NCBI GenBank assembly: GCA_017303675.1
Contig: JAFLBX010000001.1
Coordinates: 1,933,970 to 1,997,969, forward strand
Direction: 5' to 3'
Length of the DNA stretch: 64,000 bases
Origin: Ignavibacteria bacterium
GTDB lineage: Bacteria; Bacteroidota; Ignavibacteria; Tepidaquicellales; OLB5
The notes beneath the pieces were generated by a model. The model saw only the letters and a list, made by a program, of their open reading frames with translations, was not told the DNA's origin and searched no databases. The position numbers and the translations under genes are program-made. Shown here in pieces: positions 1 to 64,000 of this stretch. Within the stretch, counting starts at the first letter, position 1, and every line of letters begins with the position of its first letter.

Positions 1-278
1 CAATGGACCAGTTTTCAAAAACCAGGGATGATATGGAGCTAATAAATAAATTTAGCAAAAAGTTTGGCGGCAAATATATAACCGCATTGTACAATGATTA
101 TATGAAGGAAGAAGGTATCCTTAACTACACACGTGAAGTAAAAGCAGATCTTATTGCCATTGGCACTCATGGTAAAAAAGGTCTTAGAAGGTTTTTTTCA
201 GAAGATGTATCTGAAGGAATAGTCAGGCTTTCACATATTCCTATACTGATAGTAAACTTAAAAAAATTCAAAAAATAA
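1..278 (+). CDS. Universal stress protein (UspA family), 3' part only
   Basis: The window opens inside this gene; only the last 91-92 codons are present and the N-terminal half of the roughly 140-residue domain lies upstream. The visible part has the C-terminal Usp signature: LIAIGTHG followed by the phosphate-binding pattern G-x2-G-x9-G (GKKGLRRFFSEDVSEG) and the last beta strand IPILIV. Usp proteins are small cytoplasmic ATP- or AMP-binding stress proteins, often induced by oxygen limitation or growth arrest. The ATG at base 3 is probably an internal methionine. A perfect intrinsic terminator follows about 50 bases after the stop, so this is the last gene of its transcript. Confidence 0.85.
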   Translation, partial: MDQFSKTRDDMELINKFSKKFGGKYITALYNDYMKEEGILNYTREVKADLIAIGTHGKKGLRRFFSEDVSEGIVRLSHIPILIVNLKKFKK

Positions 279-326
279 TTTAACATTGTTCAACTGAAGA
301 TTTATGTTTCTTCATCAATTTGTCAA

Positions 327-361
327 AACCCGTAAATTAAGATAATTTACGGGTTTTTTTT
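327..361 (+). terminator. Rho-independent terminator after the stress protein
   Basis: A perfect 13-bp stem (AACCCGTAAATTA at 327-339 with its complement at 343-355) around a 3-base loop, running into eight T residues. It separates the stress protein from the downstream ferredoxin transcript. Confidence 0.9.
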
Positions 362-364
362 ATA

Positions 365-430
365 TGATATATATCATATTGAAAATTGAGCAACATCATA
401 GGAAACACATGCATTTAAATGCTATTTTTG
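365..430 (+). promoter_or_regulatory. Two CRP/FNR-like boxes and a -7 element upstream of the ferredoxin gene
   Basis: Box 1 is TGAT-ATAT-ATCA (365-376), inside an 18-bp perfect palindrome at 362-379. Box 2 is TGAG-CAAC-ATCA (387-398), one base off the TGAT-N4-ATCA pattern. Box centres are 22 bp apart. TATTTTTG (423-430) matches the TAnnTTTG -7 element, 30.5 bp beyond the centre of box 2, which places box 2 near -42 and box 1 near -64. CRP/FNR-family activators commonly bind at such positions. That the two genes at 555-1428 are the target is inferred from position. Confidence 0.55.
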
Positions 431-554
431 AATAGAAAGAACAAGGATGCCTCAGGATAAGTGCATTCATTGAGTTGCATCATAGTTATTTACAGAAAAA
501 TTGCTGCATCCCTGTTCGGTTTAAATCATATTTATTCAGCAAAACAGCATAATA

Positions 555-899
555 ATGTCAGTAATAATAACAGATGATTGTATAAACTGCAGCGCTTGTG
601 AAACCGAGTGCCCTGAACATGCAATTATGCCAAGGCTGAATAACCATTCTGAATTGTTCGGTAAAAGACCCAAATACCTGAATAATTTATATATGGCTAA
701 ATATTACCAGTCTTTTGATCATTATTATATTATTCCCGGAAAGTGCAGCGAGTGCAGTAATATTTACAGAGAGCCCAGGTGCAATTCTGTTTGTCCGGTT
801 TCCTGCTGTATCACCCGGTCAGAACGGGAATTGCAGGAACACAGCGGAATAAAAATTAAAATTAATTCCTTAACCATATCAAAAATCAGTCTGAACTGA
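555..899 (+). CDS. 2[4Fe-4S] ferredoxin
   Basis: A 114-residue soluble protein with two cysteine clusters. The first, CINCSACETECP near residues 10-21, is a classic C-x2-C-x2-C-x3-CP. The second, beginning CSECSN near residue 63, has C-x2-C-x8-C-x3-CP spacing, the longer loop seen in the YfhL/Nif-type branch of bacterial ferredoxins. The insert between the clusters is long and rich in Tyr and Asn. It probably carries low-potential electrons in the cytoplasm; the partner is unknown. The next gene starts 1 base after its stop codon, so the two are almost certainly cotranscribed. Paired CRP/FNR-like boxes upstream suggest oxygen- or nitrosative-stress control. Confidence 0.85.
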   Translation: MSVIITDDCINCSACETECPEHAIMPRLNNHSELFGKRPKYLNNLYMAKYYQSFDHYYIIPGKCSECSNIYREPRCNSVCPVSCCITRSERELQEHSGIKIKINSLTISKISLN

Positions 900-900
900 C

Positions 901-1428
901 ATGAAAAATAACCAAACATACAGTCTTAACGGAAAAAAATCTGAAAGTCCAACGATATTCTTTGAAAATGAATATAACAGGATGAATGAAATGTCAGCAT
1001 CGCTTGATGAATTATACTGGGATATTGAAAAAGAAGGCATAAATACTCATGTAATTCGCTCGATCAATGAAACGGTGAATTTATTTTACGATGAGCTTAG
1101 CAATCTTTTTAGGCTTGAAGAGGACTATTTGTATAAAGAGCTGATAAAAATACTGCCTGAACGCTCGTTAGCGGAATCATTAATGAATGAGAATTCTAAT
1201 ATACTGCTTCTTTTTGAAGCATTAAAAAATATTTTTTCTGAAAATGATGAGATCAGAAAAGAAAAAGATCTGCTGCAGGCAGAAATGATCGCACTGGCTG
1301 ACCTTTTGCAGCGGGATTCAGAAAAAAAGAAAAAGCTTTTGCTGCATGAAATTAATTCAGTTTTGCCAAAACAGAAACTGGATGAAATGAGGGAAAAAAT
1401 CAAAGAAGGGAATTATATTCACGCTTAA
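901..1428 (+). CDS. Hemerythrin-like helical protein with degenerate metal ligands
   Basis: A 175-residue, charged, all-helical protein without signal peptide. The helix pattern resembles the HHE/hemerythrin four-helix bundle: a first helix near residues 20-40, then FRLEEDYLYKELIKIL (the usual place of HF-x2-EE-x2-LFP), NENSNILLLFEALK (the usual EH-x2-I), and a last helix ending LLLHEINSVLP (the usual HI-x-kEe). Most ligand histidines are replaced by Glu, Asn or Asp; one His-Glu pair remains in the last helix. The fold assignment is my inference from spacing and could be wrong, since the protein also reads as a plain coiled coil. It is coupled to the ferredoxin upstream (1-base gap). Confidence 0.5.
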   Translation: MKNNQTYSLNGKKSESPTIFFENEYNRMNEMSASLDELYWDIEKEGINTHVIRSINETVNLFYDELSNLFRLEEDYLYKELIKILPERSLAESLMNENSNILLLFEALKNIFSENDEIRKEKDLLQAEMIALADLLQRDSEKKKKLLLHEINSVLPKQKLDEMREKIKEGNYIHA

Positions 1429-1542
1429 AATTCAGCGGAACAATTATAATTTTTGCCGGGTATAATTAATGAATAATTAGAAAGTTTTTTAAAGAGAAAA
1501 TATCATGATACAGGTTGTTAAATTTAGCAGCCTAAAGTTTTT

Positions 1543-1578
1543 AAAGCATCCAATGCTGAGGTAAAGGATGCTTTTTTA
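1543..1578 (+). terminator. Terminator after the ferredoxin/hemerythrin-like pair
   Basis: Stem AAAGCATCC (1543-1551) with GGATGCTTT (1566-1574), followed by a T-rich run. About 115 bases after the stop of the hemerythrin-like gene. Confidence 0.75.
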
Positions 1579-1624
1579 TTTTTTTTATTCCATTTAATTA
1601 TATACCATAAAGGAGGGCGTTATT

Positions 1625-2431
1625 ATGGGCGCTATATTTGCTTTAAACAGTCTTCCTTCAAGCTTTACTGATGAGCTTAAGCTGCCTTACCGTAAATACC
1701 TGAAGAAAGGACTGATATATTCTATAATTCTTCATATCTGTGTAGTTGCTGCATACGGAGGTGTGCACTATTATACCAAGTATAAGCAGGATCAGGAATT
1801 GAAAAATATTCAGCAAAGGATAATTAATGTTTCTTTAACTGATCTTGAGCCGCCGCCATCGGCTTTAGATGAAGAAGTACCGCCGCCAAAAGTCGAGGAA
1901 ATTACTACACCTGCAAAGGACCTTGAGGCTTTAACCCCAGAACCGGTGGCAAAAGAAAGAGCTGATGTGCAGACGATCAAGACTCAGCAGCAGCTTGAAG
2001 AAATTAAAACTCCCGTTTCTAATGTTGGCGATACAGGTAAATTTTCTTTTTCAGGAACCGTAAAAATAGAAGAAAGAAAAATTGAAGAGAAAATTACCAA
2101 AAAGGATGTTAACATAGAAGAAAAGGAAAAAACCGTTTACCAGTCTTTTGAAGTTGAAAAAGCGCCTGAGTGTGTAAACCTTCAGCAGGTGAGAGGTTCT
2201 ATGGTTTACCCGCCGCTGGCTATTGAAGCAGGAATTGAAGGCAAAGTGACTGTTAAAGTCCTTGTAAACGGTGATGGCAGTGTCATAAAGGTTGGAAGTG
2301 TCAATGGCCCGGAAATTTTCAGGGATGAAGTTACCTCCAAAGCTATGAGCCTGCAGTTCACACCCGGTCTACAAAACGGAAAGCCGGTCAAAGTCTGGGT
2401 TACTGTTCCCTTTGTATTTAAGCTGAACTAG
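1625..2431 (+). CDS. TonB family energy-transducing protein
   Basis: A 268-residue single-span inner-membrane protein. A short cytoplasmic N-terminus is followed by one membrane segment (about residues 30-52), then a Pro/Glu-rich periplasmic stretch with PPP motifs (about 75-110), a charged linker rich in EEK, and a C-terminal TonB domain from about residue 190. That domain contains YPPLAIEAGIEGKVTVKV, a typical TonB_C opening, and ends in a strand-forming VTVPFVFKLN. TonB couples the proton motive force, through ExbB/ExbD, to outer-membrane receptors; exbBD are not in this window. A strong ribosome-binding site (AGGAGGG) precedes the ATG by 6 bases. It stands alone between two terminators. 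Confidence 0.9.
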   Translation: MGAIFALNSLPSSFTDELKLPYRKYLKKGLIYSIILHICVVAAYGGVHYYTKYKQDQELKNIQQRIINVSLTDLEPPPSALDEEVPPPKVEEITTPAKDLEALTPEPVAKERADVQTIKTQQQLEEIKTPVSNVGDTGKFSFSGTVKIEERKIEEKITKKDVNIEEKEKTVYQSFEVEKAPECVNLQQVRGSMVYPPLAIEAGIEGKVTVKVLVNGDGSVIKVGSVNGPEIFRDEVTSKAMSLQFTPGLQNGKPVKVWVTVPFVFKLN

Positions 2432-2487
2432 AAAAAACCTATTTTTTTTTGCTATTTTATTGCTTTTAGTTTATCCGGTAATTAAGT

Positions 2488-2516
2488 AAAGACGTCCCCC
2501 ATGGACGTCTTTTATT
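2488..2516 (+). terminator. Terminator after the TonB-like gene
   Basis: Stem AAAGACGTCC (2488-2497) pairs exactly with GGACGTCTTT (2503-2512), with a T-rich tail. Confidence 0.8.
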
Positions 2517-2966
2517 TATTTACTTTCCTGCAATATCGACTCTAAATTTCACCTTAGAAGGGGGACGAACTCTTTTGGTTTTTGTATATCCGCTTGTCAT
2601 ACCGGCGAAAGCGGGTATCTAAAATAATATTTTCAATAGTGCTTTTTACAGCGGATACGGAAGCAATATAGTCGATATAATAAAAAAAAAGACGACCTTC
2701 ACGATCGTTTTTTATAAATACAAATTATAATCCATATAAACACAAAGCGGAGTCCCCTCCGCCTTGTTTGAATGGCTCAATGCCACCTTCATCCATCCTT
2801 ACCGAGGAGCAGCCCTCAATAAGTACCGTTACAAAGATAATATTTGCAGTTATCCCTAAAAATGACGGTCATCAAGCTAAAATATGATTTTTATCGTTTT
2901 ACACCTTTTCACCGCTCTTGTGTTGATTTAAACGTATTGGTATATTAGTGTAAATATTATGATAAA
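2517..2966. other. Intergenic region with REP-like hairpins and one CRP/FNR-like box
   Basis: No gene is visible in these 450 bases. The region holds a REP-like hairpin at 2595-2620 (stem ATACCGGC/GCGGGTAT, loop GAAA, one mismatch) related to the element at 24456-24480, a GCGGAG/CTCCGC hairpin at 2747-2762, and an imperfect hairpin around 2688-2715. Near its end, TGAT-TTTT-ATCG (2885-2896) is one base off the CRP/FNR-like pattern. A weak -7-like TATATTAG begins 50.5 bp beyond its centre, at 2941, ahead of the DUF2306 gene. Confidence 0.5.
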
Positions 2967-3656
2967 ATGCAGTATTTTCCGGATCAATTTTTAATATTTA
3001 AGCAAAACCGCTTTTTAAAATTAACATTTAATAATATATTTTATATATTATTATTGATAATTTACTCGTTTTTTTCTTATTTGCTCTTAAAAATTACCCT
3101 TCAGTACATTCCATACAATACAGATGTTGCTTTTCTGAGGATTAAACAGGATGTTATCGATATTCCTTTCTACAAGCTTGCATTTTTTACTCATGTATAT
3201 ACGGCAATGTTAGTTTTACCTGCCGGATTCACACAATTTTCTGTATATATCAGGCGAAGCTACCCTCAGGTTCATAAATATACCGGTTGGTTATACGCTG
3301 CTGTTTTAATACTGCTTGCAGGTCCATCAGGACTCTATATGGGTATTTATGCAAACGGCGGCTTGATCTCACAGGTATCTTTTGTGTTGCTTGCAATATT
3401 ATGGATAGTATTCACAATTATAGCTGTAGTTAAAGCAATTCAGGGTGATTATAAAGCTCACCGTGAATTTTTGATCCGCTCATTTGCTCTTACACTTTCC
3501 GCTATAACACTCAGGGCATGGAAATACCTCCTCGTTTTCCTGTTTGAACCCAGACCAATGGATGTTTACCAGGTTGTAGCCTGGCTTGGCTGGATACCAA
3601 ATCTGATTATTGCTGAATTGATAATACGAAAAATCATAAAACTAAAACGTAAATAA
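2967..3656 (+). CDS. DUF2306 integral membrane protein
   Basis: A 229-residue protein with about six membrane segments. It matches the DUF2306 pattern: a histidine-containing helix (FFTHVYTAMLVLPAGFTQF), then YPQVHKYTGWLYA, a GG-containing loop, a helix with ILWIVFTIIAV, and the motif HREFLIRSFALTLSAITLRAW near residues 167-187, which is the most diagnostic part of the family. The reaction is unknown; conserved His and Arg residues inside membrane helices suggest redox or haem-related chemistry, but that is inference. A degenerate CRP/FNR-like box lies about 70 bp upstream. The next gene begins 3 bases after the stop. Confidence 0.75.
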   Translation: MQYFPDQFLIFKQNRFLKLTFNNIFYILLLIIYSFFSYLLLKITLQYIPYNTDVAFLRIKQDVIDIPFYKLAFFTHVYTAMLVLPAGFTQFSVYIRRSYPQVHKYTGWLYAAVLILLAGPSGLYMGIYANGGLISQVSFVLLAILWIVFTIIAVVKAIQGDYKAHREFLIRSFALTLSAITLRAWKYLLVFLFEPRPMDVYQVVAWLGWIPNLIIAELIIRKIIKLKRK

Positions 3657-3659
3657 CCA

Positions 3660-4568
3660 ATGAAATTAATAACTTTAATATTGCTTTTATTTATCATGTC
3701 TTCCTGCGGTAAAAAACAGGATGTAAATAATGAGCAGAAAAATAACACCACTTCAGGCAATACATCTGAACAGCAAAAAACCACTTCTACAGAAAACAAG
3801 ACTGAACAAAAGTCCGGTAAATTACCGGTGATCGGTTCTTACACCGGCGGCTTTGCTGCAAAGGAATTTGATGATACAAAAGATTATGTTTATGAGAACC
3901 GTATCACAATATTTATAGATTCACTTTCAGGTGATACAATGTACGGAAGAAGCGTAGTGGCAGGCAACAGCCGCCCGTTTAAAGGAAAGTTTACCAAAGA
4001 AGGCGAAAATTATAAAGCTGAAGTAATTGAACCCGGTGACGATAAGTATGACGGTAAGTTTAGCTTTACAACTGTTATTGACTCCAAAAACACCAATGAA
4101 ATATACTTAAAAGGAACATGGTCAGCGAATGATAAAAAATTGCCGGTAAGGGTCAGGGAATATAATCTTGAAAAAAAGGATTTTGCTTATGACCCGCAGC
4201 ACAACCTGCCTGAAAATATTCAGTGGGCTGAGCTGTATGGCTCTGACCCGAAATTTCCTGATAGAATTGAATCTTTAACTTCAGAAGTGACCAAGTATAA
4301 CGGCTCTGTTTCAGAGCTGAAAAAAGAAGACCTGCAGAATCTGTATAAAGGTGACCTCGAAATTATAAGAAATGCAATCTATGCGCGCCATGGATATTCC
4401 TTTAAGAACCGCAGGGTTAGATTCATTTTTGACAGGTTCGTGCCCTGGTACATGCCGGTTTCAACTGATGTACGCAATGAGCTTACTGAGCTTGAAAAGA
4501 AAAATATTGACCTGATAAAACGCTTCGAAGAACATGCTGAAAAATATTACGATGAATACGGAAGATAA
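3660..4568 (+). CDS. YARHG-domain lipoprotein
   Basis: A 302-residue lipoprotein. The signal peptide ends in a lipobox (IMSSC, Cys16), followed by a low-complexity Asn/Gln/Thr/Lys linker, a beta-rich middle domain (about residues 55-160), and a C-terminal YARHG domain (about 232-295). The latter contains IRNAIYARHGYSFKNRR, a WYMPVS segment and the closing ELEKKNIDLIKRFEE. YARHG is an extracellular domain of unknown function, often at the C-terminus of lipoproteins. It starts 3 bases after the DUF2306 gene, so the two are probably cotranscribed. A second, shorter YARHG lipoprotein follows. Confidence 0.8.
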   Translation: MKLITLILLLFIMSSCGKKQDVNNEQKNNTTSGNTSEQQKTTSTENKTEQKSGKLPVIGSYTGGFAAKEFDDTKDYVYENRITIFIDSLSGDTMYGRSVVAGNSRPFKGKFTKEGENYKAEVIEPGDDKYDGKFSFTTVIDSKNTNEIYLKGTWSANDKKLPVRVREYNLEKKDFAYDPQHNLPENIQWAELYGSDPKFPDRIESLTSEVTKYNGSVSELKKEDLQNLYKGDLEIIRNAIYARHGYSFKNRRVRFIFDRFVPWYMPVSTDVRNELTELEKKNIDLIKRFEEHAEKYYDEYGR

Positions 4569-4611
4569 ATGCAAATAACAATTATCAATTAATAATTTTA
4601 ATAAATAAATT

Positions 4612-4645
4612 TGCGAGGGGCGAAAGCGACTAAGCAATCTCATCA
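4612..4645. repeat. Dispersed repeat, 'gcaatctca' family, copy 1
   Basis: The segment reads as GCGA...GCGAC-TAAGCAATCTCAT and shares its core (aagcaatctcat) and its GCGAG start with the longer copy at 49829-49892. It lies between two YARHG genes. No coding function is visible. Confidence 0.55.
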
Positions 4646-4657
4646 AAATAATTTAAA

Positions 4658-5155
4658 ATGAAAAAACTAATAATAATACCATTTATTGCTCTGGCATTTA
4701 TAGGAGCGATCTGCTCTAAAAGCGAGAATTCAAACACTGATAACGATATTAAAAAAAAGGAGCTTGAACTCAAAGAAAAAGAGCTTCAGCTTAAGGAAAA
4801 AGAGCTTGAAATGAAGAAGCGCTCGGAAGGCTCATCAAATGCTACCGATGTGACGGGTGATAACTCATCTGCGGGTAATTCCAGCATCTATCCACAAGCC
4901 TCAGAGAGGCTGCTTACAGCCGATGACCTCAGCAATCTGACCGGATGGGAGCTTAAAATAATGCGCAATGAAATTTTTGCACGGCACGGCTATATCTTTA
5001 AAAAAGAAGAAATGCGGAATTATTTTATGTATGAAAAATGGTACGTTCCCAGGTTTGAAAATGTTGATGGTATGCTGAGTGATGTTGAAAAGAAGAATAT
5101 CGAGCTTATTAAACGATATGAAAGCCGACTAGGTAATAACGATTACAGCAGGTAA
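4658..5155 (+). CDS. Short YARHG-domain lipoprotein with charged coiled coil
   Basis: A 165-residue secreted protein. The signal peptide ends near ICS (Cys19), a plausible lipidation site. Residues 31-55 form a strongly charged helix built from repeated KEKELQL/KEKELEM units, then a Ser/Asn linker, then a C-terminal YARHG domain (MRNEIFARHGYIFKKEEMRNYF, KWYVPR, VEKKNIELIKRYE). The domain aligns with that of the upstream lipoprotein, so the two are tandem paralogues that share only this domain. Function unknown; an envelope structural or ligand-binding role is possible. Confidence 0.8.
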   Translation: MKKLIIIPFIALAFIGAICSKSENSNTDNDIKKKELELKEKELQLKEKELEMKKRSEGSSNATDVTGDNSSAGNSSIYPQASERLLTADDLSNLTGWELKIMRNEIFARHGYIFKKEEMRNYFMYEKWYVPRFENVDGMLSDVEKKNIELIKRYESRLGNNDYSR

Positions 5156-5168
5156 CATTTCTAAAATT

Positions 5169-5185
5169 CCCCCTTGCAAAGGGGG
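5169..5185. repeat. Short C/G-rich hairpin (REP-like)
   Basis: CCCCC-TTGCAAA-GGGGG between the plus-strand YARHG gene and the convergent cco operon. It resembles the first half of the CTCCCCC...GGGAG elements at 25249, 43717 and 63550. There is no T-tract, so I call it a repeat rather than a terminator. Confidence 0.45.
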
Positions 5186-5275
5186 AGGATGAGTTCAATT
5201 AGCAGTGAGGTAAAGATAATTCAATTGCTGCTCGAATGCTTTAATCAACAATGGGGATTTTTGAGATGAACATCT

Positions 5276-5965
5276 TCAATGGCATATAACTTCGGTATCC
5301 GGCTTATGCTCAAGCTTCGGACTAATATAAGGAATTCCTAAATTTAACCCGCGAAGGATAAATATTATTGCAAGTACAACTGAAAATGCAGGAAGCAGTT
5401 TTGTCAGTTTCCGTCTTATACCGATATTAACAGCGCTTCCTATAAGTGATGTGCCCAGCATTACAGGCAAAGTGCCAAGCCCGAACATCGTCATAAATAA
5501 CATTCCGTTCAGAGTGTTCCCGACGGCAATTGTGCCGGTTATTCCGATATAAACAAAACCGCATGGTAACAAACCGTTAAGCATCCCGATTACAAGCATA
5601 GAAGCCATTGTGTGGCTTTTCAGCATTCTGCCGAAATACATCTTAAGTATTCCTACAGGTTTGTAAATCCCAAGCCTGTTTGATAACTTAATTCTGTATG
5701 AAAGGGGAGTAAGTACAGTAATTATTATCAGGATACCCAAAGAAATGGATATTATTTGCTGCAAGCCAAACATTTCTAGTCTTGAGCCAAGCAGACCGAA
5801 AAGAAGGCCAAGCATTGAGTAAGTTATAATTCTGCCGAAATTATAAATTAGCCTTGAAATGAACGGGTTATTGGTTTTAGGCAATGCTATTGCAATTGGA
5901 CCGCACATCCCGATACAATGGAAGCTTCCAAGCAAACCTACCAAAAAACCTGTTAATAATTCCAT
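5276..5965 (-). CDS. DsbD_2/TauE-SafE-like membrane protein at the end of the cco operon
   Basis: A 229-residue protein with about six membrane segments. The first helix carries GSFHCIGMCGP, the hallmark of the DsbD_2 / UreH-like branch of the LysE superfamily; two cysteines flank Gly-Met, a good copper or thiol ligand pair. A second conserved stretch is GMLNGLLPCGFVYIG near residues 127-141. Homologues are common next to cbb3 oxidase genes and are thought to help copper delivery or thiol exchange for oxidase assembly; the specific role here is inferred from context. It is the last gene of the operon, separated from ccoH by a 16-bp perfect hairpin. Confidence 0.75.
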   Translation of the reverse strand: MELLTGFLVGLLGSFHCIGMCGPIAIALPKTNNPFISRLIYNFGRIITYSMLGLLFGLLGSRLEMFGLQQIISISLGILIIITVLTPLSYRIKLSNRLGIYKPVGILKMYFGRMLKSHTMASMLVIGMLNGLLPCGFVYIGITGTIAVGNTLNGMLFMTMFGLGTLPVMLGTSLIGSAVNIGIRRKLTKLLPAFSVVLAIIFILRGLNLGIPYISPKLEHKPDTEVICH

Positions 5966-5980
5966 ATCTATTATTTTTCA

Positions 5981-6016
5981 ATTTAGTTTCCCAAACTCAT
6001 GTTTGGGAAACTAAAT
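5981..6016. terminator. Perfect 16-bp hairpin between ccoH and the DsbD_2-like gene
   Basis: ATTTAGTTTCCCAAAC (5981-5996), loop TCAT, then its exact complement at 6001-6016. On the minus strand it follows the ccoH stop by 4 bases and is followed by a weak run ending in TTGAAAAAT, so it could be a partial terminator or an mRNA-processing/stability element. The downstream gene would then be expressed at a lower level. Confidence 0.6.
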
Positions 6017-6020
6017 AGAG

Positions 6021-6452
6021 TTACTGTATCATAATTTTTTCTTCACTGAAATAATCCTTACCGCTCATAGCCCAGTTTACCTGAACTTTCCATAAACCTT
6101 TAGGCAGTTTTTCAGTGCTCAATACCTGCTTATTATCAGCAGCCGGCTCAACATTCAATTTAAAATCTTCTTTAGCGTCAGAAGGTTTATAAAATGATAT
6201 CTCGCCGGTTAATTTATCATTTGTTTGCGGATATGTTATAACTAAAACAGTCCCGTTATATTCAAACTTTACTTTTTCTGCCAGTGAGTTTGTATTGTTT
6301 ATCTTATCTATCTGTTCCTGGTATTTCAGCTCTTTTTCATAATAATTTGATGTTACCAGGTCAATATTTTTTGTCATGGATTTGTAAACAAGTATTCCTA
6401 TGCCAATCACAAAAACCACAAATACTGCAATTATTCCTTTTCCCCAGTTCAT
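6021..6452 (-). CDS. ccoH: FixH/CcoH family cbb3 oxidase assembly protein
   Basis: A 143-residue protein with one N-terminal membrane anchor (about residues 5-25, WGKGIIAVFVVFVIGIGILVY) followed by VTSNYYEKELKYQEQIDK, the typical FixH entry into the periplasmic domain, and an Ig-like beta domain. FixH/CcoH binds the maturing cbb3 oxidase and is needed for its stability and assembly. It lies 16 bases downstream of ccoG in the usual G-H order. Confidence 0.85.
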   Translation of the reverse strand: MNWGKGIIAVFVVFVIGIGILVYKSMTKNIDLVTSNYYEKELKYQEQIDKINNTNSLAEKVKFEYNGTVLVITYPQTNDKLTGEISFYKPSDAKEDFKLNVEPAADNKQVLSTEKLPKGLWKVQVNWAMSGKDYFSEEKIMIQ

Positions 6453-6468
6453 ATTATTATTTATCCTT

Positions 6469-7890
6469 TCAATTCTGTTTTTGCGGAGCGGGTCCTAAAA
6501 AGTTAATTTTTACCAGCGCGAATCTTTCATTTTCTCTGTAAAGCCCTATTTCAAGAGGTATGTTCATGGTTGTCAGCTTTTCTTTCGGTAACAGAACAAG
6601 AAACTTCGTTTCTGATACGTCATTGGAGCCTACTTTTATATCATTACCTATTACTTTAAGCTCGCCTTCACGGTTTTCAAGCTTTAGGGTTACGGGTACT
6701 TCATTAAAGGTTTTATTCGTAAGCTTCATGGTATAAAGATTACTTATCTTGTTATCAGGCTGTTCCTGGAATATCATTCCCGGCGCTCTTAATATTGTTA
6801 CATCTATAGGCTTCCTTGTGGATACCAGGTATGTTAGCACTCCCAATAAAATAACAAGAACAGCGGAGTAAGCAATAACCCTTGCAGTTACTTTGAATTT
6901 TGTCTTGTTCCTTATATTGTTCTCCGAAGCAAATCTAATCAAGCCTCTGGGTTTGCCGATCTTATCCATAATACTGTCACATGAATCGATACATGCAGTA
7001 CAGTTAACACATTCAAGCTGAGTGCCGTTCCTTATATCTATTGCCGTAGGGCAAACTGCCATACATTCTTTGCAGTCTATACAGTCGCCGTTTGTTCTTT
7101 CTTCACCTTTATGTATCTTACCCCTGGGTTCACCCCTTACATAGTCATATGCAATTACGGTAGTGTTTTTATCAAGCAAAACCCCCTGCAGCCTGCCGTA
7201 TGGGCAAACATAAATGCAGGCATATTCTCTGAAATAAACGAATATAAAATAAAATACTCCTGAAAATATCAGCATAGCTATAAAACCGCCAAGGTGCATA
7301 GAAACCGGTTCCGTAATGATCTTAACAAGGTCATCAAGCCCGATTATCCATGCCAGGAATGTATTAGCTATAAGTACAGAAAGCGCAAAAAATATTCCCC
7401 ACTTTGTTACTTTCTTAAATATCTTGGAAGCAGACCACGGAGCAGCATTCAGGTTCTTCTGTTTGATATAATCGCCTTCAAAGAGGAATTCGATTTTCCT
7501 GAAGACCATTTCCAGGAAAACCGTCTGGGGACAAGCCCAGCCGCAAAATACCCTTCCGAAAACCGCTGTGAATAATATTATTGATACAACAATTGCAATA
7601 AACCCCAGGGCTAATATAAAAAAATCATGGGTGCCAAAAGCCTGCCCGAAAAGAATAAATTTACGGTCTACAATATTAAGCATCATGAACGGATGGCCAT
7701 CAATTCTTATCAAAGGCATACCGAACAAAAATGCCAGCAGAATTATACTGAATATGGTGCGTGCATTATAAAATCTGCCCTTTGGCTTTTTGGGGTAAAT
7801 GTTCTTTCGTTTACCGTCGTCTGTAATAATTCCTAGATGATCCCTGAAAGAGTCTGTATCTGTTATAGTATTTGAACTTATCTTATGCAT
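6469..7890 (-). CDS. ccoG: CcoG/FixG cbb3 oxidase accessory ferredoxin
   Basis: A 473-residue membrane protein with a cytoplasmic N-terminal tail, several membrane helices (FGRVFCGWACPQTVFLEMVFRKIE and YVCPYGRLQGVLLDK mark the family), two [4Fe-4S] motifs near residues 260-300 (CIDCKECMAVCP and CVNCTACIDSCD), a last membrane helix, and a C-terminal Ig-like domain from about residue 360. CcoG is the cupric reductase that supplies Cu(I) for cbb3 assembly. Full length compared with the family. It starts 75 bases after ccoP, across a strong hairpin. Confidence 0.95.
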   Translation of the reverse strand: MHKISSNTITDTDSFRDHLGIITDDGKRKNIYPKKPKGRFYNARTIFSIILLAFLFGMPLIRIDGHPFMMLNIVDRKFILFGQAFGTHDFFILALGFIAIVVSIILFTAVFGRVFCGWACPQTVFLEMVFRKIEFLFEGDYIKQKNLNAAPWSASKIFKKVTKWGIFFALSVLIANTFLAWIIGLDDLVKIITEPVSMHLGGFIAMLIFSGVFYFIFVYFREYACIYVCPYGRLQGVLLDKNTTVIAYDYVRGEPRGKIHKGEERTNGDCIDCKECMAVCPTAIDIRNGTQLECVNCTACIDSCDSIMDKIGKPRGLIRFASENNIRNKTKFKVTARVIAYSAVLVILLGVLTYLVSTRKPIDVTILRAPGMIFQEQPDNKISNLYTMKLTNKTFNEVPVTLKLENREGELKVIGNDIKVGSNDVSETKFLVLLPKEKLTTMNIPLEIGLYRENERFALVKINFLGPAPQKQN

Positions 7891-7920
7891 AAAATTGAAC
7901 CGCTGCCCTGGGTTAAATTT

Positions 7921-7951
7921 TCCCTGCTGCAGGATGAGATTGCAGCAGGGA
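7921..7951. other. Strong hairpin between ccoP and ccoG
   Basis: TCCCTGCTGCA (7921-7931) pairs exactly with TGCAGCAGGGA (7941-7951). There is no T-tract on the minus strand (the sequence after the stem reads AAATTTAACC). It therefore looks more like a processing or 3'-protection element separating the structural genes from the accessory genes than a full terminator. Confidence 0.6.
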
Positions 7952-7965
7952 TTTTAAATAATATG

Positions 7966-8910
7966 TTACTTGATCGTATCTTTTTTAATTTTGCTGGTGT
8001 CTGTTTTCATCTTTACAGAATCAGTTTTAACCTTACTGCTGTCTGTGACCTTCTTTGAGTCATTACCTGTGGTTTTAACTGAATCCACCCATATATTGCC
8101 TTCGGGCGGCTTGCCGTTTGCCGGTTTTGTACCCTGGAGGCTCAATACATAACTGCTTACCTGCTGGATCTGTTTTGGTGTTAACAATGTTTTCCATGCT
8201 ATCATACCTTTTGCCGGTACTCCGTTGGATACGGTTGTGAATACATTTTTTATACCGCCGCCGTGTATCCAGTTCTGGTCAGTCAGGTTCGGACCCACTG
8301 TTCCGCCGCCATCGGGTCCGTGGCATGGAGTGCAGTTAACTGTCCATATCTGTTTGCCTTTTTCAAGCTCAGCAGCATCAGTAACTAAAGTCACATTATC
8401 AGCATTAATAAATGCGCCTGTCCTGATAAGCTCTTCACGTTTATCATTGGCTATCTTAACTTCGTTCAAATATTCATCAACCATTACATTACCTGAGCCT
8501 AATACATGGTAATCAATCATATATACAATAGCGATCACAATTGTACCATAGAATAACAGGTTGAACCATGGCGGAACGGTATTGTTAAGCTCTTTGATAC
8601 CGTCAAAATCATGGTCAAGCATGATATCTTTTTCTTTTTCTATTGGCACGCCGCGGTTAAGAACGGCTGATATTTTTGCAAGGAATGAATATCTTTCTTT
8701 TCTTCTTTCAGCGGAGTAATTGTATTTTGGGGCTGAAAGAATGAAGAACAGAATGAACAGGAAGGCAACAAGCAAAAATACCATTGCGCCGGCCAGCTTT
8801 GAATATTCATTCATTCCGTCATTGTGTCCTGTAGTTGCCTGTGCAAAAATTCCCGCATTAATAAACAGCATTGCGCAAATAGCGGATATTTTAATAAGGA
8901 AATTATTCAT
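7966..8910 (-). CDS. ccoP: cbb3 oxidase subunit III, mono-haem CcoP
   Basis: A 314-residue membrane-anchored cytochrome c. The N-terminus is hydrophobic (residues 5-23), then a helix at 40-60, the charged FixP segment with VPIEKEKDIMLDHDFDGIKELNN, and a second anchor starting PPWFNLLFYGTIVI. The periplasmic part has one haem motif, CTPCH (about residues 195-199), and a downstream Met in GMIAW as likely axial ligand. Proteobacterial CcoP has two haem c sites, so this is the shorter mono-haem form. The last 40 residues are a Lys/Thr/Ser/Asp-rich tail of near-repeats (KVKTDSV, KMKTDTS, KIKKDT). Start overlaps ccoQ by 4 bases. Confidence 0.9.
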   Translation of the reverse strand: MNNFLIKISAICAMLFINAGIFAQATTGHNDGMNEYSKLAGAMVFLLVAFLFILFFILSAPKYNYSAERRKERYSFLAKISAVLNRGVPIEKEKDIMLDHDFDGIKELNNTVPPWFNLLFYGTIVIAIVYMIDYHVLGSGNVMVDEYLNEVKIANDKREELIRTGAFINADNVTLVTDAAELEKGKQIWTVNCTPCHGPDGGGTVGPNLTDQNWIHGGGIKNVFTTVSNGVPAKGMIAWKTLLTPKQIQQVSSYVLSLQGTKPANGKPPEGNIWVDSVKTTGNDSKKVTDSSKVKTDSVKMKTDTSKIKKDTIK

Positions 8911-9113
8911 TTTACACCTCCTGCATTTAAATTATGCCCGTTTTCGGTATCTGTATCATCTTCAAGGGGAATATTTTCCATCCTGCTGATATATTTTTTA
9001 CTTCTGGTAAAGCTCCATACTATTACTCCCAGGAAGAAAACAAAAAATATAATTAAAGATATTTCCGGGTATATTTCTATTCCTGAAATACTTTGAAGTA
9101 CCTGTTTATACAT
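8907..9113 (-). CDS. ccoQ: CcoQ-like small cbb3 oxidase subunit
   Basis: A 68-residue single-span protein: a short N-terminus, a membrane helix at about residues 18-36 (ISLIIFFVFFLGVIVWSFT), then a charged tail with RSKKYISRMENIPLEDD, which resembles the FixQ/CcoQ end. It stabilises the interaction of CcoP with the catalytic core in other bacteria. It sits between ccoNO (1-base gap) and ccoP (4-base overlap), exactly where ccoQ belongs. Confidence 0.85.
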   Translation of the reverse strand: MYKQVLQSISGIEIYPEISLIIFFVFFLGVIVWSFTRSKKYISRMENIPLEDDTDTENGHNLNAGGVK

Positions 9114-9114
9114 T

Positions 9115-11250
9115 TTATTTAACCTCCTTCATATCGGCTGTATTGTTGCCTTTGATATCAGTTCCTAATCTTTGCAGGTAAGCAATTAAAGCGACTATTT
9201 CTTTTTCAGGCGTAACGGGAGCCCCGTTCTTCTGAAGGTCTGCAGTAATTTCCTGTGCCTGCTTCATCAGCTCATCGTTGGCAATTTTTTCATATCCGGC
9301 AGGGTAGGGCACACCGATTGATCTTAATGCGTTTATCTTATCTTCTGTTGTTGAAATATCAAGATCGTTATCAAGCAGCCAGTCATACACAGGCATTAAT
9401 GAACCCGGTGATATCTGCTGCGGGTTCTGCATATGCAGGTAATGCCATATGTTTGGATATTTCTTTCCTTCCCTGTGGAGGTCGGGTCCTGTTCGTTTGG
9501 AGCCCCATAAGAACGGATGGTCATAAACATACTCGCCTGCTTTTGAATATTCGCCGTATCTTTCCGTTTCACTGCGGAATGGCCTAATCATCTGTGAATG
9601 GCAGTTATTGCAGCCTTCTCTGATATACAGATCACGACCCTGCAGCTCAAGCGGAGTGTAAGGCTTTACGCTTGATATGGTAGGAATGTTTGATTTTACA
9701 AGGAAAGTCGGTATTATTTCAATTAAACCGCCAATCAATACAAGAACAGTTGCTAATAATGCGAACTGAATGGGCTTTCTTTCAAGCCACCTGTGTTTGG
9801 TTTCACCGGGCTCAGCAGTGTTCAGCACTCTTGCCGGAGCTTCTGCAGGTTCTTCTGCGAATAATGTTCCTGTTTTAATTGTTTTAACCAGGTTGTATAC
9901 GCCAATAATAACTCCAACAAAATACATTGTTCCGCCGACTGAACGGATAGCGTATAATGGTATTAAGTTTGTAACAGTTTCAAGGAAGTTAGGATACTGA
10001 AGAATGCCTTCCGGTGTGAACTGTTTCCACATTAATGACTGTGTGATACCTGACCAGTACATTGGTACTGCATAAAATACTATTCCAAGGGTTCCTATCC
10101 AGAAATGAATATTGGCAAGTTTTTTTGAGTACAGGTCAGTTTTATAGATCCTTGGTATGAGCCAGTATAAAATACCGAATGTTAAAAATCCGTTCCAGCC
10201 AAGTGCGCCAACGTGAACGTGTGCTACGATCCAGTCAGTATAATGAGCTATAGCGTTAACATTCTTAAGTGAAAGCATCGGTCCTTCAAATGTTGCCATA
10301 CCGTAAGCTGTAACAGCAACCACCATGAATTTTAATATTGGGTCTTCACGTACTTTATCCCATGCACCTCTAAGTGTTAACAGACCGTTTATCATACCGC
10401 CCCATGAAGGTGCTATTAGCATAACTGAAAACACTGTGCCGAGTGATTGTGCCCAGTCAGGCAGGGCTGTATATAATAAATGATGCGGACCGGCCCAGAT
10501 ATAAATAAATATCAAAGACCAGAAATGAACTATGGAAAGCTTGTATGAATAAACCGGCCTTCCTGCTGCCTTTGGCAGGTAGTAATACATCAAGCCTAAG
10601 AACGGTGTTGTTAAAAAGAACGCAACTGCGTTATGTCCGTACCACCACTGTACTAAAGCGTCTTGGACTCCTGCATAAACCGAATAGCTTTTCAAAAAGT
10701 TTACAGGAATTTCTATAGAATTAACTATGTGCAGCACTGCGACGGTGACAATGGTCGCTATGTAGAACCAGATAGCAACATACATATGCTTCTCACGGCG
10801 TTTGGCAATTGTCCCGAACATGTTGATGGCAAAAACCACCCACACGAGTGCGATCAGGATATCAATTGGCCATTCCAGTTCAGCATATTCCTTGCTTGTG
10901 GTAATACCTAAAGGAAGTGTTAGTGCTGCACATAAAATTATCGATTGCCAGCCCCAGAAATGTATCTTGCTCAGCAGGTCGCTGAACATTCTGGCTTTGG
11001 TTATTCTTTGCATTGAATAATAAACGCCCATGAATATCGCGTTTCCTACGAAGGCGAATATCACTGCGTTTGTGTGTAACGGTCTTAAGCGGCTGAATGT
11101 TGTATATGGCAGGCCGAAGTTCAAGACCGGCAGATAGATCTGAAATGCTATCAGTAATCCTACAAGCATGCCAACTACGCCCCATACCATTGTGGCGAGC
11201 GCAAAATTGCGGACTATCCGATTATCATAACTGAACTTTTCCATTTCCAT
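9115..11250 (-). CDS. ccoNO: Fused cbb3 oxidase subunits I and II (CcoNO)
   Basis: A 711-residue fusion. Residues 1 to about 460 are CcoN, with twelve membrane helices: LRPLHTNAVIF (haem b ligand), GHNAVAFFLTTPF (CuB His), YSYKLSIVHFW (the Tyr cross-linked to CuB His in this class), WAGPHHLLYTALPDW (two CuB His) and DWIVAHVHVGALGWNG (haem ligands). After a linker, residues about 490-711 are CcoO: a membrane anchor, CNNCHSQMIRPF (haem c) and the axial Met in GSLMPVYDW. All key ligands are present. It reduces oxygen with high affinity and pumps protons. ATGGAAATGG carries two possible starts; an AGGAG ribosome-binding site favours the first. Confidence 0.95.
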   Translation of the reverse strand: MEMEKFSYDNRIVRNFALATMVWGVVGMLVGLLIAFQIYLPVLNFGLPYTTFSRLRPLHTNAVIFAFVGNAIFMGVYYSMQRITKARMFSDLLSKIHFWGWQSIILCAALTLPLGITTSKEYAELEWPIDILIALVWVVFAINMFGTIAKRREKHMYVAIWFYIATIVTVAVLHIVNSIEIPVNFLKSYSVYAGVQDALVQWWYGHNAVAFFLTTPFLGLMYYYLPKAAGRPVYSYKLSIVHFWSLIFIYIWAGPHHLLYTALPDWAQSLGTVFSVMLIAPSWGGMINGLLTLRGAWDKVREDPILKFMVVAVTAYGMATFEGPMLSLKNVNAIAHYTDWIVAHVHVGALGWNGFLTFGILYWLIPRIYKTDLYSKKLANIHFWIGTLGIVFYAVPMYWSGITQSLMWKQFTPEGILQYPNFLETVTNLIPLYAIRSVGGTMYFVGVIIGVYNLVKTIKTGTLFAEEPAEAPARVLNTAEPGETKHRWLERKPIQFALLATVLVLIGGLIEIIPTFLVKSNIPTISSVKPYTPLELQGRDLYIREGCNNCHSQMIRPFRSETERYGEYSKAGEYVYDHPFLWGSKRTGPDLHREGKKYPNIWHYLHMQNPQQISPGSLMPVYDWLLDNDLDISTTEDKINALRSIGVPYPAGYEKIANDELMKQAQEITADLQKNGAPVTPEKEIVALIAYLQRLGTDIKGNNTADMKEVK

Positions 11251-11347
11251 GATATGGAATCTCCTTTTTGAATTAAGTTTAGTTCGTTTATTAGGTTTTT
11301 ATACTTATTAATATGAGACTCTCAAAGAGCTATCTCACAGGTGAAAA

Positions 11348-12550
11348 TTATATAATGCCGATTTCTTTCATGCACTTTACTATTCTGTCATATGCAAGCT
11401 TAATATCGCCGTCAAGACCGATAGAAAACCTTACCAGCCCTTCCGAAAGCCCCATTTCTTTCTGCTCATCTTCCGGTATTTCTGATGATGTGCTGTGACC
11501 GGGTGAGCTGAAAAGGGTTTTAAAGTATCCAAGGCTTACTGCCAGATATCCAACTTTTTCCTGCTGCATTTTTTCCAGCAAAGCTGATGCATTCTCATAG
11601 GTTCCTACATCAACAGCTATCATTCCGCTGTAACCAAATCCTTCATTTCTTATCTGTTCAATCAGATTAAAATGCCTGCTGTTTTTTAAACCGGGGTAAT
11701 AGACCTTCAGTCCCAGCTTTTCAAATTCTTCAGCAAGAAATAAAGCATTCTCACCGTGTTTTTTCATCCTGATATGCAGTGTATGAAGGTTTTTTAAAAT
11801 ACTTGCAGCTCGCAGGCTATCAAGAACCGGACCAAGCAGCATAGTTGCGCCTGAATTCACGTCAGTTAAGCTGTTTATAAACTCAGCACTGGAACAAATA
11901 CATCCTGCAACACAGTCGCTTGACCCGTTTATATATTTGGTCATACTGTGTATCACAATATCCGCCCCAAGGTGCAGGGGAGATATTACCATCGGGCTGA
12001 AAGTGTTATCAACTACCAGCTTTATATTGTGTTCTTTGGCTATTTTGCTGATTGCAGGTATATCTGTTATTTCAAGTAAAGGATTGCTGATTGATTCAGC
12101 ATATATCATTTTGGTCTTTTCGGTAACAGCAAGCTCAACCATTTCAGGTTTTTGCATATCTACAAACTTTACCGTAATGCCAAGTTTCGGCAAAAAATTC
12201 TTAAAGAACGCATATGTACCTCCGTAAATTGTTCTTTCAGATACAATTTCATCGCCGGAGCTGCATATCTGCAGCACTGTTGAGCTTATTGCAGCCATTC
12301 CTGAAGATGTTACCTGCGCAGCTTCGGCGTCTTCCAGCCTGGCAAGCGCATTTGAAAGGAATTTATTTATCGGGTTCCAGTGCCTTGAATAAAGGAAGCA
12401 GCCTTCCATTTCATGCTGGAAAGATTCTGCCATAGTTTTGGGGCTTAAGAACGTGAAAGTTGATGAATCAGTTATGCTCGGGTTCACATCGCCGAACTCT
12501 CCGAATACAAGGTAATCATGTATGCTGGTGCTTGGGTCGAATTTTTTCAT
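11348..12550 (-). CDS. Cys/Met-metabolism PLP enzyme (methionine gamma-lyase-like) in the cco operon
   Basis: A 400-residue fold-type I PLP enzyme of the cystathionine gamma-synthase/methionine gamma-lyase family. Visible: YSRHWNP (near residue 54; usually YSRxxNPT), SSGMAAIS (phosphate cup), ISNPLLEITDI, VVDNTFSP, and the PLP lysine in SMTKYINGSSD near residue 210. Substrate cannot be told from sequence: gamma-elimination of methionine or homocysteine, or cystathionine cleavage, are all possible. Its ATG overlaps the ccoS stop by one base (TAATG), so it is translationally coupled into the oxidase operon, which is unusual. Ninety-seven bases separate it from ccoNO. Confidence 0.85.
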   Translation of the reverse strand: MKKFDPSTSIHDYLVFGEFGDVNPSITDSSTFTFLSPKTMAESFQHEMEGCFLYSRHWNPINKFLSNALARLEDAEAAQVTSSGMAAISSTVLQICSSGDEIVSERTIYGGTYAFFKNFLPKLGITVKFVDMQKPEMVELAVTEKTKMIYAESISNPLLEITDIPAISKIAKEHNIKLVVDNTFSPMVISPLHLGADIVIHSMTKYINGSSDCVAGCICSSAEFINSLTDVNSGATMLLGPVLDSLRAASILKNLHTLHIRMKKHGENALFLAEEFEKLGLKVYYPGLKNSRHFNLIEQIRNEGFGYSGMIAVDVGTYENASALLEKMQQEKVGYLAVSLGYFKTLFSSPGHSTSSEIPEDEQKEMGLSEGLVRFSIGLDGDIKLAYDRIVKCMKEIGII

Positions 12551-12708
12551 TATTTGTTTACACCATCCGTTTCATCATCAAATAAAATACGTACTGAAGG
12601 AGTATACCTGTCTTCATATTGTCCTGATCTGACAGCCCATAAGAAAGCGATCAAAAATCCCCCGGCTACCAATACACTGAAAAATACAAGTATTACTATT
12701 ACACTCAT
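12550..12708 (-). CDS. ccoS: CcoS, small cbb3 oxidase assembly protein
   Basis: A 52-residue protein found by translating the gap between ccoI and the PLP enzyme: MSVIVILVFFSVLVAGGF, then LIAFLWAVRSGQYEDRYTPS. One membrane helix is followed by the family signature W-x2-[RK]-x-GQ(Y/F)-[ED]D-x2-[TS]P. CcoS is needed for cofactor insertion into cbb3 oxidase, though its chemistry is unknown. Both ends overlap neighbours by one base in TAATG: its start with the ccoI stop, its stop with the PLP enzyme start. This makes a tightly coupled ccoI-ccoS-lyase unit. Confidence 0.93.
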   Translation of the reverse strand: MSVIVILVFFSVLVAGGFLIAFLWAVRSGQYEDRYTPSVRILFDDETDGVNK

Positions 12709-15152
12709 TATAAACCTCTCTTTTTAGCCATAAGGTTAGTTGAAAGTACTGTGAATAAAACTACTGTTATTGAGCTTGCCGGCATTAATATTGCAGCAAG
12801 CAGCGGTGAAATTTCTGACTGAAAAGCCAGAGTAACCCCCGCAATGTTATATATTACAGAAATTATAAAGCTTATAATTATTATCTTTTTTGTGGTTTTA
12901 GTGAAGCCTATGATTTTGTTCAGCCTGCTGAACTCACCTGCATCAAGAATAGCATCACATGCCGGCGAAAAATTCGTAATATCTTCCGAGATGGCAATGC
13001 CAACATCACTTTGCTTAAGGGCGCCGGCGTCATTTAAACCGTCGCCAATCATAAGAACCCTGTGACCTGAGTTTTGAAGATCTTTTATATACTCAAGCTT
13101 ATCTGCAGGCGTTTGATTGAACCTTATTCTGCCTTCCTGTCCGAAATATTTCTGAAGATTTTCTTTCTCTCCTTCGTTATCTCCTGAAAGCACAGCAAGC
13201 CTGAATTTATCTTTCAGCGAAGTAATAATGTTTTCAAGCCCGGTTCTGTATATATTATTTATAGAGAAAAATCCTTTGATCGAACCGTTTATTGAAAGGA
13301 ATATCCTTGAATCAAGTTTTGAAGCAGTATTATCATTGTTAAGCAGTATTTTATTGTTATCTGCTGCAAATAAAGCGCTGCCCAGCTTAACATTATTGCC
13401 TTCTATAACCGCTTCAATTCCTTTGCCTGAAAGCTCTTTAAATGTGCTGCAATAGGGAATATCATCAGCCTGAATTGCTGCATATATCCTGCTGCTTAAT
13501 GGATGTGTTGAGTTCCTTACAAGAGATTTTACCAGTTTTTGTTCCTGTGCAGTCAGTACATTGCCGTTAAAAGTTATATCCGCATCACCAGTTTGAGTAA
13601 TTGTACCTGTTTTATCGAAAACAATAGTATCAATTTTTGAAATGCGCTCAACCACAGAAGCATTCTTTGCGTAAAATTTATTTCTTCCAAGTATCCTTAT
13701 TGCATTGCCAAGTGCGAACGGATTTGTAAGTGCAATCCCGCATGGACAGGCTATTATTAAAACAGCTGTAAATGCATTAATGGCTGTTCTTAAGCTCACA
13801 GGGTACCAGTACAAAAATGCAGCTGCTGCAACCAGTAAAATTATAACTGTAAAGAATTTGCCAACTATATTAACCAGTGAATTAAACTTATCCTCATCTT
13901 TTTTAACAAATGTATCTTTGTTCCAAAGCTGTGTAAGGTAGCTTTGCGAAACTGTCCTTATAACCTCAAGCTCAATAGCGCTTCCAATCTGCCTGCCGCC
14001 TGCATAAACAATTTCTCCGGCTACTTTTGGAACCGGAATTGATTCACCTGTTACAAAGCTGTAATCCAGGTTTGCATTGCCGTTGAACATAATCGCATCG
14101 GCGGGAATTAGCTCATTATTCCTGATGAGTATCCTGTCACCCTGTTTAAGTGCTGTTACAGGAATGCTTGTTTCTTTGCCTGATCTTCTAACTGTTACAG
14201 ATACGGGAAAGTATGATTTGTAGTTTCTTTCAAAGTTAAGGGCATCATATGTTTTAGCCTGGAATATTTTTCCCAGCAAAAGGAAAAATATAAGGCCTGT
14301 CATTGAGTCAATAAACCCAACACCGGTATTTGTGATAATTTCAAAGGAGCTTCTGATGAATAAAACAACAAGTCCCAGAACTATCGGGAAATCAATATTT
14401 ATACTTCGTTGTTTTATTCCGCTCCATGCTGATTTGAAGTAGTCGCTCGCAGAATAAAAAAGCACAGGTGCGCCTAATACCAGGTTCAGAAGCCCGAAAA
14501 ACTGCCTGAATGTATGCTCGAGAGAACCTACAGGAGCCAGGTATTCAGGAAAGCTTAGTAACATTATGTTGCCGAAACAGAATCCGGCTACGCCAATTTT
14601 GTAATATAAACTCTTATTGGAACGGTATTTTATTTTATTTTCGATATCATCAAGGCTTATCTGAGGTTCGTATCCAATTGATACAAGTAGCTCAACTATC
14701 TGTCTGAGTGATACTTCGCTGTTTTTGAATTTTATTCTTACTGTTTTCTGGACAAAATTCACTTCAGAATGAAGAATCCCGCTGTTAAGCTTGTATAGCT
14801 TTTCAAGAAGCCAAATACAGGAAGAGCAGTGAACCTGGGGAATAGTAAATGTGCAGAGAGAAATATTTCCTTCTGTAAAATTGGTAAGCTGTTTAACTAC
14901 GCCGGGGTCATCAAGATATGAGTACCTGGAGCCTGCCGCACTATCAAGCTTCTTTTGGGATATTCCGGGTGTTTTATCAAGGTCATAGTATTTGCACAGG
15001 TTGTTTTCATTCAGTATTTCATATACTGTTTTGCAACCCGTACAGCAAAAGATCTTGTCACCGCTTCGAATATCCAGACCCTTATTGCAAATATCACCGC
15101 AGTGATAGCAGAGAGTCCCTTCCTTTAGGTTTACTACTTCTGAAATCTGCAT
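12708..15152 (-). CDS. ccoI: CcoI/FixI copper-exporting P-type ATPase
   Basis: An 814-residue P1B-type ATPase. The N-terminus has a zinc-ribbon-like Cys cluster (CYHC at 15-18, CCTGC at 36-40) typical of CcoI in this assemblage, then a metal-binding domain with VHCSSCIWLLEKL (Cys109, Cys112). Next come membrane helices, the actuator TGES, the metal-site helix with ACPCGIALTNPF, the phosphorylation motif DKTGT, THPLSS (the HP motif) and the hinge MIGDGLNDAGAL. It exports copper to the periplasm for cbb3 assembly. First gene of the operon, preceded by two CRP/FNR-like boxes. Confidence 0.95.
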   Translation of the reverse strand: MQISEVVNLKEGTLCYHCGDICNKGLDIRSGDKIFCCTGCKTVYEILNENNLCKYYDLDKTPGISQKKLDSAAGSRYSYLDDPGVVKQLTNFTEGNISLCTFTIPQVHCSSCIWLLEKLYKLNSGILHSEVNFVQKTVRIKFKNSEVSLRQIVELLVSIGYEPQISLDDIENKIKYRSNKSLYYKIGVAGFCFGNIMLLSFPEYLAPVGSLEHTFRQFFGLLNLVLGAPVLFYSASDYFKSAWSGIKQRSINIDFPIVLGLVVLFIRSSFEIITNTGVGFIDSMTGLIFFLLLGKIFQAKTYDALNFERNYKSYFPVSVTVRRSGKETSIPVTALKQGDRILIRNNELIPADAIMFNGNANLDYSFVTGESIPVPKVAGEIVYAGGRQIGSAIELEVIRTVSQSYLTQLWNKDTFVKKDEDKFNSLVNIVGKFFTVIILLVAAAAFLYWYPVSLRTAINAFTAVLIIACPCGIALTNPFALGNAIRILGRNKFYAKNASVVERISKIDTIVFDKTGTITQTGDADITFNGNVLTAQEQKLVKSLVRNSTHPLSSRIYAAIQADDIPYCSTFKELSGKGIEAVIEGNNVKLGSALFAADNNKILLNNDNTASKLDSRIFLSINGSIKGFFSINNIYRTGLENIITSLKDKFRLAVLSGDNEGEKENLQKYFGQEGRIRFNQTPADKLEYIKDLQNSGHRVLMIGDGLNDAGALKQSDVGIAISEDITNFSPACDAILDAGEFSRLNKIIGFTKTTKKIIIISFIISVIYNIAGVTLAFQSEISPLLAAILMPASSITVVLFTVLSTNLMAKKRGL

Positions 15153-15161
15153 ATTCTGTTA

Positions 15162-15226
15162 CAAAATTAGGCTGAATAGTCATATATTAATATGATTTGT
15201 GTCAACGGAAAGTATGATTTTTATCA
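15162..15226 (-). promoter_or_regulatory. cco operon promoter with two CRP/FNR-like boxes
   Basis: Read on the minus strand: a perfect TGAT-AAAA-ATCA (15215-15226), then TGAC-ACAA-ATCA (15193-15204, one base off; extended it reads TTGACACAAATCA), then a -7 element TAATTTTG (15162-15169) ten bases before the ccoI ATG. Box centres are 22 bp apart and the proximal centre is 29.5 bp from the -7, the same layout as upstream of the ferredoxin gene. Low-oxygen activation of fix/cco operons by FNR-type regulators is well established in proteobacteria. Confidence 0.65.
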
Positions 15227-15329
15227 TTTTTATAGAGAATTATTGCTGTTTAAATGATATTTTTGACTAAAGACAATTTATTTTTATGTTTTCACTGAAT
15301 AATAGATTAAGATTTTGTTATATTTATTT

Positions 15330-15704
15330 ATGAATTATAAACTTTTTAAGTATTCTTTAAGTGCAGTATTAACAACTGTTTTGGTTTTTGTTTTTTCTTC
15401 CTGCACAAGTAACCCTAAACTGCAGGGTAAGTGGTCTGCTTCCGGGAACATTGGTGACTCAACTGATATGCATTCATGGTTCCTTGAATATGAATTTAAC
15501 GGCAGGAATTATACAATGAAAGGTTACCCTCCCATTTCAGAAGAAGGTACTTTTGAAGTTGTGCAGGAAAAAGGTGACAGCCTGCAAATTTATTTTAATG
15601 TGATCAAATCAAGTCCTGAAACTAAAAGCCATAAGGATTGGATCGTGGTAAATGATAGTGTGCTAATAACCGGGCAGCTCTCACTCCGTAGATATCCAAA
15701 ATAA
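15330..15704 (+). CDS. Small lipoprotein of unknown function
   Basis: About 124 residues. The signal peptide ends in VFSSC, a clean lipobox; the mature part is a small beta-rich domain starting PKLQGKWSASGNIGD, reminiscent of lipocalin-like or copper-resistance NlpE-type single-domain lipoproteins, but I see no diagnostic motif. I chose the ATG at 15330; a TTG five codons upstream is also in frame. It diverges from ccoI, and the CRP/FNR-like boxes lie in the shared 180-base gap, so co-regulation is possible. Confidence 0.6.
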   Translation: MNYKLFKYSLSAVLTTVLVFVFSSCTSNPKLQGKWSASGNIGDSTDMHSWFLEYEFNGRNYTMKGYPPISEEGTFEVVQEKGDSLQIYFNVIKSSPETKSHKDWIVVNDSVLITGQLSLRRYPK

Positions 15705-15766
15705 ACCAGCCAATAATGATTTGTACTGCACTTTGCGAACTCAAATTATGTAGTGCTGAGCGCTTG

Positions 15767-15876
15767 ACTGCCGAAGCCTTGGCGTAGGCAGTGAATCGAA
15801 GCACACAACAAACCCCTCCTACAAATAACAAAAAAAATGGCTATCCCAAAAGAATTTAACGTTTTGAGACAGCCAT
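15767..15876. repeat. Hairpins between the lipoprotein and the aquaporin gene
   Basis: Two structures. ACTGCC...GGCAGT (15767-15792) encloses GAAGCCTTGGCGTA and looks like a REP element. A longer stem at 15837-15851/15862-15876 (ATGGCTATCCCAAAA with its near-complement, two G-T pairs) preceded by seven A residues is a plausible terminator for the minus-strand aquaporin gene. Confidence 0.65.
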
Positions 15877-15904
15877 TAGATATAACTAAAAAACTTAAAG
15901 TAAA

Positions 15905-16585
15905 TTAATCCTTAGCGCCCATAATCTTATACACAACACCTGCAAGAATTGCCCCTATAACAGGCGCTGCTACGAACATCCACAACTGTTCAATTGCCCA
16001 GCCGCCGACAAATAATGCCTGGCTAATACTTCTGGCTGGATTCACAGATGTATTTGTGACAGGAATACTTATTAGATGAACCAAAGTTAATCCCAGCCCA
16101 ATTGCAATACCTGCAAAACCTTTTGGAGCGCGTTCATCCGTAGCGCCAAGTATGATGATAAGGAACATAAAAGTCATTACAACTTCGCATACAAATCCGC
16201 TCATCATATTATACTTTCCCGGAGAGTGCTCACCATATCCGTTTGCTGCAAAGCCGCCTATCTGGCTGCCATTACCGGTTGCAATTATGTACAAAACTCC
16301 GGCAGCAGCAATTGCTCCAAGGATCTGTACTAATATATAAGGTAACAGCTCCTTGGCGCTGAACCTTCCGCCGATCCATAGACCTATTGAAACCGCGGGA
16401 TTCAAATGAGATCCTGAAATATGACCCAATGAATATGCTATTGTTAAAACTGTAAGCCCGAAAGCTAGTGAAACGCCGGCAAGGCCAATACCAACTTCAG
16501 GAAATGCAGCTGCCAATACAGCGCTTCCGCAGCCCCCAAGTACGAGCCAGAAAGTTCCGATAAATTCTGCTAAAAGTTTTTTCAT
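15905..16585 (-). CDS. aqpZ: Aquaporin Z-type water channel
   Basis: A 226-residue MIP-family channel with six membrane helices and two NPA loops: [19 protein letters not shown] (about residue 62) and [26 protein letters not shown] (about 175-200). Arg after the second NPA and the neighbouring Thr/Ser fit a water-selective AqpZ rather than a glycerol facilitator, which would have extended loops and an Asp after the second NPA. Length is typical. Monocistronic, with a hairpin terminator downstream and a TAAATTTG -7-like element at 16611-16618 upstream. Confidence 0.95.
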
Positions 16586-16701
16586 GATATATAATATGTT
16601 TAACTTAACGCAAATTTATGGTTATTTATAACTTTATTCAATTTATTTCGATTCACTATGAAATATCACAATTAGTTCTTTGTCTTGAAATTTAACCATT
16701 C

Positions 16702-16748
16702 CACCATTTCACTATTTCGCTATTTCACTATTTCACTATTTCGCTTTT
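16702..16748. repeat. 8-bp tandem repeat
   Basis: About six units of CACTATTT/CGCTATTT (CACCATTT at 16702, then 16710, 16718, 16726, 16734, 16742). It lies directly upstream of the -33 of the next promoter, so length variation could affect expression. The last unit is partial. Confidence 0.75.
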
Positions 16749-16750
16749 AC

Positions 16751-16782
16751 TTTGAAACTCCTTCTAATTTTGGGTATATTTG
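16751..16782 (+). promoter_or_regulatory. Bacteroidota-type promoter
   Basis: TTTG (16751-16754), 20-base spacer, TATATTTG (16775-16782), a near-perfect match to TTTG-N19-TAnnTTTG. It drives the lipoprotein gene at 16853 and probably upp. Confidence 0.7.
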
Positions 16783-16852
16783 CAGATTATAATAAAAACA
16801 GAGGCGTCATATCCGCTGGGAATGGCGCATTTTAATACTGGAAAGGCATATA

Positions 16853-17869
16853 ATGCGTAAATATTTTATCCTGAACTTTATTCTTGCTGCTTTATTTATT
16901 TATGTTTACGGATGCGGTGAAAAAAAAGACGATAAAAAAACTGACGGAAATAATAATACAGAATTTGTAAAAAAAGACAGTATTACCGGCAAAGATGTTG
17001 TTACACTTAAATATCTCGTTAAAAAGGGTGATAAATTCTATTATAAGTTAGAGCAGAAAAATACCAGCTCAGAAAAATCACCTGCTACCGAAGATAAAGA
17101 AGTGAATATAGAAAACTCCATCAATTATTATTATTCCAAAGAAGTTGATAACGTAGAGCAGAGCGGTATTATCAGCTATAAGATAAATTTTGATTCCATC
17201 AATATTTTATCAAAGATGGGTGACCAGAGCAGGATATATAACTCCAACATTAACGATAGCAACAAACAGAGCCCGGAAGTTATTCCATACAACTCAATTA
17301 TCGGTACACCTTTCTATTTGAGAGTTAATAATTCAGGCAAAATTACAGAACTGTACGGAATGGAAACTGTTTACGGTAATATCTTTAAGGCACTTGGCGA
17401 TACACTTAAAGAAGCCGAAAAAGAACAGCTTAAACAGTCATTCAGTGAAACCATTAAAGAGCTGCTGCAAAAAGAGATGGTGGAATTCCCAACACCAACG
17501 ATGCCGATTGATTCAAGCTGGACCCGCACAAGCGATGTACCTATGATGGTGTTCGAAACAAAATCCAATGAAAAATACACACTCAAAGCCGTTGAAGACA
17601 GAAACGGTCAAAAAGTTGCAATTATTGACGGGCAGCTTGTAATAGAATTCAAGAACAAGGAAGTAAAAGAGCAGGGTATGACCGTTAAGATCGAAAAATC
17701 CGAAGCTTCCGGTTCAGGAAAGATAGAATTTAACTTAAGCAGGGGCTGTGTACAGAAAAAAGAATCAACTGTTAATGTTAAAATAGATATGAAGCTTTCT
17801 GCCCAGGGACAATCAGCAAATTCATCACAGGGCATAAGCACTACGTTTATTGTAACATTGATGAATTAA
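16853..17869 (+). CDS. DUF6263-like lipoprotein
   Basis: A 338-residue lipoprotein: the signal peptide ends at YGC (Cys21), followed by a Lys/Asp/Asn-rich linker and a large beta-rich domain. The opening VTLKYLVKKGDKFYYKLEQKN, the Ser/Glu-rich middle and a C-terminal strand pattern (GKIEFNLSRGCVQKKESTVNVKIDM) resemble DUF6263 proteins, which are secreted and of unknown function. I could not confirm the family without a search. It precedes upp by 7 bases and is probably cotranscribed with it, a pairing with no obvious functional reason. Confidence 0.65.
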   Translation: MRKYFILNFILAALFIYVYGCGEKKDDKKTDGNNNTEFVKKDSITGKDVVTLKYLVKKGDKFYYKLEQKNTSSEKSPATEDKEVNIENSINYYYSKEVDNVEQSGIISYKINFDSINILSKMGDQSRIYNSNINDSNKQSPEVIPYNSIIGTPFYLRVNNSGKITELYGMETVYGNIFKALGDTLKEAEKEQLKQSFSETIKELLQKEMVEFPTPTMPIDSSWTRTSDVPMMVFETKSNEKYTLKAVEDRNGQKVAIIDGQLVIEFKNKEVKEQGMTVKIEKSEASGSGKIEFNLSRGCVQKKESTVNVKIDMKLSAQGQSANSSQGISTTFIVTLMN

Positions 17870-17876
17870 AAAACCC

Positions 17877-18515
17877 ATGGCTTATAAAAACCTAATTGAG
17901 CTTTCTCACCCGCTTGTTAAGAGTTATATAACTAAAATAAGAGATAAAAATACTTCTTATTTTGAGTTCAGACAATATGTTGATAAACTCTCAGTACTGC
18001 TTGCCTACGAAGCAGGTAAAGAGCTTGGCTTAAAATCGCGAAAGATAAAAACACCGCTTGCGCCGTATAACGGCTCTGTGATAAAAGATGAGATCGTGCT
18101 AATGCCCATCTTAAGGGCGGGTTTAGGATTAATGACCGGCTTCTCGTCAATTTTCCCGGAAGCCAGGATAAGCCACCTCGGCGTTTTCCGTAACGAAGTT
18201 ACGCTGCAGCCTATAAGGTATTATTTTAAATTTCCCCGCCTAAGAGATAAAAAGAATTCTATTATATATATATTAGACCCCATGCTGGCAACAGGCGGAA
18301 GTATGTGTAGCGCAATTGATGAAGCAAAAAAAACCGGTGCCGGAAAGATCGTTGCAGCATGCCTGGTAGCTGCTCCTGAAGGTATAAAAGAAGTGCAGAA
18401 GTATCACAAGGATATTAAAATTTTCACCTGCGCAATTGATAAGAGGCTCAATAATAAAGGCTACATCGTACCCGGACTCGGTGATGCCGGCGATAGATTA
18501 TTCGGAACGCTGTGA
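17877..18515 (+). CDS. upp: Uracil phosphoribosyltransferase
   Basis: A 212-residue cytosolic enzyme that converts uracil and PRPP to UMP in pyrimidine salvage. Visible: the PRPP loop ILDPMLATGGSMCSAIDEAKK (about residues 127-147), the flexible-loop segment VLMPILRAGLGLMTG, and the uracil-binding C-terminus YIVPGLGDAGDRLFGT. Length and ends match the family, so the gene is intact. The ATG follows the upstream lipoprotein by 7 bases; a strong terminator follows. Confidence 0.95.
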   Translation: MAYKNLIELSHPLVKSYITKIRDKNTSYFEFRQYVDKLSVLLAYEAGKELGLKSRKIKTPLAPYNGSVIKDEIVLMPILRAGLGLMTGFSSIFPEARISHLGVFRNEVTLQPIRYYFKFPRLRDKKNSIIYILDPMLATGGSMCSAIDEAKKTGAGKIVAACLVAAPEGIKEVQKYHKDIKIFTCAIDKRLNNKGYIVPGLGDAGDRLFGTL

Positions 18516-18583
18516 TATTTAACCGGAATTTATTATTCCGCTATACCGTTTCAGATTCAAACGGCAGGAGCCGGAAAATTCTA

Positions 18584-18609
18584 AGGGGCTCTATAGCCCC
18601 TGTTTTTTT
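18584..18609 (+). terminator. Terminator after upp
   Basis: AGGGGCT-CTAT-AGCCCCT (18584-18601) followed by a T-rich run to 18609. Confidence 0.9.
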
Positions 18610-18665
18610 GAAAATTTTATTGTAATCCTGCATTATTAAATCACGATTTCTAATATTAAATTGAT

Positions 18666-20891
18666 TTGTTAAGCACACTATATAAAAAAAAGCTCGATGA
18701 TCTGCTGGCATTATGCAGGAGGAATATTGGCGAATTTAACGAAAAGCTCATAACTGATGCTTTTAAGTTCAGCCTTAACGCGCATAAACAGGATAAACGC
18801 GCCTCAGGCGAGCCTTTTATTATTCATCCCTACGAAGTTGCCTCAATTGTAGCAAAAGAAATTCCACTCGATGATATAACGGTCGCCTCAGCACTTCTGC
18901 ATGATGTGGTAGAAGATACCAAGTTCACTTATGAAGATGTTAAAGCAGAGTTCGGCGAAACTATCGCTGATATTGTTGACGGCGCTACCAAGATTGAAGG
19001 TATGTTCGAAAATTACGAAGCCAAGCAGGTGGAGAATTACCGAAAGATGCTGCTTTCCATGTCAAATGATATCCGTGTAATTCTTGTTAAGTTCGCTGAT
19101 AGGCTCCACAACATGAAGACACTTGAATACTTGAATCCCGAGCGCCAGGTTAGAATGGCGCGTGAGACTATGGAGATCTATGCGCCGCTGGCGCACAGGC
19201 TTGGTTTAAGCAGGGTTAAAACGGAATTTGAAGATATGGCGTTTAAATATCTTGACCGCCAGTTCTATAAGGAAATCTCAAAAAAAGTAATTGCAAAAAA
19301 ACGTGAACGCGAGAACTATGTAAATAAGTTCATACAGCCTATAAAAGCTGAGCTTGATAAAGAAGGTTTTAAGTATGAAATATCAGGCAGGGCTAAACAT
19401 CTTTACAGCATAGCTAAAAAAATGATATCCCGCGGCAAATCATTTGAAGAAATATATGACCTCTTTGCGGTCAGGATTATACTGGATACCGAGGAAAGAA
19501 ATGACTGCTTTACTGCCTACGGCATCGCTAGCGAAATTTACATTCCCGTGCCGGAAAGATTTAAAGATTATATCTCGCTTCCCAAACAGAACGGCTACCA
19601 GTCAATTCATACAACGCTTATCGGACCCGAAGGTAAAATGGTTGAGGTGCAGATCCGCACACGTGATATGCACGAAGTTGCTGAAAAAGGTGTTGCAGCC
19701 CACTGGAAGTATAAGGAAAATATCAGCACCAATGACAGACAGATGGAAGACTGGATAACCTGGATAAGAGAGCTCTTTGATACTACTTCCAAGGAATCCA
19801 CACCAAAACAGATTATGGAAGGCTTAAAGCTGAACCTTTACCAGGATGAAATATATGTATTCACTCCTAAAGGCGATCTGAAAATTTTGCCGGTCAATTC
19901 AACACCGGTGGATTTTGCATTCGATATCCACAGTGAAGTCGGCTATAAATGCATCGGTGCTAAAGTTAACGGAAAAATTGTACCGCTTGATTCAAAGCTT
20001 AAAAGCGGAGACCAGATCGAGGTGATTACCTCGAAAATTAAAAAACCTCACCAGGACTGGGAAAAATTCGTAGTTACTCATAAGGCAAAATCTGATATTC
20101 ATAAATATTTTAATAATGAGCGCAGGCTGAAAATTGAAGAAGGCAGGGAACAATGGCTTAAGAAGCTAAAGAAAATGAAGCTTAGCCTTTCTGAGGATGA
20201 AATGATAAAGCTGCTGCAAAGGCTTAAGTTCGAAAGCCTGCAGCATATGTATCTAAGCCTAGCAGAGAACAGGCTTACGACCGATGAGCTTTATGAGCTT
20301 GTTAAAGACCGTAATAAATTAATCAGCGGTGAAATAGTTTCACCTTGGGTTAAGCCTGTTGAAAAAGCAACAGCCCTTAAAGTAAAAGAAAATGAGCAAA
20401 GCCTGTTTGAAACATATATCAAAACGGCGCGCGGCGCTAAGAATAAGATTATTGCCGGTGGCGATGTAAAAGATCTGCTCTTCAGCTACGCTAACTGCTG
20501 CAATCCAATTCCCGGTGAAGATATAATAGGATTTATATCTAAAACAGAAGGTATTAAGATTCACAAAAAATCATGTAAAAATCTTTCTAACCTGTTCCTT
20601 TCCGATCCGCAAAGAATAATTGACGTGCAGTGGCCCGAAGAGGTTGAAGATGAGTTCTTTGTAGGTATAAAGATCAGCGGTGAAGACAGGCCCGGCATGC
20701 TGAATGAAATTACGAATGTAATTTCCGTTTACAGCAACACCAATATCAAAAGCGTAAGCATTGCTTCCAAAGGTTCGCTTTTTGACGGAACAGTTATCCT
20801 TATGGTTAAAAATATCACACATTTGAACGAGCTTATCGAAAAGATCAAAAATATTGAAGGTGTTTTTGAAGTAAAACGTTTTGAAGAGTAA
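18666..20891 (+). CDS. Bifunctional RelA/SpoT (p)ppGpp synthetase/hydrolase
   Basis: A 741-residue long Rel/SpoT protein. Domains in order: HD hydrolase (about residues 30-180; FIIHPYEVASIV, ALLHDVVEDT intact), synthetase (about 240-350; DYISLPKQNGYQSIHTT, VEVQIRTRDMHEVAEKGVAAHWKYKE), TGS (about 395-455; IYVFTPKGDLKILP), a helical/Cys region with NCCNPIPGEDIIGF, and a C-terminal ACT domain (about 662-738). Both catalytic domains retain their motifs, so it should make and degrade the alarmone. The start is TTG at 18666; no in-frame ATG fits the N-terminus of the family better. Confidence 0.95.
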   Translation: MLSTLYKKKLDDLLALCRRNIGEFNEKLITDAFKFSLNAHKQDKRASGEPFIIHPYEVASIVAKEIPLDDITVASALLHDVVEDTKFTYEDVKAEFGETIADIVDGATKIEGMFENYEAKQVENYRKMLLSMSNDIRVILVKFADRLHNMKTLEYLNPERQVRMARETMEIYAPLAHRLGLSRVKTEFEDMAFKYLDRQFYKEISKKVIAKKRERENYVNKFIQPIKAELDKEGFKYEISGRAKHLYSIAKKMISRGKSFEEIYDLFAVRIILDTEERNDCFTAYGIASEIYIPVPERFKDYISLPKQNGYQSIHTTLIGPEGKMVEVQIRTRDMHEVAEKGVAAHWKYKENISTNDRQMEDWITWIRELFDTTSKESTPKQIMEGLKLNLYQDEIYVFTPKGDLKILPVNSTPVDFAFDIHSEVGYKCIGAKVNGKIVPLDSKLKSGDQIEVITSKIKKPHQDWEKFVVTHKAKSDIHKYFNNERRLKIEEGREQWLKKLKKMKLSLSEDEMIKLLQRLKFESLQHMYLSLAENRLTTDELYELVKDRNKLISGEIVSPWVKPVEKATALKVKENEQSLFETYIKTARGAKNKIIAGGDVKDLLFSYANCCNPIPGEDIIGFISKTEGIKIHKKSCKNLSNLFLSDPQRIIDVQWPEEVEDEFFVGIKISGEDRPGMLNEITNVISVYSNTNIKSVSIASKGSLFDGTVILMVKNITHLNELIEKIKNIEGVFEVKRFEE

Positions 20892-20905
20892 GTTTAATTA
20901 TATAG

Positions 20906-20940
20906 ATATAAGACTAAATAAGTCTTATATTGTATTTTAA
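20906..20940 (+). terminator. Terminator after rel/spoT
   Basis: ATATAAGACT (20906-20915), loop AAATA, perfect complement AGTCTTATAT (20921-20930), then a T-rich stretch. Confidence 0.7.
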
Positions 20941-20960
20941 TTATTCTAAATTCCTGATTA

Positions 20961-21003
20961 TGATTTTTATCATAAAAGGTAACTACTATTATTAATATAT
21001 TTG
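20961..21003 (+). promoter_or_regulatory. CRP/FNR-like box and -7 element just upstream of the TolB-like gene
   Basis: TGAT-TTTT-ATCA (20961-20972; flanks extend the palindrome to TTATGATTTTTATCATAA) and TATATTTG (20996-21003). Centre-to--7 distance is 29.5 bp, so the box would sit near -41.5, the usual class II activator position, and no TTTG -33 is needed. The ATG begins only 6 bases after the -7 element, so the transcript may be leaderless or nearly so. Confidence 0.6.
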
Positions 21004-21008
21004 CAATT

Positions 21009-22091
21009 ATGAAAACAAAAATTACAATTTTATCTTTATTTTTCATCATTTTAAGCTTAGTGATATTGAGCTTTAATGATTCAAATGCTTTTAATGGCAA
21101 TTATTCCGGTTCAGATACACTTATCTATCCGCAGGAAAAGCATTTTAAGAACATGCAGATGCTGACCAACGGCGGAGAAAATGCCGAAGCGTATTTTTCC
21201 TTCGATGGCTCGAAGATTATCTTCCAGTCAACAGGTGAGTATGAGTGCGACCAGATCTTCATAATGAATACAGACGGCTCCGGGAAACATCTCGTAAGCA
21301 CAGGTAAGGGCAGAACCACCTGTTCATACTTTTACCCGGATGGTAAAAGTATATTATACGCTTCCACGCATTTAGGCGGCGATATGTGTCCCCAGAAACC
21401 GGATCATTCCAAAGGCTATGTGTGGGCGCTTTATTCAGATTATGAAATTTTTAAAGCAGGTGTTGATGGCTCTAACCCGGTTAAGCTTACCGATGTAAAA
21501 GGATATGATGCCGAAGCTACAATTTCACCCAAAGGTGATAAAATAATTTTTACATCAACCCGTAACGGTGATATTGACCTGTATTCAATGAATCTTGACG
21601 GTTCAAATGTGAAACAGCTTACAAATATAGCCGGATACGATGGAGGTGCATATTATTCCTATGACGGTACAATGATAGTTTTCCGCGCATCAAGATTCGA
21701 TGATCCTGCAAAATTAAAGGAATATCAGGACCTGCTGGCTGAAGGTCTTATAAGACCCGGGCAGCTTGAAATTTATGTAATGAATGCCGATGGTTCAAAT
21801 ATCCGCCAGGTAACAAACAATGGTGCGGCAAATTTCGGACCGTATTTTTTCCCTGATGGCAAAAGGATAATTTACTGCTCTAACCAGGGTGATCCCAAAG
21901 GCAGGAATTTTGATCTTTATATGATTAATGTGGACGGTACCGGAAATGAAAGAATAACATATAACGATACATTTGACGGCTTCCCAATGTTCTCACTTCA
22001 CGATGGCGGTAAAAAATTCGTTTTCTGTTCTAACCGCTTCAACGCAAAACAGGGTGAAACAAATGTATTTATTTGTGATTGGGTAGAGTAA
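21009..22091 (+). CDS. TolB-like beta-propeller protein (PD40 repeats), exported
   Basis: A 360-residue secreted protein: signal peptide to about residue 27 (SNA-F), then repeated WD40-like PD40 units such as AYFSFDGSKIIFQS, ISPKGDKIIFTSTRNGDIDLYSMNLDG, YFFPDGKRIIYCSN and FSLHDGGKKFVFCSNR. These form a six- or seven-blade propeller like the C-terminal part of TolB. There is no TolB N-terminal domain and no tol-pal neighbour, so I do not name it tolB. It probably binds protein or sugar in the periplasm or outside. A perfect CRP/FNR-like box lies 37 bases before the ATG. Confidence 0.8.
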   Translation: MKTKITILSLFFIILSLVILSFNDSNAFNGNYSGSDTLIYPQEKHFKNMQMLTNGGENAEAYFSFDGSKIIFQSTGEYECDQIFIMNTDGSGKHLVSTGKGRTTCSYFYPDGKSILYASTHLGGDMCPQKPDHSKGYVWALYSDYEIFKAGVDGSNPVKLTDVKGYDAEATISPKGDKIIFTSTRNGDIDLYSMNLDGSNVKQLTNIAGYDGGAYYSYDGTMIVFRASRFDDPAKLKEYQDLLAEGLIRPGQLEIYVMNADGSNIRQVTNNGAANFGPYFFPDGKRIIYCSNQGDPKGRNFDLYMINVDGTGNERITYNDTFDGFPMFSLHDGGKKFVFCSNRFNAKQGETNVFICDWVE

Positions 22092-22400
22092 AATAATCCT
22101 GAGCGAAGCGAAGGATCTCAATCGGTTTGTAGTGCAATCTGTTTTTAAGTCCCCGCAGAGTCTCTTCGCAGAAGGACTCTGCGATAAATGTTGCTTTTCG
22201 TTGGAGTGCATTGACTGTGTCAATGCTATAACATGACCCCTTGGGGTCACATATTTATAGAAAAAATTAAAAGCCATAAACCGACTCCGAAGGAGTCGCA
22301 CATTAAACAAGAATAGAACATCAAAATCCCGAAGGGATGAAATTATTGTAACAAATCGGCAAAACAAAAATCTAAAACCCCGAAGGGGTGATACTAAAAT
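22092..22400. repeat. Intergenic array of six palindromes before the M28 peptidase
   Basis: No gene. In order: ATCCT...AGGAT element at 22096-22115 (CTGAGCGAAG family), CGCAGAGTC/GACTCTGCG (22154-22183), GCATTGAC-TGT-GTCAATGC (22208-22226), TGACCCC-TT-GGGGTCA (22234-22249), CGACTCC-GAA-GGAGTCG (22282-22298), ATCCC-GAA-GGGAT (22326-22338), ACCCC-GAA-GGGGT (22377-22389). Stems differ but most loops read GAA or a pair, as expected of a family maintained by compensating changes. The last ends 11 bases before the peptidase ATG. Confidence 0.75.
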
Positions 22401-24185
22401 ATGAACACAAAAATAAAATTACTTTCCGCATCATTATTGGTTATTCTGTTTGCGGCATTTGTAAATCCATCGGATAATGACCCGAAGATCACATCTGGCG
22501 AGATATCAGACCACATCAAATACCTCGCAAGCGATGAGCTTGCCGGCCGTTTCCCGGGTACTAATGGTGACAAACTTACAGTAGAATATATTACCAATGA
22601 ATTTGAAGAATACGGTATAAAACCGGCCGGTGAAAAAGGATACCTGCAGCCATTTGATTATATCAGCGAAATTAAGCTCGGAACAGGGAACTCAGTATCC
22701 TTTGGTAACGGAGAAGTTTTAAAAGGAGCAGGTGAGGAATTCACACCGGTTTATCTAAGCTCAAACGGCTCCGCAGAAGGTAATATGGTTTTTGTGGGCT
22801 ATGGCATAAACGCGCCGGAGCTGAATTACAATGATTATGCGGGAATTGATCTTAAAGGTAAAATTGCAGTTATGCTTATGTTCTCACCGGGATACAACAA
22901 TCCCCACGATAACCCGTTCAGCAAGTATGAACGCCTGCGCGTTAAATGCGCTGCAGCAAAAGAGCAGGGTGCTGCAGGAATAATAGTTATTAAAGGCCCC
23001 GAAACAGGGGAAGAGGACCTGATAAAACTCAGAATGTCCGGACCCGGCGAAAATATAGAGCTGCCTGTTATGAACATGAAGCGGGTTTATATTGAATCAT
23101 TTTTAAAGGATAAAAAACTTTCTCAAATACAAAAAGAAATTGACAGTCTGCGTACACCTCAGTCATTTGAGCTTGGCCAAACCGCCCGGATAAAAACAGA
23201 CCTCACAAGGATCAAAGCCGAAACAAATAATGTTATCGGTATGATTGAAGGCGGCGACCCGGCATTAAAAAATGAATATATCCTGATAGGCGCGCATATG
23301 GATCATCTGGGTGACGGATTAAAATACGGTTCATTGCATGATAGCCATGCGGCTGAAATTCACAACGGCGCTGATGACAACGCCTCCGGCGTAGCCGGCA
23401 TTTTGGAGCTGGCTGAATACTATGCTAATAATAAAAAGAGCCTGAAACGCAGCGTTATATTTATGACCTTCAGCGGCGAAGAAGCCGGCTTGATAGGCTC
23501 CGCTTACTTTACCAAAAGCGAGCTGATGAAGAAATACAACATTGTTTCAATGATAAATCTTGATATGGTAGGCAGGCTTACCGATAAAAAGCTTACCATA
23601 GGCGGTACCGGCACATCATCTATCTGGCAGGGTCTTCTTGATTCATTAAACAAAACATATAATTTTACCGCAGCTTATAATAAAGATGGATTCGGACCCA
23701 GTGACCATGCCAGCTTTTATGCAAAGGATATTCCGGTATTGTTTTTCTTCACCGGCTTGCATAAGGATTACCACAAACCTAGCGATGATTGGGAACACAT
23801 TAATTCCGCAGGCGAAGCCGATATACTTAATATGGTCGTTTCAATCGTAAATTATATTAATGCGCAGCCGGTAAAACCGGATTTCATAAAGGTTGCCGAA
23901 GAGAAGAAAGAAACCAATATGGGTTTCCGTGTTACTTTAGGGGTTATCCCTGATTACTCCAGCACCAAAGAAGGCCTGGAGCTTTCCGGTGTGAAAGCCG
24001 GCGGCATTGCTGAAAAAGCGGGTTTAATGGCTGGGGATATCATTACAAAACTCGGTCAGTATGAAATAAAAAATATATATGATTACACCGATGCTCTCAC
24101 TAAATTCAAGCCCGGGGAAGAAGCTGATGTAACCTATCTCCGCGGAACTGAATCTAAAACCGTGAGGATCACTTTCGCTAAGTAA
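22401..24185 (+). CDS. Secreted M28 family metallopeptidase with PA and PDZ domains
   Basis: A 594-residue exported zinc aminopeptidase. Signal peptide to about residue 22; a PA-type insert follows (about 120-230); the M28 catalytic domain has all five metal-binding motifs: GAHMDHLG (~297), GADDNASG (~323), FSGEEAGLIG (~358), NLDMVGR (~386) and YHKPSDDWEHIN (~456). A C-terminal PDZ domain (about 515-594) includes GGIAEKAGLMAGDIITKLG. It likely trims N-terminal residues from peptides in the periplasm or outside the cell. Complete, single-gene transcript with a terminator downstream. Confidence 0.93.
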   Translation: MNTKIKLLSASLLVILFAAFVNPSDNDPKITSGEISDHIKYLASDELAGRFPGTNGDKLTVEYITNEFEEYGIKPAGEKGYLQPFDYISEIKLGTGNSVSFGNGEVLKGAGEEFTPVYLSSNGSAEGNMVFVGYGINAPELNYNDYAGIDLKGKIAVMLMFSPGYNNPHDNPFSKYERLRVKCAAAKEQGAAGIIVIKGPETGEEDLIKLRMSGPGENIELPVMNMKRVYIESFLKDKKLSQIQKEIDSLRTPQSFELGQTARIKTDLTRIKAETNNVIGMIEGGDPALKNEYILIGAHMDHLGDGLKYGSLHDSHAAEIHNGADDNASGVAGILELAEYYANNKKSLKRSVIFMTFSGEEAGLIGSAYFTKSELMKKYNIVSMINLDMVGRLTDKKLTIGGTGTSSIWQGLLDSLNKTYNFTAAYNKDGFGPSDHASFYAKDIPVLFFFTGLHKDYHKPSDDWEHINSAGEADILNMVVSIVNYINAQPVKPDFIKVAEEKKETNMGFRVTLGVIPDYSSTKEGLELSGVKAGGIAEKAGLMAGDIITKLGQYEIKNIYDYTDALTKFKPGEEADVTYLRGTESKTVRITFAK

Positions 24186-24618
24186 AATATAATAAATATT
24201 GTTTTTGTAGAGACGATCCGTCTTGCCAATTCAACGGCATAACGGGTCGTCTTTTTTTAATGCGAATAATTCTCACTTTTGTCATTCTGAGCGAACGAAG
24301 TGAGTGAAGAATCTAGACGAGAATTATAAATTTAACGATTGTTATGAGCTAACGATAAGTACAAATATATATATGCAGATTTATTGCTTTGCTTATTTAT
24401 CAATTAAAGATTATTTCATTTCACAGATTCACTGTATATCCAAGATATTCCGTTGGATTCCCGCCTTTTCGGGAATGACAATGAAATCTTAGTCGGAGAT
24501 TTATTATAACCCAACAAAAAAAGGAGCCTTTAAGCTCCTTTTCTTTTTTGCCTTTTTGCGTTCAAGAAATCCCGTAGGGATTTCGCAGTCCCGCCAAAGG
24601 CGGGATCACACTCATCGT
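24186..24618. repeat. Intergenic region rich in terminators and REP-like elements
   Basis: No gene. Terminator AGACGATCCGT/ACGGGTCGTCT plus T-run (24211-24258) for the peptidase. CTGAGCGAAC-type repeat (24281-24314). REP-like ATTCCCG-CCTTTT-CGGGAAT followed by GACA (24457-24480). Bidirectional terminator AAAAGGAGC/GCTCCTTTT (24519-24542) flanked by A- and T-tracts, serving both convergent genes. Two adjacent hairpins, AAATCCC-GTA-GGGATTT (24567-24583) and TCCCGCC-AAA-GGCGGGA (24589-24605), next to the DUF4920 stop codon. Confidence 0.75.
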
Positions 24619-25119
24619 TTATTTCAATATCTTTATCCCTGTCGCTAAGATCCTGTACATCTTCTGCGGACCCACTACTAAATTCGGGTCAGTACCTGCT
24701 TCTTCAGCAAAATGTTTTGCCTGGTCTTCGGTAATTTCCTTTACTGAAAATACGCCTTCAACTACTGCAACCTTGCCGGTAATATCCATTTCTTTCGGCA
24801 TTATGAATTTATGCAGCGTCAAAGCGCGGATATTGTTTGTACCATCGCTCAAGACTGTCCAGCATCCGCCTGAACGGCACAGTTCAGACATATTACCTTT
24901 TAACACAACAGTTTTCCCCGAAAATCCAGCAGTATCAGCGTAAATATCAGCAATTGAAAGTATCCTGGCATCAGCGGTTATATCTGCGCCGTATAAAGTG
25001 CCGTCACTAAGCTCTTTGGCTTCAACTTTTTCGCCTTCCTTTTTGTTATCATCCTGTGCATTAACAGAAAGTGTAATAAATAATATTACAATTGGTAATA
25101 TAAATTTTATGTATTTCAT
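24619..25119 (-). CDS. DUF4920 protein, exported
   Basis: A 166-residue protein with signal peptide (cleavage near VNAQ, residue 21), an acidic/lysine linker, and a DUF4920 domain: VVLKGNMSELCRSGGCWTVLSDG (about 75-97) carries the conserved C-x4-GCW motif, and GKVAVVEGVFSVKEI follows. DUF4920 resembles OB-fold periplasmic proteins; the conserved Cys pair may bind metal or form a disulphide. Function unknown. A TATTTTTG -7-like element at 25151-25158 (minus) would give a leader of about 27 bases. Confidence 0.8.
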   Translation of the reverse strand: MKYIKFILPIVILFITLSVNAQDDNKKEGEKVEAKELSDGTLYGADITADARILSIADIYADTAGFSGKTVVLKGNMSELCRSGGCWTVLSDGTNNIRALTLHKFIMPKEMDITGKVAVVEGVFSVKEITEDQAKHFAEEAGTDPNLVVGPQKMYRILATGIKILK

Positions 25120-25248
25120 TGTATAAATTGAGTTAGTTTAAATGTACCTGCAAAAATACAGAGAAAACTGTGATTTTGGAATGGTAAAAATATGTCATCA
25201 TCTTAATCCTCATCCTTAAAGAGGGAAAACTGGAAGGCACACATATCA

Positions 25249-25282
25249 CACTCCCCCATTAAGTGGGAGCTGGAGGGGGTCA
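25249..25282. repeat. C/G-rich REP-like element, copy 1
   Basis: CTCCCCC-ATTAA-GTGGGAG followed by CTGGAGGGGGT: a hairpin with a G-rich 3' extension that can pair with the same C-run. The same layout recurs at 30835, 43717 and 63550. Confidence 0.75.
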
Positions 25283-25327
25283 CTTGTAAACACAAAATAC
25301 TTTTACTTACGTATAATCTGCTGTATC

Positions 25328-25885
25328 TCAAAAAAACACCACACCTATCGTTGCAAACGGATTATGATAGTATTCATCATATCGGGCTTCACGTATTGCC
25401 GGCATCTGAATTCCCGCTGAGAGCGAAACATACTTGTTTAATCTGTACAAATAATTCAAACCCACAAACACTGAAACAATTCCTGCTCTTTTGTTTACTG
25501 CAAAAAAGCATAGTCCTAAATTTACACTTAAACTGTGTTGTTTAATTTTCAGAGGTAAAAAAGTTATACCCAACTGCAAATAAGGCGCTGTTCCCCCGAG
25601 ATCATTATTTAGTTTTAAATTTCCGAAAGCTGCTCTGAGATATATTCTTTTATCATACAGATTTATATGACTGTAGATCCACCAGCCATGATAGAAATAT
25701 TTCTTCTCCTTCAAAGGTATGGCGGGACCGAATTCCAGCCCAACCTGAAAGGGGAGGTCTGATAACGAATTATTGCCCTTCATTTCAGCGGACTTGTTGA
25801 AACTCACTATACTTTCCTGTGAATACACAGTAATAAACAGACCTGCGAGAATAAAATAAAATAACCCGGCAAATTTTATATTCAT
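25328..25885 (-). CDS. Small outer-membrane beta-barrel candidate
   Basis: A 185-residue protein with a signal peptide (cleavage near VYSQ, residue 22) and a mature part of alternating hydrophobic strands ending in an aromatic residue (ATIGVVFF), which fits an eight-stranded outer-membrane barrel. LPFQVGLEFGPAI and a final GIQMPAIREARYDEY stretch resemble the start and end of the protein at 48078, so the two look like distant paralogues. It lies 5 bases downstream of a T9SS cargo gene on the same strand and is probably cotranscribed. No named family recognised. Confidence 0.6.
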   Translation of the reverse strand: MNIKFAGLFYFILAGLFITVYSQESIVSFNKSAEMKGNNSLSDLPFQVGLEFGPAIPLKEKKYFYHGWWIYSHINLYDKRIYLRAAFGNLKLNNDLGGTAPYLQLGITFLPLKIKQHSLSVNLGLCFFAVNKRAGIVSVFVGLNYLYRLNKYVSLSAGIQMPAIREARYDEYYHNPFATIGVVFF

Positions 25886-25890
25886 ACTAT

Positions 25891-27234
25891 TTACTTTAAG
25901 AGTACCATTTTCCTGGTTTCTGTCACCCTGAGCGTAGTCGAAGGGTCTACAGCTTCAATTCTGTAAAAATACACACCGCTTGGTATGTTTGATGCATCAA
26001 AATCTGTTTCATATACTCCAGCCTGCAGATTTTCATTCACAAGTGAACTTACCTCTTTGCCTAAAGCGTCGAAAATACTCAACTTCACATAACCTTGGTG
26101 AGGCAGGCTGAATCTTATCTTTGTAACCGGATTAAACGGGTTAGGATAATTCTGGCTCAGTGAATATGACTTAGGTATTTCTGTAGAAATAGGAGTTATG
26201 CCGATTGGAAAAATAGATTCCGTTAACTTAAAGATCCGCCCTCTAAAAGTGCCAATGTATCCGTAATATTTATTCCCGCGCTTTACTAAGTCCATTGTGT
26301 TTATGCGTTCATCACTTTCAAGTGGAATAGCCATCAAACTCCAGTTTACTCCGTCATTGGTTGTCTTCAATACCTTGTTGTTTGCTGCACATATCCAAAT
26401 AGGTGTACTATCAATGTTTATCAACTTCTCAACATAAGTTGTACCGCCTGTAAAGTACAAGGCTGGCGAAGACCAGTTGCTACCACCATTGGAAGTTGAG
26501 TAAATATAGTAATTAAAGCCGGGAGAAAATGTTAATCCAAACATGTTATCCTTTTTGAAAATAGGCGAAGTTATTTCATGATTATTTGAAATTAACGGAA
26601 AGGATCTTGTATACCATGTTGTACCGCCGTTTGTAGAATAGATATACCGCATATCTGTGCAATTAACATTGCAGTTAATCCCGATGTAAATATGATTGTT
26701 GTCTGTTATTGCTAAAGAATAAGCTTCATTATCTATAGTAAAGTTCAATATTTGAGATTGCCAGCTTGAGCCTCCATTTGTTGATCTGTAAAATATGCTT
26801 TCAACTGAATCCTGGTATTGAGTTCTAATTGCAGCAATGAAATTAGGGTTATTATTTGATATGGCAAAATTTATTGTTGAACCATTATAAGTTGAATCAA
26901 GACTCACTGACCAATTTAAACCTGAATTAGAAGTATAAAATAACCTGTTTTCTATCGTCGAATTCAGGAATAATTTGCTCGTGTCTTTAGCAATTATATC
27001 GCCAGGTCTTAATTGGAAGGGAAGATTTAAGGTAAACCTATTCCCTTCTACAAATTTATACAAATTACCGTACAGACCCGAATCAATTGTTGATAACCAA
27101 ATGTAATTCGAATCCACAACCGAAATTGATCGGACGGAAATTTGAATATTGTTGAAATCATAATCCAAAACCCACTGCGAAGCAGCGGGTTTTGAAAGTA
27201 ATATTAACACAATAATAATAAATGTTTTCTTCAT
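25891..27234 (-). CDS. T9SS-sorted protein with BNR/Asp-box repeats
   Basis: A 447-residue secreted protein. Signal peptide to about residue 19; then a sialidase-like beta-propeller with Asp-box-type units (YTSNSGLNWS, STNGGSSWQS, STNGGTTWYT, TSNGGSNWSS, TTNDGVNWS), and a C-terminal type-A sorting domain from about residue 362 (SLSQNYPNPFNPVTKIRFSL). Propellers of this kind bind glycans or serve as scaffolds; no catalytic set is visible. Oddity: residues about 430-438 (DPSTTLRVT) in the sorting domain are encoded by a dispersed DNA repeat inserted in frame. The start overlaps the stop of the upstream 919-residue gene by 4 bases. Confidence 0.85.
   Translation of the reverse strand: MKKTFIIIVLILLSKPAASQWVLDYDFNNIQISVRSISVVDSNYIWLSTIDSGLYGNLYKFVEGNRFTLNLPFQLRPGDIIAKDTSKLFLNSTIENRLFYTSNSGLNWSVSLDSTYNGSTINFAISNNNPNFIAAIRTQYQDSVESIFYRSTNGGSSWQSQILNFTIDNEAYSLAITDNNHIYIGINCNVNCTDMRYIYSTNGGTTWYTRSFPLISNNHEITSPIFKKDNMFGLTFSPGFNYYIYSTSNGGSNWSSPALYFTGGTTYVEKLINIDSTPIWICAANNKVLKTTNDGVNWSLMAIPLESDERINTMDLVKRGNKYYGYIGTFRGRIFKLTESIFPIGITPISTEIPKSYSLSQNYPNPFNPVTKIRFSLPHQGYVKLSIFDALGKEVSSLVNENLQAGVYETDFDASNIPSGVYFYRIEAVDPSTTLRVTETRKMVLLK
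25921..25948. repeat. CTGAGCG-type REP-like repeat inside a coding region
   Basis: GTCACCCTGAGCG-TAGTCGAAGGGTCT lies within the last 20 codons of the T9SS cargo gene and is translated in frame as DPSTTLRVT. It matches the intergenic copies at 24281-24314 and 55210-55235 in its GTC-x4-CT-x-AGCG...GAAG skeleton. Confidence 0.8.
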
Positions 27235-29990
27235 TTTATAAGTAACATTTTCTTTGATTCAATATAATCACCGGCTTCAATTTTGTAAATGTATAAACCA
27301 CTGGGTAAATTTGATCCATCAAAATCGACAGAATAATTACCCGCTACCTTACTTTCATTTACTAATACATTTATCAGTTGCCCTAAAAGATTATAAACAC
27401 TAATTTTAACAAAAGAATTACCACCTATATCATATCTAATCGATGTTTTGGGATTGAAAGGATTGGGATAATTTGTATAAAGAGCATAATTATATACTGA
27501 ATGATTTTGAATGTTACTCTTTATATGTCTCAAATTAGCGTAACCAGTACCGACCGAATATCTTCCATTAGTTTCTATTACAAAATCTCTTACCCAATCG
27601 TTTTGTGGTATAGATAGTGAATCAAACCGTATTGTTATATAATCAGCAGAATCAAGTTCTGTGTAACTATTATCCTTTGATAACAATGCGCTAAGAATAT
27701 CTGCATTGTCGATTGAGTGTAAAGCATCGTACATATTTAGCTCAGTAACTGTAAAGCCGCTGTATGCTATAGGAACTACTGCGAAATATGAAACTGAATA
27801 ATCATTTTGCCAATTAATTTCTATATGATCAACTGCATCATTTAAATTTGAGAACGGTATTACAACTTCTGATATATTTTCTCTCATCGCAAATTGTCTA
27901 TCAATATGATTATTCGGGTCTATAAAAATATAAGCAACTCCTCCTATGCCTTTTGGACCGATGGGCTCTCTATCAAGATTTCCTATTAAAGCCATGCTAT
28001 CAGGGATAATACTATTCAAGATGCTTTTATATTTCTTTTTGAATTTACCTGCGGCATTTGATTGTGCCGATGAATCATAGTGCGCGTAAATATTATCTCC
28101 GGAGTTTCCCGATACGATCAGTTTACCTTGATAATAATATTGAATATTGGCTGTTATATTTGCTCCGTTTCTGTTTGCGTCATCGGGTCCTTGTACGATG
28201 GTAGTATCATACATTACAATATCGTTGTGCTCAGTTATTGCAATTTTCGTACCTAAGGGATGGTCTACAGCAAATAATTTTACCATATCAATATAGTCAT
28301 GATCATTTTCGTATTCTCCAATTTGTATCGAATATTTTCCATCATTCAAATTAGGATGTATCTGTAATTTATATTTATCGGTGATATCTATGTTTGCAAA
28401 TTCATTAAATTCTGAGCGATGCAATAAATTGTTATCTGTCAAATGGTAAGTCGAGTCATTATTCCAAACGTATAAATATGGACATCCTCCACTTCCACTT
28501 GGTGGGGGTCTTATCCCAGCTACTGGCATAATCGCCGTCTGGTAAAGAAAATCTGTTGACCAACAAGGATTATTTAAGGCAGTAACTCTAAAAGTAAATC
28601 TTAAATATCCCTCTTGATTACAATTAGATGGAGGGTTTGTGTTACAAGATTCATTAACGTAATTATCAAAAACTTTAATTATTTGTTTATTGCCGTTACT
28701 AATAATTTGTAAACCAGTAGGTAAAGGCGAGTAATTACCACAACCATTTGCAGTACTACCGCATTTATAATATTGCCATAAATAAGCATTAGCATTAGAA
28801 ATATTCGCTGTCAAAGTGCCAGTTTCTCTTGCATATACTCTTTGCATTGGTTTGTCAAAACTAAAACTTAATAATAACGGTGGATTAATACAATGTTGTA
28901 ACCCCGTTGAAATTGCAAACCAATATAATAATCCTGCAGTCGCTCTAATTGCATATTTTAAATTAATTTGCATAATTGCCGATGGAATTACAGTGTTAGG
29001 GGGATCTCCCATTTGAGAGTAATATTGCATTAACAAATAATTTGTACCTAATGGTAATGAATTATCACCTATCCACTGGGGTGGAGGAGCTCCATTGTTT
29101 CTCCAATCACTTGGAAAATGGTCCGCTAATTGATTTCCCGTATAAAATAAAAATTTAACTGGATCATTTACATTATAAAATGGATCTATAAAATTTCCTG
29201 CATTATTTCTATTTATTTCGCTTCTATAAGTAGAAACCCAATTTTCTAATGCATCAGGCTCTCCACCTGCTAACCATGGTGAATAAGCATGTATGTCTCC
29301 ATGTGCATGTGCAGGTACGGTTTGATCTTGTAATAAATGGCACATTCTACCAAGTATTTCCCAAACTAGTTTATTTCTATCATCCCAGTTCAAAGTTCGA
29401 TATTCTCTTATCATTTGAGTTTGGCCTGCGTGATTAGTGAAACTTTCACACCAAATATTTCCAGTGACATATAAATTAACCAAACCATTATAATACATAT
29501 ATCTGTAAAAGCCTGTTTCAGCATTTAGAACAATCCATGATGTATTATTGTCTTCATCAGTCCAATTTCCATCTCTGTAATATCGCATCTTTTTCCATGC
29601 ATTCTCCCAAAAATCAGAATGACCACTTCCTAAGCCAGAATGTATCAATTCTGTCTTATAATCTTCGCCCAGATCGGCATTCCAAAAATGACTATTTGTA
29701 TTCCAAATATCAGGGAATTCAGGTCCTATCATCCACCAGGGTTTTGTATAATGAAAAACCACATCTTCTTGGTCTTCTCTAAATGCCCCAGTTGTAATTT
29801 TCCCAACTTGCCATTTGTAATCTCCAAAATCGTTTAAGTCACCTATCCTGTAACCTAATTCAGGAAAATAGTGACCTTGATTTTTTAGTAAATTATAGGC
29901 TTCTATAGTCAAGTACATATGATCATCATCATCATATGAGTAAATAAATGTAAATTGTAAAAATATAAATAAGATAAATATTTTTTTCAT
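27231..29990 (-). CDS. T9SS-sorted protein with phospholipase C/P1 nuclease-like domain
   Basis: A 919-residue secreted protein. After the signal peptide, the mature N-terminus (YDDDDHMYLTIEAYNLL) and a later helix GRMCHLLQDQTVPAHAHGDIH (about residues 213-233) match the zinc-ligand pattern of bacterial zinc-dependent phospholipase C/S1-P1 nuclease-like enzymes, where H-x3-D...H-x3-D/E residues hold three zinc ions. A long middle part (about 380-830) is beta-rich and unassigned. The C-terminus is a type-A sorting domain (TNYPNPFNPKTSIRYDI). Substrate unknown; phospholipid is a guess. The gene looks more AT-rich than its neighbours and may be acquired. It overlaps the next gene by 4 bases. Confidence 0.75.
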   Translation of the reverse strand: MKKIFILFIFLQFTFIYSYDDDDHMYLTIEAYNLLKNQGHYFPELGYRIGDLNDFGDYKWQVGKITTGAFREDQEDVVFHYTKPWWMIGPEFPDIWNTNSHFWNADLGEDYKTELIHSGLGSGHSDFWENAWKKMRYYRDGNWTDEDNNTSWIVLNAETGFYRYMYYNGLVNLYVTGNIWCESFTNHAGQTQMIREYRTLNWDDRNKLVWEILGRMCHLLQDQTVPAHAHGDIHAYSPWLAGGEPDALENWVSTYRSEINRNNAGNFIDPFYNVNDPVKFLFYTGNQLADHFPSDWRNNGAPPPQWIGDNSLPLGTNYLLMQYYSQMGDPPNTVIPSAIMQINLKYAIRATAGLLYWFAISTGLQHCINPPLLLSFSFDKPMQRVYARETGTLTANISNANAYLWQYYKCGSTANGCGNYSPLPTGLQIISNGNKQIIKVFDNYVNESCNTNPPSNCNQEGYLRFTFRVTALNNPCWSTDFLYQTAIMPVAGIRPPPSGSGGCPYLYVWNNDSTYHLTDNNLLHRSEFNEFANIDITDKYKLQIHPNLNDGKYSIQIGEYENDHDYIDMVKLFAVDHPLGTKIAITEHNDIVMYDTTIVQGPDDANRNGANITANIQYYYQGKLIVSGNSGDNIYAHYDSSAQSNAAGKFKKKYKSILNSIIPDSMALIGNLDREPIGPKGIGGVAYIFIDPNNHIDRQFAMRENISEVVIPFSNLNDAVDHIEINWQNDYSVSYFAVVPIAYSGFTVTELNMYDALHSIDNADILSALLSKDNSYTELDSADYITIRFDSLSIPQNDWVRDFVIETNGRYSVGTGYANLRHIKSNIQNHSVYNYALYTNYPNPFNPKTSIRYDIGGNSFVKISVYNLLGQLINVLVNESKVAGNYSVDFDGSNLPSGLYIYKIEAGDYIESKKMLLIK

Positions 29991-29998
29991 AATAGTAT

Positions 29999-30691
29999 TT
30001 AAAGTTTAATGGACAGAATTATTGAAGTCATTGGATAAATTATATAATTAGAAGATTTTTTAGGATATACTAACGTTTGATACCAATTTAAACCGAGGTA
30101 TAGTCCTTTTATAATTTTAAAATCAATTTTTAATTCAATACAAGGCAATAACGAAATAGGATTAATCTTTATCCCTCCACCAGTAAAAAAAATTATATTG
30201 TTATTTAATTGCCACAACCTATACAAGAAAACATTTAGATGAAATAATGTGCCAGCAGGGTTAGTCTGATACGGGTCCCTTTTTATCTCCCGGAAAATTG
30301 TGATCCCGTTTTTTAAATATAATTTTTCGTTTATGGAATAAAAAATATTTGCTTCAAAAAAATAGAGATTTAAAAACCTATATGTCGATGCGCCTGCGTA
30401 CAAAGAAAATAATGTATAATATTTTGGATTTTTATCTGGAAGCAAAGTGGAATCACTAAGATGATAATTATTTTTTAGTGTAGGGTTCGAATTACATTTT
30501 GAATAAATTTGTTTGCTGGTTTTTACAGAAGAAGAGGTATTACTCATTTTAAAATTTAGTGTGCTAGTCCTAAAGTTTTTTGCAAGTATATCTTCTTTGG
30601 GGGTATAATTTTGACAAAGAGATTGAGAGTCATCTAAGGTACAAATGGCAAGCAGTAATACTATAAAATATTTTAAGGCTTTAAGGCTCAT
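29999..30691 (-). CDS. Secreted hypothetical protein, possible outer-membrane barrel
   Basis: A 230-residue AT-rich gene 8 bases upstream of the 919-residue T9SS cargo. An N-terminal hydrophobic stretch (about residues 7-22) looks like a signal peptide. The second half alternates aromatic and polar residues (TLFSLYAGASTYRFLNLYFFEANIFY and on) and ends ISLL/ILSIKL, compatible with barrel strands. No family recognised. Order with the two cargo genes suggests a four-gene transcript (30691 down to 25328) for surface components. Confidence 0.55.
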   Translation of the reverse strand: MSLKALKYFIVLLLAICTLDDSQSLCQNYTPKEDILAKNFRTSTLNFKMSNTSSSVKTSKQIYSKCNSNPTLKNNYHLSDSTLLPDKNPKYYTLFSLYAGASTYRFLNLYFFEANIFYSINEKLYLKNGITIFREIKRDPYQTNPAGTLFHLNVFLYRLWQLNNNIIFFTGGGIKINPISLLPCIELKIDFKIIKGLYLGLNWYQTLVYPKKSSNYIIYPMTSIILSIKL

Positions 30692-30786
30692 TTTCTACAA
30701 TGTTAACATTGCGCCTGAATTAATTATACAAAAATAATATAGTATTCCTGTTTTGTCAATCCCTTAATTAAAAATTTTCCATAAAA

Positions 30787-30866
30787 AAAGCCGCCCCAAT
30801 TGAGGCGGCTTTGAAGCAACTATACAATTCTTAAACCCTCTCCTTTGGGGAGGGCAGGGTGGGGTG
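30787..30866 (-). terminator. glmS terminator and adjacent C/G-rich REP-like element
   Basis: AAAGCCGCC (30787-30795) pairs with GGCGGCTTT (30804-30812); on the minus strand it runs into seven T residues. Between it and the glmS stop is a REP-like element at 30835-30866 (CCCTCTCC-TTT-GGGGAGGG then CAGGGTGGGG), ending 4 bases from the stop codon. Confidence 0.85.
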
Positions 30867-30870
30867 TGCC

Positions 30871-32715
30871 TTATTCCACTGTTACGCTCTTAGCCAGATT
30901 TCTCGGCTGGTCAACATTACAGCCTCTTAGCACAGCCAAATGATATGCAAGAAGCTGAAGCGGTATGGTTGTAAGTATCGGAGAAAGCATTTCAAGCGTA
31001 TGCGGTATCCTTATTACGTAATCGGAATATTCATCAATATGCCCGTCTGAATCGAAATCAGTGATAGTTATCACAACGCCTTTTCTCGCTTTTACTTCGC
31101 GGATATTTGAAATTACTTTTTCGTAGGTCGAATCCTTGGGCGCAATTACTATTACCGGCATGTTCTGGTCAATCAATGCGATCGGACCGTGTTTCATCTC
31201 CGCTGCCGGGTAACCTTCAGCGTGAATGTACGAAATTTCCTTCAGCTTTAGCGCGCCTTCAAGCGCTACGGGGAAGTTATAACCCCTGCCAAGATACAGC
31301 ATGTGCTGGCAGAACTTAAACACTTTGGCAATTTCAAGTATCTTATCGTTTAAAGCCAATATTTCTTTTATCTTCTCAGGTATCCTCAAAAGCTCATCTG
31401 TAATTTCTTTAATTTCATGAGCAGGCAGTGAATTCCTGTACTGCGCTATCATTAATGAAATTAACGCAAGTCCTGTAAGCTGTGAAGTAAACGCCTTTGT
31501 TGATGCCACACCTATTTCGGGTCCGGCGTGAGTGTAAACTCCTGCATGGGTTTCCCTGGCAATAGTGCTGCCAACAACATTTACAATACCGTATACATCT
31601 GCGCCCCTTGATTTAGCTTCCTTAAGCGCAGCCAGTGTATCAGCGGTTTCACCGCTCTGGCTGATAACGAACATTATATCGTTCGGGTAAATTACGGGAT
31701 TGCGGTAACGGAACTCTGACGCATATTCAACCTCGACGGGTATCTTGCACATCTGTTCTATCATGTATTCGCCAACAAGACCGGCATGCCATGCCGTTCC
31801 GCAGGCTGAAATAATTATTCTGGGCGCGAATTTTAATTTATCGGTAACGTTCATTAAACCGCCAAGCTTAACAAGACCGTTATCCTTTATTATCCTTCCG
31901 CGCATTGTGTTTGTTATTGAATCAGGCTGCTCGTTGATCTCCTTTAGCATAAAGTGATCGTAGCCGCCTTTTTCTATCTCTTCAAGATCAAATGTAATTT
32001 CTTCAAGCTCGCGTTCAATGGTTTCATCGTGAATGGTTTTAATAACGAACTTATCACGGTTAACAATAACCATTTCGCCATCCATTAAATACAATACCTG
32101 GCGTGTATGCGGAACAATTGCTGCTGCATCTGATGCGATTATGAACTCATCATCACCAACGCCCAGTACAAGGGGAGAGCCTTTTCTTGCCGCGATGATC
32201 TTATCAGTTTCAAACTTTGAAAGTACGCACATTCCGTATGTACCGTCAACTTCCGCAAGTGTAAGCTGAACTGCTTTTTCAAAATCCATTACATTTTTGT
32301 AATGTGAGCGTATTAAATGTACAAGGCACTCAGTATCTGTATCGGTCATGAACTGGTAGCCTTCACGTTCAAGCCTGGTCTTAAGTACACTGTAATTTTC
32401 TATGATACCGTTATGTATCACAACAATTTCGTTGCCTTCATCAAATATCGGGTGTGCGTTGCGGTTATTAGGTTCACCATGTGTTGCCCATCTTGTATGC
32501 CCAAAACCAATATTGGCAGTATGATCATACCCGTTTGAGCTTAAAAGATTTTCAAGATCAGTTACTTTACCGGCTGTTTTGCGTACTGCTATTTCATTAT
32601 CGAACATCAACGCAACACCGGCGGAATCATACCCCCTGTATTCAAGCTTCTTTAATCCGCTTAAAATTATCGGAAGTGCCTGTTTATTACCTAAATATGC
32701 AACAATACCACACAT
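30871..32715 (-). CDS. glmS: Glutamine-fructose-6-phosphate aminotransferase
   Basis: A 614-residue enzyme that makes glucosamine-6-phosphate from fructose-6-phosphate and glutamine, the first step toward UDP-GlcNAc, peptidoglycan and LPS. N-terminal glutaminase domain: MCGIVAYLGNKQA (catalytic Cys2), EYRGYDSAGVAL, GHTRWATHGEPNNRNAHP. Two SIS sugar isomerase domains follow (ISQSGETADTLAAL, STKAFTSQL, LGRGYNFPVALEGALKLKEISYIHAEGYPAAEMKHGPIALI), ending with the typical NVDQPRNLAKSVTVE. Full length. I see no glmS ribozyme in the leader. Confidence 0.97.
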   Translation of the reverse strand: MCGIVAYLGNKQALPIILSGLKKLEYRGYDSAGVALMFDNEIAVRKTAGKVTDLENLLSSNGYDHTANIGFGHTRWATHGEPNNRNAHPIFDEGNEIVVIHNGIIENYSVLKTRLEREGYQFMTDTDTECLVHLIRSHYKNVMDFEKAVQLTLAEVDGTYGMCVLSKFETDKIIAARKGSPLVLGVGDDEFIIASDAAAIVPHTRQVLYLMDGEMVIVNRDKFVIKTIHDETIERELEEITFDLEEIEKGGYDHFMLKEINEQPDSITNTMRGRIIKDNGLVKLGGLMNVTDKLKFAPRIIISACGTAWHAGLVGEYMIEQMCKIPVEVEYASEFRYRNPVIYPNDIMFVISQSGETADTLAALKEAKSRGADVYGIVNVVGSTIARETHAGVYTHAGPEIGVASTKAFTSQLTGLALISLMIAQYRNSLPAHEIKEITDELLRIPEKIKEILALNDKILEIAKVFKFCQHMLYLGRGYNFPVALEGALKLKEISYIHAEGYPAAEMKHGPIALIDQNMPVIVIAPKDSTYEKVISNIREVKARKGVVITITDFDSDGHIDEYSDYVIRIPHTLEMLSPILTTIPLQLLAYHLAVLRGCNVDQPRNLAKSVTVE

Positions 32716-32813
32716 TAATTTTTTAGTTTAAATGTTAAAAAATGAATTAATTTTCAAGTAAACATAGTATAAAAGGTGTATGTAAACAATACCACTTATA
32801 CGTTACTATATTA

Positions 32814-34280
32814 TTAATTCCCTAATAAATTTGAACAATAATTTGCCCAATTCAATATAGGGGAAAAGTAAATTCCCTGTAATATGGCAGTAAATAATAG
32901 AATTAACAATATACCCAGTGATATCGTTTCAGTATTTTGTTTATTTTCAGGTATTTCACCGCGGAAAATAATCATAATAAACCTGAAAATTACAAATAAA
33001 AATACCGCACTTGAAAGTATTCCTACTAAGGTAAGCCATAAATAGGGTGTATTGGAGAGTGAAAAATATAACATTAGTTTACCGGTAAAACCGCCTGTTA
33101 GCGGAAATCCGGCTGAAGAAAGCATGAAAAATATAAATACTGAAAATAATAGTTTATCGGTCTTTCCCCGGCTTTTCAGATCTTTAACCAGAATAATATT
33201 GTATTTATCCTTTAACAGCTTCAGGCAAATAGTTAAGCCAAGTGTATTTACTGCAAAAAGTATTGCGTTGAATAAAAATGCTCCGAAGCCTTCATGTGTT
33301 GCTGAAATTAATCCCAGGAGTAAATATCCCGAGGTAGAAATTGTAATATATGTAACAATTTTTTTAAGGTCATACTGCCACAGTATAATAAAGTTACCGG
33401 CCAGGATTGAAAAAGCCGCTATTAAAGAAAGCATTAATTGCCAGTTTATACCCGGTAAAAATACCGGACCTTCATTACCCGTTAAAAATGTGCTGCTATC
33501 GTGGAGAACAGTGTATATAAATCTAGCAGCAGCAAACAGCGAAGCCAATACAGCTATGATAATAAACTGTACCAGGTGTTCTTTTTTAATTAAATTACTG
33601 AATAAAGCAAAATTTAAATTTAATGGTACAAGCAGTGAATTATAAAGTATGCCGGATAAATACATAATGAAGCCTATGAGAAAAACTATTGCATTATATG
33701 GATTTGCTGAAATGAATTTTGCTATTTTTGAATAATCTCCCGTACCAGCTGTACCGTACAGCAATGTTGCACCATAAAGCATTAATGCTGCAAAGATTGC
33801 ATTGAAGATATAATATTTTACTGCAGGTTTTATTTTATACCTTAATATTAGAAGTAGCGGTATAACCATGACCTGCATTGTAATAAATAATATAAAAACA
33901 TTTGAAGCGCTTACACTTAGCAGTGCCCCTGTGAGTGAAACACCAGTGAGGCTTAGCTCATTGATACTGCTTCTTGTGCTGAAAAATACCAAAACTGCAG
34001 CAGACATTGAGAGAGTCATTATGACCCGTGTGCCGTATGAAAAATGATCTGCTGAAAAAGCTCCGCTGAAAAGAAATTGCGGGGCAAAATATGCCTGGAT
34101 ACAGCTGAAGAATGCGGTTGCAAGAACTGATGCTGAAAATAAATAATATGAAATTTTGCCGGTGATAATTTTACCGTTGGGTATGTTAGCGGAGCTAAGT
34201 ATGTTTAATATAATTACAGTAAGGGAAATAGTTATTTCAGGAAGAAAATTGAATAAAATATTAACTGTTTCCTGGTTCAA
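32814..34280 (-). CDS. NuoN-like protein lacking key proton-channel residues
   Basis: A 488-residue antiporter-like protein with about 14 membrane helices, aligning by eye with NuoN along its length. Conserved features: PAVKYYIFNA (Lys155), NFIILWQYDLKKIVTYITIS, SSAGFPLTGGFTGKLML (Lys401). But the TM5 glutamate (E. coli NuoN Glu133) is Gln136, the TM7 lysine (Lys217) is Asn214, the conserved H-x-W-x-PD-x-Y-x-GAP loop is replaced by NLNFALFSNLIK, and the TM8 lysine is gone. In complex I these residues are needed for proton pumping. It is the last gene of the operon starting at 37016. A protein search should confirm which subunit it is closest to. Confidence 0.75.
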   Translation of the reverse strand: MNQETVNILFNFLPEITISLTVIILNILSSANIPNGKIITGKISYYLFSASVLATAFFSCIQAYFAPQFLFSGAFSADHFSYGTRVIMTLSMSAAVLVFFSTRSSINELSLTGVSLTGALLSVSASNVFILFITMQVMVIPLLLILRYKIKPAVKYYIFNAIFAALMLYGATLLYGTAGTGDYSKIAKFISANPYNAIVFLIGFIMYLSGILYNSLLVPLNLNFALFSNLIKKEHLVQFIIIAVLASLFAAARFIYTVLHDSSTFLTGNEGPVFLPGINWQLMLSLIAAFSILAGNFIILWQYDLKKIVTYITISTSGYLLLGLISATHEGFGAFLFNAILFAVNTLGLTICLKLLKDKYNIILVKDLKSRGKTDKLLFSVFIFFMLSSAGFPLTGGFTGKLMLYFSLSNTPYLWLTLVGILSSAVFLFVIFRFIMIIFRGEIPENKQNTETISLGILLILLFTAILQGIYFSPILNWANYCSNLLGN

Positions 34281-34317
34281 TTATTTTTTTAGATTTCAAT
34301 TTCCTTAAGTTACGTTG

Positions 34318-34401
34318 TACCGCCAAACGGACTCGAACCGTTACAATGTTGCCATTACTAGATTTTGAGTCTAGCGCGTCTACCAATTCCGCCATGGCGG
34401 C
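34318..34401 (-). tRNA. tRNA-Leu (anticodon CAA)
   Basis: The minus strand folds as a class II tRNA of 84 bases: acceptor GCCGCCA/TGGCGGT, D arm GCGGAATTGGTAGACGC, anticodon stem CTAGA/TCTAG with loop CTCAAAA (anticodon CAA, reading UUG), a long variable arm around TAATGGCAACATTG, and T arm ACGGTTCGAGTCCGT. Discriminator A fits leucine. CCA is not encoded. It lies between NuoN-like and the 139-residue membrane protein gene, same strand. Confidence 0.95.
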
Positions 34402-34427
34402 AGTTAAAGACTACAATAATAATAATT

Positions 34428-34847
34428 TTAGAAAATAGTTAAAATGATATAAAATACCACAATAATACCTGCGCTAACTCCAATTACTGCCGCTATACTT
34501 TCATTGTATAGTTTTCTTAAAACAAGGGCTGTAATATTTACTGGCTCGGTGATAAATGGTTTTATCTTTTTAGTAAATATTCCTTCAGTACCGGAAATTG
34601 AGCTTCCTGTATTTCCTAAATAACCTGTTATGCTCCTGGAAAATCCTTTTAGAGGTTTAATTAAATAATCCTGCAAAAGTTTATTTACTTTTTCAATATT
34701 TGTCTGTTTTAGTAATTTTTCGGTGATACCTGATACAAAATTCTTGAATCGAGTCGATATACGATATAATGAATAAATAATTAATACCAAATATATAATT
34801 ATTGATGTAACAGTGAACCAGGTAGTATTTAAAAAAAGGTCATTCAA
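34428..34847 (-). CDS. 139-residue membrane protein, possible NuoL C-terminal tail homologue
   Basis: Two membrane helices (about residues 12-27 and 118-138) flank a long amphipathic region. The pattern LLQDYLIKPLKGFSRSITGYLG ... LVLRKLYNESIAAVIGVSAGIIVVFYIIL recalls the end of NuoL, where the D-x2-Y-x2-[IL]V-x-P motif, the lateral helix and the last membrane helix lie. Position supports this: canonical order is nuoJ-K-L-M-N and this gene follows the NuoK-like one. The assignment is speculative. The start overlaps the NuoK-like gene by 8 bases. Confidence 0.5.
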   Translation of the reverse strand: MNDLFLNTTWFTVTSIIIYLVLIIYSLYRISTRFKNFVSGITEKLLKQTNIEKVNKLLQDYLIKPLKGFSRSITGYLGNTGSSISGTEGIFTKKIKPFITEPVNITALVLRKLYNESIAAVIGVSAGIIVVFYIILTIF

Positions 34848-35148
34848 TAATTTTTGAAGGAGTTATATTATTTGATAAATAATTTTTATAGTGTGTAACA
34901 CATAAGATAACACCTGCTGAAATATTCAAAATACATGTGCCGGAAATTAAATATAATATAATTTGTCCTTCGGGATTGAAAAAACCGGCTCCCGAAATTA
35001 CCGCTATGTTTATCAATGAGGCGGAGAACAGAAGTAATATTCCGGCTAATATCCTTACTGAATTTTTAGAGCTTAATATAACATACAAACCGGCAGCAAA
35101 AACAATTGCGCTTATAAATATGTAAAAATTTATTCCTTCAGAGATCAT
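34840..35148 (-). CDS. NuoK-like protein without the two membrane glutamates
   Basis: A 102-residue three-helix protein. It aligns with NuoK through GLYVILSSKNSVRILAGILLLFSASLI and GQIILYLISGTCILNISAGVIL. The conserved glutamates of TM2 and TM3 (Glu36 and Glu72 in E. coli), which form the proton path, are Leu38 and Asn75 here. MrpC of Na+/H+ antiporters is also related and lacks the first of these, but gene order and the GQ-x2-LYL segment fit NuoK better. Overlaps NuoJ-like by 4 bases. Confidence 0.65.
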   Translation of the reverse strand: MISEGINFYIFISAIVFAAGLYVILSSKNSVRILAGILLLFSASLINIAVISGAGFFNPEGQIILYLISGTCILNISAGVILCVTHYKNYLSNNITPSKIIE

Positions 35149-35627
35149 TCATTTGCCCCTTCGCCGCTTTTTAAGCTTACAGCAGAACTGAAAATTACTG
35201 ATGTTAACAGAGCAATAACAAGCAGCGCAGGCATATATTTTGTGAAAATAAGTCCGTATGTATTTACGCTGTAATCAATTTCGAAAATTTTCCACTTTGC
35301 AGTGCCGCCTGCTCCTGCAAGTACTGCAGTAAAGGCGCTTAACATTACTATTGATATCAAATTCAGGCGGGTCTGAGGTTCTTCAATGTTCTCTGTATAT
35401 TTGCTTAGCTTATCGCTCAATAAATTAGCTGCGCTGAAAAGGAGCAGTAAAACCAGTATCAGAAGGGCTGAATATAGCTGTGAATTAAGAATGAGGATTA
35501 AGCCTGCTGTACCGGTAGTAAAATAAGCTAAGTATTTCATTGAATTTTTTACTGAATATGAAAATGCCATCATCAGTGAAGATGAAATTGCAATAGCGCC
35601 GGATATGTAAAATAAAAATTCTTTCAA
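35145..35627 (-). CDS. NuoJ-like membrane protein, divergent
   Basis: A 160-residue protein with about five membrane helices. The N-terminus (MKEFLFYISGAIAISSSLMMAFS, SVKNSMKYL) and the C-terminal TYGLIFTKYMPALLVIALLTSVIF resemble NuoJ. The usual TM3 motif QIIVYAGAIMVLF is replaced by LLILVLLLLFSAA, so the Tyr and the Gly-Ala kink that open the water path in complex I are missing. Reads as an intact, selected gene. It begins 7 bases after the lipoprotein stop. Confidence 0.6.
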   Translation of the reverse strand: MKEFLFYISGAIAISSSLMMAFSYSVKNSMKYLAYFTTGTAGLILILNSQLYSALLILVLLLLFSAANLLSDKLSKYTENIEEPQTRLNLISIVMLSAFTAVLAGAGGTAKWKIFEIDYSVNTYGLIFTKYMPALLVIALLTSVIFSSAVSLKSGEGANE

Positions 35628-35634
35628 GTTATAC

Positions 35635-36255
35635 TTATTTCAGTTCAATTTCCTTAAGCACATAATATGTACGTGTTAATTGCGGGGGATTTGTACGGTT
35701 CGCGCCCCATTTAACTATACCGGCATCTTTTTTGAACCACATTTCGTAAGAAAATGTAAAACCATCTGTAATTGAAATATATACGCAATCTTCATAAGTC
35801 CCTGCTTCTGTCACGGCTGATTCACTTTCGCTGTTCACATAGCCAGTAAAAATCCCAAAGCTCCACTTATATCCTTTTTTCATATCATCTGCTTTCGGGA
35901 AAATTATACCGGATGCCCCCATGTAATCATTTATTTCAACCTCCCCATTATTATATATCTTTAATGTCCGCTCTTCGTTTGATTGTGTAAGGAAGGGGAA
36001 TGAAGTGACTTTGAACCGGATACCATCTTCGACTTTCTTCACATCTTTAACCTGTACCGTATAAATTACAGTTTCTTCACGGGGAGCCTCATTGATATAG
36101 ACCCATTTATTGGCATCTGAAACCGGGAAATACACATTAAAATTCTCTCCGCTGTTTTTTACTACCTTAGAACTGCTGTTCCCTGAATTACAGCTAAATG
36201 CAGTACAGAGCAATATCATGAAAAAAATAAAAATGTACCTGCTTAAATATATCAT
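35635..36255 (-). CDS. Lipoprotein of unknown function in the Nuo-like operon
   Basis: A 206-residue lipoprotein: signal peptide ending in LCTAFSC (Cys22), a Ser/Asn linker, then a beta-rich domain beginning FNVYFPVSDANKWVYINEAPREETVIYTVQVKD and ending RTYYVLKEIELK. The FP-x5-KWVY opening is common in secreted lipoproteins of this assemblage, function unknown. It overlaps the upstream gene by 4 bases and precedes NuoJ-like by 7, so it is part of the same transcript and may be an external partner of that membrane assembly (inference). Confidence 0.65.
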   Translation of the reverse strand: MIYLSRYIFIFFMILLCTAFSCNSGNSSSKVVKNSGENFNVYFPVSDANKWVYINEAPREETVIYTVQVKDVKKVEDGIRFKVTSFPFLTQSNEERTLKIYNNGEVEINDYMGASGIIFPKADDMKKGYKWSFGIFTGYVNSESESAVTEAGTYEDCVYISITDGFTFSYEMWFKKDAGIVKWGANRTNPPQLTRTYYVLKEIELK

Positions 36256-37016
36256 TTTTCCCTGCCTGATTTCTTTTTCTGTTGTGTGTTCCCTGTTTTT
36301 TTAGGAACTGTCTTCTGTACAGGTGTTCGTTTTTTTGTGGATTTATGTTTTACAGCCTGCTTTTTAACCGGTACCTCTTTATGCTCTTCGTCATTCTTTT
36401 TTTGTAGCGGCAATTTTTCATTAATATTAATGTCTGTAATTTCACTTTCGACTGGTTTCACAGTTTCAGCTTTTATTGGATCCGGTAATATCTCAACAAT
36501 CTCAATGACCTCAGGTTCAATTACTTCGGGTTCGATTACTTCGGGTTCAATTACTTCGGGTTCAATGACTTGGGGTTCAATTACTTCTTGTTTAATTATT
36601 TCTGGCGCAATTACTTTGGTTTCAATTGTTTTGGTTTCTTTTACTGCTGCTGAAATTATTCCGGCAGCAGGCTTTTCTGCGGAAAGTACTGCTGTAACAG
36701 GTTTTTGTGTTCCCGAAGTATTAAACAGAAGTTTAGCGGTATTTATTAAACGGAATGTAAATGGGGAGATGATTATTGCTGATAGAACCAGGATTAGAAG
36801 CGCAGAATTTATGCCATAATAAAAATTAAATTTAATTAAATATGAATAAGCTAAGAACTGTAATATTATAAATGAAATAACTGCCGTAATTGAAAAAATA
36901 TAAATAAAATATTTTCTGATAGCAGGCGTGGATTTAGTTTTCGCAATCCCTGCAGTTATGATAAGCAACGCCAACAGCAGAAGCAAAATATTTAAAATTG
37001 TAATTTCACTGTTCAT
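36252..37016 (-). CDS. Three-helix membrane protein with EVIEP repeats and basic tail
   Basis: A 254-residue protein. Three membrane helices (about residues 7-23, 36-56, 68-90), a linker, five near-identical EVIEP repeats (about residues 143-168), an acidic stretch, and a Lys-rich C-terminus (KKTGNTQQKKKSGREK). The repeats are encoded by a 15-bp tandem DNA repeat. I recognise no family; the acidic PE repeat and basic tail suggest an extended spacer and a surface for binding nucleic acid, membrane or an acidic protein. First gene of the Nuo-like operon. Confidence 0.6.
   Translation of the reverse strand: MNSEITILNILLLLLALLIITAGIAKTKSTPAIRKYFIYIFSITAVISFIILQFLAYSYLIKFNFYYGINSALLILVLSAIIISPFTFRLINTAKLLFNTSGTQKPVTAVLSAEKPAAGIISAAVKETKTIETKVIAPEIIKQEVIEPQVIEPEVIEPEVIEPEVIEPEVIEIVEILPDPIKAETVKPVESEITDININEKLPLQKKNDEEHKEVPVKKQAVKHKSTKKRTPVQKTVPKKTGNTQQKKKSGREK
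36514..36588. repeat. 15-bp tandem repeat encoding EVIEP
   Basis: Five units of GGTTCAATTACTTCG (36514, 36529, 36544, 36559, 36574) with one to three substitutions each. Unit length is a multiple of three, so copy-number change keeps the frame. Confidence 0.9.
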
Positions 37017-37062
37017 TTGCCGTAAAATTACTTAAAAATATATAAAAAAATTGAATAAATAA

Positions 37063-37088
37063 AAAAGACAGGTTTAAACCTGTCTTTT
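37063..37088 (-). terminator. trxA terminator
   Basis: AAAAGACAGGTTT followed directly by its complement AAACCTGTCTTTT, a 26-base perfect palindrome with A- and T-tracts, 25 bases after the trxA stop and 47 bases before the next operon. Confidence 0.85.
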
Positions 37089-37113
37089 AATAAAAATCCT
37101 TTAAATATCTATG

Positions 37114-37443
37114 TTATGCAGGCTGAAGCTGCGCATCTAATTTCTGTGCAAGTGCCTGTTTGGGTACAGCGCCTATTATCTGGTCAACAATTTTTCCGTC
37201 CCTGAAAATTAAAATTGTCGGGATACTTCTTATTCCGTATGTTGTTGAAATGTTCGGGTTGTTATCAACATCTACTTTGCCAACTTTTGCTTTGCCCTGG
37301 TATTCGCCAGCAAGCTCTTCTACAAAAGGCGCTATCATTTTGCAGGGTCCGCACCATACAGCCCAGAAATCTACCAATACCGGTACATCTGATTTTATAA
37401 CTTCCTGGTCAAAATTAGCGTCTGTGAATTCAATTGGATGCAT
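37114..37443 (-). CDS. trxA: Thioredoxin
   Basis: A 109-residue cytosolic disulphide reductase. Active site AVWCGPCKMIAPF (about residues 27-39), followed by KVDVDNNPNISTTYGIRSIPTILIF, with the cis-Pro before Thr and the G-x-V/P-K end. Length and motifs are standard, so it should reduce ribonucleotide reductase and other disulphides. AGGAG-type ribosome-binding site upstream; separate from dnaE by 42 bases. Confidence 0.96.
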   Translation of the reverse strand: MHPIEFTDANFDQEVIKSDVPVLVDFWAVWCGPCKMIAPFVEELAGEYQGKAKVGKVDVDNNPNISTTYGIRSIPTILIFRDGKIVDQIIGAVPKQALAQKLDAQLQPA

Positions 37444-37485
37444 TTTCTCTCCTTTGCGATATGAATTTGTATATAAAATTTTCTG

Positions 37486-40400
37486 TTACTGCAATATAAT
37501 ATTATCTTTACCGAAAATCTCTGTTAAAACTTTTTCAGTGTATTTATCATAATGTATTTTTACATTTTCGAGTTCCATTTGACTCTCTTTATGCCCGTTT
37601 TTGAGGTGAATTTCAACAATTGACCCTTCCTCAGCTGTTCCGAAAATTGTTTTCAGCTGGAAAAGCTTGGCAGCATCAAAGCTGTTGGAATCAATCTTTA
37701 TCAGGATTTTATCAGGCTGTTTTGAGCCTTCCGCTGATTTTGTAAGCGGCTTAATTTCATCAACTATCAGCTTTATCGTATTTCCGTTCTCCTCAGCCTT
37801 GCCGATAAGGGTTACTATTGAATCATCAATCAGAATTTCCCTGTATTGCTCATAAGTTTTCGGGAATACCACACACTCGCCCTGGCCGGTAAAATCTTCA
37901 AGTGTAAACACCGCGAAGCGGTTGCCCTTTTTGCTCATCTTTACCTTCATATCAGTGATAATGCCGCACATCCTGACACGCTGAAGCTGTTTGAAATCTA
38001 TTTCTTCGCTGTCAACATCTGCCACGTCGCTGAATTTGAACGGATTCATCCTGCTAATCTCGTTTTCATAATCACTTAACGGGTGGGCGCTTACATATAA
38101 GCCAAGCACTGATTTTTCAAGCGAAAGCTTTTCACGGTCAGACCAGTCCCTGTAATCTGCGCTGAGCTTACTGAATATTACATCCTTAATACCTGCTGCT
38201 TTTTTGCCAGTATCAAACAGGTTTGATTGGCCCTTAGCTTCAGTTTTCTTAACGCTGTACCGGTGCATTGCAGCTTCGTAATTATCATAGAACTTCTTGC
38301 GCACTTTATCAAAGCAGTCAAAAGCCCCGGCATAAATAAGTGATTCCAGGGTTTTTTTGTTCACTACACGGGGGTCGACCCTTGATGCAAAATCTACAAA
38401 GCTTTCGAATTTACCGTGTTCTATGCGTTCTTTAATTATATTATCAACAGCGGTTTTACCAACATTTTTAATGGCGGTTAAACCGAACAATATCTGGTTT
38501 TCAATATCCGGATTTATAGTAAATGCTTTATAACATGCATTAATATCAGGCAGGCTTAAAGATATTTTCATCCTCTTGCATTCATTAATAAGCAGAACCA
38601 TTTCATCCATATCTTCATAACGGCAGTTAAGCTGCGCTGTCATGAACTCAAGAGGGTAGTGTGTTTTTAAATATGCTGTATAATATGCCAGCACTGAATA
38701 TGCCACACTGTGCGATTTATTAAAGCCGTAATCAGCGAATTTAAGAATTAACTTAAAAATTTCCTTGGCTACTTTTTTATTGTATCCTTTTTCAGCCGCG
38801 CCTTTAATGAATTCCTCTTCCTGCTCCTTCATCAGTTTCTCATCTTTTTTGCCCATAGCGCGTCTTACAAGATCCGCTTTTGCAAGCGAGTAACCGGCAA
38901 TCACCCTCACTAGCTGCATAACCTGCTCCTGGTAAACTATTACCCCGTAAGTTTCCTTAAGCACCTGCTCCATATCTGCGTGGAGATAAGTAACATCCTT
39001 TCTGCCGTGTTTTCGGTCTATGAATTCAGGGATAAGGTCCATCGGACCCGGTCTGTACAGCGCGTTCATAGCCGCAAGGTCATTTATATTTTTCGGTTTC
39101 AGCTTCGCTAAGTATTCTCTCATCTTAGGCTTGGAAAACTGGAATATACCAATTGTATGCCCGTTGGCAAATAATTCGTATGTCTTTGCATCATCTAACG
39201 GGAGCGTATCGAGATCTATCTTTATCTTATGCCGCTCTTCGATTAGATCAACTGCCTGCTGAAGAATTTTTAACTCCTTAAGACCCAGGAAGTCCATCTT
39301 GATCAGGCCCGCATCTTCCAGCATTTTCATATCATACTGGGTCATATACTGGTTTTCTGACTGCGGTGCTTTTGCAATTGGGACATAATCTGAAATATCC
39401 GATGGCGCGATCACAACACCAGATGCATGCATGCTAACGTTCTTATTCAGATTTTCGAGAACTACAGAGTAATCAAGAAGCTTTTTACGTTCCTTTGCCT
39501 GGTCAAAATACTGCTTAAAATCGGGTATTTCATTATAACAATCAGTAAGAGATTTTATCTTACCAAATACCGAAGGCACATGTTTTGTTACTTCGTTAAT
39601 AGTATCAAACGGATAGTTAAGCACTCTGCCAACATCCTTAAGCACAGCTTTTGTTTTAAGCTTGTTGAATGTTACTATCTGTGAAACTGAATTCGCGCCG
39701 TATTTCTGCCTGGAGTACTCAATCACCTCATCACGCTTATCATCCTGGAAATCAATGTCAATATCAGGCATTGAAACACGCTCAGGATTCAGAAACCTTT
39801 CAAACAGAAGGTTGTATTCAAGCGGGTTTACATTTGTAATACCAAGCGCATAACAAACCAGTGAACCTGCTGCAGAACCTCTGCCTGGTCCCACATAAAT
39901 ACCGCTTCGTTTTGCATGGTTTACAAAATCAGCTACTATCAGGAAGTAACCTGAAAATTTCATTGATGTTATTACATCAAGCTCAAGATCAAGCCTTTCA
40001 ATTTCTGTTTGAGTTACATTTTTTACTTTTTGCTTTAATCCTTCATGTGATAGCTGCCTGAAGTATTCATCTAGTGTTTTTGCTCCTGATTCCTTCGGAA
40101 TAGGGAAGTCAGGCATATGGTACACTCCGCGTGGCAGTTCAAGATTGCATTTATCTGCAACTTCAAGAGTTGATTGTATCGCTTCGGGAAAATCCTTGAA
40201 TATTTTGCACATCTCTTCGGCTGACTTAAAATAAACCTGGTCGGTTTCGTATCTTAGATCAGTTTCAAGATTTTTGCCTTCTTTATCTTTGGAAAGATCC
40301 GTACTTATATAAAGGTATAAATTATGCGGTATATGATGTTCGTATTTGATGTAATGAATATCGTTTGTTGCTATAGTTTTTAAGCCGAGCTCTTTGGCAA

Positions 40401-41046
40401 GTGCCGGCACATGTTTGCGGATCTTCGCTTCAATTTCCATCCCGTGATTCTGCATCTCGAGGTAAAAATCCTCGCTTCCAAAAATATCCTTATATATTAT
40501 TGCAGCTTCTTTAGCTTCATCAAGGTCACCCCGCGCAATGTGCGATGATACTACTCCGCCTGCGCAGGCTGAAAGGCATACCAAACCTTCGCTGTATTGC
40601 CGTAAAATATCTGAATCTATCCTTGGCTTATAATAAAATCCTTCGGTGTGGCCTATTGAACAAAGCTTTACAAGGTTCCGGTAACCTTTAAAATCCTTTG
40701 CTAAAAGTACTAAATGGTCATAATTGGATTTACGGTTTGAAAGCTTTCCGATAGTTTTGCCTGATTTATCCTTGCCAAGCATTGTATCGGCATTATCTTC
40801 GGCTTTTCCTTTTTGGAACCTTGAACCCTTTGTTACTATATATACTTCACAGCCAATTATAGGCTTTATACCTGCTTTTTTGGCTTTGTTGTAGAACTCC
40901 ATAGCCCCGTACATAACCCCGTGATCTGTAAGCGCAAGCGCAGGCATGTTGTGCTCCTTTGCTGCACCCACAAGCCCTTCAATAGTGCAAATTGCATCTA
41001 ATAATGAGTAATGCGAATGGTTATGTAAATGTATGAACTTAGCCAA
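37486..41046 (-). CDS. dnaE: DNA polymerase III alpha subunit
   Basis: An 1186-residue replicative polymerase. PHP domain at the N-terminus (FIHLHNHSHYSLLDA, ALTDHGVMYGA), polymerase core with the catalytic PDIDIDFQDDKRDEVIEY near residues 422-440, YGANSVSQIVTFN, helix-hairpin-helix (GLTAIKNVGKTAVDNII, about 860), then an OB fold (RVRMCGIITDMKVKMSKKGNRFAVFTLED, about 1020-1050). The PHP His residues are present, consistent with an active or structural metal site. Length is that of DnaE1. A TATATTTG -7 element at 41115-41122 (minus) gives a leader of roughly 60 bases. Confidence 0.97.
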   Translation of the reverse strand: MAKFIHLHNHSHYSLLDAICTIEGLVGAAKEHNMPALALTDHGVMYGAMEFYNKAKKAGIKPIIGCEVYIVTKGSRFQKGKAEDNADTMLGKDKSGKTIGKLSNRKSNYDHLVLLAKDFKGYRNLVKLCSIGHTEGFYYKPRIDSDILRQYSEGLVCLSACAGGVVSSHIARGDLDEAKEAAIIYKDIFGSEDFYLEMQNHGMEIEAKIRKHVPALAKELGLKTIATNDIHYIKYEHHIPHNLYLYISTDLSKDKEGKNLETDLRYETDQVYFKSAEEMCKIFKDFPEAIQSTLEVADKCNLELPRGVYHMPDFPIPKESGAKTLDEYFRQLSHEGLKQKVKNVTQTEIERLDLELDVITSMKFSGYFLIVADFVNHAKRSGIYVGPGRGSAAGSLVCYALGITNVNPLEYNLLFERFLNPERVSMPDIDIDFQDDKRDEVIEYSRQKYGANSVSQIVTFNKLKTKAVLKDVGRVLNYPFDTINEVTKHVPSVFGKIKSLTDCYNEIPDFKQYFDQAKERKKLLDYSVVLENLNKNVSMHASGVVIAPSDISDYVPIAKAPQSENQYMTQYDMKMLEDAGLIKMDFLGLKELKILQQAVDLIEERHKIKIDLDTLPLDDAKTYELFANGHTIGIFQFSKPKMREYLAKLKPKNINDLAAMNALYRPGPMDLIPEFIDRKHGRKDVTYLHADMEQVLKETYGVIVYQEQVMQLVRVIAGYSLAKADLVRRAMGKKDEKLMKEQEEEFIKGAAEKGYNKKVAKEIFKLILKFADYGFNKSHSVAYSVLAYYTAYLKTHYPLEFMTAQLNCRYEDMDEMVLLINECKRMKISLSLPDINACYKAFTINPDIENQILFGLTAIKNVGKTAVDNIIKERIEHGKFESFVDFASRVDPRVVNKKTLESLIYAGAFDCFDKVRKKFYDNYEAAMHRYSVKKTEAKGQSNLFDTGKKAAGIKDVIFSKLSADYRDWSDREKLSLEKSVLGLYVSAHPLSDYENEISRMNPFKFSDVADVDSEEIDFKQLQRVRMCGIITDMKVKMSKKGNRFAVFTLEDFTGQGECVVFPKTYEQYREILIDDSIVTLIGKAEENGNTIKLIVDEIKPLTKSAEGSKQPDKILIKIDSNSFDAAKLFQLKTIFGTAEEGSIVEIHLKNGHKESQMELENVKIHYDKYTEKVLTEIFGKDNIILQ

Positions 41047-41194
41047 TGTTTATAATAAACCCTTGAATGCGGGTATCCCTGTTCAGAAAATCCGTAATTA
41101 TTATTGATAAGTTACAAATATACGAAAAATAAAATTAGGGTTTTATTGAAAACTAATTGGTTAAACATACTGCAACAACTGTTAAATTATGATA

Positions 41195-41725
41195 TTACCG
41201 GAACAATTTTTTTATAATTTTAAATTTTTCTGTTTGACCTTCTGCTTTTGACCATCTTTCAACTTCTTTTAGATTAATATTGTGTGATTTAGAAAGTATA
41301 ACTGCCTGCTCCAGCGCTTGTTTATCTTCCCAAAAATAATATGCTGCTAAACGGTCTTTTATTGAATCTGTTGGCGTTAATAAATATAATTTACCTGTTG
41401 GCAGTTCTAACTCATTATTTTCAATTACCGGCTCAGAACCGATAGAAAGCGGTCCTGCTGGAAATTCTATATAATATTTTGTTTCTTTGTTTATAAAATA
41501 CCTGTTATTTTGAATAAAGCCGATCTTTTCCAGTATCTCTGAAATTTTCTTTCTTGAAGAATAAGTACAATCAATAAAATCCAGATCAAATGATTCAAAT
41601 TTATTATCTGTATAAACAGAAACACAGGCTCCCCCTGTTAAAATGCATTTAATGCCTGAATTGTTCAGATGAGTACAAACATAGGCTGCCAGTTCTGCAA
41701 TATTCATATTTGCGATCTTTTTCAA
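41195..41725 (-). CDS. Nucleotidyltransferase-like protein paired with a winged-helix regulator
   Basis: A 176-residue protein. CILTGGACVSVYTDNKFESFDLDFID (about residues 27-52) matches the GG-[AS]-x9-11-S-x-D-x-DF motif of the nucleotidyltransferase superfamily (AbiEii/DUF6036 branch), with metal-binding Asp-x-Asp. The C-terminus, DSIKDRLAAYYFWEDKQALEQA and VERWSKAEGQTEKF, is typical of the DUF6036-like group. Known relatives include toxins and defence proteins that nucleotidylate tRNA or proteins, but many have no known role. It overlaps the winged-helix gene by 4 bases, an operon pair like AbiE modules. Confidence 0.7.
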   Translation of the reverse strand: MKKIANMNIAELAAYVCTHLNNSGIKCILTGGACVSVYTDNKFESFDLDFIDCTYSSRKKISEILEKIGFIQNNRYFINKETKYYIEFPAGPLSIGSEPVIENNELELPTGKLYLLTPTDSIKDRLAAYYFWEDKQALEQAVILSKSHNINLKEVERWSKAEGQTEKFKIIKKLFR

Positions 41726-42051
41726 ATTGGCTTTCCTTTTCTTCTCGGTCTTTTTCTGGTCATCAATAGCTTCTCTTTTTCATTTTCCGGAAGAAATAAA
41801 AGAACTTTTTCAAGGAATTTTATTAATTCTTTGTAATACGGATATCGTTGGTTGAATCTGTATATAATAGTTTTACCTGCACTCTTGCCATAAATTATTC
41901 CTGAGCTTTCAAGAAGCTCCAGCTGGTTTTGTACCGGACTTAAACTCATATTGTAATATTTTGCTATCTCCCTTGCATATCCTTCGTTTCTTCCTGTAAG
42001 ATAAATCAGTATTAATTCTTTTGTTTTCGGAGTGATCAGATTTCCTGTCAT
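41722..42051 (-). CDS. Winged-helix transcriptional regulator of the nucleotidyltransferase pair
   Basis: A 109-residue protein with an ArsR-like winged helix-turn-helix: KELILIYLTGRNEGYAREIAKYYNMSLSPVQNQLELLESSGIIYGKSAGKTIIYRFN (about residues 12-68) gives recognition helix and wing. A positively charged C-terminal tail (RKRPRRKGKPI). Such regulators typically precede a nucleotidyltransferase and repress the pair. Two TGACCTA direct repeats, 21 bp apart, lie just upstream and could be its operator. Confidence 0.75.
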   Translation of the reverse strand: MTGNLITPKTKELILIYLTGRNEGYAREIAKYYNMSLSPVQNQLELLESSGIIYGKSAGKTIIYRFNQRYPYYKELIKFLEKVLLFLPENEKEKLLMTRKRPRRKGKPI

Positions 42052-42058
42052 TTTTAGT

Positions 42059-42086
42059 TGACCTATTATTTAATATATATGACCTA
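42059..42086. promoter_or_regulatory. Possible operator: TGACCTA direct repeats
   Basis: TTGACCTA (42059-42066) and TGACCTA (42080-42086) repeat about 21 bp apart (two helical turns), within 36 bases of the winged-helix start. That they bind this regulator is inference. Confidence 0.4.
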
Positions 42087-42251
42087 AATATTAGTTCAAA
42101 TATATAATTTTATAATTAAAATATCAACATATTTATAATATATTTATAATCATAAATCAATGGATTTTGCCTGTTTTCTTATAATTATCATTGAAACTAT
42201 AGTTTACAATTGCTTAATTGCAGGATATTACTTAACAAGAAAAGATAATAT

Positions 42252-43643
42252 ATGAACACTGATACTGCAGTTTCAAACAAAATGCCTAAAGGCATTCCCT
42301 ATATTATAGGTAATGAGCTTGCCGAGCGATTCAGCTATTATGGAATGAAAACCATACTGGTTGTTTTTATGACCCAGTATATCATGAACCGCTCCGGGGC
42401 TGTTGACCCTATGACCGATGCCGACGCTACTACGTGGTACCACTATTTTTCTATGGCAAATTATTTCTTCCCGATCCTGGGTGCAATTCTTTCTGATGTA
42501 TTATGGGGAAAGTATAAGACCATTATGACCCTTTCAATTGTATACGTACTCGGACATGTTGCCCTCGCAGTTGATGATACAAGGCTCGGTCTTTCGATTG
42601 GGTTAACGCTGATAGCAATGGGCTCAGGCGGTATCAAACCCTGCGTTTCAGCGCATGTGGGTGACCAGTTCACAAAAGCAAACAAACATCTCATAGAAAA
42701 AATATTCGGATATTTTTATTTTTCAGTAAATCTCGGTGCAGCAGCATCTTCCCTGCTTACGCCTGTGCTTCTCGATAAATACGGCCCGCATCTTGCTTTC
42801 GGTGTACCGGGTTTCCTGATGCTTGTTGCTACCATAGTATTCTTTATGGGAAGAAAAGTGTTTGTTGCGGTCCCGCCGGTAGGGTGGAAGCAGTACAAAG
42901 GCGACCTGCTTTCAAAACAGGGTAAAAAAGCTATAATTAACCTTTCAATAATGTATGTGTTTATAGCGGTATTCTGGTCTTTGTTCGATCAGACCGGTTC
43001 CAGCTGGGTTCTGCAGGCTGAACAGATGGATAAATTCGTGAACCTGGGTTTTGTTAGGTTTGAGCTTCTTGCTTCGCAGATACAGGCTATTAATCCTTTG
43101 CTAATTATGATATTCATTCCGCTGTTCACATCAGTTTTGTATCCGTTCCTCAATAAGTTTTTCAAGCTTACAGCATTAAAGAAAATAATCATAGGTATGT
43201 TCATTGCCGGATTTTCATTCGCGCTGCTTGCTGTTGCCCAGATGCAGATAATCGGCGGTGCAACACCAAGTATTTTATGGCAGTTCTTCGCTTACCTCAT
43301 TCTAACGGCAGCAGAAGTGATGGTTTCAATTACCGGGCTTGAATTTTCATACACCCAGGCTCCAAATAGTATGAAATCATTTATCATGGGACTGTGGCTG
43401 CTATCTGTTGCTCTTGGTAACTTTATCACTGCACAGGTAACATCCCACCTTCAGGATATCATTACTATAGGAACACCTGTCTATTTCTGGTTCTTTGCCG
43501 GCTTAATGTTCATTACCGCAATAATTTTTATGTTAATAGCTTCAAGATATAAGGAAGAAAGTTATATCCAGAACCGCGACGAAAAGCCTAAACCGCTCGC
43601 CGCTGATGGTGTAATAGATATGGATGGTGTGGATAACAAATAG
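42252..43643 (+). CDS. POT/PTR family proton-dependent peptide transporter
   Basis: A 463-residue inner-membrane protein with about 12-14 helices. ELAERFSYYGMKTILVVFM (about residues 17-35) is the E-x2-ER-F-x-YYG motif of proton coupling; other marks are FPILGAILSDVLWGKYKTI, GSGGIKPCVSAHVGDQF and YFYFSVNLGAAASSLLTP. It imports di- and tripeptides with protons. It is slightly short but complete, with an extra charged C-terminal tail. Followed by a bidirectional terminator shared with the convergent small-membrane-protein genes. Confidence 0.92.
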   Translation: MNTDTAVSNKMPKGIPYIIGNELAERFSYYGMKTILVVFMTQYIMNRSGAVDPMTDADATTWYHYFSMANYFFPILGAILSDVLWGKYKTIMTLSIVYVLGHVALAVDDTRLGLSIGLTLIAMGSGGIKPCVSAHVGDQFTKANKHLIEKIFGYFYFSVNLGAAASSLLTPVLLDKYGPHLAFGVPGFLMLVATIVFFMGRKVFVAVPPVGWKQYKGDLLSKQGKKAIINLSIMYVFIAVFWSLFDQTGSSWVLQAEQMDKFVNLGFVRFELLASQIQAINPLLIMIFIPLFTSVLYPFLNKFFKLTALKKIIIGMFIAGFSFALLAVAQMQIIGGATPSILWQFFAYLILTAAEVMVSITGLEFSYTQAPNSMKSFIMGLWLLSVALGNFITAQVTSHLQDIITIGTPVYFWFFAGLMFITAIIFMLIASRYKEESYIQNRDEKPKPLAADGVIDMDGVDNK

Positions 43644-43716
43644 CAAACTGTATCAAAAATGATTCGAATAAAAAATAAAAAAAACTGTAAGTGTGCCAAT
43701 TCCCCGGCAGTATGAC

Positions 43717-43829
43717 TCTCCCCCTAAAAGGGGGAGCAGGAGGGGGTAAAATTACTGAAGATTTGATAAATTATTAATATCCCCAAACAACAAAATAACC
43801 CCGAAGTTAAAAAAGCTTCGGGGTTATTT
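43717..43829. repeat. REP-like element and bidirectional terminator
   Basis: 43717-43747: TCTCCCCC-TAAAA-GGGGGAG followed by CAGGAGGGGGT, the C/G-rich family. 43793-43829: AAATAACCCCGAAG pairs with CTTCGGGGTTATTT, a 14-bp perfect stem with A/T-rich flanks on both sides, between the convergent transporter and membrane-protein genes. Confidence 0.85.
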
Positions 43830-43854
43830 ATTGTTGCTTAAAAAATTTTTTCAA

Positions 43855-44223
43855 CTAATATATCCCTTTTTCTTTTAATTCCTGTATTGTTTCCGGATTA
43901 CTTAATTTGTTCAGTATAATTATTCCAAATACTACGCTAGTAATATTTAATGAGAATATTACACCTATATCAAGCCATGCGGCTATTTTAATTGATCTGA
44001 AAGCTCCAGTTCTGTTTATCTTACTTAACCGGTTATAATTGATAAAATCAAAAATGCAGGCTGCAGTTACAATAATTGTTACTAAAAATCCTCCGCATCC
44101 CAAAATTATTGTGGTTATAGTCCCAAGAACGGTTAATAACATCCATGAAACTGCTGTTAAAAGGTTAAGTATTCCTGAAACTAAAAACAGAACTTTTATT
44201 GAGCCTAATTGTTTATTGTTCAA
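43855..44223 (-). CDS. Small four-helix membrane protein, paralogue A
   Basis: A 122-residue protein with about four membrane helices. KVLFLVSGILNLLTAVSW, IFDFINYNRLSKINRTGAFRSIKIAAWLDI and the end NPETIQELKEKGIY match the next gene (LRIFFLISGILNIGYALGW, IMDFISYTRLSRMDRSGTYSTLQFTSVFDI, IKEFMKNKGIY), so the two are a tandem duplication 12 bases apart. Known relatives are unnamed. The conserved RLS-x-[IM][DN]R-[ST]G motif lies on a cytoplasmic loop by the inside-positive rule. Function unknown. Confidence 0.6.
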   Translation of the reverse strand: MNNKQLGSIKVLFLVSGILNLLTAVSWMLLTVLGTITTIILGCGGFLVTIIVTAACIFDFINYNRLSKINRTGAFRSIKIAAWLDIGVIFSLNITSVVFGIIILNKLSNPETIQELKEKGIY

Positions 44224-44235
44224 ATTTATTCTTTC

Positions 44236-44607
44236 TTAATAGATCCCTTTATTTTTCATAAACTCTTTTATTTCTTCATTATTGATGAATATCAGCCCGA
44301 TTATACCTGCGATCATGCTGAATATATTTCCTGTCAGTATAGTTATTATATCAAATACTGAAGTGAACTGAAGAGTGCTGTAAGTCCCGCTTCTGTCCAT
44401 TCTGCTTAGGCGTGTATATGAAATAAAATCCATAATGCAGGCTATTATGTTGAAAACCGGTATAGCACCTAAAATACAGCCAAGACCGCAGGAAACAAGT
44501 CCGCCTATCAAAGTATAGCCTGACCACCCCAGTGCATAACCAATATTCAGAATACCTGAAATTAAAAAGAAAATGCGTAATAAATTTAACTGATCGTTAT
44601 TGTTCAT
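44236..44607 (-). CDS. Small four-helix membrane protein, paralogue B
   Basis: A 123-residue paralogue of the adjacent gene (see there for shared motifs). It has a Cys/Gly-rich second helix (GLVSCGLGCILGAIPVFNIIACIMDF) that A only partly keeps. Order on the minus strand: DUF2752 gene, 85-residue protein, B, A, with gaps of 12-18 bases, implying one transcript. Confidence 0.6.
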   Translation of the reverse strand: MNNNDQLNLLRIFFLISGILNIGYALGWSGYTLIGGLVSCGLGCILGAIPVFNIIACIMDFISYTRLSRMDRSGTYSTLQFTSVFDIITILTGNIFSMIAGIIGLIFINNEEIKEFMKNKGIY

Positions 44608-44625
44608 TTAGAATGTTTAAATTAC

Positions 44626-44883
44626 TTATAATATAAAACCTCCTGCTGCCCACCTGAAAAATCCGAATACAAGTGTTATCAGGTTAAGAGCAAGCCCTAT
44701 TCCCGCAAGGTGCCTGTTCTGCCTTGCATAAACATCATCCTGCAGAAGCCCTATCAGGCTTAAGATCAATCCAACTATAGCAACCGGCAAAGTTACCCAG
44801 AATGTCCATCCCAGGCATGGAATAAAGCCAATAACCATTGCTATTATTACAATAATTCCTATAATTAAACCTGCTTTAGTCAT
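44626..44883 (-). CDS. Small membrane protein (DUF4190-like)
   Basis: An 85-residue protein with three hydrophobic segments: GLIIGIIVIIAMVIGFIP, LPVAIVGLILSLIGLLQDD, and LAGIGLALNLITLVFGFFRW. The GLILSLIG and G(I/L)xLNxI motifs resemble DUF4190-type proteins, but this is a weak call. Overlaps the DUF2752 gene by 8 bases. Confidence 0.5.
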   Translation of the reverse strand: MTKAGLIIGIIVIIAMVIGFIPCLGWTFWVTLPVAIVGLILSLIGLLQDDVYARQNRHLAGIGLALNLITLVFGFFRWAAGGFIL

Positions 44884-45217
44884 ATTTTGTTTCGTTTAAT
44901 TTTGGAAAAATATTAAAATTTATATTTAATTTTTTGAAAACGTATATAGAAAATAATACCGTGTTTAAAAGGAAAACAGCATAAATGTAAATCGAGAAGT
45001 TATTGTACTGCATTGAATCATATAGCCTGCCTTTTGCTGCTGCGTTTATACCGCGCGTCATCCCGCAGGCTATACATTCAGTGTTATTTTCAGAAATGCT
45101 TTGGCATAAAGGAGTTTTGTTGATCAGCAATTCATCATTTGTTGCGGTAAAAATTACTAGCATCACAGTTATAAGCAAGCTGTAAAAAATCCACACCACT
45201 TTTAACGCGTTAATCAT
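44876..45217 (-). CDS. DUF2752 membrane protein
   Basis: A 113-residue membrane protein with two or three helices. CIACGMTRGINAAAKGRLYDSMQYNNFS (about residues 48-75) matches the DUF2752 motif C-x2-CGMTR-x8-G-x5-A-x2-N. DUF2752 is of unknown function and often sits beside DUF4870-like genes, as here. The Cys pair may bind metal. Confidence 0.8.
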   Translation of the reverse strand: MINALKVVWIFYSLLITVMLVIFTATNDELLINKTPLCQSISENNTECIACGMTRGINAAAKGRLYDSMQYNNFSIYIYAVFLLNTVLFSIYVFKKLNINFNIFPKLNETKYD

Positions 45218-45256
45218 ATTAGATCTGCCGTTTAAGACCGATTAGTGTAAAAAAAA

Positions 45257-45280
45257 AGCGCATCCTATTATGAATGCGCT
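45257..45280 (-). terminator. Terminator between small-membrane-protein operons
   Basis: AGCGCAT (45257-45263) pairs with ATGCGCT (45274-45280), with a run of A residues at 45249-45257 giving the T-tract on the minus strand, just after the DUF4870-like gene at 45310. Confidence 0.8.
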
Positions 45281-45309
45281 CTGAAAAATAATATATTTAA
45301 AACCTTAAA

Positions 45310-45648
45310 TTATTTGACGAGGTTGAATTTTTCGCCGAACTGACCTATCATCGGAAGCGGTTTGCATTCACCTTTTGAGGCATTCATCATACCCATGATC
45401 AGGAAAACTATCCATGGAATATATAAAATGAAACCGATACCGCAGGTAATAGTGCCTATTATACCGGCTAATATATTAACTATAAGCAGCACAATTGACT
45501 GCTCTGTATGATACATTACAAAGTTATTTCTCTTCATATCGTCCATAAGTAACGGAATGAAGAAAATAAGATAGGCAATTATTGCCATCGTTTTTCCGTT
45601 GTTTACATCTTCCTGTGTAAAGTTAACCTGTCTTGTTGATTCTGCCAT
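45310..45648 (-). CDS. DUF4870/Tic20-like membrane protein 1
   Basis: A 112-residue protein with three helices: GKTMAIIAYLIFFIPLL, YHTEQSIVLLIVNILAGIIGTI and GIGFILYIPWIVFLIMGMMNASKGECKPLPMIGQFG. The YHTEQ(S/A)I motif and the PLP-x-IG end are shared with the next gene; both match the DUF4870/Tic20-like family of unknown bacterial function. Separated from its paralogue by 68 bases. Confidence 0.75.
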   Translation of the reverse strand: MAESTRQVNFTQEDVNNGKTMAIIAYLIFFIPLLMDDMKRNNFVMYHTEQSIVLLIVNILAGIIGTITCGIGFILYIPWIVFLIMGMMNASKGECKPLPMIGQFGEKFNLVK

Positions 45649-45716
45649 TAAAATATTCTCCTCGTTTTTTAAGCCTGTGAATTAATTATTTCTTTATTTA
45701 TATAAAAAATGATGAT

Positions 45717-46106
45717 TTATTTTACCAAGTTAAGTTTTGCGCCCCAGGCACCAATTAACGGAAGCTCTTTGATCTTTCCGCCAATTGCATTCATTAATCC
45801 CATTATCCATAGAACTAAATATGCCAGCCAGGGTAATATTCCAAGTATAGATATCACACAGCCTAATGTGCTGCTTATCTGGTTTACCACTATCGTTAAA
45901 ACAGTAATTACAATATATATAAGAATGAATGCTATCCATAAAGCAATAGCCTGCTCTGTATGATACATCGCGAATTTTTTATCTCTTGCTGCAAGTAGCG
46001 GAACAAGAAAAAAAATGTAAGCAAGTATCGCCATCATTTTTCCGTCTTCAATTTCTGCCTGTGTAATTGAAGCTACTGCCGGTCTTGTTGATGTATTGTC
46101 AGTCAT
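45717..46106 (-). CDS. DUF4870/Tic20-like membrane protein 2
   Basis: A 129-residue paralogue of the 45310 gene: GKMMAILAYIFFLVPLLA, YHTEQAIALWIAFILIYIVI and WLAYLVLWIMGLMNAIGGKIKELPLIGAWG. A slightly longer N-terminus. A CTCCT ribosome-binding site (AGGAG on its strand) lies 4-8 bases before the ATG. It is transcribed in the same direction as the other small membrane genes but from its own promoter region. Confidence 0.75.
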   Translation of the reverse strand: MTDNTSTRPAVASITQAEIEDGKMMAILAYIFFLVPLLAARDKKFAMYHTEQAIALWIAFILIYIVITVLTIVVNQISSTLGCVISILGILPWLAYLVLWIMGLMNAIGGKIKELPLIGAWGAKLNLVK

Positions 46107-46225
46107 GACTCTCCTTTAGGTTAATTATTAATTGAAATTTGAAATTTTAGTGAACTGTATAACCTAAAATTAAATCCGGAAGGGAAGTATGGTAATTGTG
46201 TATAGTGCTGTTTAAAAACCGTATG

Positions 46226-46642
46226 CTATCTGAAGATAGCTTTTATGCTGCCCCAGGTATCACGTACACTGGAAATAACATGAGTAACGGTTATTGTCTG
46301 CGAATATACATAATTGCCGTTATTATCTACTATCTTCAGCCTGTAATAATAAACAGGAACTGATGAATTCTGTACGGAAGTATTATCTCTGAAATAATAA
46401 TATGAATTACTTCCAATTGCTGTGATACTGCCAATATTCATGTAGTTGTTTGGCTCAGATGCACTTCTTTCAATTTCAAAACGGTTCAGGTTATCCTCTG
46501 TGCCTGTTTTCCATTCTAAAAGAATTGAATCTGATTCATTCTTACCCGTAAAATACTGCAGTTCAGTTGCGGCATATACTACACCGGCAACTAATATAAT
46601 CAGCAGACAAGCTATACTTGTTATTTTTAGTGGCTTTTTCAT
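46226..46642 (-). CDS. Secreted protein with fibronectin type III-like domain
   Basis: A 138-residue protein: signal peptide to about residue 25 (VVYAA), then one Fn3-like module with the pattern LQYFTGKNESDSILLEWKTGTEDNLNRFEIERSAS and YYYRLKIVDNNGNYVYSQTITVT, as in the modules preceding T9SS domains. There is no sorting domain; it ends IKAIFR. Perhaps a remnant of a larger secreted protein or a small adhesin. Confidence 0.6.
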   Translation of the reverse strand: MKKPLKITSIACLLIILVAGVVYAATELQYFTGKNESDSILLEWKTGTEDNLNRFEIERSASEPNNYMNIGSITAIGSNSYYYFRDNTSVQNSSVPVYYYRLKIVDNNGNYVYSQTITVTHVISSVRDTWGSIKAIFR

Positions 46643-46861
46643 TGGAATTTACTCAAATATATATGCATTTATTAAAAAATGCAAGTATTTTACAATTAAA
46701 TTTCAGTTATTTTTCAGAAATAATAAAGGAATTGTTTGAAAAAATGCCAAATTTCAAAGCTCAAATGACAAGCTATGTCTCAGAGTGTCAATATTTCTGT
46801 TTATTAGCGTTTTAAAACACGATTATTTGATAGTTGATTTTTGTAATCTGAAATTGTGATT
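46643..46861. other. Intergenic region with no clear feature
   Basis: 219 bases, AT-rich, with only unconvincing short reading frames. No hairpin or promoter stands out. Confidence 0.5.
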
Positions 46862-48001
46862 CTATTCGAGTTTTTTATTGAACCTTAAGGAGCTTAGTGC
46901 AAGAATAACAATTCCGAAAATGAATAATGCCAGGAACTGGTCATAAAGCTCATCAAAACCAACACCTTTTAATATAATACCGCGGACAATTGTTATGAAA
47001 TATCTCAGTGGTATAAGATAAGTAATATACTGGACCCAGGCCGGCATGTTTTCAATCGGGAATGAAAACCCGCTTAAATAAATCATAGGCATCATAACTC
47101 CGAAAAAGGAAGTCATGGTTGCCTGCTGCTGTGTCTTGGATATTGTTGATACGAACAGCCCAAGGCCGAGAGTTGAGAGCATAAATAACAACGCTGAAAA
47201 ATACAGCAGCGGCACGCTGCCTTTAACTTCTATACCGAACCAGAAACGCATTACAGTCATTACAATTGTTATTGAAACAAAACCGAGTATTGAAAAGGGG
47301 ACAAGCTTACCGATAATTATCTGGTATGCTTTAAGCGGCGTAACAATCAGCTGCTCAAATGTGCCTATCTCTCTTTCTTTAACTATAGCAAGCGATGTTA
47401 AATTAATGGTAACGACCATTATCAGCAAACCAACAATACCCGGCAGCATATAATTTCTGGTTATGAGATCCGGGTTATACCAAGCCCGAGTTTCAGCTTC
47501 AATAACGGGAATCTTCATCGCAGGCAGGTTCTTCCTGCCGGAGCGTTCAATTAATTCATTAATTATATTCGAGCCGAAGCTTATTGTAATACCCTGTGAA
47601 TACCCGGCAGCTATCAATGCCTTGTTGCCGTCAGAGCCGTCAAAAATTGTCTGAAGCTTAGTTGTCCTTCCGCTTAAAACATCCTTTTCAAAATCAGGGG
47701 GAATTATCATAGCCATAACAACTTCACCGTTATCTATCAGGTTTGAAATTTCATTATAGCTTGTGACATTATACTGTAAAGTGAAGTAACCTGACTTCTC
47801 ATACTTTTCAAGGAATTCCCTGCTTGTTTCACTTCTGTCCTGGTCCCAGACAACAGTTTTAACATCTTTAACATCAAGAGTAGCCGCATATCCTAAAAAT
47901 ATCAGCTGAACAACAGGAGCAATAAGTATCACTGCGAACATTCGCTTATCACGTTTGAACTGCAGGAATTCCTTTTTTATGAAATTTAAGATGAGGTTCA
48001 T
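46862..48001 (-). CDS. ABC-2 type efflux permease (YbhR-like)
   Basis: A 379-residue membrane protein: one N-terminal helix (KRMFAVILIAPVVQLIFLGYAATLDV), a large periplasmic domain, and five helices from about residue 175. VKEREIGTFEQLIVTPLKAYQIIIGKLVPF is the ABC-2 signature, followed by the closing SGFSFPIENMPAWVQYITYLIPLRYFI. With the second permease at 48641 it likely forms a heterodimer, as YbhS/YbhR do. It is the distal gene of the efflux operon, separated by an opposite-strand gene. Confidence 0.88.
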   Translation of the reverse strand: MNLILNFIKKEFLQFKRDKRMFAVILIAPVVQLIFLGYAATLDVKDVKTVVWDQDRSETSREFLEKYEKSGYFTLQYNVTSYNEISNLIDNGEVVMAMIIPPDFEKDVLSGRTTKLQTIFDGSDGNKALIAAGYSQGITISFGSNIINELIERSGRKNLPAMKIPVIEAETRAWYNPDLITRNYMLPGIVGLLIMVVTINLTSLAIVKEREIGTFEQLIVTPLKAYQIIIGKLVPFSILGFVSITIVMTVMRFWFGIEVKGSVPLLYFSALLFMLSTLGLGLFVSTISKTQQQATMTSFFGVMMPMIYLSGFSFPIENMPAWVQYITYLIPLRYFITIVRGIILKGVGFDELYDQFLALFIFGIVILALSSLRFNKKLE

Positions 48002-48026
48002 TATTTAAACTATAAGATAAATATCA

Positions 48027-48056
48027 TTTGAAAACGAAGTATATTTATTATATTTG
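48027..48056 (+). promoter_or_regulatory. Promoter of the barrel-like gene between the two permeases
   Basis: TTTG (48027-48030), 18-base spacer, TATATTTG (48049-48056), matching TTTG-N19-TAnnTTTG closely. Confidence 0.65.
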
Positions 48057-48077
48057 TAGTAAATAGCTCTTAATAAT

Positions 48078-48593
48078 ATGCGATTATTCAATTGTTTAAT
48101 TGTTTTATTCTTTTTTATTTTTCTGGATTTTTCCCTTTTATCACAGGAACAGGAAAACAACAATTACAAAAACTTATCCAGTATTCCCTTCCGACTTGGC
48201 TCCGAAGCAGGCGCAATTTTCAATTTTAATAGTAATGATAAACTGGTTAACCCTGCTTTGCTTGGCTTCTTTGATATCAATTTATCAAAGCGAAATATTT
48301 TCCTGAAATTTGAAGGCGGAATTTTTGGGCAAATTAAAGATAAAAATTCTGCAGCCTATGTTTCAGCAGGTTTAAACTATAAAATATTCAATATTAAAAA
48401 GAACAAGTTTTATCTTCATGGTGCAGTTTTTGCTGCCTGGAATAAAACAGGAGGAGGCGCGTCATTTTTTCTCTCATTCAGGCACCTATATCCGTTCAAT
48501 AAAATTATTGCGTGGGTCTCCAGCATTCGCTATCCATTTGGTAGATTTGATGCTGTATTCTTGTCTACAGGATTTCAATTATTTGCCGATTAA
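48078..48593 (+). CDS. Small outer-membrane beta-barrel candidate, antisense within the efflux operon
   Basis: A 171-residue protein with a signal peptide (LLSQ, about residue 21), then IPFRLGSEAGAIFNF, amphipathic strands and a final aromatic-rich strand (AVFLSTGFQLFAD). It resembles the 185-residue protein at 25328 in the opening LPF/IPFR-x-G-E-G and overall layout; no named family. It is on the plus strand between the two permease genes, with its own promoter, so it breaks the minus-strand operon. Confidence 0.6.
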   Translation: MRLFNCLIVLFFFIFLDFSLLSQEQENNNYKNLSSIPFRLGSEAGAIFNFNSNDKLVNPALLGFFDINLSKRNIFLKFEGGIFGQIKDKNSAAYVSAGLNYKIFNIKKNKFYLHGAVFAAWNKTGGGASFFLSFRHLYPFNKIIAWVSSIRYPFGRFDAVFLSTGFQLFAD

Positions 48594-48640
48594 TTGCATA
48601 TTTTTTCATTGCACATTACTCATTGTTCATTGCCAATTGT

Positions 48641-49780
48641 TCACCCGTTCGCTTTCCTCATCTTCAGTGCTGCAATTCCCGTGAAAAATACCGCGAAGGC
48701 AAGCAGACTCAATATCTGCTTCCAGAAAGCTTCAATGCCAACACCCTTTAAAATAATAGCACGCAGAATAATAATATAAAACTTCGCCGGTGTAACATTT
48801 GTTAATACCTGGACAGGCCATGGCATGCTTTCTATAGGGAAAATAAATCCCGATAAAATAAATGTTGGCAGCATTGTTGCTACCGATGCTATCTGGAATG
48901 CTACCTGTTGGGAATCTGCTATTGAAGATATAAAAATTCCAAGGCTAAGTGTTGCGATCAGAAAAATAATTGTTGTGAAAAATAAAATCAGGTAGTTTCC
49001 TTTTATTTCGAGTCCGAAGGCTAAATTGCTTATGAATAATGTAAGGAAAGCAACAAATAATGCTACAACTGTATAGGGTATGGTTTTTCCTAGTATCAGT
49101 TCTATGGAGCTCATGGGTGATACCCTTAGTTGCTCCATTGAACCAAGCTCTTTTTCACGAACAATAGAAAGAGTCGTTAAGATCACACCGGTTGTAATGA
49201 GTATCATACAAAACAGCCCGGGTATAAGGAATTTAGTCGTGTTAAGATCTGGGTTATACCAGAATAATGGCTGCGGGTCAATTGGCGTAAAAGTTTTTAT
49301 CCCGGTACGCTGAAGATACTCCTGGGTAAGCCTGTTATTGTAAAACCGTGTTGCTGATGTTACGTAATTCATTATAACAGTTGCAGTATTGCCGTCAACC
49401 CCATCCACTAAAAACTGTATCTGCACATTCCTGCCTGAACGCATATCTTCTGTGAAATTAGCAGGGAATACAACAACACACTGAGCCTTTTTTTCATCAA
49501 GCCAGCTGTTTATTTCATGTTCTGAACGGATATATCCAACTACATTGAAGTAACTCGAGCTTTCAAGCATTGCAATAAAATCGCGGGTTTCTTCTGAATT
49601 ATCATTGTTCTTAACTGCAATTTTTACATTTTTAACATCAAGAGATAAGGCATAGCCAAACAGCATAAGCAGAAATACGGGGAATATAAAGATCAGCGAG
49701 AGCGTTCTTCCGTCACGCTTTATCTGCCTGAATTCCTTTTTTACCAGTGCGTATATTCTGTTTAACATTTCAATTATCAA
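48641..49780 (-). CDS. ABC-2 type efflux permease (YbhS-like)
   Basis: A 379-residue homologue of the permease at 46862, same topology: IFPVFLLMLFGYALSLDVKNVKIAV, a periplasmic domain with FTEDMRSGRNVQIQFLVDGVDGNTATVIMNYV, then VREKELGSMEQLRVSPMSSIELILGKTIPY and SGFIFPIESMPWPVQVLTNVTPAKFYI. About 120 bases downstream of the second ATPase gene, across a repeat element. Confidence 0.88.
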   Translation of the reverse strand: MIIEMLNRIYALVKKEFRQIKRDGRTLSLIFIFPVFLLMLFGYALSLDVKNVKIAVKNNDNSEETRDFIAMLESSSYFNVVGYIRSEHEINSWLDEKKAQCVVVFPANFTEDMRSGRNVQIQFLVDGVDGNTATVIMNYVTSATRFYNNRLTQEYLQRTGIKTFTPIDPQPLFWYNPDLNTTKFLIPGLFCMILITTGVILTTLSIVREKELGSMEQLRVSPMSSIELILGKTIPYTVVALFVAFLTLFISNLAFGLEIKGNYLILFFTTIIFLIATLSLGIFISSIADSQQVAFQIASVATMLPTFILSGFIFPIESMPWPVQVLTNVTPAKFYIIILRAIILKGVGIEAFWKQILSLLAFAVFFTGIAALKMRKANG

Positions 49781-49828
49781 TTAGTAATGAACAATGATCA
49801 ATTCAGTAACTATGTTGACTGTAAATTT

Positions 49829-49892
49829 TGCGAGCGCAACGAAGCAATCTCATTAAATTTACGGGATTGCTACGTCGCTAAAGTTCCTCGCC
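49829..49892. repeat. Dispersed repeat, 'gcaatctca' family, copy 2
   Basis: Starts GCGAGCGCAACGAAGCAATCTCA and returns as GGGATTGCTACGTCGC...CCTCGCCC, so the two halves can pair (gcgacg-x-agcaatc). It shares its core with 4612-4645. It lies between the second ABC ATPase and permease genes. Confidence 0.65.
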
Positions 49893-49903
49893 CATATTCC
49901 ATT

Positions 49904-50842
49904 TTAACCTTCCTTCTCCAGCAGATTAACAAATACATCTTCCAGAGAAGGTGATATTCTTTCAATTCTTTTTACTTCAATGCCTGATAGGGTTAGAATA
50001 TCCTTTATTTCCTTTTCCCTGGCTTCAGAATTATTCAATTCATCTTTCTTGAGTGTAATGTGTATATACTCCCCGAAAAAGGCTGTGCTTTTTATCCAGG
50101 GTAAGGTATCCAGAATATTTATTGCCCTGTCCGGCTGAGAGCACTCGGCTTCAAATATCGTGTTTGTAAGATATTTTGCCTTAAGCTCACCCGGTGAGCC
50201 ACCTGCGATTATTTTACCAGCGTCTATCATCATTATCCGGTTGCAGAATTCCGCTTCATCCAGGTAATGGGTAGTTACAAATACAGTTATACCTTTGTTT
50301 GAAAGATCATTTATCAGGTCCCAGAAATTTTTCCTTGAAACCGGGTCAACGCCGCCTGTCGGCTCATCTAAAAAAACTATCTTAGGCTCATGAATAACTG
50401 CGCAGCCCAGCGCAAGCCTTTGTTTAAACCCGGTGGAAAGTGTCCCGGTAATTGAATCTTTCCTGTCTTCAAGTTCCGCGGTTTTTAACACCCATTGTTT
50501 CCTTTCGGCAAGCTTGTTGCCTTCAAGACCGTAAATGCTTGAAAAGAAATTAATGTTCTCTTCAACTGTAAGATCACTGTATAATGAAAACTTCTGGGAC
50601 ATATAACCAATATTTCGTTTTACAAGGTCAGGTTCCTTATTAATGCTGTATCCCGCTACCAATGCATCGCCGCTTGTCGGTTCAAGTATGGCGCACAGCA
50701 TTTTGATAGTTGTCGATTTCCCCGCGCCGTTAGCGCCTAAAAAACCAAAAACCTCTCCCTCCTTCACTTCAAATGAAATATTATCAACTGATGTGAACTT
50801 TCCGTACTTCTTTATTAAATTATTTACTTTTATTGAATTCAA
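49904..50842 (-). CDS. ABC transporter ATP-binding protein (second half of YbhF)
   Basis: A 312-residue ATPase: Walker A GANGAGKSTTIKM (about residues 34-46), Q-loop YMSQKFSLYSDLTVEENI, signature LSTGFKQRLALGCAVIHEPKIVFLDEPTGGVDPVSRKNFWDLI (Walker B DEP) and H-loop TTHYLDEAEFC. A C-terminal extension (about 220-312) shared with its partner. E. coli YbhF is one protein with two such domains; this corresponds to its C-terminal half. Overlaps the upstream ATPase by 4 bases. Confidence 0.93.
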   Translation of the reverse strand: MNSIKVNNLIKKYGKFTSVDNISFEVKEGEVFGFLGANGAGKSTTIKMLCAILEPTSGDALVAGYSINKEPDLVKRNIGYMSQKFSLYSDLTVEENINFFSSIYGLEGNKLAERKQWVLKTAELEDRKDSITGTLSTGFKQRLALGCAVIHEPKIVFLDEPTGGVDPVSRKNFWDLINDLSNKGITVFVTTHYLDEAEFCNRIMMIDAGKIIAGGSPGELKAKYLTNTIFEAECSQPDRAINILDTLPWIKSTAFFGEYIHITLKKDELNNSEAREKEIKDILTLSGIEVKRIERISPSLEDVFVNLLEKEG

Positions 50843-51771
50843 TTTTCTGCTCCCGCTTCAATTGGGTATGCCGGGTAGGGGTTATTTAAAACATGAATAA
50901 AAACATTTTCAAGTGAAACCGGTTTAATTCTGCTGTTGATCAGTTTAATATTATTTTCTGATAATATAAATTCTATTTTGCTGAATTCTTCTTCATTGTT
51001 CAAAGCAATATCTATCCTGTCACCAAATAGCTGCGCTTCATCACTGTGCCTGCTTAAAAGGATATTATATGTTTCTCTTAAATTATCCGTTACTATTTCC
51101 GCAATTATTTTTCCCATCGAGCCTTTTATAGCGGCAGGGGAGTCATTCATTAAAAGCCTTCCGTTATTCACCATAGCAATTTTGTTAAAACGTTCAGCTT
51201 CATCCATGTATGGAGTTGAAATTACTATTGTAACCCCTTCATTATGAAGCTCACTAAGTATTTTCCAGAAGTCACGCCTTGAAACCGGGTCAACGCCTGT
51301 TGTCGGCTCATCTAAAAAAATAATTTTGGGTTTGTGTATAAGTGTGCAGGCAAGCGCAAGCTTTTGTTTCATACCGCCTGAGAGCCTTCCGGCCAGCCTT
51401 GACCTGAACTGTTCAAGCCGGGTGAATTCAAGCAGCTCATTGCGTCTTGCTTTATAATTCTTAACCCCGTGAAGCTCTGCAAAGAATTCTATATTCTCAT
51501 CAATTGTAAGATCAGCATAAAGACTGAACTTCTGCGAAAGGTAGCCGATTTCATCTTTAATTTTTCCGGTTTGTTTTAACAGGTCGTAGCCAAGTAATTC
51601 TGCCGTTCCGCTATCAGGCTTTATCAAGCCGCAAAGCATTCTTATAAGGGTTGTTTTGCCGGCGCCATCTGGACCCACTAATCCGAAAACTTCTTTTCTG
51701 CCAATAGTAAACGATATATCATCAACTGCTTTGATATTTTCGAAAGCTTTGCTTAATCCCTTTATTTCAAT
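50839..51771 (-). CDS. ABC transporter ATP-binding protein (first half of YbhF), no standard start codon
   Basis: About 310 residues if started at the ATT at 51771. Walker A is GPDGAGKTTLIRM, as in the first domain of E. coli YbhF; signature LSGGMKQKLALACTLIHKPKIIFLDEPTTGVDPVSRRDFW. The only ATG/GTG/TTG in range is a GTG at 51678, inside the Walker A strand, too late for a real protein. Upstream codons still encode a proper N-terminus (IEIKGLSKAFENIKAVDDISFTIG), back to an in-frame stop at 51787-51789. Either a rare ATT/ATC start is used or the start codon is mutated. Confidence 0.8.
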   Translation of the reverse strand: MEIKGLSKAFENIKAVDDISFTIGRKEVFGLVGPDGAGKTTLIRMLCGLIKPDSGTAELLGYDLLKQTGKIKDEIGYLSQKFSLYADLTIDENIEFFAELHGVKNYKARRNELLEFTRLEQFRSRLAGRLSGGMKQKLALACTLIHKPKIIFLDEPTTGVDPVSRRDFWKILSELHNEGVTIVISTPYMDEAERFNKIAMVNNGRLLMNDSPAAIKGSMGKIIAEIVTDNLRETYNILLSRHSDEAQLFGDRIDIALNNEEEFSKIEFILSENNIKLINSRIKPVSLENVFIHVLNNPYPAYPIEAGAEN

Positions 51772-51844
51772 CGCCTGTTCGATAGCTTAATAATTTTTTT
51801 AAATAATATTTCATTTATTATATCCAATGTACATAGCTGATTGT

Positions 51845-52828
51845 TCATTGAAAATTGATCTTCGCATCTGCCGGCAGTCCCGGTTTAAGCTCAAACTGCG
51901 GATTCGGTATTTCTATCTTTACAGCAAAAACCAGCTTCGTTCGTTCTTCCGGTGTCTGTATGTTTTTTGGTGTAAATTCCGCTTCAGGTGATATGAAAAT
52001 TATCTTACCTTTATATTCCTTATCTTTAAATGCGTCAATTTTAATTTCCGCTTCCTGCCCAAGCTTAACTTTTGCAAGCTCTGTTTCGGGAATGTATATC
52101 ACCAGGTTCACTGTTTCCAGGTTGCTGAGCCTTAATAAGGAGCCGCCCATAACGGCGTTTTCACCTTCTTCTATGAATTTCTTCGATACAAATCCGTCGC
52201 TGGGCGCGTAAACCTTACAATCTTCAATATTCTGCTTCAGCAGGTCAACCATTGATACTGCTTTTTTCAGGTTTGCCTGAGCCTGTTCAATTTCTTCGGG
52301 TCTGATTATTGTTTTAACTTTAGCCAGATTCTCTTTTGCAGAATTATATTGTGTTACAGTAAGGTCATATCTCCCAATTGCGTCATCATAAAGTTTTTTG
52401 GTAGTAGCATCCTGCCTGAAAAGCTCTTCAGCTCTCTGTTTATCCTGCCTGGCAAGCTCCATATTTATCTTTGCCTGCTTCACAAGCTCTTCTGATTGTT
52501 TTATATCTTCCCGCCTAGCTCCGCTCCTTAGCAGCTTAAGCTGCGCATTGGCAAGCTCAACACCGGCTTCTGACTGGCGCAATTGAATATCTAGAAGGTC
52601 ATGGCTTATTTCAACAAGCAGGTCGCCCTTTTTTACCCTGTCACCTTCTTTAAAATTTATCTTATTTATAGTACCTGATGTTTTGCTGCTGATCGTAACA
52701 TTAACCGATTCAATTGTGCCCGAAGAGTTTATTGAATTGGTATCTTTGCCGTTGCCGCATGAGCTGATAAATACAATCAGCAGCAAAACAGCGGCAGCTG
52801 CGGGAATTAAAATTAATTTCCTTTTCAT
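51845..52828 (-). CDS. HlyD/YbhG-type membrane fusion lipoprotein
   Basis: A 327-residue periplasmic adaptor with a lipobox (VFISSC, Cys24). Lipoyl half-motifs SGTINKINFKEGDRVKKGDLLVEI and, after the hairpin, YAPSDGFVSKKFIEEGENAV. A long alpha-helical hairpin between (about residues 75-195, rich in QAKINMELARQDKQRAEELF) and a beta-barrel C-terminus. It links the ABC permeases to an outer-membrane exit duct. Position and size fit YbhG. Overlaps tetR by 4 bases. Confidence 0.92.
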   Translation of the reverse strand: MKRKLILIPAAAAVLLLIVFISSCGNGKDTNSINSSGTIESVNVTISSKTSGTINKINFKEGDRVKKGDLLVEISHDLLDIQLRQSEAGVELANAQLKLLRSGARREDIKQSEELVKQAKINMELARQDKQRAEELFRQDATTKKLYDDAIGRYDLTVTQYNSAKENLAKVKTIIRPEEIEQAQANLKKAVSMVDLLKQNIEDCKVYAPSDGFVSKKFIEEGENAVMGGSLLRLSNLETVNLVIYIPETELAKVKLGQEAEIKIDAFKDKEYKGKIIFISPEAEFTPKNIQTPEERTKLVFAVKIEIPNPQFELKPGLPADAKINFQ

Positions 52829-53463
52829 AATTTTATTTTTTTAAAAATTACCTGTCCTTTTTCTGTCAGTATTCCGTATAAAAGTATTTTAAAAGCGTAA
52901 TGAACTGCATCATTGTAGCTGAAGCGGGTAGCGATTAAAAATTGCGGATTTACTACACCTCTTATTCCGCCGGTTATTAAAGTAATTATCAGCTCAGGCG
53001 GATACTTTTTTATCAGCTCTTCTTTTTGGCCCAGTATTATTATTTTTGAAATATTTTGGTATAAGAGTTTTTTCCTTGTCTCATCAACTTTTACCCATAT
53101 CTGCGGAGCATGATGCTGAAGGTCGCTCATGAATTTATCGCTGAACTTGGTAATAGTAGCGGTTAGTACGCGAATTATCATCACGAATTTATCTACAGCG
53201 TTAACATCTTTTACGATTGCTGCAGAGATCCTTGAATTAACTCCCTTAATCAGTAATTGTATCGCCTCATCAAGCAGCTCTATTTTGGAAGGAAAGTATT
53301 TATATAAAGTGCTTTTGCTCATTCCAAGCTCTTTGGATATTTCATCCATAGTGATCTTATAAAATCCTTCTTTAAAGAATCTATCCTGGGCGTAATTAAT
53401 AATTTTAAGCTTATCTTCCGGCAGGATGTTTAAATTGGTAATATTAAATTCTTCGGTTATCAT
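52825..53463 (-). CDS. TetR family regulator of the efflux operon (CecR-like)
   Basis: A 212-residue repressor. N-terminal helix-turn-helix AQDRFFKEGFYKITMDEISKELGMSKSTLYKYFPSKIELLDEAI (about residues 26-70) is the TetR signature; the rest is the helical ligand-binding dimer domain. Gene order tetR-hlyD-ATPase-ATPase-permease-permease mirrors E. coli cecR-ybhGFSR. Likely represses itself and the operon through the inverted repeat upstream. Confidence 0.9.
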   Translation of the reverse strand: MITEEFNITNLNILPEDKLKIINYAQDRFFKEGFYKITMDEISKELGMSKSTLYKYFPSKIELLDEAIQLLIKGVNSRISAAIVKDVNAVDKFVMIIRVLTATITKFSDKFMSDLQHHAPQIWVKVDETRKKLLYQNISKIIILGQKEELIKKYPPELIITLITGGIRGVVNPQFLIATRFSYNDAVHYAFKILLYGILTEKGQVIFKKIKL

Positions 53464-53485
53464 TTCATGTTTTTATTAATACAAT

Positions 53486-53520
53486 GGAAACGATTATCGT
53501 TCTATTAGTTTCCAAAGATA
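53486..53520 (-). promoter_or_regulatory. TetR operator overlapping its promoter
   Basis: GGAAAC-N16-GTTTCC (53486-53513) is an inverted repeat of 28 bp; inside it AACGATTATCGTT (53489-53501) is a second perfect palindrome. TATCTTTG (minus, 53513-53520) is a TAnnTTTG -7 element, so the operator would cover the transcription start about 45 bases before the tetR ATG. Confidence 0.6.
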
Positions 53521-53625
53521 ATATAACATTAAAGATATGTCAAGTAATAAATAGGTATACTTGATCTTCAGGCAGTTAACCTAAAAACATGTATATTTAT
53601 TTTACATTGTATAATTGCGGATTTA

Positions 53626-54615
53626 ATGATAAAATTGCCTGCCTTCATCAATAATATTATGATACTTCTAGGATACCCAGATTATACCAAACCCGGATTT
53701 GATATAAATTCGCCATGCCCTGAGCATAAATGGCCCAATATGTTAATTTACAATAAGACCAATTCCGCTTATTACCCGCTGCATACGGGACCTTTGACGC
53801 TTAAATATACTATCCGCGGTGAAGAATACTTTGCAACCAAACAGCGCAGTTACAGAGTTCAGCCAAATAGTTACCTGATATTCAATGCGGGACAGAAATA
53901 TTCAGCGCGCATTCAATCAGAAACTGAGAGCGAAACACTTGGCGTTTTTTTTCGCCCGGCATTTGCCGAAGAAGTTCTTCGCAGCCTTGCTGCAAGCGAT
54001 GAAAACATACTTAACAATGAACATAACAATACTGTTATTTCAGAACAGCCTGTTACTTTTATGGAAATGATCTATCCGTTTGACGGAAGGCTGATGCCGT
54101 TTATTTATAAATTCTGCCTGGCGGCAAAAAAAGGATTTGATGACCAGCAGTGGCTTGATGAAGAGCTTTATTTGATGCTGAAGGTACTGCTTGAAATACA
54201 TAAACAGGTGGGTGAGGAAATTAAAAGCATTCCTGCCGCTAAACGCTCCACAAAAATTGAGCTGTATAAACGCATCAATAATGCCAAAGATTACATTGAT
54301 GAAAATTACATGAATGAGATAAAAATTGAAGATGCCGCAAAAGCAGCATGCATGAGCAATTTTCACTTTCTGCGTTTATTTAAAAAAGTCTTCAATGAAA
54401 CTCCTTACCAGTATATTACATATAAGCGGCTCGCACGCGCTTCCAGTATGATAATGAAATCACAGCTTTCAATTACAGAAATTTGTTTTGCCGTCGGTTT
54501 CCAGAGCTTAAGCTCCTTCAGCTGGCTGTTTAAGCAAAAATACGGTATATCACCTGAGGTGATGCGGAAAGATTATAACAGCTTTGAACATAAATTAGCA
54601 AGAATTAAGAAGTGA
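53626..54615 (+). CDS. AraC family transcriptional regulator
   Basis: A 329-residue regulator. The N-terminal half has a cupin-like sensing domain (LTLKYTIRGEEYFATKQRSYRVQPNSYLIFNAGQKYSARI). The C-terminal AraC DNA-binding domain has two helix-turn-helices: IKIEDAAKAACMSNFHFLRLFKKVFNETPYQYITYKRL and LSITEICFAVGFQSLSSFSWLFKQKYGISPEVMRKDY. The effector is unknown. The VOC gene 66 bases downstream, same strand, is a plausible target; AraC-VOC pairs are common. It diverges from the TetR operon. Confidence 0.92.
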   Translation: MIKLPAFINNIMILLGYPDYTKPGFDINSPCPEHKWPNMLIYNKTNSAYYPLHTGPLTLKYTIRGEEYFATKQRSYRVQPNSYLIFNAGQKYSARIQSETESETLGVFFRPAFAEEVLRSLAASDENILNNEHNNTVISEQPVTFMEMIYPFDGRLMPFIYKFCLAAKKGFDDQQWLDEELYLMLKVLLEIHKQVGEEIKSIPAAKRSTKIELYKRINNAKDYIDENYMNEIKIEDAAKAACMSNFHFLRLFKKVFNETPYQYITYKRLARASSMIMKSQLSITEICFAVGFQSLSSFSWLFKQKYGISPEVMRKDYNSFEHKLARIKK

Positions 54616-54680
54616 GTCTCGGGCTGTTTGAGTATGTTTGTTATCATAATTATTAACTTAATTCAGAAAGGTTTTACACC

Positions 54681-55058
54681 ATGAGAAACACAATAAACTG
54701 GTTTGAGCTGCCTGTTGTTGATTTTGACAGGGCAAAGAAATTTTACGAAGCGATATTCGAAGCTAAGATCGAAGACCAGATGATGGGACCCTACCGTATG
54801 GGCTTTCTTCCATCCGATGGACAGGGCGTAAGCGGCGCTATTGTTCACGGTGAAGGCTACACACCAAGCGATAAAGGCGCTATGATCTATCTTAATGCTG
54901 ATGGCATCATTGATGAAGTTATCGAAAGAATCGGCAAAGCCGGCGGAAATGTTGTTGTTCCCAGAACACCTATTACTCCTGAAATTGGCGACTTCGCTAT
55001 TTTCATGGATACTGAAGGCAACAAAGTTGCTCTTCATACCCCTCCTCCAAGGAAATAA
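54681..55058 (+). CDS. VOC superfamily (glyoxalase-like) protein
   Basis: A 125-residue single-module VOC protein: INWFELPVVDFDRAKKFYEAIFEAKIEDQ (opening beta-alpha-beta), GAMIYLNADGIIDEVIERIGKAGG, and the closing IGDFAIFMDTEGNKVALHTP with the metal-binding Glu/His. VOC proteins include glyoxalase I, fosfomycin-resistance proteins and dioxygenases; the actual reaction is unknown. A strong AGAAAGG ribosome-binding site precedes the ATG. Confidence 0.88.
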   Translation: MRNTINWFELPVVDFDRAKKFYEAIFEAKIEDQMMGPYRMGFLPSDGQGVSGAIVHGEGYTPSDKGAMIYLNADGIIDEVIERIGKAGGNVVVPRTPITPEIGDFAIFMDTEGNKVALHTPPPRK

Positions 55059-55065
55059 CACAATT

Positions 55066-55235
55066 ATCCTGACCGAATTTCAGCGAAGCTGTAATTCGCG
55101 AAGGATCTCATAAATAGAGCCATTATTAACAGCAAAAATCCGGCAGGTTTCAAAACCTGCCGGATTTAATTTTATATATTTTCTATTTTTTGTTTATAAC
55201 TTTTTATTGGTCGCCCTAAGCGGAGTCGAAGGTCA
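55066..55235. repeat. REP-like elements and terminator downstream of the VOC gene
   Basis: 55066-55110: ATCCTGA...CGAAGGATCTCA, the same ends as the 22096 element, with an internal hairpin GAATTTCAGC-GAA-GCTGTAATTC inserted. 55136-55167: AAATCCGGCAGGTTT pairs perfectly with AAACCTGCCGGATTT (loop CA), a terminator for both flanking convergent genes. 55210-55235: a CTAAGCGGAGTCGAAGG element of the CTGAGCG family. Confidence 0.8.
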
Positions 55236-55262
55236 ATAAATACCAACTCTGGATAAAAAACC

Positions 55263-55628
55263 CTATGCAAACAGGGGAGTATTATCGATAAATATTAAAT
55301 ATCTTTTAATCAAGTCGCCTTCCATATAAAATATATTTGTGAAGTTTACCGGCACTACTTTACCATCAAGCCTTGTGTAGGTAACTTTGCCTTCCCAGAT
55401 AATGTGATCGCCTGTATTCCAGCAGTTCGGGATTTCATGTTTACTGCCGCCAATCATTCCAAAGAACGCAGCAACATAATCTTCAATGTTTTTCCTGCCG
55501 AATACCGGCTCTGCATTACCAAACCTGAATTCACCGTCTTCCGTGCAGAACTCTGAAAATCCTTTTGCATCCTTTGCGTCAATAGTTTTGCCTATTGATT
55601 CAATCCATGCTCTTGTATCTGTGATCAT
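55263..55628 (-). CDS. SnoaL-like (NTF2 fold) protein
   Basis: A 121-residue NTF2-like protein: RAWIESIGKTIDAKDAKGFSEFCTEDGEFRFGNAEPVFGRKNIEDYVAAFFGMIGGSKHEIPNCWNTGDHIIWEGKVTYTRLDGKVVPVNFTNIFYMEGDLIKRYLIFID. This is the cone-shaped alpha+beta fold of SnoaL/limonene-epoxide-hydrolase relatives; Asp and Trp lining the pocket are visible. The substrate is unknown. Convergent with the VOC gene. Confidence 0.85.
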   Translation of the reverse strand: MITDTRAWIESIGKTIDAKDAKGFSEFCTEDGEFRFGNAEPVFGRKNIEDYVAAFFGMIGGSKHEIPNCWNTGDHIIWEGKVTYTRLDGKVVPVNFTNIFYMEGDLIKRYLIFIDNTPLFA

Positions 55629-55715
55629 TTATATTTCCTCTTATTATATAATAATTAATAGTTTATGATTACCACAAAGATATTTGTCATAAAATTAAAA
55701 TAAAATGAAAAACAA

Positions 55716-55742
55716 AAAGCCTGCTTAATTTAAGCAGGCTTT
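55716..55742 (-). terminator. Terminator after the 816-residue T9SS cargo
   Basis: AAAGCCTGCTTAA (55716-55728), one-base loop, perfect complement to 55742; A residues upstream give a T-tract on the minus strand. It lies 28 bases past the stop of the minus-strand gene at 55771. Confidence 0.85.
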
Positions 55743-55770
55743 AGTTTAATTTTTGCCTTTTGCCTTCTTT

Positions 55771-58221
55771 TTACTTCACTATCAGCATCTTCTTTACATC
55801 ACTGAAGTCACCGGTTTCAATTCTGTACAGGTACATACCGCTTGCGTAATTGGTTGCGTTGAAATCAAGCCTGTATCTGCCGGGTGACATATCCTGGTTA
55901 ACAATTGTTTCAACTTCTCTTCCAAGCAGATCATACACTGTTATCTTTACAACACCCTGTTTTATAATATCAAAATTGATATTTGTAACCGGGTTGAAAG
56001 GATTCGGGAAATTCTGATGCAGCTTATATTCCGTTGGCAGCTCACTGGAAATATTCTGTATACCGATCGGTACGGTCCATCTTGCTGTTTCTACTATCGG
56101 GTTCCTTATCAAAACAGATACAGCAGTATCATTTCCCGTGCTGTCAGAGCTCGTATAAGAGCCTGTACCATTGCCTGTCCAGCCTCTGAAAGAATATGGT
56201 GTGCCGTTGAAAATTATATTTCTGGAAAGAACGCCAAACTGAACAGTTGAGCCTGAATCGCTGTAACCATCGCCAAAAGTATTTGCTACCGATGATACTA
56301 CTGCTACCCTGAACTGAATTTTATAATTTGCTGTTAAAGTTGTATTGCTGTTAATTGTAACCTGGTGAGTTGTATCACCGTTATCAGACCAGTTAACAAA
56401 CACATACCTGTTGAAACCAACTGTCTTTGGACTTATAGCCTGCACAGTCACCTGTGATCCGTTGGGAAAGACCAGGCTTTGAGACGAGTTATACTGAACC
56501 CCGTTTACTTTGAATTCACAAATATTGCCCCTGTTAGTCCCGATATTAAGGTATGAAGAGTTAACCAGCAGGTCAACTGTTCTTATATGAATATTTGAGC
56601 CATTAAGAGAGCTTCTGCCTCTTATATTTAATTTGTAATTTCTGGGAGTAACACTTCCAACAGCTTTTACTTTTACTGTAACTGAATCAGGAAAAGCAGA
56701 TATTGAATCCTTTCCGTTAGCGAAAGTTATCTGCAGGCTGCCGCTCTGCGGCAATGTATCAACATAAGCGTTGAACTTAACCCGCTCATTGAACTGTCCT
56801 TTTATTCCCGGTATTGTTACTGTAAAAGTTGTGCTGTCACCATTCTGCAAATTCCTGAAAGCTGGACTTGTTGTCATAGCGTAATCAGGATAGTATCCTA
56901 CATAACTTCTTAAACTGTTATTCCTGCCGTCCATCCACACATTATAGCTTGTATTGCCAATTGCGGAATTACCTATATAATCACCGATATATTTTTCGCC
57001 GCCAGGCTGGCCAACAGCCATGCTGTTTGGATTAAATGATACATCAGAAACATTTTCATTGGTCATAAAGCTGTTCCCGCCGTTAGTAGAAACTGCGGCG
57101 TAAAGCCTTGTCTGCAGATTGCTTGCTTCATCCATACGTGAATCATACCAGCAGACAAAAACTTTTCCTGTTGCATTATCAACTGATACAGATGGCAGCC
57201 ACTGGTCTGTTATTGTTGCGTCATCGTTCACTCTTAACGGCGATGTCCAGTTAACACCATAATCGGTTGATTTGATAAGAAATACATCTGCGTTATCGGG
57301 TCCGGTCGGATTTGCCGCAAACACCACATAAACATTTCCTCTTGTAGCTGTAAAACTGTTATCAGCTGCCATTCTCGGGAATTCATTGTTCCTGATGCAA
57401 TCCTTAACAGTATATCTGCCGGCACAGAAAACCCCCGGCGGATTTACAACTGCGGCTACTACCTGGGGTGTAAAATTCACACCGCCATCAGTTGATCGGT
57501 TGACATATATACCGCCGCCCTGTGTTGAAGCAAAATATACGCTGCCGCCCTGTACATTACCGTTGGGTCCGACTGAAACATAAGCGCCCTGACCGCCAAT
57601 AAATGTTTGCGGAGTTGACCAGTTCACCCCTCCGTTTGTGCTTCGCACAAAACGCATGCCAGTTTCGCCGAACTGCCTCCAGCAAACATATACATTATTG
57701 CTGTATGGACCCGCTGTCTGGTCTGCGGTTATCCATTCCTTATCACTTAACCCTGCTGTTGTATTGTAAACGTTGTAAGGACCAACCCAGTTAACTCCTT
57801 TATTAGTAGTTTTCATAACTGCTATGCCGTAGGTTGAACCGTTCTGGTACAGCTGTGCGTAATAACAAACGCCAAGACTGTCATACGCCATAACAGGATC
57901 ACCTAAAATGCTGAACCCTATAAATGTTGGACTGTTTCTAATCCAGTTATATCCATCAAGAGTGTAATATAACCCGTTGGTATTGAATGCGCATATGCTG
58001 TTAAGCTTATCTCTTGGGTTTGTAGCAATATACGGCTCGCCAAAATCTGTGCCCAGGAAAATATTATCGAAGCCGTTGATTATTTCAACCTGGCTACTTG
58101 TCCCGTTCGGAGAAACATTCAAAAACGGGGGAGGCACTGCTATTGATTGCTGCTCTGAAAACTGTGAATATACATTTGAAACGCATAAAGCAATAAAAAA
58201 GAACAATAATGCTTTTTTCAA
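55771..58221 (-). CDS. T9SS-sorted sialidase-like propeller protein
   Basis: An 816-residue secreted protein. Signal peptide to residue 19 (VYSQ). Residues about 45-470 form an exo-alpha-sialidase-like propeller with Asp boxes (STNGGVNWST, STDGGVNFTP, STDYGVNWTS, STNGGNSFMT) and a DSRMDE segment near 365-370. A beta-sandwich and other modules follow, then a type-A sorting domain (HQNFPNPFNPVTNINFDI) at the C-terminus. It may bind or hydrolyse glycans; the catalytic Tyr/Glu pair and Arg triad were not found by eye. Preceded by a strong terminator. Confidence 0.85.
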   Translation of the reverse strand: MKKALLFFFIALCVSNVYSQFSEQQSIAVPPPFLNVSPNGTSSQVEIINGFDNIFLGTDFGEPYIATNPRDKLNSICAFNTNGLYYTLDGYNWIRNSPTFIGFSILGDPVMAYDSLGVCYYAQLYQNGSTYGIAVMKTTNKGVNWVGPYNVYNTTAGLSDKEWITADQTAGPYSNNVYVCWRQFGETGMRFVRSTNGGVNWSTPQTFIGGQGAYVSVGPNGNVQGGSVYFASTQGGGIYVNRSTDGGVNFTPQVVAAVVNPPGVFCAGRYTVKDCIRNNEFPRMAADNSFTATRGNVYVVFAANPTGPDNADVFLIKSTDYGVNWTSPLRVNDDATITDQWLPSVSVDNATGKVFVCWYDSRMDEASNLQTRLYAAVSTNGGNSFMTNENVSDVSFNPNSMAVGQPGGEKYIGDYIGNSAIGNTSYNVWMDGRNNSLRSYVGYYPDYAMTTSPAFRNLQNGDSTTFTVTIPGIKGQFNERVKFNAYVDTLPQSGSLQITFANGKDSISAFPDSVTVKVKAVGSVTPRNYKLNIRGRSSLNGSNIHIRTVDLLVNSSYLNIGTNRGNICEFKVNGVQYNSSQSLVFPNGSQVTVQAISPKTVGFNRYVFVNWSDNGDTTHQVTINSNTTLTANYKIQFRVAVVSSVANTFGDGYSDSGSTVQFGVLSRNIIFNGTPYSFRGWTGNGTGSYTSSDSTGNDTAVSVLIRNPIVETARWTVPIGIQNISSELPTEYKLHQNFPNPFNPVTNINFDIIKQGVVKITVYDLLGREVETIVNQDMSPGRYRLDFNATNYASGMYLYRIETGDFSDVKKMLIVK

Positions 58222-58293
58222 TTTGTGATTGTTTAGTTTTATGGATAAATTTTTAATTGAGCCTAAAAAACTTTTTGAACTTTGGTAAATAAT

Positions 58294-60051
58294 TTATTTT
58301 ACCAGTATCATTTTTTTAACTTCCGAATAATTCCCGGCATCAAGCCTGTAGAAATATATTCCGCTGGCGAAACCCGAAGCATTCCACTGGTAGCTGTATG
58401 AACCTGCTGTCATATACGCGTCGGTTATCTTCAATACTTCTTTGCCTGTTATATCATATATACTCAGCTTAACATTTGTATTTTTTGCTATATCAAACTT
58501 TATCTTTGTAACCGGATTGAACGGGTTAGGATAATTCTGATGCAGTGAAAATCTATCCGGAATTCCCGCTGCTACTGGTTCAATACCCGTTACGTTTGTA
58601 ACTGTGAACTGGATATTTCCCCTTGGAGCTGGCAGCGGTTTTGTTACAGTCTTTCCGCTTACCGATGTTGCAGATATATAGTAATATACCTTAGTATTCA
58701 GGGGCTGAGCGGGTATATTCGCTCTGAATGTATCGCCGATGTTTGTCATATTTACCTGTGTAAATCCGCTTGCTGTATCAAGTGACCAGTACATTCTTGC
58801 ATTTGCGATACCGCTTTTATGCTTTATATACGCCTTTACTTCGTAAGGCTGTGAAGTATTATTAGTGTTTCTTAAAGCTGAGTGTGATATGAATACTGGC
58901 TGGTTTACGCCTATTTCCTTGGTAATGCAATGTATAGCGCCAAGCGATGGAATTATCGCATTGCAGTCAATTCCAACAACATTATATCCGGGCAAAGCCT
59001 GCCTGTAAATTCTTAGAGCAGTTGTATCATACTGAAGTTCATAGGTTGGTACAATAACTGTTTTATTTACAAAAACTGAATTTGTATATGTTCTGTAATT
59101 TCCGGTTGGCGGATAGTTGCCGTTATGCGGCGGCATTGGTATTCTTAAAACTTTGTACGGCTTACCAAAACAGGTCTGAAAGTTATTCAGCACATACTGA
59201 AGGTTCAGCTCTATTTGCGGACCGTCTGCTACGCCTGTTGGGTATTGGCCCACAAGCAGCGTCTCTTCATCAAGCAGTTTCATATGCATATCAATATGAT
59301 GAATCTGGTCATAAGGCAGTATATCCATTTTAATATACCTGCTTATTCCCATATATGAATTCATAATGCTGTTTATCTGGCTTTCAGTTTTAACTGATAC
59401 GCCGTATGGATTTCCCGCGCCGTTTTCTGTTAATATCAGTTTAGATGCGAAAGCTGTGCCGTGTCCATCAGCCATGAAGTTACCGCCTGTATTTACAAGG
59501 TCATTCGGTGCAATTAAGGTCTGGTGTATCGGCACTCCCATTGTATTGGCAATAAATACCGGTGTAGCGTCATCCTGCGGACGCGCTGTGCGGTTATACT
59601 TCCAGTCTATAATTCTTAAAGTATCTATATTTTGTGAATAAACCGTCCACGGACCGTAATCTCTGCACCATATACTGTTGAATGAAGTTATCAAAAATTT
59701 CAGATTGGTAAGCGGTACTCCGCCGTTTGTCAGGTATGTTTTCACAGCATTTGAATCTGAACATATAATATACACCATACATTCTTCCTGGGCATAATCT
59801 ACTATCTGTCTTAAAATTGCAGTCTGCGCCGTCCATGTAATCTGCAGTGCCTGCAGTTCTTCCCATTCAGCCATTGTTCTAACCGGACCCGGCGGGGGAT
59901 TAGGATCCATTAACACCGGAGGTGTTGGATTATTTCTTAAATATTCCATTTGCTGTAATTCCAGAGCAGTTGGGTAATGAGGAAGGAAACTTTCCTGTGC
60001 GAAGGCTTTAAATGCAATAAATATTGCAAAAATCAGTAATACTTTTTTCAT
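58294..60051 (-). CDS. Secreted agmatine/peptidylarginine deiminase-type protein with T9SS tail
   Basis: A 585-residue exported protein. After the signal peptide (residues 1-18), a Porphyromonas-type peptidylarginine deiminase/agmatine deiminase domain (about 60-400) retains SIWCRDYGPW, GGNFMADGHGTAFAS (Asp), IHHIDMHMKLL (His-x-Asp) and the catalytic Cys in LGAIHCITKEIG (about 350). An Ig-like domain and a type-A sorting domain follow (HQNYPNPFNPVTKIKF). P. gingivalis PPAD has this same layout and citrullinates peptide C-terminal arginines outside the cell. The substrate here (peptidyl-Arg or agmatine) is not known. Confidence 0.88.
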   Translation of the reverse strand: MKKVLLIFAIFIAFKAFAQESFLPHYPTALELQQMEYLRNNPTPPVLMDPNPPPGPVRTMAEWEELQALQITWTAQTAILRQIVDYAQEECMVYIICSDSNAVKTYLTNGGVPLTNLKFLITSFNSIWCRDYGPWTVYSQNIDTLRIIDWKYNRTARPQDDATPVFIANTMGVPIHQTLIAPNDLVNTGGNFMADGHGTAFASKLILTENGAGNPYGVSVKTESQINSIMNSYMGISRYIKMDILPYDQIHHIDMHMKLLDEETLLVGQYPTGVADGPQIELNLQYVLNNFQTCFGKPYKVLRIPMPPHNGNYPPTGNYRTYTNSVFVNKTVIVPTYELQYDTTALRIYRQALPGYNVVGIDCNAIIPSLGAIHCITKEIGVNQPVFISHSALRNTNNTSQPYEVKAYIKHKSGIANARMYWSLDTASGFTQVNMTNIGDTFRANIPAQPLNTKVYYYISATSVSGKTVTKPLPAPRGNIQFTVTNVTGIEPVAAGIPDRFSLHQNYPNPFNPVTKIKFDIAKNTNVKLSIYDITGKEVLKITDAYMTAGSYSYQWNASGFASGIYFYRLDAGNYSEVKKMILVK

Positions 60052-60217
60052 AAATTTTAATGATATTGGGCGTAATAATACGTAAATTTATTCAGTGTTA
60101 CAACGAATATATTTAATCAAACATTAACAATATTATTTATATCTTTTTATTCCAATTAATCAGAATTTTTCATTCTTTCTGATAAAATACTATTTATCTT
60201 GAATATTGCCTGTTGAA

Positions 60218-60976
60218 ATGATATTTTTACAGGAATTCTGTAATATAACGGAAAATTTGGGCGGGCAATACGATTATATAGAAAATAACCTGTTAAAGAT
60301 CAAACAGAAGATTTCCAGGGTTTGCGGCAGTATAGAGCGCGATCCCAAAGAAATATATATAATTGCAGTCAGCAAGACTTTTCCTGCTGATGCAATTGGT
60401 TCAGCATTGGATTATAACCAGCTCGATTTCGGTGAGAACCGTGTGCAGGAACTGCTTCAAAAGGAACCTGAGTTCAGGGATAGAATTATTCACTGGCACC
60501 TGATCGGTCATCTGCAGACTAATAAAGTAAAGTTCATAGTTCCTTTTGTTTTTATGATACACTCTTTAGACAGCCTTAAGCTTGCACAGAAAATACAGGC
60601 TGAAGCTGCGAAGGCTGAGGTTAAGATCAAATGCCTGCTGCAGGTTAATACATCAGGTGAAGATCAGAAATCAGGCTGTGATCCCAAATACGCATTGATG
60701 CTTGCAAAGGAAATTTCGCAGTTCGAAAATATCAAGCTGAAAGGCTTAATGACTGTCGGCAAAATTATGAATAACGAAAAAGATCCCGCTGAGCGCGAAA
60801 TTGTCAGAGGAAATTTCAGGCAGTTAAAGGAATTATTCGAAGAGATAAAAAGCCATAATATACCCGGGGTTGATATGAAGTATCTATCAATGGGTATGAC
60901 ATCAGATTATGATATCGCAATCGAAGAAGGCTCAAACATGCTGCGCATCGGCTCAGCAATCTTCGGAAACCGTTAA
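60218..60976 (+). CDS. YggS family PLP-binding homeostasis protein
   Basis: About 252 residues from the ATG at 60218 (a TTG at 60206 is also in frame). Fold-type III PLP protein: AVSKTFPADAIG carries the PLP lysine (about 50), FGENRVQELLQK, HWHLIGHLQTNKVKF, LLQVNTSGEDQKSGC, GLMTVG, and the closing SMGMTSDYDIAIEEGSNMLRIGSAIFG, all family hallmarks. It has no catalytic activity in known cases and buffers PLP. It precedes divIVA, an arrangement common across bacteria. Confidence 0.95.
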   Translation: MIFLQEFCNITENLGGQYDYIENNLLKIKQKISRVCGSIERDPKEIYIIAVSKTFPADAIGSALDYNQLDFGENRVQELLQKEPEFRDRIIHWHLIGHLQTNKVKFIVPFVFMIHSLDSLKLAQKIQAEAAKAEVKIKCLLQVNTSGEDQKSGCDPKYALMLAKEISQFENIKLKGLMTVGKIMNNEKDPAEREIVRGNFRQLKELFEEIKSHNIPGVDMKYLSMGMTSDYDIAIEEGSNMLRIGSAIFGNR

Positions 60977-61051
60977 TTTGAATTACAGCAGCAGAAGTTC
61001 AAACGAAAAACAAACTATCAGCAACAACATACACTAAAAGGGAATAATAAA

Positions 61052-61666
61052 ATGAGACTATCAGCAATCGACATCAAAAAACAGGAATTCAAAAAAACGA
61101 TGAGAGGTTACGATGTCAGCGAAGTTGAAGCATATCTTGATACTGTTGGCAATACCGTTGAAAACCTGTTCAGGGAAATAGAAATGCTCAAAGAGCAGGC
61201 AGCAAAGCTTACTGAAGAAAAGGAAGAGCTTACTTCAGAGATCAATGTTTACCGCGAAAATGAAAAAACTTTCCAGAAGGCTATTGTGAAGTCACAGGAT
61301 ATGGCTGAGGATATACTTGATAACGCCAAGAAACGGGCGGAGCTTATCATAAAGGAAGCTGAGATACTTTCAAGCAAAACAAAGGTACAGGCTCATGAGG
61401 AATTCCTGAACTTAAGGCAGGAGCTCGAAGAGCTGAAAAATAAAAATGAAGCTGTAATTGATGACATTAAAAATTACCTGGTTGAAAAGCTCAATTCCAT
61501 CGAAGAATACCAGCGCAATAGGAAGATTTTTAAGCTTGAAAATAATATTGCATCTATGGAACAAGTTAAAGAAAGCGAACCTGTCAGAGAAGAGCTTCCT
61601 TCCAATACTTTCGGTCTCAATTTGGGCAGCTTAAATATGGGACTTGATGACCAAAGCAGCAAATAA
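61052..61666 (+). CDS. DivIVA-domain coiled-coil protein
   Basis: A 204-residue protein: MRLSAIDIKKQEFKKTMRGYDVSEVEAYLD is the DivIVA N-terminal membrane-binding domain (F/Y-x-R-GYD-x2-EVD), followed by a long coiled coil to about residue 165 and a low-complexity tail with NLGSLNMGLDD. In Firmicutes and Actinobacteria DivIVA marks curved membrane at poles and septa; in Gram-negative lineages its role is less clear. AAGGGAA ribosome-binding site before the ATG. It follows yggS by 75 bases. Confidence 0.93.
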   Translation: MRLSAIDIKKQEFKKTMRGYDVSEVEAYLDTVGNTVENLFREIEMLKEQAAKLTEEKEELTSEINVYRENEKTFQKAIVKSQDMAEDILDNAKKRAELIIKEAEILSSKTKVQAHEEFLNLRQELEELKNKNEAVIDDIKNYLVEKLNSIEEYQRNRKIFKLENNIASMEQVKESEPVREELPSNTFGLNLGSLNMGLDDQSSK

Positions 61667-61729
61667 TAATAAGTAAATAAAACCGAACTCCTGTTGTTGG
61701 TCTTTAATTGCTTTTGCATACAATAATTG

Positions 61730-61749
61730 CCACGACCTTAAGGTCGTGG
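61730..61749 (+). terminator. Palindromic terminator-like element after divIVA
   Basis: CCACGACCTT followed immediately by AAGGTCGTGG, a 20-base perfect palindrome with a T-rich stretch after it. Confidence 0.7.
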
Positions 61750-61841
61750 TTTAGTTTTACGAAAATATTCAGGCTTTAGCAGCTAATTTTGAATTTTGAT
61801 TTTTAATCTCAAATTGATTTAATTCAAATACCACATTAAAA

Positions 61842-62666
61842 TTGAGAAAAGTTCTTCGTAATGATGACCATATAAAAGCTACCCATGATTTTTTGCAGAA
61901 TCATACAGGCGGTTATACCGCCGATGTTGGTATAATACTCGGCACTGGACTTGGTGGACTGGTAAAAGATATCAACATTCACCACCGCATCGATTACAAG
62001 GAAATTCCGCATTTCCCGGTTTCTACAGTAGAATCTCATCACGGCAATTTGATACTGGGAGAAATTTCCGGCATGAACGCCGTTGTAATGCAGGGCAGGT
62101 TTCACTATTACGAAAATTATTCCCATGAAGAAATTACTTACCCCGTCAGGATAATGAAACAAATGGGTGTTAAAGCTCTGATAGTTTCAAACGCCTGCGG
62201 AGGGTTGAATCCGGTTTATAAAAAAGCTGACCTGATGATAATGCGCGATCATATAAATTTCCATTATGATAGCCCGCTTAAAAATTTTAAATTCCCCTCT
62301 TATAATAAACCGCTTTACAGCAGTGAGCTGATTGCCCTTGCTGAAAAAGCTGCGCTTATGAATGAAATAAGCGTTCGCAAAGGTGTGTACCTTTCCCTTC
62401 ACGGTCCCGCCCTGGAAACCAAAGCGGAATACGCAATGGTGCGCAAATTCGGTGCTGATGCCGTGGGTATGTCAACCATTCCTGAAGCGACTGTTGCTTC
62501 GAATCTCGGTATTAAAACACTTGGACTTTCAATTATAACGGATATGGGATTACCCGATACTCTAAAGCCTGCTGTACTTGCTGAAATATTGGAAGCAGCA
62601 GCCGAGGCTGAGCCCAAAATGACACTGCTTACACGCAGGACAATTGAAATGCTTTCTTTTAATTAA
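61842..62666 (+). CDS. Purine nucleoside phosphorylase
   Basis: A 274-residue trimeric-type PNP, reading from a TTG start (no ATG is available in frame). Motifs: VGIILGTGLGGLV (phosphate), VMQGRFHYYENYS (Arg-x-His), SNACGGLNP, DHINFHYDSP, GPALETKAEYAM (Glu base contact), GADAVGMSTIPEA. The base-specificity residue usually Asn (ITN-M) reads SIITDMG, Asp here; that change favours 6-amino purines in related enzymes, but Asp is also common in this assemblage. It salvages purine nucleosides by phosphorolysis. Confidence 0.92.
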   Translation: MRKVLRNDDHIKATHDFLQNHTGGYTADVGIILGTGLGGLVKDINIHHRIDYKEIPHFPVSTVESHHGNLILGEISGMNAVVMQGRFHYYENYSHEEITYPVRIMKQMGVKALIVSNACGGLNPVYKKADLMIMRDHINFHYDSPLKNFKFPSYNKPLYSSELIALAEKAALMNEISVRKGVYLSLHGPALETKAEYAMVRKFGADAVGMSTIPEATVASNLGIKTLGLSIITDMGLPDTLKPAVLAEILEAAAEAEPKMTLLTRRTIEMLSFN

Positions 62667-62694
62667 AATTATGTTCATTTTATACACTGATTAA

Positions 62695-63525
62695 ATGACA
62701 GAACAGAAAAACCAAATTAAGCTTTCCGCTGATTTTATAAAAGCAAGCTCACCGTTTAAAAGCAAAGCAAGCTTTGCGGTTATTACTTATAAAGATCCCT
62801 CGTTTTTGAAGGATTACAAAATTGTAAAAAAGATCAGGTATTCTGATATTCCCCCTGCATTCAACACCGGTGAAAATGAAGGCGGAGAATTTATTTTTGC
62901 CGGTTCTAAAGATGGAAAAAAGAATTTTTATATTTTAAACGGTCATCTTAATTTTTACAGCGGTTACAGTATGCGCGAAACCGCGCACCCGGTTTATGTT
63001 TTAAATGAGCTTGGGGTAAAAAATGTTATTGTTGTTGATGAAGCAGGATTCTTAAATCCACGTTTTAAAACCGGGGGAGTAGCCCTTGTTTACGATCATA
63101 TTAACCTCATGGGTGATAACCCGCTGATAGGTGAAAATGACAGCACTCTTGGTACAAGATTTCCTGATATGAGCGATCCTTACGATGAAAAATGGTATAA
63201 TAATATTTCCGTATTTTTAAGGGAAAAGAAGTTTGAATATTTTCCTTCGGTTTACCTGGGTGTTACGGGACCCGAAACCGAAACAGAAGCTGAATGCAGG
63301 TTTTACCGTGAAACAGGCGCTGATATTCTTGGCTATTCACTCGTTCCTGAAAATATCGCAATGGTTCATGCTGGAATGAAATGCGCTGCATTCTGTATGC
63401 TTACCCGTGAGCTTGTTGCAGATAGACTCAAAGAAATTTCACCCGAAGAAAAAAACAAGAACAGGGCAAAAGCTGAAAAAGCATTTGCTCCAATACTGGC
63501 TGATCTGATCAAACAGATTGACTAA
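62695..63525 (+). CDS. Degenerate PNP paralogue
   Basis: A 276-residue paralogue 28 bases downstream of the true PNP. It keeps YDHINLMGDNPLIG, GPETETEAECRFYRETGADILGYS and the overall fold, but the phosphate loop (GTGLG) is replaced by FAVITYKDPS, Arg-x-His of QGRFH is NGHLN, and the NAAGG loop is DEAGF. Without these it is unlikely to be a phosphorolytic enzyme; it may bind purine or act as a partner subunit of its neighbour. Function unknown. Confidence 0.8.
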   Translation: MTEQKNQIKLSADFIKASSPFKSKASFAVITYKDPSFLKDYKIVKKIRYSDIPPAFNTGENEGGEFIFAGSKDGKKNFYILNGHLNFYSGYSMRETAHPVYVLNELGVKNVIVVDEAGFLNPRFKTGGVALVYDHINLMGDNPLIGENDSTLGTRFPDMSDPYDEKWYNNISVFLREKKFEYFPSVYLGVTGPETETEAECRFYRETGADILGYSLVPENIAMVHAGMKCAAFCMLTRELVADRLKEISPEEKNKNRAKAEKAFAPILADLIKQID

Positions 63526-63549
63526 GTGGAAAAATAAATTTAAGAATAT

Positions 63550-63592
63550 CCTCCCCCCTCTCCCTCCGGGAGAGGGGCTGGGGGGTGAGGGT
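63550..63592. repeat. C/G-rich REP-like element, copy 4
   Basis: CCCCTCTCC-CTCC-GGGAGAGGGG followed by CTGGGGGGTGAGGG, the same design as copies at 25249, 30835 and 43717, ending 12 bases before the next start codon. Confidence 0.75.
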
Positions 63593-63603
63593 CTATAAAT
63601 ATT

Positions 63604-64000
63604 ATGGGCGCATTAAAAGAATTACTCGCAGCCGGCAGGACTATCATACTTGATAGCGCTATGGGAACAGAGCTTCAGACAAGAGGATTAAGCGTTAAGC
63701 TGCCTTTATGGAGCGCGCAGGCACTGATAGATAAGCCGGATACTGTACGGCACATCCATATCGATAATATTGATACAGGCGCTGATATAATCACTACCAA
63801 TACTTTCCGTACCCAGCGAAGGACCTATGAAAAGGCAGGGCACAGGTATAAAGAAATGGATTATACCGATACTGCGAAACACTTCACAGCAGACGCAGTT
63901 GATCTTGCTAAAGATGCTGTAATGATAGCTGCCGAGGAAGATGAAGTTATGGTTGCAGGCTGTATTGCTCCCCTTGAAGACAGCTACCGCCCTGATCTTA
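63604..64000 (+). CDS. Homocysteine S-methyltransferase family protein, 5' part only
   Basis: Open frame from ATG to the window end (132 codons): MGALKELLAAGRTIILDSAMGTELQTRG, then GADIITTNTFRTQRRTYEKAG and VMVAGCIAPLEDSYRPD. ILD-x-AMGTELQ-x-RG and the TNTF motif are typical of the homocysteine methyltransferase (MetH N-terminal/BhmT/MmuM) domain; the zinc-binding Cys motifs lie beyond the window. Whether it is a short MmuM-type enzyme or a full MetH cannot be seen. Confidence 0.85.
   Translation, partial: MGALKELLAAGRTIILDSAMGTELQTRGLSVKLPLWSAQALIDKPDTVRHIHIDNIDTGADIITTNTFRTQRRTYEKAGHRYKEMDYTDTAKHFTADAVDLAKDAVMIAAEEDEVMVAGCIAPLEDSYRPDL

Follow-up and report, generated by a model that had tools for sequence, protein, structure and literature searches.

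Tandem FNR-like boxes spaced 22 bp apart upstream of a cbb3 oxidase cluster, a ferredoxin operon and a candidate small RNA in an Ignavibacteria bacterium

Introduction

The phylum Bacteroidota has a promoter consensus of its own, and how gene expression responds to oxygen in it is poorly described. The window analysed here, the whole stretch of 64,000 nucleotides from an Ignavibacteria genome, raises the question at a single locus: what is the role of two palindromic TGAT-N4-ATCA boxes that stand side by side ahead of a cbb3 oxidase gene cluster, and is their exact spacing a property of one promoter or of many? The first-pass annotation regarded FNR-type regulation as little described in this lineage, and the literature agrees with it. 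One study was found, in which Ignavibacteria CRP/FNR proteins are predicted to be MalR- or Flp-like carbon sensors (PMC8510549). This assignment contrasts with the FNR reading given below without contradicting it, as the MAGs of that study are not known to be of the same species.

The FNR tandems known so far have other spacings. A search of the open-access literature, with subscription papers mostly outside its scope, returned no account of FNR boxes paired at 22 bp in Bacteroidota. A fixed tandem layout provides a precise search pattern for the low-oxygen regulons of uncultured members of the phylum.

The Promoter of the Oxidase Cluster

On the minus strand, the promoter consists of a perfect distal box, TGATAAAAATCA (15215..15226), followed after 10 bp by a proximal box with one mismatch, TGACACAAATCA (15193..15204), and after a further 23 bp by a -7 element of the TAnnTTTG type, TAATTTTG (15162..15169). 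Direct reading of the sequence returns exactly the values first reported for it: a box-box spacing of 22 bp between a perfect and a one-mismatch box, and 29.5 bp from the centre of the proximal box to the T of TAATTTTG.

In Flavobacterium psychrophilum, TAnnTTTG occupies -12 to -5, and the cbb3 genes are induced by oxygen limitation (PMC9723704). The start-site estimates given here adopt this placement of the element, which would put the boxes at about -41.5 and -63.5. Transcription of ccoI is then expected to begin near 15157, about 5 nt 5′ of the ATG at 15152. The distance from the pair to the ATG is identical in the tandem-bearing genus members read, and, taken with the short predicted leader, this constancy indicates that the ccoI mRNA may be nearly leaderless (window 15152-15169). 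A conserved half-site, ATATGAC, lies about 10 bp past the proximal box (window 15170-15192; genus ccoI loci L070-L081) and forms GTCATATTTAAATATGAC with that box in several relatives. Elsewhere in the window, a perfect lone box, ATGATTTTTATCAT, is located at 20961-20972, 36 bp ahead of ORF 21009, without a partner.

The description of this region as a cbb3 promoter is correct as to the operon and needs amending as to its first gene. This is ccoI/fixI (12708..15152), which codes for a copper-transporting ATPase of cbb3 maturation (Pfam E1-E2_ATPase, ATPase-cat_bd and HMA), with ccoNO located further downstream. The order within the cluster, with coordinates on the minus strand, is ccoI, a ccoS-like small ORF of 52 codons that overlaps the ccoI stop and is named from position and length only (12550..12708), a PLP enzyme gene, the ccoNO fusion of cbb3 subunits I and II (9115..11250; COX1 and FixO), ccoP (7966..8910; FixP_N and Cytochrome_CBB3), ccoG/fixG (6469..7890; Fer4_18 and FixG_C) and ccoH/fixH (6021..6452; FixH).

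Recurrence of the Spacing within the Genome

The same layout precedes a ferredoxin operon on the plus strand. Boxes TGATATATATCA and TGAGCAACATCA (365..398), 22 bp apart, are followed at an offset of 24 past the proximal box by the -7 element TATTTTTG (423..430). The gene downstream (555..899, plus strand) codes for a 4Fe-4S ferredoxin-like protein, as judged by Pfam Fer4 models. The values first given for this promoter, 22 bp between the boxes and 30.5 bp from the proximal box to TATTTTTG, proved right in the direct sequence read, and the pair is kept across the genus at offset 24. A third pair, CGATAAAAATCA and TGATGACCGTCA (2863..2896, minus strand, 22 bp), is missing from the first-pass annotation; a perfect TATCTTTG (2832..2839, minus strand) lies exactly 23 bp off.

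Within a limit of two mismatches, the window contains three 22-bp pairs against 0.06 expected, and none of 100 shuffles reaches three. Throughout the 3.65-Mb genome, limits of one, two and three mismatches give 10, 24 and 63 pairs at 22 bp, compared with 0, 4 and 52 at the control spacing of 23 bp; a reversed-pattern control is probably biased low through base order. All ten pairs with at most one mismatch are intergenic, as are 21 of the 24 best. When TGA-N6-TCA pairs are sorted by spacing, seven fall at 22 bp and 11 over 30 other spacings (Poisson P about 1e-7). The phase of the -7 element is similarly constrained, with 11 perfect TAnnTTTG sequences at offsets 23-24 past the pairs and five at all other offsets. 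The early judgement that such agreement in spacing and phase is unlikely by chance is therefore upheld, and the genome-wide scan suggested alongside it reveals pairs that are enriched and almost all intergenic rather than equally frequent in coding or shuffled sequence.

The box-box-TAnnTTTG layout is common to at least 14 promoters of the genome, with the consensus nGATNNNNATCAT...TGANNNNNATCAT, and the strong columns of their alignment are mainly those of the boxes and the -7 element. Several 22-bp pairs are not followed by a TAnnTTTG where one would be expected. Around half of the genome's best pairs lie within 150 kb (G000:C1:1.798-1.949 Mb). Clusters of matches also occur in Chitinophaga and other Bacteroidota genomes (L181-L185).

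Conservation in Relatives and Distribution in the Phylum

Promoters of ccoI orthologues in the same genus, in the family and in further genera of the order retain the boxes, the 22-bp spacing and a perfect TAnnTTTG while the spacers diverge. The count covers 28 loci with upstream DNA; G008 and G035, which have no usable upstream sequence, are left out, and the G031 locus is scored as tandem from a locus-wide scan. The 23 loci from relatives that carry the regulator described below comprise 18 tandem pairs, four single boxes and one locus with neither, so that a tandem or single box precedes ccoI in 22 of them. No box is found near ccoI in the five relatives without the regulator, all of which belong to one genus and may represent a single evolutionary event. 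At the third pair, 11 of 11 loci with upstream DNA preserve both the 22-bp register and, at offset 23, a perfect TAnnTTTG, with up to five mismatches in the boxes of one locus (L200).

A search of 296 sampled Bacteroidota genomes for box-box-TAnnTTTG with up to three mismatches returned 230 matches at 22 bp, distributed over 63 genomes, and 70 at 23 bp, distributed over 48. With a regulator homologue defined by E <= 1e-35, genomes that have one average 2.26 matches at 22 bp versus 0.30 in those that do not; the corresponding values at 23 bp are 0.42 versus 0.18. Six genomes with at least three matches have no regulator at E <= 1e-35. Clean 23-bp pairs are present in some of the Bacteroidota genomes, and 22 bp is therefore a preferred spacing rather than an exclusive one. 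The genomes examined outside Bacteroidota yielded zero or one match each. One 22-bp pair is seen in each of two Neomarinimicrobiota loci (L170, L177), upstream of a protein that begins MRLSMTAEYAIRAMV and looks like an Rrf2-family regulator.

Among the named genomes, at least 11 matches each are found in Chitinophaga japonensis, C. silvisoli and [Flexibacter] sp. ATCC 35208, for example. The C. japonensis genes with the layout upstream include ccoI and ccoNO as well as those for an Hsp20, a BON-domain and a Usp protein. Genes for cbb3 oxidases, Hsp20 and Usp proteins are typical targets of FNR/FixK. In two Bacteroidetes MAGs (L142, L143) and a Bacteroidia MAG (L141), the layout stands ahead of a gene for a protein of 714-720 aa that looks CcoN-like at its N-terminus. 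Another recurrent element, TGATATATATCAAGAGTTTTTCCTAnnACATATCAATGG and its relatives, with a spacing of 22-23 bp, occurs in several f35 and f33 Bacteroidota genomes. One contig in the collection starts with AGATGTGTATAAGAGACAG (L204:1-19), presumably sequencing-adapter sequence, which makes this locus end an artefact.

The Candidate Regulator

A regulator of the CRP/FNR family had been sought as a check on the boxes, and the genome contains four such genes (HTH_Crp_2), one of them with FNR-like cysteines. This best candidate (G000:C1:1931381-1932085) is located about 2 kb ahead of the window start. It has both the CRP-fold sensor and the Crp-type helix-turn-helix (Pfam cNMP_binding, 2e-22; HTH_Crp_2, 1.5e-14), and its best NCBIfam model is Fnr, at a score far under the cut-off (98 vs 228 bits). 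A set of four cysteines is present, three near the N-terminus (C10 and C13 as CxxC, and C22) and one central (C112), the last of which aligns with the cysteine of the FNR ‘vCeIP’ motif. From this arrangement, it appears that the protein probably carries an oxygen-labile Fe-S cluster. C10, C13 and C112 are conserved in 75, 75 and 76 of 83 aligned rows, which are partly redundant. The third ligand varies across the family, with C22 in 50 and C38 in 59 of the 83 rows, and C38 may substitute for C22 in the wider family.

The recognition helix reads E-T-T-I-R in the candidate and E-T-I-S-R in FNR, so that Glu and Arg are kept and Ser is replaced by Ile; the E-x-x-S-R form is not present in this protein. 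The replacement may explain the changed outer base of the boxes, which are of the type ATGAT/ATCAT rather than TTGAT. Homologues of the regulator also occur in open frames of about 350-370 codons (e.g., G104, G117, G156, G352), a length that suggests an extra N-terminal domain. A second family member, FNR2, adjoins FNR and has a weak tandem pair of its own with TAATTTTG at offset 24, on account of which the regulatory network may be layered.

Proposed Mode of Action

On this evidence, the boxes are most likely adjacent operators for homodimers of the FNR-type regulator encoded about 2 kb away, which would activate transcription at low oxygen, with the dimers probably binding cooperatively. The proximal dimer would occupy the class II position, about -41.5 from the TAnnTTTG promoter. 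The second would bind 22 bp upstream, at about -63.5; as this is a distance of two helical turns, the dimers would be neighbours on the same face of the DNA. Under low oxygen, they would recruit RNA polymerase, probably in a cooperative manner, and transcription would be switched on for the cbb3 cluster and the ferredoxin operon, for further redox and stress genes and for the small RNA. Points that weigh against this reading are the three further CRP/FNR genes, the departure of the recognition helix from that of canonical FNR, the variable third cysteine ligand, the pairs that have no TAnnTTTG in place, the restriction of the regulator-free relatives to one genus and the six genomes that have matches but no regulator. 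This arrangement raises the mechanistic question of where the C-terminal domain of the polymerase alpha subunit is placed when -63.5 is occupied.

In the E. coli model of a class II FNR-dependent promoter, FNR is bound at -41.5. The promoters described here resemble that model in the 29.5 bp that separate the proximal box from the start of the -7/-10 element, from which a position of about -41.5 is predicted, in the palindromic TGAT-N4-ATCA core and in the cbb3, Usp and Hsp20 targets. They differ from it in the TAnnTTTG core, in an outer base A rather than T (ATGAT-N4-ATCAT) and in that a further box, placed 22 bp upstream, regularly forms part of the promoter. Rhizobial FixK/FnrN anaerobox promoters likewise control cbb3 and small heat-shock genes and include two boxes at one sHSP gene, but those boxes are 56 bp apart, at -87.5 and -143.5 from the start codon (PMC11784457).

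It is unlikely, though worth weighing, that the boxes serve another CRP/FNR paralogue or a mixed pair (FNR with FNR2, or with the regulator beside a RIC/ScdA-like gene), in which case the signal might be NO or redox state. There are four family members to choose from, two of the other paralogues carry helices of the E-x-x-S-R type, and FNR2 has both its position beside FNR and its own weak pair to recommend it. Across the phylum, however, the tandem matches track the Cys-bearing FNR-like gene, and a relative with a more distant family member (G023) has no box at ccoI. The helix of FNR2, SKSYMKK, also lacks the Glu and Arg expected for the reading of TGAT.

It is quite improbable that the distal box functions as a brake or tuning site instead of a site of activation. 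The precedent is found in E. coli, where tandem FNR sites occur at yfiD (-41.5 and -93.5) and in engineered melR derivatives, and where a promoter activated by FNR can be repressed by a further FNR dimer bound upstream (PMC11264516). Some relatives, moreover, have only one box at ccoI. The promoters here share with these tandems a pair of FNR-type sites, one of them at a predicted -41.5, yet the spacing is 22 bp rather than about 52 bp and is the same across many promoters and genomes (PMC11264516). The second site is predicted at about -63.5 and not near -93.5, whereas the repressing positions in E. coli are -85 to -95, and one exact spacing in the cbb3, ferredoxin and small-RNA promoters would not be expected of a brake. 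The natural yfiD tandem has its sites further apart, and the upstream one reduces expression; cooperative activation is therefore what we infer here, with the brake kept as a rival. As for chance in AT-rich intergenic DNA, A+T makes up 62% of the window, and weak pairs with three mismatches are frequent at any spacing, but the 22- versus 23-bp counts, the spacing histogram, the shuffles, the TAnnTTTG offsets and the conservation at the ccoI and small-RNA promoters refute this explanation and leave it virtually no probability.

Activation by two adjacent FNR homodimers may have a wider reach. It is put forward tentatively, as somewhat less than an even prospect, that in a class of promoters spread over much of the Bacteroidota, a pair of abutting FNR dimers, at -41.5 and -63.5, works as a single cooperative switch that responds to oxygen and acts on the holoenzyme reading TAnnTTTG, and that a lineage-specific FNR-controlled small RNA is one of its outputs in this Ignavibacteria family.

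The Candidate Small RNA

The layout also exposes a candidate small RNA that is absent from family libraries. From the -7 element at 2832..2839, an RNA start is expected near 2827, and the minus-strand region 2735..2827, about 90 nt, is a candidate for a conserved, structured small RNA under FNR control, on the basis of promoter layout, folding and conservation. The pair at 2863 was also considered as the promoter of the plus-strand DUF2306 gene; this was rejected, as no TAnnTTTG is found there, in contrast to the minus strand with its perfect copy at offset 23. A protein-coding reading of the region was likewise set aside, since the overlapping frames do not exceed 39 codons, and the conserved stretch folds and shows pair-preserving terminator changes.

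The predicted RNA begins with a 10-bp 5′ hairpin, followed by an invariant GAUGGAUGAA linker, a second hairpin and a terminator-like hairpin (about 2767-2742), with fold z-scores of -4.67 and -5.44. No Rfam family other than a tRNA was matched in the window at gathering score, FnrS was absent from the weak Rfam matches, and a scan of a virus collection for the core of the small RNA gave no match. Target prediction on the available start regions yielded no convincing candidate. The candidate resembles FnrS of the Enterobacteriaceae and its functional equivalent in Neisseria in that a short RNA follows an FNR-type promoter, and it resembles FnrS by folding and pair counts in its 5′ stem-loop, unpaired stretch and intrinsic terminator-like hairpin (PMC3032703). 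It differs in its tandem rather than single box and in its confinement to one Ignavibacteria family, and the Rfam search detected no sequence kinship with enteric FnrS.

Searches with a covariance model place a single copy in 11 of the 13 genomes of the genus and in two other genera of that family, the only one matched; a weak match in G042 is doubtful, as the core is missing from it. Across the genus and its sister genus, about 55 nt hardly vary, and the terminator-like hairpin that follows is variable, with changes among relatives that preserve pairing. This genome has a weak U-run, and the relatives L138 and L189 have a strong one.
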